Notes under the pieces: model-generated
The model's database searches: none
Seen by the model: only the letters and a program-made list of their open reading frames with translations
Told to the model about the DNA's origin: nothing
Made by a program: the position numbers and the translations under genes
Shown here: positions 1 to 36,837 of the stretch, in pieces
Layout of the letters: the number at the start of each line of letters is the position of its first letter
Numbering within the stretch: the stretch's first letter is position 1
Source: Arenicellales bacterium
GTDB taxonomy: Bacteria; Pseudomonadota; Gammaproteobacteria; BMS3Bbin11
Assembly: GCA_029287915.1 (NCBI GenBank)
Contig: JARFQE010000119.1
Location: 1-36,837, forward strand
DNA: 36,837 nucleotides
Direction of reading: 5' to 3'

Positions 1-408
1 CAATACCTGGTGACAGGCACAGTTACCTCATATTCAGAAGATGTTGCCAGTACCGGCGGAGGTCTTAGCTTCAAGGGCATCTCTCTAGGTGGCAGCAAAG
101 GCAAGGCATATATTGCTGTTGATCTGCGAGTAATCGATACAACTACCGGTGAAGTAGTAGACAGCCGCACGGTAGAAGCTAACTCGAGCAAAGGCGGGCT
201 ACGTCTGGGCTTTTACAAAAATGGCCTTGGGGGAAAATTCGATACCAAGAAAAAGACTCCCGCAATGAAAGCCATACGTGCAGTTATCATGGAGATATCT
301 GATTACCTTGCCTGCTCCATGGTGGATAAAGATGGTTGCCTGGATGATTACGATGCCAAGGAATCGCGTCGCAGAGAAAAGACAAAAGGGTCTATCACGC
401 TCGAGTAG
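1..408 (+). CDS. CsgG/HfaB-family outer-membrane lipoprotein, C-terminal part (cut by left edge)
   Basis: The reading frame is open from base 1, so the gene starts outside the window; an internal GTG at 10 is not a credible start. About 135 residues are visible. The opening reads YLVTGTVTSYSED, then a Gly/Ser stretch (GGGLSFKGISLGGSKGKA), then AYIAVDLRVIDTTTGEVVDSRTVEA. This matches the CsgG family pattern, in which a strand is followed by a variable loop and the conserved 'D.RVID..TGEVV.S..V' segment. CsgG proteins are outer-membrane lipoproteins; the namesake forms the curli secretion pore, and many relatives are uncharacterised envelope proteins. No curli genes (csgA, B, E, F) lie downstream, so a curli role cannot be claimed. 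The end is charged (ESRRREKTKGS). The lipobox would lie outside the window. Confidence 0.72.
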   Translation, partial: QYLVTGTVTSYSEDVASTGGGLSFKGISLGGSKGKAYIAVDLRVIDTTTGEVVDSRTVEANSSKGGLRLGFYKNGLGGKFDTKKKTPAMKAIRAVIMEISDYLACSMVDKDGCLDDYDAKESRRREKTKGSITLE

Positions 409-582
409 GAAAAGAACGACCTGACGAGTTATATAGGCATGAAAAATCATTCTTGCTGGGATACCGTTTGACTCACTATTACTATTTGTTACAGAAGACT
501 GTAACCTGTTGCGGCGATCTTCAATGAGGCTGAGACCTGGTTTCATTGTTGTAGCCACAACGAGAACTCTCATCATGTCCCC

Positions 583-3500
583 ATGAGTACGACCAAAAAA
601 AAACTTAAGCAGGCCTTTCATGCCGTTCAACCATATCGGCTTTCACTGCTTATTGTTTACACACTGGTGGTTGGCCTTATCTTGTTAAGTGCCTGGCTTC
701 GTCTGTATGACTTCAAAAATTACCAGGCTGAAATTTCACAAGGTGCCGCAAAAGGTGCCGCCTCAGAAATATCACGCTTTATCAGCGACCTGGAACACCA
801 GCTTAGCAGTTTTACCAGGGGTCATTCCACATTGTTAACAAATCTGGCCACTGAGCATGTTGATTCTAATCTAGTGCTGGAATTCGAGAGTTTGCTGGAA
901 CACGCGTTCCCTGAAATGCTGAATTATTCAGTTGCGAGCAAAACTGGAGAGCTCATAACCCAGGAACAGGCCTTCGAAATTGGCGACTTATGCAAACTGG
1001 ACATTGATGAATTTGCAAAAAGTCGTAAGAACCACCTTAACTTTCATCCCGGCTTTGATGGTGATCACTTTGACATAATGACATTGTTTAAAGATGAGAA
1101 TGGCAACGAACTGATCTTATTTATCAGCCTGGTAGCTGAAATCCTGTCACCTATTCTGGCCAACCACAACTTGCCAGATTATCAAATTTTTCTAACTACC
1201 ACATCGATGCCAAATGTGATCGATATTAGTTCAGAAGGAACACGTCAATATATCAGCCATAGCAGGGAGCTTAGTCAGGCAGAACTGGATAGGACAAACA
1301 GTCGTGTACCTGTTCACGGCACAAGCTGGCAGCTGGTAATGGTGCCTGATGAATCAATATTTCTTGATCAATTTAGAAAAGTTGTCTGGGGTTCGCTGTT
1401 TTCCCTGCTTATAGCTGGTCTACTGGGAATTATTATCCTGCGTCTGATAATAAAGCAATACACCGCACAGAAGAAAGGTGAGCAGCGATATCAGCAATTA
1501 TTCACCGATATAAAAGCGCCTATGATTCTGATTGACCCTGAGAACGGTCAAATCGTTGATGCCAATAAGTCTGCTGCTAAATTTTATGGTTACTCTCTAA
1601 AAACACTTAAAAACCAGAATATCAGCTTCATTACTACCAGCAGCTACCAGGAAATCAGGGAGACCATGAATGATGTCATCAATGAACATAAAAAATCCCA
1701 TATCTTTCAACACCGCCTGGCATCCGGAGAAATAAGGGATGTAGAAATCTGGTCAGGCCCGGTGAACATCAAAAACAAACAGATTTTATATGCAATCATT
1801 CTAGACATCACAGCTCGCGTACAAGCTGAAACGGCCTTGATAGAAAGCGAATCTCGCTTCAAGACCCTGACCAATCTATCACCAGTTGGTATTTTCTTCA
1901 CCAATGAAAAAGGTGTCTGCAATTATGTCAATAAAGAATGGATTAAAATAACCGGTCATACTGAATCTTACTGGCGTAATAGAACGTGGACCGAGGCAAT
2001 ACACGAGACAGACAGGGAAAAAATTATTACTGACTGGGCGAAAATCGTTCTGAATCATGAGATATTTGAAGTTGAATGTCGAATTCAGAAACCAGATGGC
2101 ACTACCGCCTGGATTTTATGCCGGGCAACGGCAATTCAGGGACCTGATCGCGGTCAGGATATGTTTATCGGTGCAGCTGTCGATATCACTGATCGCAAGC
2201 AGATAGAATATGAATTACAGCTTATGGCCACTACTTTTGAGGCACATGATCCAATTCTGATTACTGATGAAAACAGCCGGATTTTAAAAGTTAATAAGGC
2301 GTTTCTTGATATTTCAGGATTTCAGGAAGATGAACTGATAGGCAGAACTCCAGGTGCTTTCAAGTCACCACATCATGACAGGGAATTTTATCAAAACATG
2401 TGGGCGGTATTATCTAAAACAGGGCGATGGCAGGGAGAGATCTATAACCGGTCAAAGTCCGGGCATATCCATCAGGACTGGCTTACCATCACTGCGATAA
2501 AGGATAAGCGAGGTAAAATAAACAACTATATCGGTCTCTACCATGACATTACCGAACGTAAAGAAGCAGAAGAACAGATACGCAAACTGGCCTTTTATGA
2601 CCCACTAACAAGCCTCCCCAATAGGCGCCTGTTTCTGGAAAGACTTGAGGATGAGCTCGAACTGGCACGATTTGAAGACAAGCATGGTGCTCTTCTATTC
2701 CTTGATCTTGACCATTTCAAGAACCTGAATGACTCTCTTGGACACCCCGTGGGTGATGCCTTACTGGTTGAGGTGAGCCGCCGACTACAGCAAAGCAAAG
2801 AGGAAAACGAAACCATAGCTAGAATTGGTGGTGACGAATTCGTAATCTTATTGCCTGACATTGCTACAAATATTGAATTGTCTAAAAAACGTGCTGAACA
2901 GCACGCCGAAAGAGTTCGTGTCGCTATTACTGAGCCTTTTTATATTCATGGTCATGAATATCATATTTCAGTTAGCATAGGTATTTCACTATTCCCTGAA
3001 TCAAACCAGAACTCTGCGGACATCCTGAAACGTGCAGATGCGGCAATGTATCGGGCCAAGAAAGCCGGTCGTAATTCTATCTGCTTTTTTGAGCAGGAAA
3101 TGCAGATTAGTGCCGACAGACGGCTAGCTATTGAGAAAGACCTGCGTCATGCAATCCGGCAAAAGGAATTGTCACTGGCCTATCAGCCAATGATAGACTG
3201 GGAAGGCAACATAATTGGTGCTGAAATCCTGCTACGTTGGCAACATGAAAAACTTGGCCTGATCCCGCCCGGTGATTTTATTCCTATTGCAGAAGACACC
3301 GGACTTATATTTGATATTTCATCATGGGTACTGACCACTGCCTGCTCACAATTAAGTCAATGGAAAAGTGAAAGGCTGGCACTAGCTGAGCAATTACGCT
3401 GCATCTCAATCAACCTTAGTCCGAATGAATTCAACCAGAATGGTTTTGAAAAAAAAGTGCTGGGGATTACTCAACAATTCGATATTGATCCTGGTCTTAT

Positions 3501-3894
3501 AGAATTCGAAATTACAGAGCGCCTGATCATCAGCAACCTTGAACACACCATTGAAAAAATGTCGAAAATGAAACAGCATGGCTTCCGTTTCTCTGTCGAT
3601 GACTTTGGCACCGGATACTCTTCACTGGCTTATTTGAAAGATCTGCCTATTAACCGTCTTAAGATTGACCGTACATTTGTTCGTGACATCACTGAAGACC
3701 GCAATGATGCAACAATCGTCGAAACTATTATTTCCATGTCTCATCACCTTGGTCTTGAAGTGGTTGCTGAAGGTGTTGAGACCCAGGAACAGCACTTTTT
3801 CCTGTCTCAGCATGCATGTGATATTTTTCAGGGCTACTATTTCAGTGACCCAGTTATAGCTGAAAAATTCGCGCAGCTTGATCCGCTTTACTAA
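583..3894 (+). CDS. Membrane-bound PAS-PAS-PAS-GGDEF-EAL cyclic-di-GMP regulator
   Basis: This 1103-residue protein should make and/or degrade cyclic-di-GMP. The N-terminus has a membrane segment at about 21-40, an extracytoplasmic sensor region of roughly 220 residues, and a second membrane segment at about 267-290. Three PAS-type modules follow (about 300-415, 425-540, 550-660), then GGDEF (about 670-835) and EAL (about 850-1095). The GGDEF signature at 749-753 is intact. The residues just before it read EENETIARI, so the usual RxxD inhibitory site is absent. In the EAL domain the signature is EIL (881-883), but the other expected catalytic elements are visible: SINLS, EITE, VDDFGTGYSS, LKID, AEGVE and QGYYFSDP. 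Both activities are therefore possible. The extracytoplasmic domain is not one I recognise. mnmA starts 27 bases downstream, with no obvious functional link. Confidence 0.93.
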   Translation: MSTTKKKLKQAFHAVQPYRLSLLIVYTLVVGLILLSAWLRLYDFKNYQAEISQGAAKGAASEISRFISDLEHQLSSFTRGHSTLLTNLATEHVDSNLVLEFESLLEHAFPEMLNYSVASKTGELITQEQAFEIGDLCKLDIDEFAKSRKNHLNFHPGFDGDHFDIMTLFKDENGNELILFISLVAEILSPILANHNLPDYQIFLTTTSMPNVIDISSEGTRQYISHSRELSQAELDRTNSRVPVHGTSWQLVMVPDESIFLDQFRKVVWGSLFSLLIAGLLGIIILRLIIKQYTAQKKGEQRYQQLFTDIKAPMILIDPENGQIVDANKSAAKFYGYSLKTLKNQNISFITTSSYQEIRETMNDVINEHKKSHIFQHRLASGEIRDVEIWSGPVNIKNKQILYAIILDITARVQAETALIESESRFKTLTNLSPVGIFFTNEKGVCNYVNKEWIKITGHTESYWRNRTWTEAIHETDREKIITDWAKIVLNHEIFEVECRIQKPDGTTAWILCRATAIQGPDRGQDMFIGAAVDITDRKQIEYELQLMATTFEAHDPILITDENSRILKVNKAFLDISGFQEDELIGRTPGAFKSPHHDREFYQNMWAVLSKTGRWQGEIYNRSKSGHIHQDWLTITAIKDKRGKINNYIGLYHDITERKEAEEQIRKLAFYDPLTSLPNRRLFLERLEDELELARFEDKHGALLFLDLDHFKNLNDSLGHPVGDALLVEVSRRLQQSKEENETIARIGGDEFVILLPDIATNIELSKKRAEQHAERVRVAITEPFYIHGHEYHISVSIGISLFPESNQNSADILKRADAAMYRAKKAGRNSICFFEQEMQISADRRLAIEKDLRHAIRQKELSLAYQPMIDWEGNIIGAEILLRWQHEKLGLIPPGDFIPIAEDTGLIFDISSWVLTTACSQLSQWKSERLALAEQLRCISINLSPNEFNQNGFEKKVLGITQQFDIDPGLIEFEITERLIISNLEHTIEKMSKMKQHGFRFSVDDFGTGYSSLAYLKDLPINRLKIDRTFVRDITEDRNDATIVETIISMSHHLGLEVVAEGVETQEQHFFLSQHACDIFQGYYFSDPVIAEKFAQLDPLY

Positions 3895-3921
3895 AAACAG
3901 CATTTTTATATATCGATACAC

Positions 3922-4992
3922 ATGACAATTTCTGTATTCTTAGGACTTTCGGGTGGTGTGGATTCTGCAGTCGCAGCAGTGTTACTGAAACAGCGAGGCT
4001 ACGATGTCACTGCTGTTTTCATGAAAAACTGGGAAGAAGATGATGATGAAGACTACTGTGCAGCAGCTGAAGACCTGGCCATTGCAGAAGAAGTAGCCAG
4101 AATACTCGATATACCATTACTGTCGGTTAATTTTGCATCGGAATACTGGGACAGGGTATTTGAACATTTTCTACGCGAATACCGTGCTGGTCGCACACCA
4201 AATCCTGACGTATTGTGTAACCGTGAAATCAAGTTCAAAGCCTTTCTGGATTACGCGCTTGCACAGGGTGCAGACAAAATTGCGACCGGCCACTATGCTG
4301 ATGTGCACCAGTGTCATGGCAGCGTGTATCTTGGCAAGGCTGCGGACCAGGATAAGGACCAGACATATTTCCTCTATGCTATCGGTCAGTATGCTCTAGC
4401 ACATAGCCTGTTCCCGCTGGCCACACTCACCAAACCTGAGGTAAGGGAACTTGCCCGAAAACACAATCTACCGAACTATAATAGAAAGGATAGCACGGGT
4501 ATTTGCTTTATCGGCGAGCGACGTTTTCGTGAATTCCTGAGCCGCTACCTTCCTGCACAACCGGGTGAAATCAAGCAATTAGATGGGGCAGTCGTCGGAC
4601 AACATCAGGGCTTGATGTATTACACTATCGGCCAGCGCCAGGGGCTGGGTATCGGCGGTCCTGGAGAACCCTGGTTTGTTGTCGGCAAGGATCTGGATAA
4701 CAATGTTCTGCTTGTTGTCAAAGGCAAGGATCATCCTGGATTATATCATTCAAGCCTTATTGCAGATGAACTGCACTGGATTTCTACAACCGCGCCCAGC
4801 TTACCACTAAGCTGTACTGCAAGAATCAGGCACCGACAGGAAGAGCAGAAGTGCCATTTGTCAGCGTTTGATGATGGTAAACTGAAGGTCGATTTTGAAC
4901 AGCCTCAGCGGGCTATTGCGGCGGGTCAGTCTGTTGTGTTTTATCAAAAAGATTTGTGTTTAGGTGGTGGTGTGATCTACAGGGCCGTCTGA
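3922..4992 (+). CDS. mnmA: tRNA-specific 2-thiouridylase MnmA
   Basis: MnmA installs the 2-thio group on the wobble uridine of tRNA-Lys, -Glu and -Gln, using ATP and sulfur relayed by the Tus/IscS system. The 356-residue product is close to the family's usual length. The N-terminal PP-loop SGGVDSA is at residues 10-16, and KNWEEDDDEDYC follows. The two catalytic cysteines are present: Cys99 in PNPDVLCNREIKF and Cys195 in DSTGICFIGER. KDQTYFLY, GHYADV and the tRNA-binding motif GQRQGLGIGG are also conserved. In E. coli and many gammaproteobacteria mnmA is followed by hflD and purB. Here a 220-base non-coding gap separates mnmA from purB, and hflD lies further away on the other strand. Confidence 0.97.
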   Translation: MTISVFLGLSGGVDSAVAAVLLKQRGYDVTAVFMKNWEEDDDEDYCAAAEDLAIAEEVARILDIPLLSVNFASEYWDRVFEHFLREYRAGRTPNPDVLCNREIKFKAFLDYALAQGADKIATGHYADVHQCHGSVYLGKAADQDKDQTYFLYAIGQYALAHSLFPLATLTKPEVRELARKHNLPNYNRKDSTGICFIGERRFREFLSRYLPAQPGEIKQLDGAVVGQHQGLMYYTIGQRQGLGIGGPGEPWFVVGKDLDNNVLLVVKGKDHPGLYHSSLIADELHWISTTAPSLPLSCTARIRHRQEEQKCHLSAFDDGKLKVDFEQPQRAIAAGQSVVFYQKDLCLGGGVIYRAV

Positions 4993-6592
<1,600 letters not shown>

Positions 6593-6671
6593 GAGGAATA
6601 AGGATAAATAAGACGGGATTTTTCAATAGTCCAAAGCACTGATCCCGGGACCCTAAACGGGAAAAATAGCA

Positions 6672-7175
6672 ATGATAGAGGAAAATAACAACTCGGATAG
6701 CAATAGCTTTCAGATCAATACTCGTCACCTGGCATCTGAAACCAGCTATCGTTTGCTTGACGACGCGAGCCGAAGCATCAATATTCTGTTATATGACTAC
6801 GACGAAATACTGCTTCCGGTTACAAAAATAGACGATCTATTGTCATCATTCATCCGTAAGCATGAACGTTGTCTATTCCGATACCTTTGTTCCGAGAGCG
6901 ATATCTTACAGGAACGCGGTAGTAAACTGATACAGCTGGCTAGACGATTCAGTACATTCATCAAACTGCGACAGTTGACGGATGGTCTAAAACCTGTCCA
7001 TCAGCAGTTCATAGTCGTTGATGGCAAGTCCAGTATGCAGACACAGAGTCACGGATCATACGATTATTATGCGCATCTTAATGAGCGCGCCAGGGCTCGC
7101 CAGCTAAACAACCGCTTTGAAGAATTGTGGCAGCGCTCCACAGCTGTGCCAGGTATTCATGTGACTGGCTTGTGA
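6672..7175 (+). CDS. Degenerate phospholipase D-like (HKD-type) protein, unknown function
   Basis: A 167-residue soluble protein begins 79 bases after purB. The middle reads HQQFIVVDGKS (His110, Gln112, Asp117). This is the spacing of the PLD-superfamily HxKxxxxD motif, with the catalytic lysine replaced by glutamine. The C-terminal part (LNERARARQLNNRFEELWQRS) also looks like the tail of small PLD-like domains. Only one such motif is present, and active PLD enzymes need two per active site, so catalysis is doubtful. There is no signal peptide or membrane segment. A binding or structural role is possible, but none is shown. The NlpC/P60 lipoprotein follows after 40 bases. Confidence 0.7.
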   Translation: MIEENNNSDSNSFQINTRHLASETSYRLLDDASRSINILLYDYDEILLPVTKIDDLLSSFIRKHERCLFRYLCSESDILQERGSKLIQLARRFSTFIKLRQLTDGLKPVHQQFIVVDGKSSMQTQSHGSYDYYAHLNERARARQLNNRFEELWQRSTAVPGIHVTGL

Positions 7176-7215
7176 AAACAGTACGAAACACATTAAAGGT
7201 AAACTGCTACACCTC

Positions 7216-7662
7216 ATGATCAGGACAGTTCCAACCCTGATACTGGCATTCTTCCTCATCTCCAGCTGCCAGAATACGCAAACGGTCAACACATCTACAG
7301 CGGTAGCCGCGACCGAAGTAGCAAAGAGCATGATTGGACAACCATACCGCTACGGCGGCCAGTCACCTGGCGGCTTTGATTGTAGCGGGCTGGTCTGGTA
7401 TAGCTATAAGCAAGTGGGCGTCAACACAGCACGTACCAGTAAAGGGCTGAGAAAACAGGCAAGGAAAATTTCCAGGAAGAAAATGAGAGCGGGTGACCTG
7501 ATCTTCTTTAAGGGCTGGGTTCGCACTGGTCATGTTGGAATGTATATTGGAAATGGACGCTTCATCCATGCACCCTCTTCCGGTAAAAAGATCAAAGTAG
7601 ATCGACTGGATAATGGATACTGGTACGACCACTTTAAATCAGCAGGAAGGATTGTAATCTAA
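7216..7662 (+). CDS. NlpC/P60-family cell-wall hydrolase, lipoprotein
   Basis: The 148-residue product has a lipoprotein signal: a hydrophobic run ending LISSC, with the lipidated Cys at 18, so it should be anchored in the envelope. The NlpC/P60 domain fills the rest. The catalytic triad is visible: Cys56 in GGFDCSGLVWY, His106 in RTGHVGMYIGNG and His118 in FIHAPSSG. These enzymes cleave gamma-D-glutamyl-diaminopimelate bonds in peptidoglycan stem peptides. The length is that of a minimal single-domain member of the Spr/NlpC type. A good ribosome binding site is not obvious; AAAGGT near 7195 is rather far from the ATG. It ends 46 bases before the convergent hflD. Confidence 0.92.
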   Translation: MIRTVPTLILAFFLISSCQNTQTVNTSTAVAATEVAKSMIGQPYRYGGQSPGGFDCSGLVWYSYKQVGVNTARTSKGLRKQARKISRKKMRAGDLIFFKGWVRTGHVGMYIGNGRFIHAPSSGKKIKVDRLDNGYWYDHFKSAGRIVI

Positions 7663-7708
7663 GATTTAGCTTTTTATGATCCTCGATCGTCTACGTACTA
7701 GATAAAAT

Positions 7709-8350
7709 TCATATTTGACTTAACATCTCCTGAGCCGTTAATGCAAATAGTTTGCGTTTGAGCAAAAACTGTAGTCGGCCGCCCCCCAGCTGCTCCCACA
7801 AGACGGCGGCACGTACACCTGCTAGTAACAGGCTGCGGATACGATTTACGATATCGTCCTGTTGCAAATAATCCGAATTACCCTTGACTATGATACGAGG
7901 TTGCAGAGTACTTATCGTTTCACTATAAATATCAGAAAATCTGGCTAGCAAAGTCGAATTGATTGCTGATTCCTGTTGCATTGATTCAAAATATTCTTTC
8001 TGACGCTTAACACCCTTGATCAATTGTGACAACTGCTCAAGCAGCTCCGTTTTGTGTAAAAGTTTATGGGTCAAATGCATCAGACTGAACACATAAGCCA
8101 GCACCGCCATACTCGCTTCACTTTTATTACTGCCGATATAATCAGCTAAAGTCTCCAGTCCAAGAGAGATACCTTGTGTACCAGAAAAAACAGAGGGTAC
8201 ATCATCAGCATCGATCATAAATAGACTCTCTATACTGGCGAGCGTGGCATCTTCATCTGCATAACCCGTTGTTGCCAGTTGATGTACCAGTGATGCTGAC
8301 TGAAATATGCCAGCCAGTGCGAGTGTTCGTTCGTTATATGATGCAGTCAT
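7709..8350 (-). CDS. hflD: HflD homologue (high-frequency-lysogenisation protein)
   Basis: The 213-residue helical protein begins TASYNERTLALAGIFQSASLVHQLATTG. It contains SLFMIDADDVPSVF and GLETLADYI, which are characteristic of HflD. In E. coli HflD is a peripheral inner-membrane protein that binds phage lambda CII and promotes its degradation; its ordinary cellular role is unclear. The start codon shares one base with the stop of the upstream hydrolase gene (TAATG at 8350), indicating translational coupling. hflD usually lies between mnmA and purB, so this position at the end of a different, opposite-strand operon is atypical. Confidence 0.9.
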   Translation of the reverse strand: MTASYNERTLALAGIFQSASLVHQLATTGYADEDATLASIESLFMIDADDVPSVFSGTQGISLGLETLADYIGSNKSEASMAVLAYVFSLMHLTHKLLHKTELLEQLSQLIKGVKRQKEYFESMQQESAINSTLLARFSDIYSETISTLQPRIIVKGNSDYLQQDDIVNRIRSLLLAGVRAAVLWEQLGGGRLQFLLKRKLFALTAQEMLSQI

Positions 8351-9432
8351 TAGCTTGTTTGTACCGAAGTATCATCTGCTTCAGGTTCATGCTGCATAGA
8401 TTTCCAGTCGATACGCTCCATAAGATAGCACAGGCAGTCAATCCGAATAACATCCTCATTATCCGTCAGCATGGCCGGCATGACAGGAACCTTTAATCTA
8501 TATTTTTCTCCATCACGTATAAAAAATTTAGCGGATTGATCCTTGCCATGTTCATCCCAGGCCTCGAGGAAAGCATCTGAGCCTTCTTTTATACGGCAGA
8601 AAACTGTGCCCGCTGGGACTTCAGAAAAATTCATCATTGCCAGGTCTTCATCAAAAATTAAATCTGACTCGATGACATTACAGACCTCAGTATTTTTTTC
8701 ATTGAATGAGAAACTGTAACGGCTCGGTATTTTGATGATGGAAACCGTGTGGTAGAGATCCATATCATGTTCCGGTAAAGGGTGCTCAGGGAAGTGTGAC
8801 AGGTGTAAGCAGCCGTTTATAAATTCTACTGCGTGGTCAACACCACGTTTATCACCGGGCAGGCCACATTCTATCGTTGCTGCTGGACATATATCTGACA
8901 TTGCCCATGTGCTGGTAGTGTCGGGTTTAATGGTATAGACAACCGTACGTCCAAACAGTGTGGCCAAGCGATAAAAGATATTTTCATGTCGACAGATCAG
9001 CGCAAAATGTGGATTCTTTCCTGTATTATTATGAATGTCGACAGCAGCGAACACGTTGCGCTCACGCATAGATTCCATTATTTGATGCGTCATTTGATGT
9101 TCGGGTGTGTCACCATAACCCCAGATACGATTGTAGTCGGGCTGACCCGGCAAGGCCCGCAGCTTTTGCTTTGCCGCTACAACATTACCGATAAAAATAG
9201 ACAGTGAACGAGGTAGCTGTCGATCTACGTATTGGCGCAATATCTGCTGAATAACAAGCAGGCCGGTAAACTCATTGCCATGCAACATCACGCTGACAAA
9301 CAATGGATCCTTGCGATTACCTTCGAGATGAATCAAAGCAGACCCCCCAAGCAGATCAAGCAGCTCCGTTGATTCAACATCCAGCAAACCATCCGGAACT
9401 TTATGGAAAACCTTGAAACCTAGATCAACCAT
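8350..9432 (-). CDS. Succinylglutamate desuccinylase/aspartoacylase-like zinc hydrolase (M14-related)
   Basis: The 360-residue protein carries the AstE/AspA zinc-carboxypeptidase fold. Zinc ligands are His51 and Glu54 in MLHGNEFTG and His134 in VDIHNNTG. RALPGQPDYNR around 92-101 gives the substrate-binding Arg, and Glu188 in TIECGLPGD matches the catalytic Glu. These enzymes hydrolyse an N-acyl amide bond on an amino acid. No ast (arginine succinyltransferase) genes accompany it, so I do not assign AstE. It overlaps the upstream GCS2-type ligase gene by 13 bases and is coupled by one base to hflD. A ligase-hydrolase pair acting on the same amide-linked metabolite is a natural but unproven reading. 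Confidence 0.87.
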   Translation of the reverse strand: MVDLGFKVFHKVPDGLLDVESTELLDLLGGSALIHLEGNRKDPLFVSVMLHGNEFTGLLVIQQILRQYVDRQLPRSLSIFIGNVVAAKQKLRALPGQPDYNRIWGYGDTPEHQMTHQIMESMRERNVFAAVDIHNNTGKNPHFALICRHENIFYRLATLFGRTVVYTIKPDTTSTWAMSDICPAATIECGLPGDKRGVDHAVEFINGCLHLSHFPEHPLPEHDMDLYHTVSIIKIPSRYSFSFNEKNTEVCNVIESDLIFDEDLAMMNFSEVPAGTVFCRIKEGSDAFLEAWDEHGKDQSAKFFIRDGEKYRLKVPVMPAMLTDNEDVIRIDCLCYLMERIDWKSMQHEPEADDTSVQTS

Positions 9433-10850
9433 TGATGCACCGGTAACGAAGACTGTTGATTTCTTATGTAGGCCTCGGTGAGCTCACGCATACTGCAATT
9501 ATGCTGATACAGGTAGTTGCGTTGCCACACTGCTCCATTCTGCCGTGACTCTATACGGTCGTAGATGATACCCAGAAAGTAATCAATATCACTCTGCTCT
9601 ATACCGAGGTATGCCAGGCCCTTGCGTGCTGCTGGGACAAGCTTCTCCAGCAGCAACTCCCTGACATCAACCCGACCTTCACCCGGCCAGTGTATACTGC
9701 CGCGCAGTCCATACTTGGAAATGGTGTAAAAATCCTCTTTCACCTGATTAAAATCAATCCTGGATTCTGGTGCTGTATGCTCATTCGCCAGTGTTGTAAT
9801 GAGACCGAAATAAAAGGAAGCATTTGCCAGCATATCGACGATAGTTGGACCGGAAGGCACAACCCTTTGTTCAATTCGAAGATGATAGCCATTTTCATCT
9901 ATGCCTATCAGGGGACGATTCCAGCGCCAGATCGTGCCGTTATGCAGGCGCAGGTGCCAAAGCTTTTCTTTACCAGCATCTGACAAGGTAGGCAGCAACA
10001 CAGGATAAATCTCGATATTTTCTTCATACAACTCAAGTACAGAATGTTTACACCAATCATGGCCAAACGTGACGCGTGAACGACCGGTATGACCGATTAC
10101 GCCATTGTGATCTGTATTAACTGCCTGCTCGAATAGAGGGATGCGAGATTCATCCCATAAATCCTTACCAAACAGAAAGGGAGAATTAGCCGCTGCGGCC
10201 AGTAATGGTGCCGACGCGAGAATAGATGCGTTATAGAATCGAACCGCCTGTCCAGGACTAACCTGTATATGGATCTGAAAGGAGGTGGCTGCAGCTTCCA
10301 GCATAACATCATAATGACTGCTTTGCAGATGCTCCCTGCCCATGATATCCAGTTCAATGGGCTTGCCATGACGTAATTTTAACACCTGTTCATTCAGCGC
10401 ACGGTAACGCTCAACCTCTGACATATTTGCCAGAGTAAGCTGCGCATCATCAAGACCAGGCAAGGAGCCCATCATTACAATTCTAGCGTTCATGGTGGCC
10501 GCTGTATCCATACATAAGCGCCATAAATCGGACATCTCCGACTGCATCATAGAAAGGGCCTTACCATGTAATTCATGTGGATGGAAATTCAGTTCGACAT
10601 TGAATCGGGAGAGTTCATGCACAACGAGCGGATTATCCAGTTGCTTGATAAACTCCTGATTTATTGGGGCTGGCTTTGCCTGATTATCGACCAGCCAGGC
10701 CTCAAGCTCATAGCCACCAACTTCATGGCCCGAAATAAAGACATTCTTATCAAACAGGTCTCGCAGCAGATCCATTTCCTCCAGTAGACGGCAATGGAAC
10801 TTCTCAAAATCAGCAGCACTAAACTCAGCCTTTTCGATCTCCTGTCCCAT
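9420..10850 (-). CDS. GCS2-type glutamate-cysteine ligase-like carboxylate-amine ligase
   Basis: The 476-residue product resembles the glutamate-cysteine ligase 2 (GCS2/YbdK) superfamily. GGYELEAWLVDNQ near residues 45-58 has the acidic metal-binding pattern of the family. FNVELNFHPHEL around 104-115 and FQIHIQVSPGQAVRFYNAS around 213-231 are further matching segments. Members join glutamate to an amine in an ATP-dependent way; some make gamma-glutamylcysteine, others unknown products. The sequence alone does not tell which amine is used. The gene starts 9 bases after the S9 peptidase stop and overlaps the next gene by 13 bases, so all are likely one transcript. It could be the organism's glutathione-pathway GshA, but no gshB is nearby. 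Confidence 0.82.
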   Translation of the reverse strand: MGQEIEKAEFSAADFEKFHCRLLEEMDLLRDLFDKNVFISGHEVGGYELEAWLVDNQAKPAPINQEFIKQLDNPLVVHELSRFNVELNFHPHELHGKALSMMQSEMSDLWRLCMDTAATMNARIVMMGSLPGLDDAQLTLANMSEVERYRALNEQVLKLRHGKPIELDIMGREHLQSSHYDVMLEAAATSFQIHIQVSPGQAVRFYNASILASAPLLAAAANSPFLFGKDLWDESRIPLFEQAVNTDHNGVIGHTGRSRVTFGHDWCKHSVLELYEENIEIYPVLLPTLSDAGKEKLWHLRLHNGTIWRWNRPLIGIDENGYHLRIEQRVVPSGPTIVDMLANASFYFGLITTLANEHTAPESRIDFNQVKEDFYTISKYGLRGSIHWPGEGRVDVRELLLEKLVPAARKGLAYLGIEQSDIDYFLGIIYDRIESRQNGAVWQRNYLYQHNCSMRELTEAYIRNQQSSLPVHQWLI

Positions 10851-10859
10851 TTTATCTTT

Positions 10860-12836
10860 TCAATCCCTGCTACCACTAATTACGTTACTAAAGAATTCGG
10901 CTTCTTTCTCCAGTGCATCAATACGTGTCTCCATCATTCTAAAGCCATGACCCTCATCCGGGTACTCGACATACTGATGAAAGATCCCTCTCGCGTCCAG
11001 ATTTTCAACCAGCTCTCGGGATAACTGTGGTGGTACAACTTTATCCTCAAGACCCTGAAAAATAATCATCGGGCTTTTCAGCTGCGCCAGCTCGTGTAAA
11101 GGTGAGCGGTCATAATAAGGACTGCCAGGTTTATTAGATGCATGTCCAGAATAATGCTCACCGAGTAATCCATCAAGATAATGGGCTTCGAATTTATGAG
11201 TAAATTCCATTAAGGTTACCAGGTTACCAATACCATAATAACAGGCTCCGGCACAGAACATATCTGGGAAAGAGGTCAGGGCCCTTAGCACCACATAGCC
11301 ACCAGCACTTCCCCCTCGAATACAGACATGTTGTGGATGTGCCAGTCCTTGCCTGATAACATAATTTACTGCATCAGCCACATCCATACTATCCAGCAGG
11401 CCCCACTTATTCTGCAGCGACTGGCGATAGGACCGGCAATAGCCCGTACTGCCGCGGTGATTAACATCGAGTACAGCAAAGCCACGCCCGGTCCAGTATT
11501 GTCGTTGATAACTCAGCGCACTATCACTGCGTGATGTAGGCCCTCCATGCACCATCACCAGTAGCGGAGGCAATTCTCCTGACGGAGCCCGATAATGGTG
11601 ATTTTTCGCTGCATAATACCAGGCATAAGAACGCCTTCCATCACGGGTGGCATAGCTCAGGTGTTGAGGAATACTGATATCTAAATCATCAAGTATGGTT
11701 TCTGATTCTTTCCATTGCCTGATATCCGTTTTTATTCCCGCGCAGCCATGCACTGCTACCGTGCGGGAAAAACTTGCGGCGCAATATACGACCGAATGCT
11801 GATCTGCCTGCGACAGCTGGGACAGACTTGTTGATGATTCATTCTGAAGCACATTGACAGTTGAAGATGGGATATCAATTTCAACAAGCTGATCGCTGCC
11901 TTCAATGGTACGAATGGCGATGATGCGCTCATCATCTATTACCGCATATCGTTGCTGACCAAATATCCAGTGTGCTTCACCATATTCTCCCCTGTCATTG
12001 GTGATGCGATCAATCGAATGGCCATCCCACGAAAAAAGATCCCAGCAATCAGCCTCGATGCCATTACTGGCATCATGACCATCGAGGGCGAAAAAAAGTC
12101 GACCATCTGGCGAATATTGCAACTGGCAGACGGCACAGGCACTGCCCCCTGCTATAGTCAATATTGATGATGGATCAATAGATAATCTACCCTGGTGATC
12201 CTTTAACTGCCCCATCTTTAACAAGCTGCCATCCCATGGCATTAACGGGTGATTCCATTCTATCCAGGCGAGTTGCGAGCCATCAGGTGAAATAACCGGA
12301 TTGGCATAAAAATCCGCTCCACTTATCAAAGGAAAAGCTTGCCTGTCTGGACCATCAACTAATGACAGAGCGCACAAGCGGTTTACATTTTCGCCATTTT
12401 CAACCGGATGTTCCTGCACGTAGAGCAGGTAATTGCCATCTGGTGTAAGCTGGAAATCGATGGCCATATCCTGATCATCTTGTGCAGATATAGCCTCGGG
12501 CATTGAACGAGGATTCAGCCTCTGTTTGTACACCCTTCTGTCTGCATCATTGCTGAACCAGACGTGGTTATCGGCCAGTAAAAAAGCCTTGCCACCATAC
12601 TCATGCACACGACTGCGAAGATTAAAACCATCAGGAGTCAGGGTTTTCGTACTACCATCAGCCTGTAGTCTGAGCAGGACGCAGCGCCCGCCTTCAGCTG
12701 CACGCTGCTGGAGATAATAAAGCTGTCCGTCATACAGGGTGGGGTATTGTGGTACAGGCCGCTGCGAGTAAATTTGTTGCGGGCTTAGTGTTGGCTGCCA
12801 CTGGAGATATGAAATAATTTCTACACTGGCAACCAT
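10860..12836 (-). CDS. S9-family prolyl oligopeptidase-like peptidase
   Basis: The 658-residue product has an N-terminal beta-propeller (about 40-380) with TolB/WD-like strands such as FQLTPDGNYLLYVQE, NPVISPDGSQLAWIEW and LQYSPDGRLFFALDG. An alpha/beta-hydrolase domain follows (about 400-655). The nucleophile Ser is near residue 510 in IRGGSAGGYVVLRAL, the acid near 595 in GLEDKVVPP and the His near 629 in YPDEGHGFRM. VMVHGGPTSRSDSAL supplies the oxyanion region. No signal peptide is seen, so it should act on short peptides in the cytoplasm. Only 3 bases separate it from the upstream aminotransferase gene and 9 from the downstream ligase, which places it in the same transcript. Confidence 0.92.
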   Translation of the reverse strand: MVASVEIISYLQWQPTLSPQQIYSQRPVPQYPTLYDGQLYYLQQRAAEGGRCVLLRLQADGSTKTLTPDGFNLRSRVHEYGGKAFLLADNHVWFSNDADRRVYKQRLNPRSMPEAISAQDDQDMAIDFQLTPDGNYLLYVQEHPVENGENVNRLCALSLVDGPDRQAFPLISGADFYANPVISPDGSQLAWIEWNHPLMPWDGSLLKMGQLKDHQGRLSIDPSSILTIAGGSACAVCQLQYSPDGRLFFALDGHDASNGIEADCWDLFSWDGHSIDRITNDRGEYGEAHWIFGQQRYAVIDDERIIAIRTIEGSDQLVEIDIPSSTVNVLQNESSTSLSQLSQADQHSVVYCAASFSRTVAVHGCAGIKTDIRQWKESETILDDLDISIPQHLSYATRDGRRSYAWYYAAKNHHYRAPSGELPPLLVMVHGGPTSRSDSALSYQRQYWTGRGFAVLDVNHRGSTGYCRSYRQSLQNKWGLLDSMDVADAVNYVIRQGLAHPQHVCIRGGSAGGYVVLRALTSFPDMFCAGACYYGIGNLVTLMEFTHKFEAHYLDGLLGEHYSGHASNKPGSPYYDRSPLHELAQLKSPMIIFQGLEDKVVPPQLSRELVENLDARGIFHQYVEYPDEGHGFRMMETRIDALEKEAEFFSNVISGSRD

Positions 12837-12839
12837 TTA

Positions 12840-13952
12840 TCAGGAGATTGCCTGCTCAATGACCTGACATACCCGCTCAACCTGCTGCCCGGACATATCA
12901 GGGTATACGGGCAGGGAAATCACTTCATCGCCCAGCGAGACAGAAACAGGAAAATCAGCTGCCGTATATGCCAGTCGTTCATAGACTTTCTGTAGTGCCA
13001 ATGGTTCAGGATAACAGGTTGAATTACCAATAGCATTGGCCATCAGTGCCTCCCGTATTGCATCTCTTTTCGTACTGCGGATAGTATACAGATTAAAGGC
13101 ATGGGAGCCCTGCTGTGGACGGGTGGGACAGGTAATGCCCATATTTCCCAGCCTTTCATCATATTGACTGGCGACACGCTGACGAGCAGCGATATTCTTG
13201 TCCAGTGTCTTAAGTTTTATTCGCAGCAGCGCTGCCTGCACCTCATCAAGACGACTATTCATGCCAATTTCATCATGCTGAAAGGACGCCGCTGCACCAT
13301 GATTTCGCAGCTTTCGTACAGCTTCAGCAATTTCATCGCTATTCGTCGTCACTAAGCCGCCATCACCATAACACCCTAACACCTTGGTAGGATAAAAACT
13401 GAAGCATCCGGTAATCCCCATACTGCCGACACGCTGTCTATCATGCTGCGCACCAAAAGCCTGAGCCGCATCCTCAATAACAGCAAGATTGTGTTTATCT
13501 GCAATGGTCCTGATGGCTGTCATATCGGCTGGATTTCCAAACAGGTGCACAGGAATTATTGCGCGAGTTTTTTCGCTGACTGCCCGTTCAATCAATGCCG
13601 GATTTATATTAAAACTATTGGCCTCGATATCGACAAAAACAGGTGTTGCTCCCACCATGTCTATTACTTCTGAAGTAGAAAAGAAGGTGTAGGGCGTCGT
13701 AATAACTTCATCACCCGGCCCAATCCTCAGTGCACGGAGGGACAGATACAGAGCATCCGTTCCATTTGCCACGCCTATAGCATGGCGAGTACCGACAAAG
13801 TCCGCTGCCTCTTTTTCAAAGGCATGGACGTTAGGCCCAAGTATCCAGCTTCCTCGCGCACCGGATTCACTGATCATGGCGAACCACTCGTCTTTGAGAG
13901 AGTTGAATTCTCTGCTCAAATCCAGATAGGGAACGCCTTCAGGTTTTGTCAT
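12840..13952 (-). CDS. DegT/DnrJ/EryC1-family sugar aminotransferase (GnnB/WbpE-like)
   Basis: I choose the ATG at 13952 because AAGGA lies about 8 bases upstream; an in-frame TTG at 13979 has no such site. The product is 370 residues. PLP-dependent sugar aminotransferase features are clear: GTDALYLSLRAL, Asp in VIEDAAQAFGA (about 161), and the Schiff-base Lys in SFYPTKVLGCYGDGG (about 190). Members transfer an amino group from glutamate to a keto group on a nucleotide sugar. The gene directly upstream encodes a Gfo/Idh/MocA dehydrogenase with the IGHLERFN motif. This dehydrogenase plus aminotransferase pair matches GnnA/GnnB, which convert UDP-GlcNAc to its 3-amino form for amide-linked lipid A in Acidithiobacillus and Leptospira. 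A WbpE-type role in O-antigen synthesis is the alternative. Confidence 0.88.
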   Translation of the reverse strand: MTKPEGVPYLDLSREFNSLKDEWFAMISESGARGSWILGPNVHAFEKEAADFVGTRHAIGVANGTDALYLSLRALRIGPGDEVITTPYTFFSTSEVIDMVGATPVFVDIEANSFNINPALIERAVSEKTRAIIPVHLFGNPADMTAIRTIADKHNLAVIEDAAQAFGAQHDRQRVGSMGITGCFSFYPTKVLGCYGDGGLVTTNSDEIAEAVRKLRNHGAAASFQHDEIGMNSRLDEVQAALLRIKLKTLDKNIAARQRVASQYDERLGNMGITCPTRPQQGSHAFNLYTIRSTKRDAIREALMANAIGNSTCYPEPLALQKVYERLAYTAADFPVSVSLGDEVISLPVYPDMSGQQVERVCQVIEQAIS

Positions 13953-14019
13953 ATTGTTTGTCCTTGCCTTGAGAGTCAAAACTCATTGTGAGTGTTATGT
14001 AAAAATGGATGCAAACAAT

Positions 14020-14970
14020 CTAGTCTGCATTGCTCGCGTCAATGATATCTGTCACCAGCATTGCAACGCGTAAAGCCTCCATGCCATCTTCGCCTGTTAC
14101 CAGCGGCCGTCCACCTCGGCGTACGACATCGATAAAATGGGCAAGTTCAGCGTCCAGTGGCTGAGTCGGAGAAATGCTATGTGTTTCATAGACAATCTCA
14201 GGAAAGTTCTGTCCCTCAGGGGTTTTTCCAGGATACGCCACTTCAAGTTGCTGATCGACGAAATTGATCGCCCGGTAGCTGTTGCGTCCAAACACCCTGA
14301 TACGACGGAACTTCTTGTTCGATACCCGGCTTGCTGTCACATTGGCTACCGCACCATTGGCAAATTCCAGCCTGGCATTGGCGATATCAACATGGTCGGT
14401 CAGCACCGGTGTACCGGTCGCCGAAATTGATGTCAGTTTGTCACCCACCAGTGACAGAATTATATCAATATCATGGATCATCAGATCGGTAACAACATCC
14501 ACATCGGTTGCTCGCTCAACAAATGGCCCAAGCCGGTGCGCTTCGATAAAACGTGGTTCATTTACTTGATCTGCTAACGCCATGATGCCGGCATTAAAGC
14601 GCTCAAGATGCCCGATTTGTAGTGTAGCCCCATGCTTTCGAGCTGTTTCGACTATCAGTTTTGCATCATCCAGCGTTGATGCCACGGGTTTCTCCAGCAG
14701 CATATGGATGCCTTTCTCGAGGTAAGGTATGGCCACCTGCCGGTGCAGCGAAGTGGGAACGACGACACTGACAACATCAACCTCATCAAGCAGATCCATT
14801 GGATCATACAGGGCTCGGGTGTCATATTCACTGGCCACCCTGTCGGCTGTCTGCCGATCAGTATCGGCGACCCCAACCAGATCAACACCTTCCATGTCAT
14901 TGTAGATTCTGGCATGAAAGCGGCCAAGATATCCTACGCCTATGACCCCTGCGCGTATTACTTCTTTCAT
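14020..14970 (-). CDS. Gfo/Idh/MocA oxidoreductase, probable UDP-GlcNAc 3-dehydrogenase (GnnA-like)
   Basis: The 316-residue product begins with an NAD-binding Rossmann motif, AGVIGVGYLGRFHARIY (residues 7-23). The family's EKP motif is at 93-95 (LLEKPVAST). IGHLERFNAGI at about 119-129 and DLMIHDIDIILSL around 172-184 supply the catalytic-domain His residues. The combination GVGYLGRFHA plus GHLERFN is what I associate with proteins annotated as UDP-N-acetylglucosamine 3-dehydrogenase, the first step of UDP-GlcNAc3N synthesis. The aminotransferase gene begins about 67 bases downstream on the same strand, which supports that pathway. It is the first gene of the leftward run; its promoter should lie in the 117-base divergent region before the SDR gene. 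Confidence 0.85.
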   Translation of the reverse strand: MKEVIRAGVIGVGYLGRFHARIYNDMEGVDLVGVADTDRQTADRVASEYDTRALYDPMDLLDEVDVVSVVVPTSLHRQVAIPYLEKGIHMLLEKPVASTLDDAKLIVETARKHGATLQIGHLERFNAGIMALADQVNEPRFIEAHRLGPFVERATDVDVVTDLMIHDIDIILSLVGDKLTSISATGTPVLTDHVDIANARLEFANGAVANVTASRVSNKKFRRIRVFGRNSYRAINFVDQQLEVAYPGKTPEGQNFPEIVYETHSISPTQPLDAELAHFIDVVRRGGRPLVTGEDGMEALRVAMLVTDIIDASNAD

Positions 14971-15087
14971 TATTTATTTTATAACCTTCTGGATGCTCAT
15001 GTTATGCTTACTTCCCCCGTGCATGACTGTTTCCACTCTTTGCCGCCTGTATTTTAATCGATTTCACTGCTGAGGTAACCTGAAAAA

Positions 15088-15942
15088 ATGAACAAAGCTG
15101 AGCACCCCAGTAGCATCCTTATCACCGGGTGCTCCAGCGGCATCGGACACACCATTGCACAAGGTCTTCATGAACGGGGCTATCAGGTATTCGCCAGCGC
15201 ACGGAGAATACGGGATGTTGAAAAAATCCAGCAGCTGGGCCTGAAAAGTGTGCAGTTGGACCTGACAGATACTGCTTCAATAAGGCTTGCAGTGGATCGG
15301 GTGCTCGAGCAAACTGAGAATCGTTTATTTGCACTGATCAACAATGGTGCCTATGGTCAGCCTGGTGCAGTTGAAGATCTGGAGACAGATGTCTTACGCC
15401 GCCAGTTTGAAACAAATCTATTTGGGACCCACGAACTAACTCGATTACTGATCCCGATTCTGAGGAAACAGCAACGTAGTCATATTATTCAGATCAGTTC
15501 GATGCTCGGATTTATCTGCCTGCCTTACCGCGGTGCATATAATGCGAGCAAATACGCGCTTGAAGCTCTTACCGATACAATGCGCCTGGAACTGGCAGGG
15601 AGCGGAATACATCCGAGCCTGATCCAACCCGGACCAATAACAAGCCGTTTTCGGGAGAATGCCTACCAGGCATTTACTGAAGCGATCAATGCTGACAGCA
15701 GCGTGCACAAAACAGCTTACCAGAAAGAAATCGAGCGCATGCAGTCCGACCGACCCGTACCATTTACACTGCCAGCAGAAGCGGTCCTGAAAAAGGTCAT
15801 CCATGCACTGGAAAGCAACAGACCCCGAAGACGGTATCCCGTCACACAACCAGCGCATGTGTTTGCCTTCCTGAAACGAGCACTGCCTGATAGATGGCTT
15901 GATGCCATCCTGAGTTCTGCTTCAGCGCATAAAAAACCTTAA
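15088..15942 (+). CDS. Short-chain dehydrogenase/reductase (classical SDR)
   Basis: The 284-residue product is a classical SDR. The cofactor motif TGCSSGIG is at residues 13-20, with Arg residues after the second strand (SARRIRD) favouring NADP(H). ALINNGAYGQ carries the NNxG motif. The catalytic Ser lies at about 137 (QISSML), with Tyr151 and Lys155 in AYNASKYALEAL. The C-terminal extension (DRWLDAILSSASAHKK) is typical of SDRs acting on lipophilic or retinol-like substrates, but the substrate is not predictable. The gene is divergent from the GnnA-like gene and converges with the DUF1015 gene, so it seems to be a single-gene unit. Confidence 0.92.
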   Translation: MNKAEHPSSILITGCSSGIGHTIAQGLHERGYQVFASARRIRDVEKIQQLGLKSVQLDLTDTASIRLAVDRVLEQTENRLFALINNGAYGQPGAVEDLETDVLRRQFETNLFGTHELTRLLIPILRKQQRSHIIQISSMLGFICLPYRGAYNASKYALEALTDTMRLELAGSGIHPSLIQPGPITSRFRENAYQAFTEAINADSSVHKTAYQKEIERMQSDRPVPFTLPAEAVLKKVIHALESNRPRRRYPVTQPAHVFAFLKRALPDRWLDAILSSASAHKKP

Positions 15943-15967
15943 TTACAAAACCTGGATCATTGCTAAA

Positions 15968-17194
15968 TCAATCCAGTACATAAGAAACAAGCCCATCTGC
16001 CAGCTTCGGTTCAAACCAGGTCGATTTTGGTGGCATTACCTTACCCGCATCGGCTACTGCCATCAGTTCATCAAGACCGGTCGGATAGAGAGAAAATGCC
16101 AATGCCATTTCACCACTATCGACACGTTTCTCAAGTTCACCAAGACCACGAATACCACCGACAAAATCGATGCGTGTGTCACGCCTCGGGTCAGTGATGC
16201 CAAGTATCGGACCGATGAGCATGGCATCCAGCAGGTGGACATCCAGCTTTTCTACACAATCAGTTGAGGTAACGAGATCCGGATGTATCGTTAAACGATA
16301 CCAGCAGCTATCCAGATACATGCCGTACTCCCCTTTTCTGGCCGGTTTTACTGCCTCTGTTGATTTTTCTATATCGAACTGCCGTCCAGTCTGTGTTAAA
16401 AACTCATCGACCGAAAATCCATTGAGGTCTGCAATAACTCGATTATAGTCAATAATATTCACCTGATCGTCCGGAAACAGTACCGCCAGAAAATATTTAC
16501 AGTCGCTGCTGTCACTGGCCTGCTCCATCGCACAAACGCGACTAGCAGCCGCAGAGCGATGATGACCATCAGCAATGTACAGATAGTCTATGCGGCTGAA
16601 AGCCTTATCCAGCTGTTTAATCAGGTGCGGATCATCCATCACCCAGAAACGATGACGCACCCCGTCATCGCTGGTCACATCATAGGCAGGCTCTGCTGAG
16701 CTGACCCTCTCAACCAGCATGTCAATATCACCAATCTTTCGGTAGGTCAGAAATACAGGACCGGTCTGAGCACGCAATGCCCTGATCTGTCGCACCCTGT
16801 CATCCTCTTTCACCGGACGTGTAAACTCATGTTTGCGAATGATGTTTTTATCGTAAGCCTCAATCGAAGCAGCAGCCGCTATGCCAGTCTGCAGATGGTC
16901 GCCCATAGTCAGCTCGTAGACGTAATAACACGGCTGCTCATCACGTACCAGAACACCCTGATCAATCATTTTTGCAAAATTTTCTGCCCCACGCTGATAA
17001 ACAGCATCGTCATAGGGGTCAGTTCCCTCGGGTAAGTCAATCTCCGGCTTGGAAACGTGTAAAAAGCTCCACGGTTTATTACTGGCAAGTTCGCGGGCTT
17101 CAGCAGTGTTAACCACATCGTACGGCGGCGCAACGACGTCAGCTACCTTGTCTGCAACGGGTCGCAGGCCTCGAAATGGTGAAAGAAGTTTCAT
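15968..17194 (-). CDS. DUF1015-family protein
   Basis: The 408-residue product opens with PFRGLRPVADKVADVVAPPYDVV, the characteristic start of DUF1015. It also carries YIADGHHRSAAASRV and HLLDAMLIGPILGITDPR, which are conserved in that family. The ADGHHR segment suggests a nucleotide- or metal-binding site, but the biochemical activity is not one I can state with confidence. Some members sit near amino-acid or serine metabolism genes. No signal peptide or membrane segment is seen. It is divergent from the gene at 17385, with a 190-base regulatory gap containing short direct repeats. Confidence 0.9.
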   Translation of the reverse strand: MKLLSPFRGLRPVADKVADVVAPPYDVVNTAEARELASNKPWSFLHVSKPEIDLPEGTDPYDDAVYQRGAENFAKMIDQGVLVRDEQPCYYVYELTMGDHLQTGIAAAASIEAYDKNIIRKHEFTRPVKEDDRVRQIRALRAQTGPVFLTYRKIGDIDMLVERVSSAEPAYDVTSDDGVRHRFWVMDDPHLIKQLDKAFSRIDYLYIADGHHRSAAASRVCAMEQASDSSDCKYFLAVLFPDDQVNIIDYNRVIADLNGFSVDEFLTQTGRQFDIEKSTEAVKPARKGEYGMYLDSCWYRLTIHPDLVTSTDCVEKLDVHLLDAMLIGPILGITDPRRDTRIDFVGGIRGLGELEKRVDSGEMALAFSLYPTGLDELMAVADAGKVMPPKSTWFEPKLADGLVSYVLD

Positions 17195-17384
17195 AGTAAA
17201 CCTTTATAAGTATTATTTTTGATCATTGGCAAAACGCGCATGATCTACAAGATTATTTTCACAAGATTATTTTAAAATATCACTATTATACAAGATTGTT
17301 ATAGACGAGATTAGCGTAATATACTGCCTTCATCATGACACAGCTGTGATCAATATGAGCTGACATTAAGACTGGAGAATAAGC
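17195..17384. promoter_or_regulatory. Divergent intergenic region with three ACAAGATT repeats and a candidate promoter
   Basis: This AT-rich region separates the divergent DUF1015 and 17385 genes. ACAAGATTATTTT occurs at 17247-17259 and again at 17261-17273 (14-base period), and a third ACAAGATTGTT lies at 17290-17300. A sigma-70-like pair for the rightward gene is TTGTTA (17296-17301), an 18-base spacer and TATACT (17320-17325). The third repeat overlaps the -35 element, so a repressor or activator binding there could affect transcription; this is inference. Confidence 0.4.
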
Positions 17385-17939
17385 ATGAGTGCCCCTCTTT
17401 CAAGAACAGAACAGATAAGACAATTTCACGCCCAGTTTATCAATGCTGTTGCTGAAGCCTGCATGAAACCGGATCAGCGAGATCAACTGGAACCCCTGTT
17501 GCAGCAGGCCGAGTCTGCCGGATGGAATGATCTGGTTGCTGTGATACGCAAGATATACAAGGGCCAGAGAGAAACCGCCATGCTTGAGATTCTGGACGAA
17601 GAAGACCGTGTCATTGCGAGCAGCATACTACAGGGCATACAGAACCCCGCCACGCTGCCTGATCCTAATGAAAAGCCAGATGGATCTATGGCTGCACCAG
17701 GACTGGCATCAATGATTCAGGCAGCCGCCAGTGGCAATGCCCAGGCACTTTCGCTGCTCGGCAATATGGGCGAGCAGATGTCTAAAGTGGGCGGGGAAAT
17801 GTCCCGTATCTCAGGGATATTTCGTCGCCTGGTCAACGGAGAGCGTGACCCGGATGCACTGACAAAAGGAATGGCCAGACAGGCAGAGGAACTTACCCTG
17901 GCGATTCTTGAAGAACTGGGAAAGCTCGAAAAGCACTGA
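17385..17939 (+). CDS. Conserved hypothetical helical protein upstream of agmatine genes
   Basis: I do not recognise this 184-residue protein. It is mostly alpha-helical by composition, acidic, and has no signal peptide or membrane segment. The first part (about 1-85) has amphipathic helices around KPDQRDQLEPLLQQAESAGW and VAVIRKIYKGQRE. A Pro-rich linker at about 88-105 leads to a second helical part (about 105-184) rich in Met, Ser and Glu. A GGAG ribosome binding site lies about 9 bases before the ATG. The agmatine deiminase gene starts 15 bases downstream, so the two are probably co-transcribed, but a role in polyamine metabolism is not shown. Confidence 0.75.
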   Translation: MSAPLSRTEQIRQFHAQFINAVAEACMKPDQRDQLEPLLQQAESAGWNDLVAVIRKIYKGQRETAMLEILDEEDRVIASSILQGIQNPATLPDPNEKPDGSMAAPGLASMIQAAASGNAQALSLLGNMGEQMSKVGGEMSRISGIFRRLVNGERDPDALTKGMARQAEELTLAILEELGKLEKH

Positions 17940-17954
17940 AAATCCCCATAACAG

Positions 17955-18980
17955 ATGTCACCAGTACACCTTCCTGCAGAATGGGAAAAACAAACAGGGG
18001 TCCTGATCAGCTGGCCTGCGAAATCAACAGACTGGTGCAACAAGCTTGATGAAGTAGAGGCGACATACCTGGAGCTAACCAGACAAATTGCCAAGTACAG
18101 CCTGGTCTATGTCTGCTGCAGTGACCCGGAAACTATGCTCCATGTTCGGCAACTCTGTAATGAAAACAACATAACGCCTGGTAAACTGAACATCCTGAGC
18201 ATTCCTTATGATGATACCTGGGTGCGGGACTACGGTCCGATAAGCGTGCGCAGAGTCAATGAAATAGTGTGGCTGGATTTTAAATTCAATGCCTGGGGTG
18301 GGAGATATCCATACCAGCAGGACGCCAGGCTTACACGCCTGTTATACAGAGAGCTGTTCATCGATAACAGGGTGCTGATTGATAATACAGATTTTGTCCT
18401 TGAAGGGGGCAGCATTGACTGTGATGGCATTGGTACCATATTAACAACCAGCCGGTGTTTGCTATCAGCAGGGCGTAACCCCGGTTTAACAAAAAGGCAG
18501 ATTGAAGACCGCTTGATAAGCACGCTAGGTGTCCAGCGTGTGCTGTGGCTGGAGCATGGACAGCTTGCTGGCGATGATACCGATGCCCATGTTGATACCC
18601 TGGCACGTTTTTGTTCAACTGATACAATTACTTATGTTCAATGCAGCAGTCCTGTCGACCCCCATTATGAATCTCTGTCTGAGATGGAAAAACAGTTAGA
18701 GTCTTTTGTTCAGATGAATGGCAACCCCTACCGCTTAATTCCATTGCCATTACCAGATGCCTGTTTCAACAAAGAAGGTCAGCGACTGCCAGCGACCTAT
18801 GCCAATTTTCTGATAATCAATGGCGCTGTCCTGGTGCCGGTATACGAGCTTAACACCGACGCACTGGCATTGGCGCAGCTGCACAGGTGCTTTCCTAAAC
18901 ACACTATCATTCCCATTCAGTGTCGTGCATTATTAGAACAATTTGGCAGTCTGCACTGTATAACGATGCAAATCCTTTGA
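17955..18980 (+). CDS. aguA: Agmatine deiminase AguA (variant active-site motif)
   Basis: AguA converts agmatine to N-carbamoylputrescine and ammonia. The 341-residue product starts LPAEWEKQTGVLISWP, typical of the family. DDTWVRDYGP, NAWGGRYP, LEGGSIDCDG and GDDTDAHVDTLARF provide the substrate-binding acids and the catalytic His. The catalytic Cys is at about 335 in FGSLHCITMQ. The usual glycine-rich lead-in to this Cys is GGGNIHCITQQ; here it reads QFGSLHCITMQ, and the protein stops a few residues later. AguB follows 78 bases downstream, which supports the assignment. Activity is likely, but the altered loop deserves testing. Confidence 0.9.
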   Translation: MSPVHLPAEWEKQTGVLISWPAKSTDWCNKLDEVEATYLELTRQIAKYSLVYVCCSDPETMLHVRQLCNENNITPGKLNILSIPYDDTWVRDYGPISVRRVNEIVWLDFKFNAWGGRYPYQQDARLTRLLYRELFIDNRVLIDNTDFVLEGGSIDCDGIGTILTTSRCLLSAGRNPGLTKRQIEDRLISTLGVQRVLWLEHGQLAGDDTDAHVDTLARFCSTDTITYVQCSSPVDPHYESLSEMEKQLESFVQMNGNPYRLIPLPLPDACFNKEGQRLPATYANFLIINGAVLVPVYELNTDALALAQLHRCFPKHTIIPIQCRALLEQFGSLHCITMQIL

Positions 18981-19058
18981 AATAGCAGATTCCGGGAAAT
19001 TATCATCGGCACTGTTATAATCTCATTTGGCAAAGATCAAAGAGAAACGTTGGCAATA

Positions 19059-20021
19059 ATGACCCGTACAAATTTCAAAGCCGGGCTTATCCAGATGTCT
19101 TTTTCGGATGACCGTAATGAGAACTGGAAAAAACTCACGCAGCTACTCGAACAGGCAGCCGGCGATGGTACAGAACTGGTTGTACTGCCTGAGCTTCACA
19201 ATGGCTGTTATTTCTGCCAGCACGAAGACAGTGAAGAATTTGATCGAGCTGAATCCATACCTGGTCCCACCAGTGAGTTTCTGTCAGGCCTTGCGAGACA
19301 GCTCGAGCTGGTCATCATCGGCTCGGTGTTCGAGCGCAGGGCAGCAGGCCTTTATCATAATACGTCTATTGTGCTCGATAGTGATGGCGCACTGGCAGGT
19401 TACTATCGCAAAATGCACATTCCGGATGACCCCGGCTACTACGAGAAGTATTACTTCTCGCCCGGTGACAAGGGATATAGCCCTGTTGAAACCAGACTTG
19501 GCAAAATTGGTGTACTGATCTGCTGGGACCAGTGGTTCCCAGAGGCCGCTCGCCTGATGTCACTGGCTGGTGCTGAAGTGCTGGTTTATCCCACTGCTAT
19601 TGGCTGGGATACAACGGATAATGAAGCAGAGCAACAGCGCCAGCTTTCAAGCTGGGTAACAATCCAGCGCAGTCACGCCATTAGCAATGGTATTCCATTA
19701 TTGGCGGCTAACCGGTATGGTTTTGAGCCCAGCCCAGCAAAAAATGGCAAAGGCATAAATTTCTGGGGAGCCAGTTTTATTTGTGGGCCCCAGGGTGAAA
19801 TACTGTCACAGGCAGGTATCGCTGAAGACAGCCTGCTACAAGCCAATATTGACTTGAAGCATAGTGAAAAAGTAAGACAGGCCTGGCCTTTTCTGCGAGA
19901 CCGGCGCATTGACACATATGCCGGGCTGACTCGTCGTTTCCTTGATGAGCCGGCAGAGGATCTGGCAATGTATGACATGAGTGATGAACCAAACATTAGC
20001 AACGGAGAAAAAAATGACTGA
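19059..20021 (+). CDS. aguB: N-carbamoylputrescine amidase AguB
   Basis: AguB hydrolyses N-carbamoylputrescine to putrescine, carbon dioxide and ammonia. I use the ATG at 19059 rather than the in-frame TTG at 19050, because the AGAGAAA ribosome binding site is too close to the TTG. The 320-residue product has the nitrilase-superfamily triad: Glu45 in LPELHNG, Lys118 in YYRKMHIPDDPGYYEKYY and Cys155 in VLICWDQWFPEAAR. The DDPGYYEKYYFSPGD and ICWDQWFPEAARL stretches match the plant and bacterial N-carbamoylputrescine amidases. With aguA upstream, this gives a complete two-step agmatine-to-putrescine route. The end overlaps the HIT-family gene by 8 bases. Confidence 0.95.
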   Translation: MTRTNFKAGLIQMSFSDDRNENWKKLTQLLEQAAGDGTELVVLPELHNGCYFCQHEDSEEFDRAESIPGPTSEFLSGLARQLELVIIGSVFERRAAGLYHNTSIVLDSDGALAGYYRKMHIPDDPGYYEKYYFSPGDKGYSPVETRLGKIGVLICWDQWFPEAARLMSLAGAEVLVYPTAIGWDTTDNEAEQQRQLSSWVTIQRSHAISNGIPLLAANRYGFEPSPAKNGKGINFWGASFICGPQGEILSQAGIAEDSLLQANIDLKHSEKVRQAWPFLRDRRIDTYAGLTRRFLDEPAEDLAMYDMSDEPNISNGEKND

Positions 20022-20358
20022 TTGCCTGTTCTGTAAAATGATCGACGGCGACATCAAGCCCGATACCGTTTATGAAGATGATGACATACTGGCATTCAAT
20101 GACATCAGCCCGCAGGCCCCCATACATGTTCTCATTATTCCAAAAAAGCACATTTCAACACTGAATGATGCGGATGAATCTGATATCGAGGTATTGGGTA
20201 AACTAAACAGGGTCGCTGCGGAACTGGCCAAAAAATCTGGGTTTTCTGATCAAGGCTACCGTGTAGTAATGAACTGTAATGATGCAGGCGGGCAGGCTGT
20301 CTATCATATACACCTGCATTTGCTCGCAGGTCGTCAAATGACCTGGCCTCCCGGATAA
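20014..20358 (+). CDS. HIT-family nucleotide-binding protein (HINT-like)
   Basis: I choose the ATG at 20014, which has GGAG about 7 bases upstream and gives a 114-residue protein of the usual length; the upstream in-frame GTG at 19981 lies inside aguB. Cys4 and Cys7 (DCLFCKM) form the start of a zinc site seen in HINT-type proteins. The histidine triad HIHLHLLAG is at 98-106. HIT proteins hydrolyse adenosine phosphoramidates or acyl-AMPs, and bacterial HINT proteins have broad or unclear physiological substrates. Overlap with aguB suggests translational coupling, but this pairing may be incidental. Confidence 0.94.
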   Translation: MTDCLFCKMIDGDIKPDTVYEDDDILAFNDISPQAPIHVLIIPKKHISTLNDADESDIEVLGKLNRVAAELAKKSGFSDQGYRVVMNCNDAGGQAVYHIHLHLLAGRQMTWPPG

Positions 20359-20363
20359 GTCTT

Positions 20364-20825
20364 ATGTTGAGAAAAATAAAAATTTTCTTTCAGAGCACCA
20401 TGGCTGTAACAGTGACTGATGACGCCATCAGCAAAGATCATAAAAAGCAGATGGCAGCAGCCGCATTATTTATTGAGGTTCTGAAATCAGATTTTGAACA
20501 ACGTGATGAAGAATGGGCCGTCGTTAAGTCAGCCCTGCATGAATTATTTAGCCTTAGCAATGAAGAAATCGACCAGATAACATCTCTCGCTGAAGACGAA
20601 GTAGATACGGCTGTTTCACTGCGTGGATTCACAAGTTGCATTAACGAAAGTTACAGTAATGAAGAAAAGGTTAAGATAGTCGAGATGTTATGGCGAGTTG
20701 CACTGGCTGATGGCATCCTTGATAAGCATGAAAACCACATAATGAGGAAGATTGGTGCATTGCTTTACATCCCTCACAAGGATTATGTCAGGGCCAAACA
20801 GCAGGCGCGTTCACATAACTCGTAA
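20364..20825 (+). CDS. TerB-like (tellurite-resistance/DjlA-type) helical protein
   Basis: The 153-residue product starts 5 bases after the HIT gene. Residues about 25-150 form an all-helical TerB-type domain. Typical segments are AAAALFIEVLKSDFEQRDEE, EKVKIVEMLWRVALADGILDKHE and NHIMRKIGALLYI; the acidic ADGILDKHE loop is a likely metal-binding site. Such domains occur in stand-alone cytoplasmic proteins and in envelope stress proteins, and the exact function is usually unknown. A start at the ATG 20400 is possible, but the upstream ATG keeps the tight spacing. Confidence 0.86.
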   Translation: MLRKIKIFFQSTMAVTVTDDAISKDHKKQMAAAALFIEVLKSDFEQRDEEWAVVKSALHELFSLSNEEIDQITSLAEDEVDTAVSLRGFTSCINESYSNEEKVKIVEMLWRVALADGILDKHENHIMRKIGALLYIPHKDYVRAKQQARSHNS

Positions 20826-20844
20826 AGCTGACGCAGGTCGTCCT

Positions 20845-21264
20845 CTATTTTTTCTTCTCTGCCTCTGCAGCAATCAGCGCATTAATCAATTTTCTACTGG
20901 TTTCACTTAACTGTTCTACCTGATTGTTCAGCTCATCCAGCTCCGCTTCTAATTTCTTTTGATTTTCCATTAGTCGCATAACTTCCTGTTCAGCTGGAAC
21001 ATCCGTGGTGATGTTTGCCATCTCTACCCAGACAATTTTATCTTCATTCAGCTGAATTCGTGCAAAGTCTCCCTGTTGCTCGAGAACAGAAACCTTTTCT
21101 CCACATTGCAGTTTTTCCGACAAGGGTACGCCATCAGGTGCAGGATAAACCGCTACCCTGCAGGGTTCTGATGACTCGAGGTAGGCAATTTCTTCAGCGT
21201 AGGTATTTCCACAGGCCAGAAACACAACAATCAGTCTGGCAACAAATTTAGTTCTAGTTTGCAA
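20845..21264 (-). CDS. Exported SH3-like protein with C-terminal coiled coil
   Basis: The 139-residue product starts with TTG, preceded by AGGA about 8 bases upstream. An N-terminal signal peptide (about 1-23, cleavage near TYA-EE) predicts export. A bacterial SH3-like beta domain covers about 27-88 (VAVYPAPDGVPLSEKLQCGEKVSVLEQQGDFARIQL). A helix of about 50 residues follows (EQEVMRLMENQKKLEAELDELNNQVEQL), predicted to be a coiled coil. This is the general plan of TygP/YgiM-like envelope proteins that bind peptidoglycan, but no TM helix ends the protein. It converges with the TerB-like gene (19 bases apart). Confidence 0.8.
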   Translation of the reverse strand: MQTRTKFVARLIVVFLACGNTYAEEIAYLESSEPCRVAVYPAPDGVPLSEKLQCGEKVSVLEQQGDFARIQLNEDKIVWVEMANITTDVPAEQEVMRLMENQKKLEAELDELNNQVEQLSETSRKLINALIAAEAEKKK

Positions 21265-21304
21265 TATTCACAGTCCTTACTGTATTTAACCTGGTTATTT
21301 CTCA

Positions 21305-21319
21305 CCCGCTTTCGGCGGG
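21305..21319. repeat. Short GC-rich hairpin in the divergent region
   Basis: CCCGC (21305-21309) and GCGGG (21315-21319) form a 5-base-pair stem around a TTTCG loop. It lies between the divergent SH3-like and acyl-AMP-ligase genes. There is no U-tract on either side, so it is not a convincing terminator; it may be a leader structure or chance. Confidence 0.3.
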
Positions 21320-21426
21320 GCGTCATACTCTAACACAAATAAATTTCACAACCTGATTTGACCTCTGCAGTCGGGTTCGCAACAATTGGTACAATATCTA
21401 TCAACCGACACAAAAGGGATAAAATA

Positions 21427-23025
21427 ATGGTGCCATTGCATCAGATGTTCATTGCAACAGCAAAAAAATATTCAAATGACATTGCCATTGTTGATCGTAA
21501 TCTTCGTAAAAATGTCACCTATGGGCGCGCTTTGATAGGCGCACTGCTTCTTGCCCGCCGTTTCCGCAAATATGAGCACGGTTATCTAGGCATAATGATA
21601 CCGAACTCGAGCGGTAGCATTCTGAGCATTATTGCTGCGCTATTTGCTGGAAAGGTGCCGGTGATGATCAATTATTCTACCGGAGCAGCTGAAAACTCGG
21701 AATTTGCTCAGCATAAATGTAATTTTCACACCATAGTCACTTCCAGAGCGCTGGTGGAAAAACTGGGCTGTCGACTTGTCCCCGGCATGGTCTTTATAGA
21801 AGACATGATCGACTCGGTATCAGTATTCGAAAAAGTCCTCGCTGCAGCCAAATCGAAATTACCTGGCTCCCTCCTTAACAGTCTGGTAGCCAAATCTAAC
21901 CCTGATGATACAGCAGTCATTCTTTTTACCAGTGGCAGTGAAAAAGCACCTAAAGCAGTGGAGCTCAGTCACAAAAACCTTTTATCAAATATCGACACAG
22001 CACTGGAAGCGTTTCCTTTCAAGCACGAAGATCGAATGCTAGCCATCCTTCCCTATTTCCATATTTTCGGACACATGGCTAATCTATGGCTGCCCATTAA
22101 ACTGGGCATGAGAGTGATCGTCTATGCCAATCCTCTCGACTTCAAGACAATAGTGCGCATAATTCGTGAAGAGCAGGCTACGCTGGTGTTCGGTACCCCG
22201 TTCTTTCTGATGGGTTATCTCAAGCAGGCAAAGCAGGGTGACTTCGAATCGATTACCGCCATGGTCGCCAGTGCTGACAAACTGCCAGCGACATTGCGAG
22301 ATTCATTTCAGGAAAAACACGGTATCGAGGTTCTCGAGGCCTACGGTACCACGGAAACCAGCCCGGTTATTTCCGCCAACCTTCCCGGTGCAAATAAACC
22401 TGGCAGCATAGGCCGCGTGCTGCCAAATATCCAGGTGCGTATCACTGACATTGATACAGGCAAGGATCTGCCTGCTGGAGCAGAAGGAAAGATCCTCGTC
22501 AAGGGCGACCTGGTGATGAAAGGCTACCTCGATGACCTGCAGGAAACCGCTCTGAAGGTGAAAGATGGCTGGTATGAGACCGGCGACATGGGCATGTTTG
22601 ATGAAGATGGCTTTCTCTGGCACAAGGGCAGACTTAAGCGCTTTGCAAAAATTGGCGGTGAAATGGTTTCACTGGTCAGGATTGAATCCGTGCTGGATGA
22701 ATTTATGCCGGAAGATGAGGAGTGCTGCGTTGTGGAAGTACCAGATGCCCGCAAGGGAGCGATAATTGCTGTTGCAATGACTGTTGACCTCGACACAAAG
22801 GAACTCAACAAAAAGCTATCGCAGGAACTTCCTGCCATCTCCATACCAAAAAGGTATTTCGTGTTTCAGGAATTACCTAAAATGGGGAGCGGCAAGATTG
22901 ATTTCCGGACCACCACTGAGATGGTGAAATCAGCGTTACGCAAGGAGTCGACAGAAGCCGAAGAGAAAAAAAAGGCAAAGGCAAAGGAAAAGGAAAAGAA
23001 AAATAATCAAACACAAGATAAATAA
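21427..23025 (+). CDS. Acyl-AMP ligase, similar to the synthetase half of Aas
   Basis: The ATG at 21427, with AAGGG about 9 bases upstream, gives 532 residues; an in-frame TTG at 21358 would add a stretch without family similarity. ANL-superfamily motifs are present: ILFTSGSEKAPKAVELSHKNLLSN (with SGSE in place of SGTT, as in Aas), LEAYGTTETSPVIS, YETGDMG and a C-terminal GSGKID motif with the catalytic Lys. LPYFHIFGHM and TLVFGTPFFLMGYL also align with the acyl-ACP synthetase half of E. coli Aas. It should activate a fatty acid. The Aas acyltransferase half is missing. The tail (about 510-532) is nearly all Lys, Glu and Ala. Confidence 0.9.
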   Translation: MVPLHQMFIATAKKYSNDIAIVDRNLRKNVTYGRALIGALLLARRFRKYEHGYLGIMIPNSSGSILSIIAALFAGKVPVMINYSTGAAENSEFAQHKCNFHTIVTSRALVEKLGCRLVPGMVFIEDMIDSVSVFEKVLAAAKSKLPGSLLNSLVAKSNPDDTAVILFTSGSEKAPKAVELSHKNLLSNIDTALEAFPFKHEDRMLAILPYFHIFGHMANLWLPIKLGMRVIVYANPLDFKTIVRIIREEQATLVFGTPFFLMGYLKQAKQGDFESITAMVASADKLPATLRDSFQEKHGIEVLEAYGTTETSPVISANLPGANKPGSIGRVLPNIQVRITDIDTGKDLPAGAEGKILVKGDLVMKGYLDDLQETALKVKDGWYETGDMGMFDEDGFLWHKGRLKRFAKIGGEMVSLVRIESVLDEFMPEDEECCVVEVPDARKGAIIAVAMTVDLDTKELNKKLSQELPAISIPKRYFVFQELPKMGSGKIDFRTTTEMVKSALRKESTEAEEKKKAKAKEKEKKNNQTQDK

Positions 23026-23264
23026 ACATCTTGTGCTGCTTTATTAAACCAGAGTGTATTTTTATCACAATCTGACTTCTCCGGGACTGAGTCTTCAAGC
23101 TGCCCTCACTGTATCAATCATTACAGGGCGAGTTTCAATCCTTGTGCCTTTCCTGTATCACTGTTCCAGCTAAGCCTGATGATAGTGTCGTTTTTATTGC
23201 AATACCATTGAAACAGGCATCTGCGATAATCTATGCTAATAGACAAAATTATAATTAGAAACTC

Positions 23265-24176
23265 TCAATCTTTTCTCAGTTGAAGCCACCGCTGATAGTG
23301 GTATCTACTGAAACCAATTTCTTCAGAAATATCTTCAATTTTTTTCTGATTTACTCCCTGCCAGCCAAGAGATGCAGGCGTACTGTCAAGAGGTGCCTGA
23401 TCAAAAACTTCCGTCAACTGCAGTGCGATGCGGGCATCTCTCTCATGCTTATGCAACAGTTTTTTAATTCTTGCTGCACCCCGTAATCCACAGTCATCAA
23501 GTAGATGTAGATTGGCATATATACCATCAAGGTCATTGTAACGCTGCAGCAGTCCGGCCGCTGTCTTTGGACCTATACCAGGGACACCCTGGATGTTATC
23601 GACAGAATCACCCGATAGGGCAAGCAAGTCAGCTATCTGCTGTGGTTTTACCCCATAACGTTGTCTGACCCCCGCATGATCGAGTTTAATGCTACGCGCA
23701 TAATCCCACCAGTTATCCTGATCACTGCGCAGCAACTGGGTCAGGTCCTTATCAGATGAAACTACGGTGACAGGATGACCTTCTGCTCTCATCATTGTTG
23801 CCAACGTTGCAATGATATCGTCAGCCTCGAATCGATCGCTGATATATTCAGCGATGCCCAGCGCCTGAGTAAAACGCTGACAGGCCTTGAACTGGTATTT
23901 AAGCTCAGCTGGAGCCGGTTCACGATTTGCCTTGTAGGGTGGATAAATTTCATTACGAAAAGAAGTCGATAAACTGCCATCAAAGGCACAGGCTATATAG
24001 CGCGGTTTTACCATTCGCAGCAGGCTGGTCAAAAAGTCAGCATAACCATGTACCGCATTAACCGGATAGCCATTCCTGTCAATAATATCCGCGGGATAGG
24101 AAAACCAGCCACGAAAGACATAGATGCTGGCATCGACAAGATAGACGCGATCTTTTTCCACCACTTTTAAGTTCAT
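23265..24176 (-). CDS. 5'-3' exonuclease / flap endonuclease-like (FEN family)
   Basis: The 303-residue product resembles the 5'-nuclease domain of DNA polymerase I and the stand-alone Xni/ExoIX proteins. Metal-binding acids occur in YLVDASIYVFRG, FDGSLSTSFRNEIYPPYKANR, RFEADDIIATLA, VVSSDKDLTQLL and GDSVDNIQGVPGIGPKTA. The last element is the helix-three-turn-helix DNA-binding motif. It is longer than E. coli ExoIX (about 250 residues) and lacks a polymerase domain. It probably processes flaps or primers during repair or replication. It is divergent from ettA. Confidence 0.92.
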   Translation of the reverse strand: MNLKVVEKDRVYLVDASIYVFRGWFSYPADIIDRNGYPVNAVHGYADFLTSLLRMVKPRYIACAFDGSLSTSFRNEIYPPYKANREPAPAELKYQFKACQRFTQALGIAEYISDRFEADDIIATLATMMRAEGHPVTVVSSDKDLTQLLRSDQDNWWDYARSIKLDHAGVRQRYGVKPQQIADLLALSGDSVDNIQGVPGIGPKTAAGLLQRYNDLDGIYANLHLLDDCGLRGAARIKKLLHKHERDARIALQLTEVFDQAPLDSTPASLGWQGVNQKKIEDISEEIGFSRYHYQRWLQLRKD

Positions 24177-24238
24177 AAATTATCTATCAGGGAATACTGG
24201 CGTAGTGATTGATAATTCAAGATAATCAGATTCCAAAT

Positions 24239-24244
24239 AAGGAG
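24239..24244 (+). promoter_or_regulatory. Ribosome binding site fixing the ettA start
   Basis: AAGGAG lies 6 bases before the ATG at 24251 and supports that start over an in-frame codon at 24209. The product from this start ([13 protein letters not shown]) matches the conserved EttA N-terminus. Confidence 0.8.
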
Positions 24245-24250
24245 TTAAAA

Positions 24251-25924
24251 ATGGCGCAATACATCTACACTATGAACCGGGTCAGCAAGATCGTTCCACC
24301 CGGCCGCAAGATACTTGAAGACATATCCCTGTCTTTTTTTCCCGGTGCAAAGATTGGTGTACTTGGACTCAATGGCTCAGGCAAATCAACACTGTTAAAG
24401 ATTATGGCAGGCATTGATACCGAAATCGAGGGGGAAGCACGGCCACAAACAGGTATCAAGATTGGGTTTCTGTCACAGGAACCCCAGCTTGATAATTCTC
24501 TCGATGTACGTGCCAATGTCGAGCTGGGAGTCGCGGAAACCATGGCGCTTGTGGATCGATATAATGAAGTCTGTGCCCGCTTTGCTGAACCCATGGATGA
24601 TGATGAGATGAATGCCCTGCTGGAGGAACAGGGAAAACTGCAGGTAGCGATAGAAACTGCCGGGGCGTGGGAACTGGACCGGAAACTGGAAATTGCAGCA
24701 GATGCCCTGCGATTGCCTGCATGGGATGCTGATGTCAGCACTCTGTCTGGTGGTGAACGACGCCGTGTTGCTCTATGTAAGTTATTACTTTCAACACCCG
24801 ATATGCTACTGCTTGATGAACCGACCAACCATCTTGATGCAGAATCCGTTGCCTGGCTTGAACGTTTCCTGGCTGAGTTTGCCGGGACTGTCGTTGCCGT
24901 TACCCATGATCGTTATTTTCTAGACAATGTAGCGGAATGGATACTTGAACTGGATCGTGGGCATGGACTGCCGTTTAAAGGAAATTACTCCTCCTGGCTG
25001 GAACAGAAAGAACAGCGCTTGCAACAGGAAGAACGGCAGGATTCAGCTCGCCAGCGCACAATCAAGGAAGAACTGGAATGGGTGCGTAGCAACCCGAAGG
25101 GGCGTCGTGCGAAAAGCAAGGCCAGGCTTGCCCGCTTTGAAGAACTCTCTTCACAGAGCACACAAAAACGCAATGAAACACATTCACTGTATATACCGCC
25201 CGGCCCGCGCCTGGGTGACTTAGTAATAGAGGCAGACAGGATTTCTAAATCGTACGGCAATCACCTGCTGTTTGATGAACTCAGCTTCAATCTTCCTCAG
25301 GGTGGGATCGTAGGAATAATCGGCCCGAACGGCGCAGGCAAAACAACTTTATTCCGCCTGCTGACAGGTAACGAAAAACCCGATAGTGGAACGTTAAAAA
25401 TTGGTGAAACTGTTAAAATTGCCTATGTCGACCAGAGTCGTGATGCGCTCGATGACAATAAGACAGTATGGGAGGAGATCTCAGATGGCCAGGAGCAGAT
25501 CATCGTCGGCAATTATCAAACTGTATCACGCGCCTATGTCAGTCGATTCAACTTCCGCGGTGGCGATCAACAGAAAAAAATCGGTGACCTTTCAGGTGGT
25601 GAACGCAATCGTGTCCATCTTGCCAAACTGCTAAAAAGTGGCGGCAATCTACTATTGCTTGATGAACCAACCAATGACCTCGATGTCGAGACTCTTCGTG
25701 CCCTGGAAGAGGCCATTCTTGGCTTCCCTGGTTGCGTGGTCGTTATCTCACATGATCGCTGGTTCCTTAACCGAATTGCTACCCATATCCTGGCTTATGA
25801 AGGAGACAGTAAAGTGACATGGTTTGAAGGTAATTTTGAGGACTATGAAGCTGACCGTAAACGCCGACTTGGAGGTGAAGCCGATCAGCCACATCGAATA
25901 AAATATCGGCGCATCGATGCATAA
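24251..25924 (+). CDS. ettA: Energy-dependent translational throttle protein EttA
   Basis: EttA is an ABC-F ATPase that binds the ribosomal E site and gates the first elongation cycle according to the ATP/ADP ratio. The 557-residue product is the normal length (E. coli about 555). It has two ABC domains: Walker [10 protein letters not shown] and GPNGAGKTT, signatures [11 protein letters not shown] and [11 protein letters not shown], and Walker [12 protein letters not shown] and [11 protein letters not shown]. Between them lies the charged linker with [20 protein letters not shown]. The extra arm segment (about 95-145) after the first Walker A is present. It belongs to the ABC-F type and has no membrane segments. 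Confidence 0.97.
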
Positions 25925-26223
25925 AGTTTATATTTTGAGCCAGTACAGCAATAAGCTTAACTCATGGTCCTGGCAAGTTTACTTATAATTTCCATTTTAA
26001 TATTAAAATAGAAGCTTACTGCTTAAATTTAAACTGAATCCCAGGTGCATGACTAAATCAACGTACAGTTTTACATGGTTATCGGAGTGGCTTTTATCTT
26101 AGTGATTTAATTTGACACCTTTGTCAGTGAAAAAGAGCCTTGACCATCATTAATTGTGTCGCATATCTGATGGTTAGTATAGTCGTTTATTAACTGAATC
26201 AAGTAAACCAGGAATTACTTCCT
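25925..26223. other. Gene-free AT-rich gap between convergent ettA and cytochrome genes
   Basis: Stop codons are frequent in all frames and I see no RNA gene. A perfect 16-base palindrome, ATTTTAAT/ATTAAAAT, lies at 25994-26009, and TGACA/TGTCA form a weak 5-base stem at 26113-26126. Neither has the GC stem and U-tract of an intrinsic terminator. Confidence 0.6.
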
Positions 26224-26694
26224 TCATCGAAGACGATATGCAGCGTGACAGGCAACACAAGCGGAAGTGATTTCTGAAAGCAGACCATATACGGCTTGCA
26301 TATCTCCCTCCTCTATCTTTCGCGCAAAACGGCTTGCAGCAATATGCATTCTGGTGCCTGCCTCGCGCATACCTGGTGGCATATGTTTTGCCATATGTCC
26401 TGCTCCATGTGATTCTAGTGAACTCATTCCTAGACGATGCTCAGCTAATTGAGCGGCCGTTTCCAGATCACCATTATCGAGGCTGGAAAGAATTTCATTA
26501 ATTGATTGCAGGTGATCTCGCATATTTTTCAACATGTGCTGCTGCATCATATCAGGTAAGTTAACAAGTTCTCTTGTATCATCTTCGGCATGCAACGGAG
26601 GGCTGGCTAGTAGCAACAGAAGCAATCCCGACTGCAATGATTTATTAGTCACAACGACAAGTTTTACTATCACATTATTTAGATTCTTTTGCAT
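26224..26694 (-). CDS. Exported c-type cytochrome with C-terminal haem motif
   Basis: The 156-residue product has an N-terminal hydrophobic signal ending near LHA-EDD (about residue 36) and a helical body with many Met and His residues. A single CxxCH haem motif lies at the very C-terminus (Cys146, Cys149, His150; CVACHAAYRLR). This layout, a four-helix bundle with the haem site near the end, resembles cytochrome c' / c-556 type proteins, which carry electrons or bind small gases in the periplasm. The ATG directly follows the stop of the broken tfoX-like gene (TGAATG), so it was probably co-transcribed with that gene and the aminopeptidase. Confidence 0.85.
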   Translation of the reverse strand: MQKNLNNVIVKLVVVTNKSLQSGLLLLLLASPPLHAEDDTRELVNLPDMMQQHMLKNMRDHLQSINEILSSLDNGDLETAAQLAEHRLGMSSLESHGAGHMAKHMPPGMREAGTRMHIAASRFARKIEEGDMQAVYGLLSEITSACVACHAAYRLR

Positions 26695-27006
26695 TCAACG
26701 CACCGCTAGCGGATTTGCTGCCCAGGCGAGCAACACATCCTGATGTTGCAGTATTTTTACTGGTACTTTGTAATATTGCATAAGCCGGGTTTTATCCGGG
26801 TAAGGACTTAATGCGTCCATCCCAGCCGCCTTATCGTTCTGACGATTCGTGTCATCAAGCTTGAAATACAGGGTGTCGTTAGCGATTAGTGCTAAAATAC
26901 TTCATCTGCATACGGGCCAACCCACCTAACATAGTTCTGGAAAAATATTTCCAACTGAAGCCTGTTGCTCAGTCACATAGTCCAGAAACTCCTCACTAAC
27001 ACTCAA
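26695..27006 (-). pseudogene. TfoX N-terminal-domain gene with three frameshifts
   Basis: Four frames joined together give one TfoX-like protein of about 103 residues. Frame 1 starts at a TTG (27004-27006) inside the aminopeptidase C-terminus and reads MSVSEEFLDYVTEQQASVG. Frame 2 gives RTMLGG, frame 3 VGPYADEVF, and frame 4 LALIANDTLYFKLDD through to PYPDKTRLMQYYKVPV and AAWANPLAVR-like residues before the TGA at 26695-26697. The order matches the TfoX-N family plan: RRMFGG, then GLYADGVMFALIAD, then LYLKVDD, AAGM, PYPDK and YY. Each of the three junctions is restored by one extra base in a homopolymer: T at about 26942-26946, G at about 26920-26922 and T at about 26899-26902. It is either a recent pseudogene or a consensus error. 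The frame spans the gap exactly to the cytochrome ATG. Confidence 0.85.
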
Positions 27007-28540
27007 AACCATTTTCCAGAAGCTGAATCAGGCACTGTACCATCTGGCCATTCGCACCCGGGCCTTTTAACGCACCTGTTGTCTCACTGACCCATGCATT
27101 AACATCAAGATGTGCCCAGGGGATATCTTCGGTAAATTCAGCAAGAAACATGGCTGCTGTAATAGCACCACCAAAACGATTGGAGGAGGAATTTACCAGC
27201 TGGGCAACAGGGCTTTTCAATTCATTTTTATAGGCACTGACCATTGGCAGGGGCCAGACAGGATCACCGGAATCTATGCCCGCCTGATAGAGGGCATCTG
27301 ACAGGCATTTATCATTAGCAAACAGCGCCCCTATCTGCAACCCGAGAGCCACACGTGCTGCACCGGTAAGTGTTGCAACATCTATTACCGCTCCAGGTCG
27401 GTCTTCATCCTCTTCAGAGACAGCAACGCTAAGTGCATCTGCCAGTACCAGCCGACCTTCCGCATCGGTATTATCAATCTCCACAGTTTTTCCATTCCTT
27501 GCCCTGATGACATCACCTGGACGAAATGATTTATCGCCAACTGCGTTTTCTGCCACAGCGAGCCAGATATCAACGGGTTGACAAAATTCTGTGCGATCCA
27601 GCCAGACGGCCAGGCCGACCAGGGCGGCGGAACCACCCATATCTTTCTTCATCAAACGCATGAATGCCGATGGTTTAAGATCAAGCCCGCCTGTATCAAA
27701 GGTGATGCCTTTACCTACAAGGGCAAGCGGTTTTCTCGCGCCAGCATCATCCTGACGATAGCGTATATGTATCAAGCATGGAGGATTTACAGCGGCCTTG
27801 CCAACTGCCAGTAATAAGTCCATTTTTTCTTTTTTCAGTCGTTCGGCATCCCAGATGGTTACGCTACTGTTAGTTGATTCAGAAAATAACTCGGAGACCA
27901 GCAATGCATAAGTGTCGGGATTTAGATCAGCTGCTGGTAGATTTACCAGGTGACGTGCAATATTCACTGACAATCCCTGCGCCACTGCCCGCTCAATTAT
28001 CGATTGTGGTAGATTTAATCTTAGCCCTGGAACCGATACTATGGAGTCTCTATCATCCCGGCATTGGCGATAATCATAGGCAGCAAGTTCCAGACCTGTA
28101 AGACATCCAAGCACTGCAGATTCACTGCAGTGATCAAAATTAATATCAATTTGCTGCACCATCAATGGCTCAAACTGAGCAAACACCTGACCCATCAAAT
28201 CACGAGCCAGAACGTATTCACCGGTGCACTCGAGCATCCCTTTTGCTTCAGTTTCCGGTGCGCTGAGGTCAATCAGAATATGTGGACCGGTTTCCGTTGA
28301 TAACTGCACAGACTGCTGCTTTTTGTTGTGCATGAATCGTCTTTGCCATGACAGACTTCCTTGCGTCAGCTCACGACCATACTTTTCAAATTCGGAAGTC
28401 GAACTAAACAAACGTATCTGTAGTAAACCTTCCTGCCGGGATAAATCTACATTTTTTAATCCCTGCTCCAGCCATGTCTTATCAGGCATACCAAGGTGTT
28501 TAACGACTGAATCTACCAATGCAGCTTCAACTTTACTCAC
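26996..28540 (-). CDS. M17-family leucyl aminopeptidase
   Basis: The 514-residue product is a cytosol-type leucine aminopeptidase, which removes N-terminal residues from peptides with two metal ions. The M17 signature NTDAEGRLVLADAL is intact and supplies metal-binding Asp and Glu. Other ligands lie in GKGITFDTGGLDLKP and MKKDMGGSA, and the catalytic Lys and Arg positions are conserved. The N-terminal domain (about 1-180) is divergent. In E. coli pepA is followed by holC; here the next genes are a broken tfoX-like frame and a cytochrome, and no holC is present. I leave the symbol blank because PepA and PepB-type enzymes are hard to separate by eye. Confidence 0.93.
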   Translation of the reverse strand: MSKVEAALVDSVVKHLGMPDKTWLEQGLKNVDLSRQEGLLQIRLFSSTSEFEKYGRELTQGSLSWQRRFMHNKKQQSVQLSTETGPHILIDLSAPETEAKGMLECTGEYVLARDLMGQVFAQFEPLMVQQIDINFDHCSESAVLGCLTGLELAAYDYRQCRDDRDSIVSVPGLRLNLPQSIIERAVAQGLSVNIARHLVNLPAADLNPDTYALLVSELFSESTNSSVTIWDAERLKKEKMDLLLAVGKAAVNPPCLIHIRYRQDDAGARKPLALVGKGITFDTGGLDLKPSAFMRLMKKDMGGSAALVGLAVWLDRTEFCQPVDIWLAVAENAVGDKSFRPGDVIRARNGKTVEIDNTDAEGRLVLADALSVAVSEEDEDRPGAVIDVATLTGAARVALGLQIGALFANDKCLSDALYQAGIDSGDPVWPLPMVSAYKNELKSPVAQLVNSSSNRFGGAITAAMFLAEFTEDIPWAHLDVNAWVSETTGALKGPGANGQMVQCLIQLLENGFEC

Positions 28541-28562
28541 AATATTCCCTCAATAAAATGTC

Positions 28563-28591
28563 TTTAACCTGTGTTTGCTTGGTACTATAGT
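28563..28591 (+). promoter_or_regulatory. Candidate sigma-70 promoter for the DsrE-like/TlpA-like pair
   Basis: TTTAAC (28563-28568), a 17-base spacer and TATAGT (28586-28591) resemble the -35 and -10 consensus with optimal spacing. It lies about 40 bases before the likely start of the DsrE-like gene and upstream of any alternative start. The gene pair downstream is on the same strand. Confidence 0.45.
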
Positions 28592-28632
28592 GATACAAAC
28601 CACAACAGATGTCATCATTAATGGAACATTCT

Positions 28633-29142
28633 ATGTCTCGTTTTAGATCTATTGTTACCGCCATTCTATCTGTCATGTTTTTATTCATGGCTCCTGCTTC
28701 AGCAGTGATAAAAATCGCAAATGCAGATACGGCAGGAGCCAGTATTACCCTCAGTCCGGTAGTACAAGAACAGCAGAGTATGGATCCAAAATATGTCTTC
28801 GACGTTGTTATTCACAAACCCGAAGAAATGGACAAACTGCTTGGCAGGATCGAGCAACTTTCCCGTACGCTGCCACCTGCTAAAGAAGATCCAAGTCTTG
28901 CTCTGGTATTGCATGGCCCGGAGATTGCCTTCTTTACCAGAAACAACTACAAAAAATATATGAAGCTGGTCGATCGTGCAGCCGCCCTGGATAAAAAAGG
29001 CATTATTGATGTCAAAGTATGCGACACCATGATTAGGGAAATGGATCTTGAAGAAGCAGAATTACCGGATTTCGTCGAACATGTGCCCTATGGCCCTGCA
29101 GAGGTGGACAGACTGATCAAACAGGGCTTTATCAAAATGTGA
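28633..29142 (+). CDS. Exported DsrE-like family protein
   Basis: I prefer the ATG at 28633, with GGA 7 bases upstream; ATGs at 28609 and 28621 are in frame but lack a site. The product is about 169 residues with an Ala-rich signal peptide ending near PASA. The mature part has the DsrE/F fold pattern: FDVVIHKPEEMDKLLGRIEQLS, LALVLHGPEIAFF, and a Cys in IDVKVCDTMIREM followed by VEHVPYGPAEVDRLIKQGF. DsrE-type proteins relay sulfur or bind persulfide, but periplasmic members have unknown roles. The TlpA-like gene begins 12 bases downstream, so the two probably form one transcript. Confidence 0.83.
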   Translation: MSRFRSIVTAILSVMFLFMAPASAVIKIANADTAGASITLSPVVQEQQSMDPKYVFDVVIHKPEEMDKLLGRIEQLSRTLPPAKEDPSLALVLHGPEIAFFTRNNYKKYMKLVDRAAALDKKGIIDVKVCDTMIREMDLEEAELPDFVEHVPYGPAEVDRLIKQGFIKM

Positions 29143-29154
29143 ATCCAGCGAGGT

Positions 29155-29661
29155 ATGATTGGAATGTTCAGTTTAAGAATTATTATTCTCTGTATTGTTA
29201 TCGCTCTAATGCCCGTCTCTGGCAAGGCCAGCACACCTGATCTCAAATTGAAGGACCTGTCGGGTACCGAACATCATCTCAGTCAATTCATCGGCCAGGG
29301 ACAATGGACGGTTGTCGTCCTCTGGGCAGAAGACTGTGAGGTCTGTAATGCCGAGATTGAAACTCTGGATTTTTTTCATGATGAGCATAAAAACAAAGAT
29401 GCCCGAATATTGGGTATATCGATAGATGGCTGGGACAAAATCAAACTGGTTCAGGATTTTGTCAAACGACACGATCTGTCATTTCCAAACCTGGTCATCG
29501 AACCGGACATGAGCCAAATATCAAAATTTGGTGGTGGTAATTTTATAGGTACCCCAACGTTCTACATTTACACACCCGAAGGCGATATTGTTGCCAGTCA
29601 GGCTGGAGCGGTGCCTGTCAATATTCTTGAAGACTTCATCAATAACTGGGAAAAGAAGTAA
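29155..29661 (+). CDS. TlpA-like periplasmic thioredoxin-fold protein
   Basis: The 168-residue product has a signal peptide (about 1-26) and a TlpA/ResA/peroxiredoxin-like fold. The CxxC active site is Cys61-Cys64 in WAEDCEVCNAE, with the cis-proline element GTPTFYIYTPEGDIVA near the end. It should act in thiol-disulfide exchange in the periplasm, for instance on the haem site of a c-type cytochrome or on its neighbour's Cys. A second in-frame ATG at 29164 is possible because GCGAGG is better spaced for it. The DsrE-like gene is 12 bases upstream. Confidence 0.9.
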   Translation: MIGMFSLRIIILCIVIALMPVSGKASTPDLKLKDLSGTEHHLSQFIGQGQWTVVVLWAEDCEVCNAEIETLDFFHDEHKNKDARILGISIDGWDKIKLVQDFVKRHDLSFPNLVIEPDMSQISKFGGGNFIGTPTFYIYTPEGDIVASQAGAVPVNILEDFINNWEKK

Positions 29662-29696
29662 ACAGCGGATACAGCTAGAGGTAAACGAAAAAATTC

Positions 29697-30368
29697 CTAT
29701 TTGGGGAGCACCTGTTCCAGCCAGTGGCCAACATCTAGAATCTCTTCGGCAGAAACCGAATGCCCCATTGGATACATCTTAAACTGAACATTCATGCCCA
29801 GTTTAAGCAGCAGATCACGGGTAAATAGACCCAGCTCAACTGGCACAACAGGATCCTGATTCCCATGACCAATAAAGACTGGCACTTCAGTAAAATGATC
29901 AGAGATCTCAGTATCCAGAGTATTTTTTAGCGGCAGGTAGCTGGAAAGGATAATTATGCCTGCAAGCCTTTGTTGGTGACGCAAACCCTGATGCAGGGCA
30001 ATTGCGCCGCCCTGTGAAAAGCCTGCCAGTATAATTCTCGATGCAGAGATACCGAGGCTGACCTGCTCATCAACCAGTCCGGACAATATCATTGCCGAGT
30101 CCCTTATTCCTTCAGCATCTTCCTCCTCATTAATTGACATACTCCGTATGTCATACCAGCCACGCATTTTCATTCCGCCATTAACGGTAATTGGCCTTAT
30201 AGGTGCATTAGGGAATACAAATCGTACAGGCAAAGAAGCCGGCAGATCCAACATTGGGATGATTGATTCAAAGTCGTGTTTGTCTGCACCGAGGCCGTGG
30301 GCCCAGATTATGCAGGCAACAGGGTTGTTACCTGTTTCGATGACAAGTGTATCACGTGTTGTCTGCAT
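29697..30368 (-). CDS. Carboxylesterase/lysophospholipase-like alpha/beta hydrolase (YpfH/EstB type)
   Basis: The 223-residue product is a small alpha/beta hydrolase. The nucleophile is Ser118 in AGFSQGGAIALHQ, with Asp172 in GHGNQDPVVPVELG and His203 in MGHSVSAEEILDV completing the triad. WAHGLGADKHDFE supplies the oxyanion region. No signal peptide is seen. The family hydrolyses short-chain carboxylic esters. It ends the leftward gene run and lies 57 bases downstream of the GTPase gene, but it may be independent. It converges with the TlpA-like gene (35 bases). Confidence 0.93.
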   Translation of the reverse strand: MQTTRDTLVIETGNNPVACIIWAHGLGADKHDFESIIPMLDLPASLPVRFVFPNAPIRPITVNGGMKMRGWYDIRSMSINEEEDAEGIRDSAMILSGLVDEQVSLGISASRIILAGFSQGGAIALHQGLRHQQRLAGIIILSSYLPLKNTLDTEISDHFTEVPVFIGHGNQDPVVPVELGLFTRDLLLKLGMNVQFKMYPMGHSVSAEEILDVGHWLEQVLPK

Positions 30369-30425
30369 ACGAGGTATCTCACTTGCCTTACAGCAAAGTG
30401 TTTTATCAGTCGATCTGCTCTATAG

Positions 30426-31907
30426 CTAAACCTTCAGCTCGCCAGCATCCAGTTTGTCCAGTGCGGCAAGTTCTGATCGTTTGCCGGAAGGATCAGTATA
30501 GCGATCGTTCAACAACTCAGTTTGCTGATTTGCAGACTGTATAATCGCTTCCAGTTTCCTCATCGTACGCTTGCTCCAGCCTACTGGATCTGGCTGGAAT
30601 ATACTGCGGTTAAAACCGACGCTGGTGCGGAAAGAAAGTCTTAGATTTGGATCACCGGGCCCTTTCTGCTCGGGTATTCTTTTCTCGATATTTCTGGCCA
30701 CTTTTCTTCGCCACCAGAAATGAAGCGCCAGATAAACACCGAAGACTGCTGCAGCAGCCAGTATTGCAAGAACCTTATTTGACGCGGCCCAGTTGACCAG
30801 CTCATTATATCCCAGACCAAAACCATACATCGCGCTACCAGCAAGCACAGCGATAAGCAGAGCAATTACTGCATCTCCCCATAGCACACGGGTTCGCCAG
30901 CGTTCAAGATATCCTCTTAACTCGGGGACAATGGATTCCTCGATATATTTAGCCAGTTTCTCTATCCCCCCAACAATACGATAGGAACGCTCTACCTCAA
31001 CTTCTGCCATACGATCTTTGATGTCAGCCATATCAGCATCTCGCTTCGACTGGAAACGCGCCTTGCGTGTCTCATCTTCTATCTGTACAGCAGCTTTCTC
31101 ATTATAGATCGTGAAAAAGCGGCCTGCAGTCAGGCCTTTTTGTGCCAGCGCTCGTTGCCAGGCTCCTACTACATCTTCAGGATTATCTTCTCTTGCTGCT
31201 GTATCGATCTGGTTTAGTATGTACATGAATTTATTTGCATCCTGACGACCTACAGTAGCTTCGACAAGATGGTTTAGCGTGTCCTGCATGGCGCCAGGCT
31301 CAGGATGACGTGCATCAAAAAATAACAGGACCAGGTCTGACAGATCAATAATGTGGGATGAGATTCGCAGAATGGAATTACGCTGGGCATCTGCATCAAA
31401 ACCTGGCGAATCTATAATTATTTTTCTTTTTATGTGATCAGCATTACTTGTTTTAAGCTGCAGGAATGAGTCAATCCTGCGACCTTCTCCTTCAGCGACT
31501 TTTTCGATTTCACGACTTATTTGATAAAAAGGAAATCTTGCATCACCGTTTAATGCCATACCTGGCAGCACACGTGGCTCGCTTTCACCACCAAAACAAA
31601 CCACCGTAAACTTATCATCAACCGCCTGATTGCCGGTCGATTGCAGATCCTGGCCAAGGTAGTCATTAATGAATGTTGACTTGCCTGATGAAAAGGTACC
31701 GAGGACAGAAATCATTGGCCACCATGCAATCCTTAAGGCAAAAGATTCATCCCTGCTTAAAAGACCCATATGATAGGCCAGTTGGTCAAGTTGTTTATAG
31801 GAAACCAGGGCTTCGGAGAGCACCGAGTTTTCCATGGATATATGCTGCTCCAGATTGGTCAGCATCGATTTCAAACGTTTCGTTGTTCGCAACGTGAATG
31901 GCCACAT
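30426..31907 (-). CDS. Membrane-anchored dynamin-like GTPase
   Basis: The 493-residue product has a GTPase domain: P-loop GTFSSGKST at 70-78, DSPGFDADA at 166-174 as the G3 region (the canonical DxxG), and the G4 motif NQID at 232-235. Two hydrophobic spans at about 344-366 and 378-398 should anchor it, and a basic tail follows. The architecture of a GTPase followed by a membrane hairpin matches bacterial dynamin-like proteins and YfjP/Era-type membrane GTPases. Dynamin-like proteins bind and remodel membranes; this one is short of the long helical neck of full-size dynamins. Upstream is the coiled-coil membrane protein (32 bases), and all genes before it run in the same direction. Confidence 0.85.
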   Translation of the reverse strand: MWPFTLRTTKRLKSMLTNLEQHISMENSVLSEALVSYKQLDQLAYHMGLLSRDESFALRIAWWPMISVLGTFSSGKSTFINDYLGQDLQSTGNQAVDDKFTVVCFGGESEPRVLPGMALNGDARFPFYQISREIEKVAEGEGRRIDSFLQLKTSNADHIKRKIIIDSPGFDADAQRNSILRISSHIIDLSDLVLLFFDARHPEPGAMQDTLNHLVEATVGRQDANKFMYILNQIDTAAREDNPEDVVGAWQRALAQKGLTAGRFFTIYNEKAAVQIEDETRKARFQSKRDADMADIKDRMAEVEVERSYRIVGGIEKLAKYIEESIVPELRGYLERWRTRVLWGDAVIALLIAVLAGSAMYGFGLGYNELVNWAASNKVLAILAAAAVFGVYLALHFWWRRKVARNIEKRIPEQKGPGDPNLRLSFRTSVGFNRSIFQPDPVGWSKRTMRKLEAIIQSANQQTELLNDRYTDPSGKRSELAALDKLDAGELKV

Positions 31908-31939
31908 TACTTTCGATTCTCCTCTTTAGAATCTTATGA

Positions 31940-32599
31940 TCAGAATCTTCTGATCGGTCGGTAACTTCTGTATGGGTAATTGGTATGGTTTACCTGTGCA
32001 GCTGGTGCCGCATTAGCTGGAGCCACATTGTTGGCTGGAGCTGTTGATGGCGAAACAGGTGTCACAATTTGTGGGACGTAACCGCCTGGGTGACGGGGAT
32101 AAAGTGGCGGGGTAATACGACTGTTTGCCTTGCCATAGGGCCTTGATGAACCAAACGGCATAACTTTATCCACCATGTTGAATGGTGCAGATACATTACG
32201 ATTCAATTGCCACATACTATACTGCATATGGCTCACGTTAGTGTTCAATCCGTCGATGCTTGCAGACACCTGCCGTATATCCCGTGACATCGGTTTCATG
32301 TAAGCCGTTGATGCTGCAACCTGTGTCATCTTCGAAGATATCTCCCCCAGATCTTCCGTCACACTGGCTGTCATCTCTCTGACACTCTTCGATACATCAG
32401 CGATATCGTGCGTTAGATTATAAATCAGGTAGAAACCATAGGAAGCAAGTAGAATAAAGGCAATAATGGATGGGTAAACGATTAGCTCCCAGCGTCGAGC
32501 ACTAGCTTCAAAGCTGTCTGCCAGTCTCCCCATGCACTCTGCGCCGCCCTCAAGGGCCTCGGCGCTTAATGCATCTGTGTTATTCGTCGAATTATCCAT
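31940..32599 (-). CDS. Single-span membrane protein with coiled coil and Pro/Ala-rich tail
   Basis: The ATG at 32599, with GAGGTGA spaced about 6 bases before it, gives 219 residues. A short N-terminal acidic segment precedes one membrane helix (about 40-62; YPSIIAFILLASYGFYLIY). A helical region follows (about 63-145) with heptad-like Ser/Ala/Met spacing (VSKSVREMTASVTEDLGEIS), resembling the signalling coil of chemoreceptors but lacking their hairpin tip. The tail (about 150-219) is rich in Pro, Ala, Asn and Tyr and ends SYRPIRRF, suggesting a flexible or interaction segment. I do not recognise a family. Confidence 0.72.
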   Translation of the reverse strand: MDNSTNNTDALSAEALEGGAECMGRLADSFEASARRWELIVYPSIIAFILLASYGFYLIYNLTHDIADVSKSVREMTASVTEDLGEISSKMTQVAASTAYMKPMSRDIRQVSASIDGLNTNVSHMQYSMWQLNRNVSAPFNMVDKVMPFGSSRPYGKANSRITPPLYPRHPGGYVPQIVTPVSPSTAPANNVAPANAAPAAQVNHTNYPYRSYRPIRRF

Positions 32600-32620
32600 T
32601 AAAATCACCTCTACTGCCGA

Positions 32621-33208
32621 TTAAAAATCTCCAGCTGCCCCCTTATGCATAATGTCGAGAATAATCTTCTTTACATTCATTGCTTCTTCTTTGAGCTCAG
32701 GTGGCAACGGCTCACCCCCATAAATCATGAGGTCCATATTCAGGCTGTATAACCACGCCTGTCCCTGCTTGTCTTCAACCAGTGCTACCCGGCATGGTAA
32801 ATACGCCGAGTACGCATCATTATAATCCATCATTTTTGCCGCTGTGACAGCATTGCAAAACATGAAAATCTGCGCATGCCTATATGGCGCATCGGTCATT
32901 GCTTCGACTTCCTTATACAGGGGAAGTTCACCGACATTTTTGATGTTGTGATCATTGGCAGCAATTTTCATGCTCTGAATGACATCATCAATCGATACAC
33001 CCTCTTCAACCTTGACTTTCCATGTGGTTGCTTCAACCGCATTTCCGGCTTCTAGCACATTACCTGCAAGTTCCTTGTAGGTATTAAATGCACCAGGATC
33101 AAACTCTGTCTGAAACTTCTTCAATTGTGGGTAGAGCATACCTGCTGCAATCACAGCGGCCAGCCCAACCAGTGCCAATAGATTACGTAACAGCCTGATT
33201 AGAAGCAT
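32621..33208 (-). CDS. DUF302-domain membrane protein
   Basis: AAGGAG lies 6 bases before the ATG. The 195-residue product has an N-terminal membrane helix (about 5-25) and then a DUF302-like domain with FMFCNAVTAAKMMDYNDAY, SAYLPCRVALVEDKQGQAW and LYSLNMDLMIYGG. Two Cys residues flank the Asp-rich segment. DUF302 proteins occur near redox and metal genes, but their activity is unknown. The helix suggests that the domain faces the periplasm. It lies between the TPR-like protein gene and the coiled-coil protein gene with gaps of 55 and 21 bases. Confidence 0.85.
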   Translation of the reverse strand: MLLIRLLRNLLALVGLAAVIAAGMLYPQLKKFQTEFDPGAFNTYKELAGNVLEAGNAVEATTWKVKVEEGVSIDDVIQSMKIAANDHNIKNVGELPLYKEVEAMTDAPYRHAQIFMFCNAVTAAKMMDYNDAYSAYLPCRVALVEDKQGQAWLYSLNMDLMIYGGEPLPPELKEEAMNVKKIILDIMHKGAAGDF

Positions 33209-33263
33209 ATTTTTCTCCTTTCCTTCGGGGGGTCTGATATAGCCACATAGCTATGTGGTTCAA

Positions 33264-34169
33264 CTACCAGTATTTTTTTTGTAGTGATTCAGCAATCGCG
33301 GGATCATACTGCGACACGAATCGTATAAGACTAATCGCTTCTTGCTCGCGATGCAACTTTAAATAACGTGGAATAGCATTCTGATATGCCCACGAAGCGG
33401 CCTTTCGATTGCCTTGCTGTAAAAAAATATTACCCAGCTCAGCAGCTGCTTCGGGTTGCTCAGGGTAGTCAAACATTAATTTTTCATATGCTGCCTGGGC
33501 CTGGCCTGTGTTTCCATCCCAGTGCAGCTGTCGTGCCTCTTCCAGTGTCTGATAATATTCAGATGATCCGGACGCCGGTTCGTCGCGCTGAAGCGTTGGC
33601 TTAACCGGAGCCAGGATATTTGGCCTGTTTTCATTAATTGCACTACGATAAACTACAGTTGCAGATTCTGATTCATTTTTCTCTGGATCGTAATTTTCCG
33701 GTGGGTAGATTGGTGCAGCGGATTGCGATTTCTCGCCCCCAACGGATGGTAATTGCACATTCTTATCAGTATCCTCGGGCAAAACACGATCCCAGGGGTC
33801 GCTCACTTCCTCAGTCAGCTGAGGTTTATCGTCATTTTCAGGCCTGCTTAACTGGGCATCCGATTCCTGACGACCTTCTACGCCGGCTGATACGGCTTGA
33901 GGAACACCCGATTCAGTCCTTTCAGTCCTTTGCATTGTCTTGCCATTGCCGCGGCTCACGCTTGTATTGTCAATGTCAACCGAGTCAGGGCTTCTATTTA
34001 TCGTACTATTATTATTGCTGACAATTTCTACCTCAGTTGTTTGTGATGTTTTCCCAAACAAACGATTGATGTCTTGTTTCAGAACATCACGAAATACAAA
34101 TAGCAGTATCAATGAAATTATCAGGATAATTAATAATAGATGACAGAGCAGCCAACGGAATATTTTCAT
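33264..34169 (-). CDS. Membrane-anchored protein with disordered linker and C-terminal TPR-like repeats
   Basis: The 301-residue product begins with a strongly hydrophobic helix (about 6-27; LLCHLLLIILIISLILLFVF). A long region (about 45-205) rich in Ser, Asn, Asp, Glu, Pro and Arg follows and is probably disordered. The C-terminus (about 210-295) has TPR/Sel1-like helices: YYQTLEEARQLHWDGNTGQA, QAAYEKLMFDYPEQPEAAAELG and NIFLQQGNRKAASWAYQNA. TPR regions bind other proteins. The gene sits between the ParA-like and DUF302 genes, so it could tether the ATPase to the membrane; that is inference. Confidence 0.75.
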   Translation of the reverse strand: MKIFRWLLCHLLLIILIISLILLFVFRDVLKQDINRLFGKTSQTTEVEIVSNNNSTINRSPDSVDIDNTSVSRGNGKTMQRTERTESGVPQAVSAGVEGRQESDAQLSRPENDDKPQLTEEVSDPWDRVLPEDTDKNVQLPSVGGEKSQSAAPIYPPENYDPEKNESESATVVYRSAINENRPNILAPVKPTLQRDEPASGSSEYYQTLEEARQLHWDGNTGQAQAAYEKLMFDYPEQPEAAAELGNIFLQQGNRKAASWAYQNAIPRYLKLHREQEAISLIRFVSQYDPAIAESLQKKYW

Positions 34170-34217
34170 AATAATTCTCTTTGCTGAAATATCTCGCTAT
34201 TGATTGATGGATTCAAT

Positions 34218-34859
34218 TTATTTATCTTTCTTCTTTTTTTTAGCACCTGCTCTGAACAGGGATCTTGAAAGGCGCCAGACTTCGCCTGCAGCCTTGTTGG
34301 CAGGCATCATTTCGAATACAGCAAGCCCTTCACTAAATGCCCTGCGATATGCTGTTCTTTGATAGAGATAGCTCTTTTGCATCTTAAGGCCATTTATCAT
34401 TGACAACGCTTCCATCGCCTCTTCTGTTTCAGTTACCTTCGGGTGCGTATCCGCTCTATTGATTAAACCCATGACTATTGTATCTTTCTTACAGTTTTTC
34501 CGAACAAGATCCATAAATCGCTGTGTAGACCAGACATCAGCCTGTGATGGTGCAACAGGTATGATGATACGGTCTGCTATCGCCATAGCCTTCTCCATCG
34601 CTGGTAAGTCAGCTGTACCGACATCGACGATCACCTCATCCCAGTCTTTGGCTGACTTCTTCGTTAACTCCTGAAAGACAGGTATAATAGGCGAATATTC
34701 CATTTCTTCACGTACATACATTACATCTGTCAGACTTCCCTGCGGATCCAGGTCCACCGCAGCAGTTTTCTTGCCTTGATATGACAACCAGATTGCCAGG
34801 TTGAAGGCGACTGTACTCTTACCAGTACCACCCTTGAAATTACCTACTACTGTAATCAC
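34218..34859 (-). CDS. Orphan ParA/MinD-type ATPase
   Basis: The 213-residue product is a compact ParA-family ATPase. The deviant Walker A KGGTGKS is at 9-15 with the signature Lys at position 9. The switch motif DLDPQGS is at about 37-43. VIVDVGTADLPAM is the Walker B-like region, where Val and Gly replace the usual Asp-Thr-Pro order, and NRADTH follows. No ParB, parS site or plasmid replication gene is near. Such orphan ParAs position carboxysomes, chemoreceptors or other cargo; the nearest resemblance by eye is to the McdA-like type. The DUF4412-like gene stops 2 bases before its ATG. Confidence 0.9.
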   Translation of the reverse strand: MITVVGNFKGGTGKSTVAFNLAIWLSYQGKKTAAVDLDPQGSLTDVMYVREEMEYSPIIPVFQELTKKSAKDWDEVIVDVGTADLPAMEKAMAIADRIIIPVAPSQADVWSTQRFMDLVRKNCKKDTIVMGLINRADTHPKVTETEEAMEALSMINGLKMQKSYLYQRTAYRRAFSEGLAVFEMMPANKAAGEVWRLSRSLFRAGAKKKKKDK

Positions 34860-34861
34860 TA

Positions 34862-35620
34862 CTATCTCCCCTGTGGTGGCTGTGCCGGAACATTAATTTT
34901 ACGATAACCCTCTGGCACCATGAATAAGCTTGCATCAGGCTCCTTCACCACAATATTTTTTAATTCTCTGAGCGAACCATTTGGAAATGCTTCTCGCACT
35001 GTTATACCCAGTTCAACATCATACCAACGGGTTCCAGATTGTGTTTTACCGTCCAGTGTAGTCATAGTCACTTCCCACCGTTCAGCCTCTCTACCATTAA
35101 TCTTTTCATTTCCAGTCATAACCGCATTAATGCTGGATCCATTTGGTAATTTTTCACGCAGGGTAATGCCTCGTTTCTTATCAAGCCATTGCTCTATAGT
35201 GAATAGCTGCTGATTTGGCCCCTGGCGAGTAAGCTTCCAGTGAATGGCCGGTTGGTTATTTATGCTCTCTTCACCAAGGTTTTCACATTTTGCATCAGGC
35301 AGGTTGTCACACGGATTCATTACCACATCTCCCGGCATGGAAAGTGGCTCCGGTGATTTCTGCTCAATATATTCCTTTCTTGCTGGATAAATAACTCTCA
35401 TCAATCCAGTAGCAGAAAAGTACTGTTGCACAATTTTACCCTGTGGGGTGTTCATTTCAATCCGCACAGACTTGTCCCTGGAAATATGCAACTGCATATT
35501 AGTCGACTGCATACCAGGTGCAGTCTGAATCGCCTCTGCAGAGAAAGACTGGGAAAAAGCTTGCGCACCCGGTAGCACCGACAGCATTGCAAACAACAGA
35601 AAAGCGATAGCTGATTTCAT
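34862..35620 (-). CDS. Exported DUF4412-like outer-membrane-lipoprotein-sorting-type protein
   Basis: I use the ATG at 35620, with GAGG about 7 bases upstream; a codon further upstream in the frame gives an unlikely N-terminus. The 252-residue product has a signal peptide (about 1-21; FLLFAMLSVLPGAQA). The mature part has two beta-rich repeats: one around MQLHISRDKSVRIEMNTPQG and MRVIYPARKEYIEQKS, and one around TMTTLDGKTQSGTRWYDVELG and REAFPNGSLRELKNI. This resembles DUF4412 and LolA-like half-barrel proteins that bind lipid or a hydrophobic ligand. Its immediate neighbour on the transcript is the ParA gene, 2 bases away. Confidence 0.72.
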   Translation of the reverse strand: MKSAIAFLLFAMLSVLPGAQAFSQSFSAEAIQTAPGMQSTNMQLHISRDKSVRIEMNTPQGKIVQQYFSATGLMRVIYPARKEYIEQKSPEPLSMPGDVVMNPCDNLPDAKCENLGEESINNQPAIHWKLTRQGPNQQLFTIEQWLDKKRGITLREKLPNGSSINAVMTGNEKINGREAERWEVTMTTLDGKTQSGTRWYDVELGITVREAFPNGSLRELKNIVVKEPDASLFMVPEGYRKINVPAQPPQGR

Positions 35621-35756
35621 AGAACAAACCTCTTTATACACATACCCTAAAGTAGCCTTCAATAATCAGACAGAAGCAACTTTCTTCTCAAAAACAGACA
35701 GATCCGGCTGCTATTTTTCCCTACATACCGGGCCTGTACAATGATCCAGGCATATA

Positions 35757-36326
35757 TCACCAGAAGCCAGGATAGGAAAAAGGCATCCATTCATTACCAC
35801 CGCCGAATGGGAATCCACCAACACCTCCTGATCCTGGCCAGTAATCACGGCGATAGCCTGGATAAGCAGACCGGTAACCCGGTCGGGAATAAGGAAATTG
35901 TTGATTACCATAATAACCGTACCGGTTTTGCTGTCTGTTGCCGGGATAAAACGGCATTTGCTGCCCAAAAGCCTGGGCATCCGGATACCGCAAATCACTA
36001 CCACCGGTGACTGATGATGAATCCTGTGAGGTAATATCTTCTGCTGAATAACCAAACTGTCCAGTTCCTAGAGTTTCATCTTCATCTAGAGGCGGGTATT
36101 TAGATTCATTTATTTCATTATCTGGTTCAGAAACGACTTTATCACGCCAGGTATTATCCTCGGATGAATCCTGATTTCTATCATCAATTAAAGGTTTGTC
36201 AGACTCCAGCCAGGGGTTCTGTCCTGATGCAGGCAGAATTGAGAATCCAGACAGCAACATTACTGAAATGACAAAAGGAATCCTGTAATTAGCAATAAAA
36301 GTGAAATGCATATTGGTTGAGTTCAT
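35757..36326 (-). CDS. Secreted Gly/Tyr/Pro-rich low-complexity protein
   Basis: The 189-residue product has a signal peptide (about 1-35, ending LPASGQ). An acidic disordered segment (about 40-112) follows, with many Asp, Glu and Ser. The C-terminal third (about 118-189) is dominated by Gly, Tyr, Pro, Asn and Arg, with stretches such as NRYGYYGNQQFPYSRPGY, YPGYRRDYWPGSGG and GFPFGGGNEWMPFSYPGFW. This composition resembles sulfur-globule envelope proteins and other secreted self-assembling proteins, but no sequence family is certain. It could instead be a surface or matrix protein. A 136-base gap separates it from the next gene; nothing recognisable is in that gap. Confidence 0.7.
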   Translation of the reverse strand: MNSTNMHFTFIANYRIPFVISVMLLSGFSILPASGQNPWLESDKPLIDDRNQDSSEDNTWRDKVVSEPDNEINESKYPPLDEDETLGTGQFGYSAEDITSQDSSSVTGGSDLRYPDAQAFGQQMPFYPGNRQQNRYGYYGNQQFPYSRPGYRSAYPGYRRDYWPGSGGVGGFPFGGGNEWMPFSYPGFW

Positions 36327-36351
36327 ATCATTTAGTGTAATAAAACCAATA

Positions 36352-36805
36352 TCATTTCCCTGGCGGCTTTAGCCTGATGCCACGCCTGGAATTTGGATTT
36401 ATCTTTTTCTTAATCGATTTCCTCGTAATTTTCTTCTGAGCTTTTTTAGCTGCCTTTTTAGTTTCCTTTTTAGCTTTCTTTTTAGCGGATTTCTTTGCCT
36501 TTTTAGCCGACTTCTTCTTTTTCGCCTCTTCCGCCTTACGTGCCTCTTCGGCCTTGCGCGCCTCTTCCGCCTTACGTGCCTCTTCGGCCTTGCGCGCCTC
36601 TTCGTCCCTGCGCGCCTCTTCTTCCCTGCGCGCCTCTTCTTCCCTGCGCGCCTCTTCTTCCCTGCGCGCCTCTTCTTCCCTACGCGCCTCTTCTTCCCTA
36701 CGCGCCTCTTCTTCCCTACGCGCCTCTTCTTCCCTACGCGCATCTTCGGCCTTCCGCGCCTCTTCGACCTTGCGCGCCTCTTCCGCCTTGCGCGACTCTT
36801 AGGCC
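36352..36805 (-). CDS. Coiled-coil EEARK-repeat protein, C-terminal part (cut by the right edge)
   Basis: The frame ends at the TGA at 36352-36354 and runs right to the contig edge. It carries about 15 six-residue repeats of the form EEARRE or AEEARK (about 36523-36798), then a Lys/Ala-rich stretch (EEAKKKKSAKKAKKSAKKK) and a basic tail ending RLKPPGK. This predicts a long charged helix, as in TolA-like or other envelope coiled-coil linkers. An in-frame TAA at 36799-36801 and a Ser at 36793-36795 differ from the repeat by one base each and look like read errors next to adapter sequence. I therefore treat the true gene as continuing beyond the edge. Its family cannot be stated. Confidence 0.72.
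36601..36744. repeat. Tandem 18-base repeats, eight near-identical copies
   Basis: Eight contiguous 18-base units with consensus TTCTTCCCTGCGCGCCTC fill this interval. The first has TTCGTC, the later four have CCTACGCG and the last ends ATC. They encode the EEARR repeat on the minus strand. More diverged units flank both sides (36532-36600 and 36745-36805). Near-identity suggests recent copy-number change, and it may also explain why the assembly stops here. Confidence 0.9.
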
Positions 36806-36837
36806 CTGTCTCGTAAGCACCTCTCCGCGCCCACGGG
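36806..36837. other. Adapter-like sequence at the contig end (Nextera transposase end, with errors)
   Basis: The last 32 bases match the reverse complement of the Illumina Nextera read-2 transposase adapter. The exact CTGTCTC start is followed by CAC, TCTCCG and GCCCACG in the right positions. By my alignment 26 of 32 bases agree, and most mismatches replace A or T with G or C, as expected for low-quality read ends. This is very unlikely by chance and is probably not genomic DNA. Confidence 0.85.

Follow-up and report, generated by a model that had tools for sequence, protein, structure and literature searches.

A conserved ligase-hydrolase gene pair of GCS-like and AstE-like predicted folds in Gammaproteobacteria, perhaps tied to MurNAc salvage

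The window discussed here is the whole stretch of DNA that was analysed, the 36,837 nucleotides of contig JARFQE010000119.1 from the Arenicellales bacterium assembly GCA_029287915.1. The genes and motifs that concern us lie on the minus strand, and are listed below in the direction of reading.

14970-14020, minus strand: GFO/IDH/MocA oxidoreductase gene (PF01408, 98.3 bits)
13979-12840, minus strand: DegT/DnrJ/EryC1-type aminotransferase gene (PF01041, 399.8 bits)
12836-10860, minus strand: S9 peptidase gene, prolyl-oligopeptidase family, 658 aa (PF00326, 138.6 bits); a neighbour particular to the lineage
10850-9420, minus strand: GCS2-fold carboxylate-amine ligase gene, 476 aa (PF04107, 27.3 bits, cut-off 21); the core of the finding
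10701..10715, minus strand: GhExE signature of the ligase (G46, E48 and E50 invariant in 87 aligned members)
9432-8350, minus strand: AstE/aspartoacylase-fold zinc amide hydrolase gene, 360 aa (PF24827, 31.7 bits, cut-off 25)
9271..9282, minus strand: HGNE zinc motif of the hydrolase (H51, E54; invariant in 37 aligned members)
8350-7709, minus strand: hflD (PF04356/DUF489, 207 bits; NF001246, 215.3 bits, cut-off 181); a neighbour particular to the lineage

The tight spacing described in the first-pass annotation was reproduced from the open reading frame coordinates: 9 bases (10851..10859) separate the S9 and ligase genes, the ligase and hydrolase genes overlap by 13 bases (9420..9432), and hflD is attached through a TAATG, in which one base is common to the hydrolase stop and the hflD start. 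Only 3 bases lie between the stop of the DegT-type gene and the S9 start codon, and the DegT-type gene is itself preceded by the GFO/IDH/MocA gene, whose top NCBIfam match is the UDP-GlcNAc 3-dehydrogenase family NF040723 (248 bits, under its cut-off of 450). Because these two genes precede the S9 gene, the operon probably begins upstream of 7709-12836, with the DegT-type gene as a probable fellow member of the S9 gene and the GFO/IDH/MocA gene as its probable first member. In the window's lineage, the ligase and hydrolase genes would hence share an operon with the DegT, S9 peptidase, and hflD genes.

The ligase has a conserved MGQEI start at its N terminus, and G46, E48, E50, E79, E86, H194, R236, W310, E327, and R329 are invariant in the alignment of 87 members. 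The GhExE motif is described in PMC2588565; in an hhalign pairing, E48/E50, E79, E86, H194, E327, and R329 of the ligase correspond to E17/E19, E53, E60, H138, E237, and R239 of the YbdK family. The GCS2 assignment is remote by sequence—a search of PDB sequences with ligase profiles gave zero matches at E <= 1 or <= 10—but structure comparison did find relatives, and a GCS fold is confirmed at the level of the predicted structure (pLDDT 94.4). Structure comparisons were made with VIA-align and Foldseek, and all statements drawn from them refer to the matches listed. The ligase model aligns with the YbdK-type ligases of TIGR02050 (1r8g and 1tt4; Z 37.4-38.0, rmsd 2.3-2.4, 343-344 aligned, the upper Z and 344 residues being those of 1tt4 at rmsd 2.3), with plant GCL 2gwc (Z 32.7, rmsd 2.6, 377 aligned), and with yeast GCL 3ig5 (Z 29.0, rmsd 2.8, 464 aligned). 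Signature residues and predicted fold both place the ligase in the GCS-fold superfamily (PF04107). It shares GhExE and other active-site motifs with the YbdK-type ligases; however, it scores 24.4 bits against the TIGR02050 cut-off of 176.4, extends ~20-30 residues further at the N terminus (MGQEI included), and is ~100 residues longer overall, and we reject membership of the YbdK subfamily. It differs from the eukaryotic and plant-type GCLs in its lack of a PDB sequence match, in having a hydrolase partner, and in residing in a host with a GshA of its own.

The hydrolase is equally remote by sequence, and here too the AstE/aspartoacylase fold is confirmed by structure prediction (pLDDT 91.4) and structure comparison. 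All 37 aligned members match PF24827, and H51, G52, E54, R92, D99, N101, R102, D132, H134, N135, and E188 are invariant among them; the motifs also line up with AstE chains in a HMMER alignment. By analogy, H51, E54, N101-R102, H134, and E188 are the presumed catalytic set, with functions that we take to carry over from ASPA/AstE. The HxxE...H zinc motif, the NR, the putative catalytic E, and a score over the cut-off assign the protein to the AstE/aspartoacylase superfamily. Its model aligns with AstE 1yw4 (Z 21.2, rmsd 4.0, 273 aligned) and ASPA 2o4h (Z 19.4, rmsd 3.1, 254 aligned), and is matched by CphZ and EutE/DoeB as well. Among the matches listed, small-molecule acylases align over both domains (Z 19-21, 254-285 aligned), whereas Csd4 and most carboxypeptidases cover the catalytic domain only (Z 15-17, about 180-200 aligned). 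Despite the two-domain fold and zinc-catalytic motifs held in common with AstE, aspartoacylase, CphZ, and EutE (DoeB), the window hydrolase is set apart by a GCS-fold ligase as partner and by a C-terminal DCLCY signature, which marks it as a subfamily of its own. It has no NCBIfam family match at E <= 0.001, the AstE equivalog included, and is probably not the AstE of arginine succinylation.

Our survey covered 274 genomes sampled from the class to which the window belongs (Gammaproteobacteria), together with 80 named loci. The ligase occurs in 103 and the hydrolase in 102 of the 274 genomes; 100 carry both, 3 the ligase only, 2 the hydrolase only (G099 and G219), and 169 neither, figures that bear out the proposal that ligase and amide hydrolase form a dedicated couple. 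Conservation of the pair, on which that proposal depended, holds as well: the genes are adjacent on one strand in the order ligase-hydrolase in 92 of the 100 genomes with both, and the intergenic gap is at most 60 bases in 81 of these 92. Of the other 8, one (G137) has a contig break and 7 carry the two genes apart; the hydrolase gene scored as present in G170 is a relic interrupted by two stop codons. Among the named loci, the hydrolase lies immediately 3' of the ligase in 69 of 80 (2 of them fused), is absent in 6, and is cut off by contig ends in 5. Fusion of ligase and hydrolase has two origins on the tree (L014/L082 and L025). The real unit of the locus is the ligase-hydrolase pair, apparently a two-enzyme module made of new subfamilies of known enzyme kinds and so far undescribed—no description of it was found among the top literature matches, and an earlier mention may still exist.

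YbdK itself is present in 14/274 class genomes and co-occurs with the ligase in G188 only. Both hydrolase-only genomes carry YbdK, but they belong to one genus and YbdK is rare; this is a hint that YbdK might stand in for the ligase there.

The idea that the oligopeptidase and HflD belong to the system did not survive the survey. An S9 gene lies 5' of the ligase in 4/102 class loci, all of the window's clade, and in 2/80 named loci, and we reject it as an integral part; hflD follows the pair in 6/102 class loci of the same clade and in 1/80 named loci, and is likewise rejected as a functional partner. A DegT and/or GFO gene is present in 5/102 class loci. Other neighbours lie farther away or occur at few loci: LptD/SurA, LipA/LipB, an RND efflux gene, and minor groups, a PHP-domain gene among them. 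Neither the 80 named loci nor the class loci yielded a neighbour cluster as frequent as AmgK/MurU. The open reading frame clusters of the class loci missed the ligase in 20/100 loci, and a tblastn recount found it in 102/102; Pfam or NCBIfam supplied names for some of the cluster representatives, and lptD, surA, lipA, lipB, and amgK in L238 were identified by inspection.

The recurrent partner amgK-murU lay beyond the view of the first-pass annotation. By tblastn, MurU is encoded upstream on the same strand in 55/102 class loci (within 600 bases in 49), and AmgK was found in 49/102; MurU neighbours the pair in 32/80 named loci, every time within 200 bases. The gap between murU and the ligase gene is at most 30 bases in 19 of the 33 cases measured, and all 4 MurU proteins tested exceed the NCBIfam equivalog cut-off. 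In both hydrolase-only genomes the hydrolase gene comes immediately after murU. In Gammaproteobacteria, the pair thus often stands directly behind amgK-murU, a link that is perhaps ancestral; on the ligase tree, MurU-linked members are dispersed, with at least 22 state changes. A linked MurU is absent from 47/102 class loci, just 6 of which have less than 1.5 kb of upstream sequence, and the genome of the window carries murU on a different contig, at a site without the pair. Since MurU is encoded in 235/274 class genomes, most of them without the pair, presence and absence tell little about the link. Furthermore, neither MurU nor AmgK was found within 2.6-10 kb upstream, or in the downstream sequence examined, at nine loci (L035, L037, L050, L056, L057, L070, L081, L086, and L094) from records without a gamma- or betaproteobacterial label; these loci of other groups suggest that the MurU linkage may be old gene order and not function.

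With moderate confidence, we read the pair as a two-enzyme amide module, in which a GCS-fold ligase is set against an opposing AstE-fold zinc amidase, probably with a small-molecule substrate and in Gammaproteobacteria perhaps tied to MurNAc salvage. The ligase would phosphorylate a carboxylate, which by analogy would be that at the γ position of glutamate or of a glutamyl compound, and couple the activated group to an amine at the expense of ATP, and the zinc-dependent hydrolase would split an amide of that compound or of a closely related one. Synthesis and hydrolysis are probably controlled together, because the two genes abut or overlap, appear to be co-transcribed, and in some cases form a single fused gene. 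As the pair is so often found directly behind amgK-murU, the leading candidate for the probably small substrate is a glutamyl peptide from cell-wall (MurNAc) salvage. We infer that the two enzymes act on one bond in opposite directions; the ligase could nevertheless use some other acid or amine, and the compound cleaved by the hydrolase could be a different one. A more specific form, which we consider improbable as it stands, would make the pair an unrecognised branch of cell-wall salvage, encoded with amgK-murU, in which glutamyl amides of a peptide derived from muropeptides, or of a MurNAc-linked compound, are formed and split in a reversible cycle that controls the storage and reuse of recycled stem-peptide fragments. 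AmgK-MurU salvage supplies the frequent operon-like neighbours of the pair; to our knowledge, the described pathway includes no such ligase or hydrolase, and the term 'glutamate-cysteine ligase' is absent from the top literature matches on MurNAc salvage.

A known parallel in design is Gss (glutathionylspermidine synthetase/amidase), which joins an ATP-dependent amide synthetase and an opposing amidase in one chain and uses ATP-grasp and CHAP folds. The proposed pair would work alike; however, its predicted folds are of the GCS and AstE types, unrelated to those of Gss, and it is not a member of the Gss type.

The two enzymes might instead work in sequence, the hydrolase cleaving an N-acyl precursor to release a glutamyl or amino compound, which the ligase would then couple to a different amine, as consecutive steps with no cycle. 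Co-occurrence, adjacency, and fusion fit this equally well, and CphZ and EutE/DoeB, the AstE relatives that match the hydrolase model, work in catabolic routes. Gene order does not discriminate between the two schemes, but no third gene neighbours the pair with the frequency of AmgK/MurU, and we hold sequential action to be rather unlikely.

Peptidoglycan recycling proper is a similarly doubtful proposal, and one that overlaps and narrows the opposing-module reading: the hydrolase would serve as a γ-D-glutamyl amidase like MpaA, with the ligase rebuilding a γ-D-glutamyl peptide for reuse. It draws on the MurU/AmgK linkage at about half of the class loci, which is kept in 28/55 MurU-linked loci whose fetched flanks showed no lptD/surA and no lipAB (one query each, with some flanks cut by contig ends), and on the resemblance between the hydrolase and two murein peptidases, Csd4 (Z 16.6, rmsd 2.5, 180 aligned) and MpaA (Foldseek E 5.7e-06). 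That resemblance is limited to the catalytic domain, however, and the proposal must also accommodate the many MurU-bearing genomes that lack the pair and the nine loci of other groups where the pair has no MurU neighbour. Mpl, moreover, is encoded in 238/274 genomes (233 over the family cut-off), the window's own included, so there is no simple recycling gap for the pair to fill; the pair as an Mpl replacement is not supported and is disfavoured as a role.

Modification of a protein or peptide and its reversal, with the ligase adding a glutamyl group or peptide tag that the hydrolase strips in the manner of PafA/Dop or RimK-type systems, seems distinctly improbable. PafA/Dop share the ligase fold (Z 15.9-19.8, rmsd 3.7-3.9, 287-308 aligned), and both our structure comparison and PMC2588565 place the ligase in their superfamily; the M14-type deglutamylase CCP5 likewise shares the catalytic fold of the hydrolase (Z 14.9, rmsd 3.2, 205 aligned). 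In pupylation, however, ligase and hydrolase are homologous and a Pup gene is present, whereas in the window pair the hydrolase differs in fold from the ligase, and no tag gene turned up among open reading frames of at least 80 aa. The short gaps between ligase and hydrolase leave no space for one, no small open reading frame of that size was seen recurring directly beside the pair in the clusters, and the two-domain alignment of the hydrolase is with small-molecule acylases.

A glutathione side branch, made of a redundant γ-glutamylcysteine synthetase and a hydrolase trimming γ-glutamyl peptides, is the least probable of these readings: this branch of the GCS fold is best known for making γ-Glu-Cys, plant and yeast GCL are the nearest folds after YbdK among the matches listed, and PF03074 (eukaryotic-type GCL) is reached by 4/87 ligase members, but the genome has a separate, full-score GshA (TIGR02049, 580.6 bits) beside gshB, the window ligase has no GshA equivalog match in NCBIfam, and GshB is far wider (237/264 class genomes) than the pair (100/274), so that glutathione synthesis does not need the pair. 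Sole-GshA status of the ligase, which the first-pass annotation had set as a refuting result, is hence rejected, and plain glutathione synthesis is disfavoured as its role. That annotation's remark that classic glutathione partners are missing stands for the locus, although the genome does carry gshA and gshB at another place; the annotated recurrent neighbours of the pair included no recognised glutathione gene.

A ligase and a hydrolase that co-occur, are lost together, and are sometimes fused in several bacterial groups very probably serve one metabolite pool, not yet named. Identifying that pool would assign a function to two large subfamilies that are now known by distant homology alone, and to which the names glutamate-cysteine ligase and succinylglutamate desuccinylase are easily given in error. 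In many Gammaproteobacteria, the pair may contribute a step of peptidoglycan recycling.

The unit at this locus is the pair formed by the GCS2-fold ligase and the AstE-fold hydrolase, encoded on the minus strand of the window. Across a sample of 274 genomes from the window's class, Gammaproteobacteria, the ligase is present in 103 and the close hydrolase subfamily, cut at E 1e-20, in 102 (counting a remnant in G170 that contains two stop codons); 13 more genomes have only hydrolase matches at E 5e-15 to 8e-11, below the chosen cut. Both genes occur in 100 genomes, the ligase alone in 3, the hydrolase alone in 2, and neither in 169—the Fisher value for this co-occurrence, 1.4e-68, overstates independence because the genomes are related. 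The hydrolase lies behind the ligase, on the same strand and within 500 bases, in 92 of the 100 genomes with both; of the remaining eight, one reflects a contig break (G137), three have the genes 1.7-2.5 kb apart, and in four they are distant or on other contigs.

Among ligase loci with named records (the best 80 of at least 595 found), the hydrolase is directly behind the ligase in 69, cut off in 5, and absent in 6; of these last, L029 retains a hydrolase remnant at that position, and in L070 the available space is only 440 bases. Their record titles include Gammaproteobacteria, Thiobacillus, Nitrosomonas, Kordiimonas, Methylocystis, Zetaproteobacteria, Nitrospinaceae, Chlorobiales, Halobacteriovorax, and the cyanobacterium Cyanaurora; in a phylum-level sample weighted towards a few genera, the ligase was found in 13 of 299. 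Fusion of ligase and hydrolase is seen in locus L025 and, as a separate event on the tree, in L014 and L082.

In the window the pair lies within a longer run of genes, listed here in transcription order:

14970-14020, minus strand, GFO/IDH/MocA oxidoreductase
13979-12840, minus strand, DegT-type aminotransferase
12836-10860, minus strand, S9 peptidase
10850-9420, minus strand, GCS2-like ligase
9432-8350, minus strand, AstE-like hydrolase
8350-7709, minus strand, hflD

The spacing given in the first-pass annotation is exact: a 9-base gap between S9 and ligase genes, a 13-base overlap between ligase and hydrolase, and a TAATG junction between hydrolase and hflD. That annotation covered 7709-12836 and misses the probable operon head with the GFO and DegT genes, since the S9 gene starts 3 bases past the DegT stop. 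These two genes (12840-14970) resemble the GnnA/GnnB-like pairs of UDP-GlcNAc 3-dehydrogenase and aminotransferase that serve lipid A or surface sugar synthesis; the top NCBIfam match of the oxidoreductase is under that family's cut-off. In E. coli, hflD sits between mnmA and purB; here mnmA (3922-4992) adjoins purB (5213-6592) without it, and hflD lies some 1.1 kb beyond purB, in the operon on the opposite strand. Elsewhere in the window, two adjoining genes (17955-20021) resemble, by eye only, agmatine deiminase and N-carbamoylputrescine amidase of putrescine synthesis, and a 114-aa ORF with very basic KKRR-type repeats (36399-36743) may encode a histone-like protein or else be a spurious frame.

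Neighbours were counted around 102 ligase genes from 102 class genomes, leaving out the window's own genome, an additional G127 copy, and small fragments. The S9 peptidase occurs in 4 of these loci and HflD in 6; MurU precedes the ligase on the same strand in 55 (within 600 bases in 49), and AmgK is present in 49. For the named set of 80, the corresponding counts are 32 for MurU (always within 200 bases upstream), 2 for S9, and 1 for HflD. All four MurU proteins tested were confirmed, at 308.8 to 331 bits against a cut-off of 250; the two proteins tested as AmgK have it as their top NCBIfam match, yet score under its cut-offs. On a FastTree ligase tree, in which 33 of 113 inner branches are weakly supported, MurU-linked members are spread over many parts, with at least 22 changes of state, and the S9-linked members fall together with the window in one group of seven rows (support 96). 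The MurU-pair cluster seems to be maintained in differing gene contexts, because neither lptD/surA nor lipAB was found in 28 of the 55 linked loci (one query per gene, in fetched flanks, some of them short). The murU link is not general, since neither MurU nor AmgK was found in the flanking sequence searched at nine named loci from other groups. In G099 and G219, genomes of one genus, the hydrolase is directly behind murU (L231, L232) with no ligase of this subfamily; both have a YbdK ligase elsewhere.

The window's own genome has amgK-murU, identified by eye, between lptD/surA and lipA-lipB, where several relatives carry the pair. Only 326 bases separate murU from the convergent lipA (L238, another stretch of this genome, 6029-6354; by eye), and no second ligase or hydrolase of the pair's families was found in the genome. 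The most economical interpretation is that, in this lineage, the pair moved away from an earlier location at murU.

The ligase matches GCS2 (PF04107) weakly in sequence (27.3 bits) and the YbdK family at 24.4 bits, far under its cut-off of 176.4. Its predicted structure, built from an alignment with 86 relatives, is confident (pLDDT 94.4, pTM 0.94) and superposes on YbdK 1tt4 (Z 38.0, rmsd 2.3, 344 aligned), plant GCL 2gwc (Z 32.7, rmsd 2.6, 377 aligned), and yeast GCL 3ig5 (Z 29.0, rmsd 2.8, 464 aligned). No variation is seen among 87 aligned members in the GhExE signature or in other active-site residues, several of which align with YbdK counterparts; PF04107 is reached by 71 of the 87 and PF03074, the eukaryotic-type GCL family, by 4. 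We take the ligase as a separate carboxylate-amine ligase subfamily with a conserved MGQEI start. A distant relative (L016, 1063-2970) has two C-terminal CBS stretches, which suggests that its branch may be under nucleotide control.

All 37 aligned hydrolase members reach PF24827 (E <= 0.001); no NCBIfam family is reached, and the protein is therefore not scored as AstE of arginine succinylation. The hydrolase model (pLDDT 91.4, pTM 0.89) superposes on AstE 1yw4 (Z 21.2, rmsd 4.0, 273 aligned), aspartoacylase 2o4h (Z 19.4, rmsd 3.1, 254 aligned), EutE/DoeB 6twm (Z 19.4, rmsd 3.6, 272 aligned), and CphZ 8eip (Z 17.5, rmsd 4.1, 269 aligned). Invariant positions are H51 and E54 of HGNE, N101-R102, D132, H134, N135, and E188. 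Prediction and alignment show the folds, as modelled, and the residues of both enzymes. Both superfamilies are already known; in the literature searched, we found no description of either subfamily, of the near-obligate pairing between them, of their fusions, or of the amgK-murU linkage.

Rival readings take ligase and hydrolase as consecutive remodelling steps, or as a protein modification cycle. The pair might also be a peptidoglycan step proper; MurU occurs in 235 of 274 class genomes, far more than carry the pair, and Mpl in 238 of 274, the window's genome included, and the pair therefore fills no gap left by Mpl. A further rival is a glutathione side branch; 237 of 264 class genomes encode GshB. 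The ligase is not the GshA of this genome, which encodes a separate GshA (TIGR02049, full score, 580.6 bits) directly adjoining gshB. Three genes overlap by 4 bases each in that stretch (L237, 4663-7942): gshA (PF08886/TIGR02049 type), gshB, and an ApbE-like gene scoring 114.7 bits, under the cut-off of 498.

In the working we propose, the ligase would activate a carboxylate with ATP to form an amide, and the hydrolase would cleave an amide from the same compound or metabolite pool. We infer the direction of both reactions, a glutamyl donor, co-transcription of the genes, and a link between the pair and cell-wall salvage.

Follow-up and report, generated by a model that had tools for sequence, protein, structure and literature searches.

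The window, that is, the whole stretch of 36,837 bases that was analyzed, is the entire contig C14, one of the 139 contigs of a 2,779,853-base draft assembly, and the contig therefore ends at position 36837. The features that lead up to this end are the gene next downstream of an AcrB-type RND pump gene, a C-terminal fragment of the pump itself, the 18-bp tandem repeat within which the assembly breaks, and 32 terminal bases (CTGTCTCGTAAGCACCTCTCCGCGCCCACGGG) of foreign origin (Table 1).

Table 1. Features at the right end of the window
Feature	Positions	Strand	Basis
Gene next downstream of the pump gene, 189 aa, without a Pfam match	35757..36326	-	Gene order shared with congeners G001 and G003
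C-terminal fragment of AcrB-type RND pump, 148 aa: repeat and Lys-rich tail ending in RRGIRLKPPGK, then stop	36352..36798	-	Translation, congener comparison
RRGI(R/K)LK-like terminus of the pump	36352..36400	-	
18-bp tandem repeat coding for (K/R)xEEAR, site of the assembly break	36523..36805	-	Repeat analysis, translation
Last bases before the adapter, C-to-A at 36795 and 36801, the second giving an almost certainly false TAA at 36799-36801	36795..36801	-	Repeat-unit comparison, stop absent in congeners
Nextera read-2 adapter read-through, reverse complement, 6 mismatches, not genomic	36806..36837	+	Adapter alignment, contig-end census
Segment resembling the 19-bp Tn5 mosaic end (15/19), following the insert and starting with CTGTCTC	36806..36824	+	Adapter alignment
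Segment resembling the read-2-specific arm beyond the mosaic end (11/13)	36825..36837	+	Adapter alignment

An interrupted pump gene and its repeat

Elsewhere in this genome the repeat is matched only at the beginning of contig C132, where a pump gene, represented by its N-terminal side, runs off the contig in the same (K/R)xEEAR units. Its product has a full ACR_tran domain (PF00873 over residues 48 to 1087, E 7.9e-152), and the gene upstream encodes a HlyD-type partner (HlyD_D23/HlyD_3), the combination of domain and adjacent membrane-fusion partner that identifies an AcrB-type pump. While the Pfam match and the partner gene are shared with the AcrB/AcrD/AcrF family of RND pumps, the long C-terminal repeat and the Lys-rich RRGIRLKP tail lie outside the Pfam model and set this pump apart.

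In two congeners the gene is uninterrupted. The pump of G001 (C30:36182-39778) is a contiguous open frame of 1303 aa, and the two genes directly after it are homologous to the 189-aa gene and the 257-aa DUF4412-like gene of the window; that of G003 is likewise contiguous, with an open frame of 1281 aa and the same gene order. Both carry pump, repeat, and RRGIRLKP tail in one open frame without a stop, and the tail encoded in the window is 59% identical to that of G001 over 66 aa. The window fragment is the C terminus of the C132 pump, the two parts being contiguous and in frame in both congeners and followed by the same genes. This is confirmed by distant relatives, whose pumps also terminate in an RRGI(R/K)LK peptide. 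Given the gene order and the single open frame of the congeners, C132 and C14 are neighbors, linked via the shared repeat, and the window edge falls within one pump gene. Among the fetched stretches, the 18 bases that directly precede the adapter had no second occurrence, and no direct-overlap join to another contig was found.

As assembled, the array measures 278 bases, to which the C132 side has to be added, and common short reads are shorter than the array as assembled. Contigs from two further assemblies (L221 and L252) also terminate in the array of this pump gene, which fits a break caused by the repeat. On the first of these (L221:3660-3835; JARFQI010000140.1, coordinates agreeing with congener G005:C119), the contig end cuts the pump gene within a degenerate repeat that contains several in-frame stops and lacks adapter; either noise or a decayed tail may account for it. 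The other phases of the repeat in the window contain long frames at 36399-36836 on the minus strand (145 aa) and 36540-36836 on the plus strand (99 aa). Both are spurious by-products of the repeat that partly enter the adapter, and gene callers may report them.

The tail of this RND pump is long and of low complexity, and its length and make-up are very variable, yet it closes with a conserved RRGI(R/K)LK-like terminal peptide. Such a terminus is found in the window and at eight further loci (L222, L226, L228, L229, L233, L236, L248, and L253); the relatives that have it include Thiotrichales, Chromatiaceae, and Sedimenticola. Conservation of a terminal peptide past a diverged linker suggests a possible docking or sorting function. 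To our knowledge, no such function has been described for this type of pump terminus, which may merit separate study.

Nextera adapter at the window edge and at other contig ends

The Illumina Nextera read-2 adapter (CTGTCTCTTATACACATCT followed by CCGAGCCCACGAGAC) and the terminal bases of the window are alike in sequence, in outward orientation, in starting at the first base of the adapter, and in lying flush with the contig end. An ungapped alignment of the edge to the read-2 transposase adapter, taken as its reverse complement, gives 26/32 matches, while the best of all other placements on both strands of the window reaches 19/32. The binomial probability of such a match is 4e-11 (one placement, 25% identity). 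The read-1 arm fits poorly, its top score being 18/33 in a different register. The edge thus combines mosaic end, read-2 arm, outward and flush placement, and Nextera library chemistry, as expected for read-2 read-through. TruSeq, small-RNA, P5, P7, and MGI adapters fit the edge no better than chance. The edge copy differs from the adapter in its six mismatches over 32 bases and in stopping before the index, whereas exact copies occur elsewhere in the same assembly.

We scored both ends of every contig for the Nextera adapter (278 ends). Fifteen ends carry it, namely this edge and 14 others on C2, C3, C27, C32, C34, C37, C55, C59, C71, C74 (both ends), C108, C115, and C126; most copies are exact, and all 15 face outward. 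Eleven are of the read-2 type and three of the read-1 type, and one, truncated to 15 bases, stops short of the distinguishing arm. With a score of 17, the edge stands clear of the maxima reached over all ends by 20 shuffled adapters (1.5 to 6.5), inward-facing adapters (5), and reversed adapters (4). When the 19-base mosaic end was searched for in the genome with up to 3 mismatches, it was found in 13 places (10 exact, 3 with one mismatch), all of them at contig ends, while the reversed mosaic end gave no match under the same conditions. The arm CCGAGCCCACGAGAC is present exactly at nine places in the genome, each adjoining a mosaic end.

Several of these ends continue into further library sequence. 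On C115 the adapter is followed by the index TTAATAGCAC and then by ATCTCGT, the start of P7; 10-base indices follow it on C2 (AGGAGTCGAG) and on C34 and C71 (TGCAATGAAT). The end of C27 (G000:C27:1-135, L062) consists of the read-1 adapter, the index GTAAGCCTAA, and P5 sequence with a long run of poly-G behind it; such a run is the mark of two-color Illumina chemistry. At least four different i7 indices are present at the adapter ends (CACGGCTA.., TTAATAGCAC, AGGAGTCGAG, and TCTTACG..), which suggests that several libraries were co-assembled. C55 and C16 overlap, with 3 mismatches, over the 145 bases that precede the adapter on C55; past this overlap C16 carries different sequence where C55 has the adapter, so that in this case the adapter is seen directly to replace genome at a contig end.

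The original prediction had been made from the sequence of the window and held that the 32 terminal bases align to the reverse complement of the Nextera read-2 sequence with 26 matches. That alignment was reproduced, and the proposed check of the contig end against adapters singles out Nextera read-2 as the only one that fits among those compared. Independent support for sequencing adapter at the edge comes from the 14 other ends, several with index and P5 or P7. Positions 36806 to 36837 are confirmed as leftover library adapter, an artifact and not bacterial DNA.

Origin of the edge and competing explanations

Relative to the adapter, the edge carries T>G at 36813, T>A at 36816, A>G at 36817, A>C at 36821, A>C at 36828, and A>G at 36836. 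The predicted bias of these mismatches toward G or C holds for five of the six but carries little weight alone: all six template bases are A or T, for which chance alone gives two-thirds (P ~ 0.35). Finding all six at A or T bases is itself mildly unusual (P = 0.0055). No other adapter copy among the 15 in the assembly is as degraded as that of the edge, and because the other ends show 0 or 1 mismatches, a single noisy read has to be assumed here, a point against the adapter reading.

Just inside the adapter, positions 36795 and 36801 read C on the plus strand in all 15 preceding 18-bp units and A in the last one, both changes lying at most 11 bases from the adapter. The second creates the in-frame TAA on the minus strand, in the KAEEAR frame. 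Comparison with the 15 preceding units bears out the original prediction, which had noted two C-to-A departures from the repeat and the resulting stop. Since the pump gene is contiguous and open in two congeners, this TAA, which makes the gene seem shortened, is almost certainly false, as judged by comparison of sequences. Read-end errors that become more frequent toward the end of one read are a plausible explanation for both C-to-A changes and for all six mismatches.

We consider it very nearly certain that the terminal 32 bases are untrimmed read-2 read-through, left at the tip of a contig whose extension failed at the 18-bp repeat. A short tagmented fragment would have ended at about 36805, inside the repeat, and a read would have passed through it into the read-2 adapter and escaped trimming. 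The assembler, unable to cross the array, would then have kept the adapter as the contig tip, while the true genome would go on through the repeat of the pump gene and then into contig C132. The adapter match, the 14 further adapter ends, and the contiguous gene in the congeners are observed; that the repeat caused the break is what we infer from them. The placement of the edge at a repeat, also predicted, is supported by the C132 piece ending in the same repeat and by the gene being intact across this point in two congeners.

The edge could be an adapter artifact and both C-to-A changes nevertheless true strain variants, giving a pump with a shortened tail in part of the population. The adjacent inner units (36739-36774) vary too, and in-frame stops in the repeat are also seen at the contig end of congener G005. 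That example is a contig end as well, however, and the changes in the window lie next to an adapter copy with 6 errors in 32 bases. Past the stop, the repeat and the conserved RRGIRLK terminus are still encoded, and G001 and G003 lack the stop; we regard strain variants as very unlikely. A broader form, in which the stop and nearby changes at the array edge reflect real population variation, with the charged C-terminal repeat existing in long and short forms, seems very unlikely. Contigs of other genomes likewise break or carry stops in the (K/R)xEEAR array.

That the terminal bases are genuine pump-gene sequence resembling an adapter by chance is highly improbable. The six mismatches and a flank that is certainly genomic to about 36794 would be compatible with it, but the probability per placement of ~4e-11, with the next 32-mer of the window far behind, the exact adapter at other ends of the assembly, and a frame that breaks at the edge where the repeat stays open in the congeners all speak against it. 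An outer, inner, or mosaic end of a real Tn5/IS50-type transposon inserted in the pump gene is the least credible explanation, extremely unlikely in our estimation: the first 19 bases match the mosaic end as listed in Table 1 and the inner end at 14/19, but the natural outer end fits worse (12/19), the match continues past the mosaic end into the synthetic read-2 arm, where a natural 19-bp end would be followed by IS50 DNA, and most of the 14 other contig ends pass from the mosaic end into synthetic read-1 or read-2 arms and indices.

Adapters in public data

Adaptors are among the common contaminants of sequence submissions (PMC10898089). Like other adaptor contamination of public assemblies, the edge is a short contig-end remnant that got past trimming and screening, and it differs from it in nothing of kind; its copy is degraded enough for exact-match screens to miss. 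It is an artifact of a well-known kind and not a real feature, although our literature search found no paper devoted to Nextera remnants at contig ends. Its relevance is for quality control only, in that the adapter and its noisy neighbors yield a false stop and mask a pump gene split between C14 and C132. Gene calls, short open reading frames, repeats, and "motifs" at contig ends in such data should first be checked against adapters.

In IMG/VR, the exact read-2 and read-1 Nextera adapters are each present in more than 100 stretches. Among the matches listed, 243 of 245 lie within 200 bases of where the fetched stretch ends, facing outward. Two IMG/VR contigs carry an exact Nextera adapter in their interior (L330:4953-4986 and L392:2154-2186), and these are likely chimeric joins.
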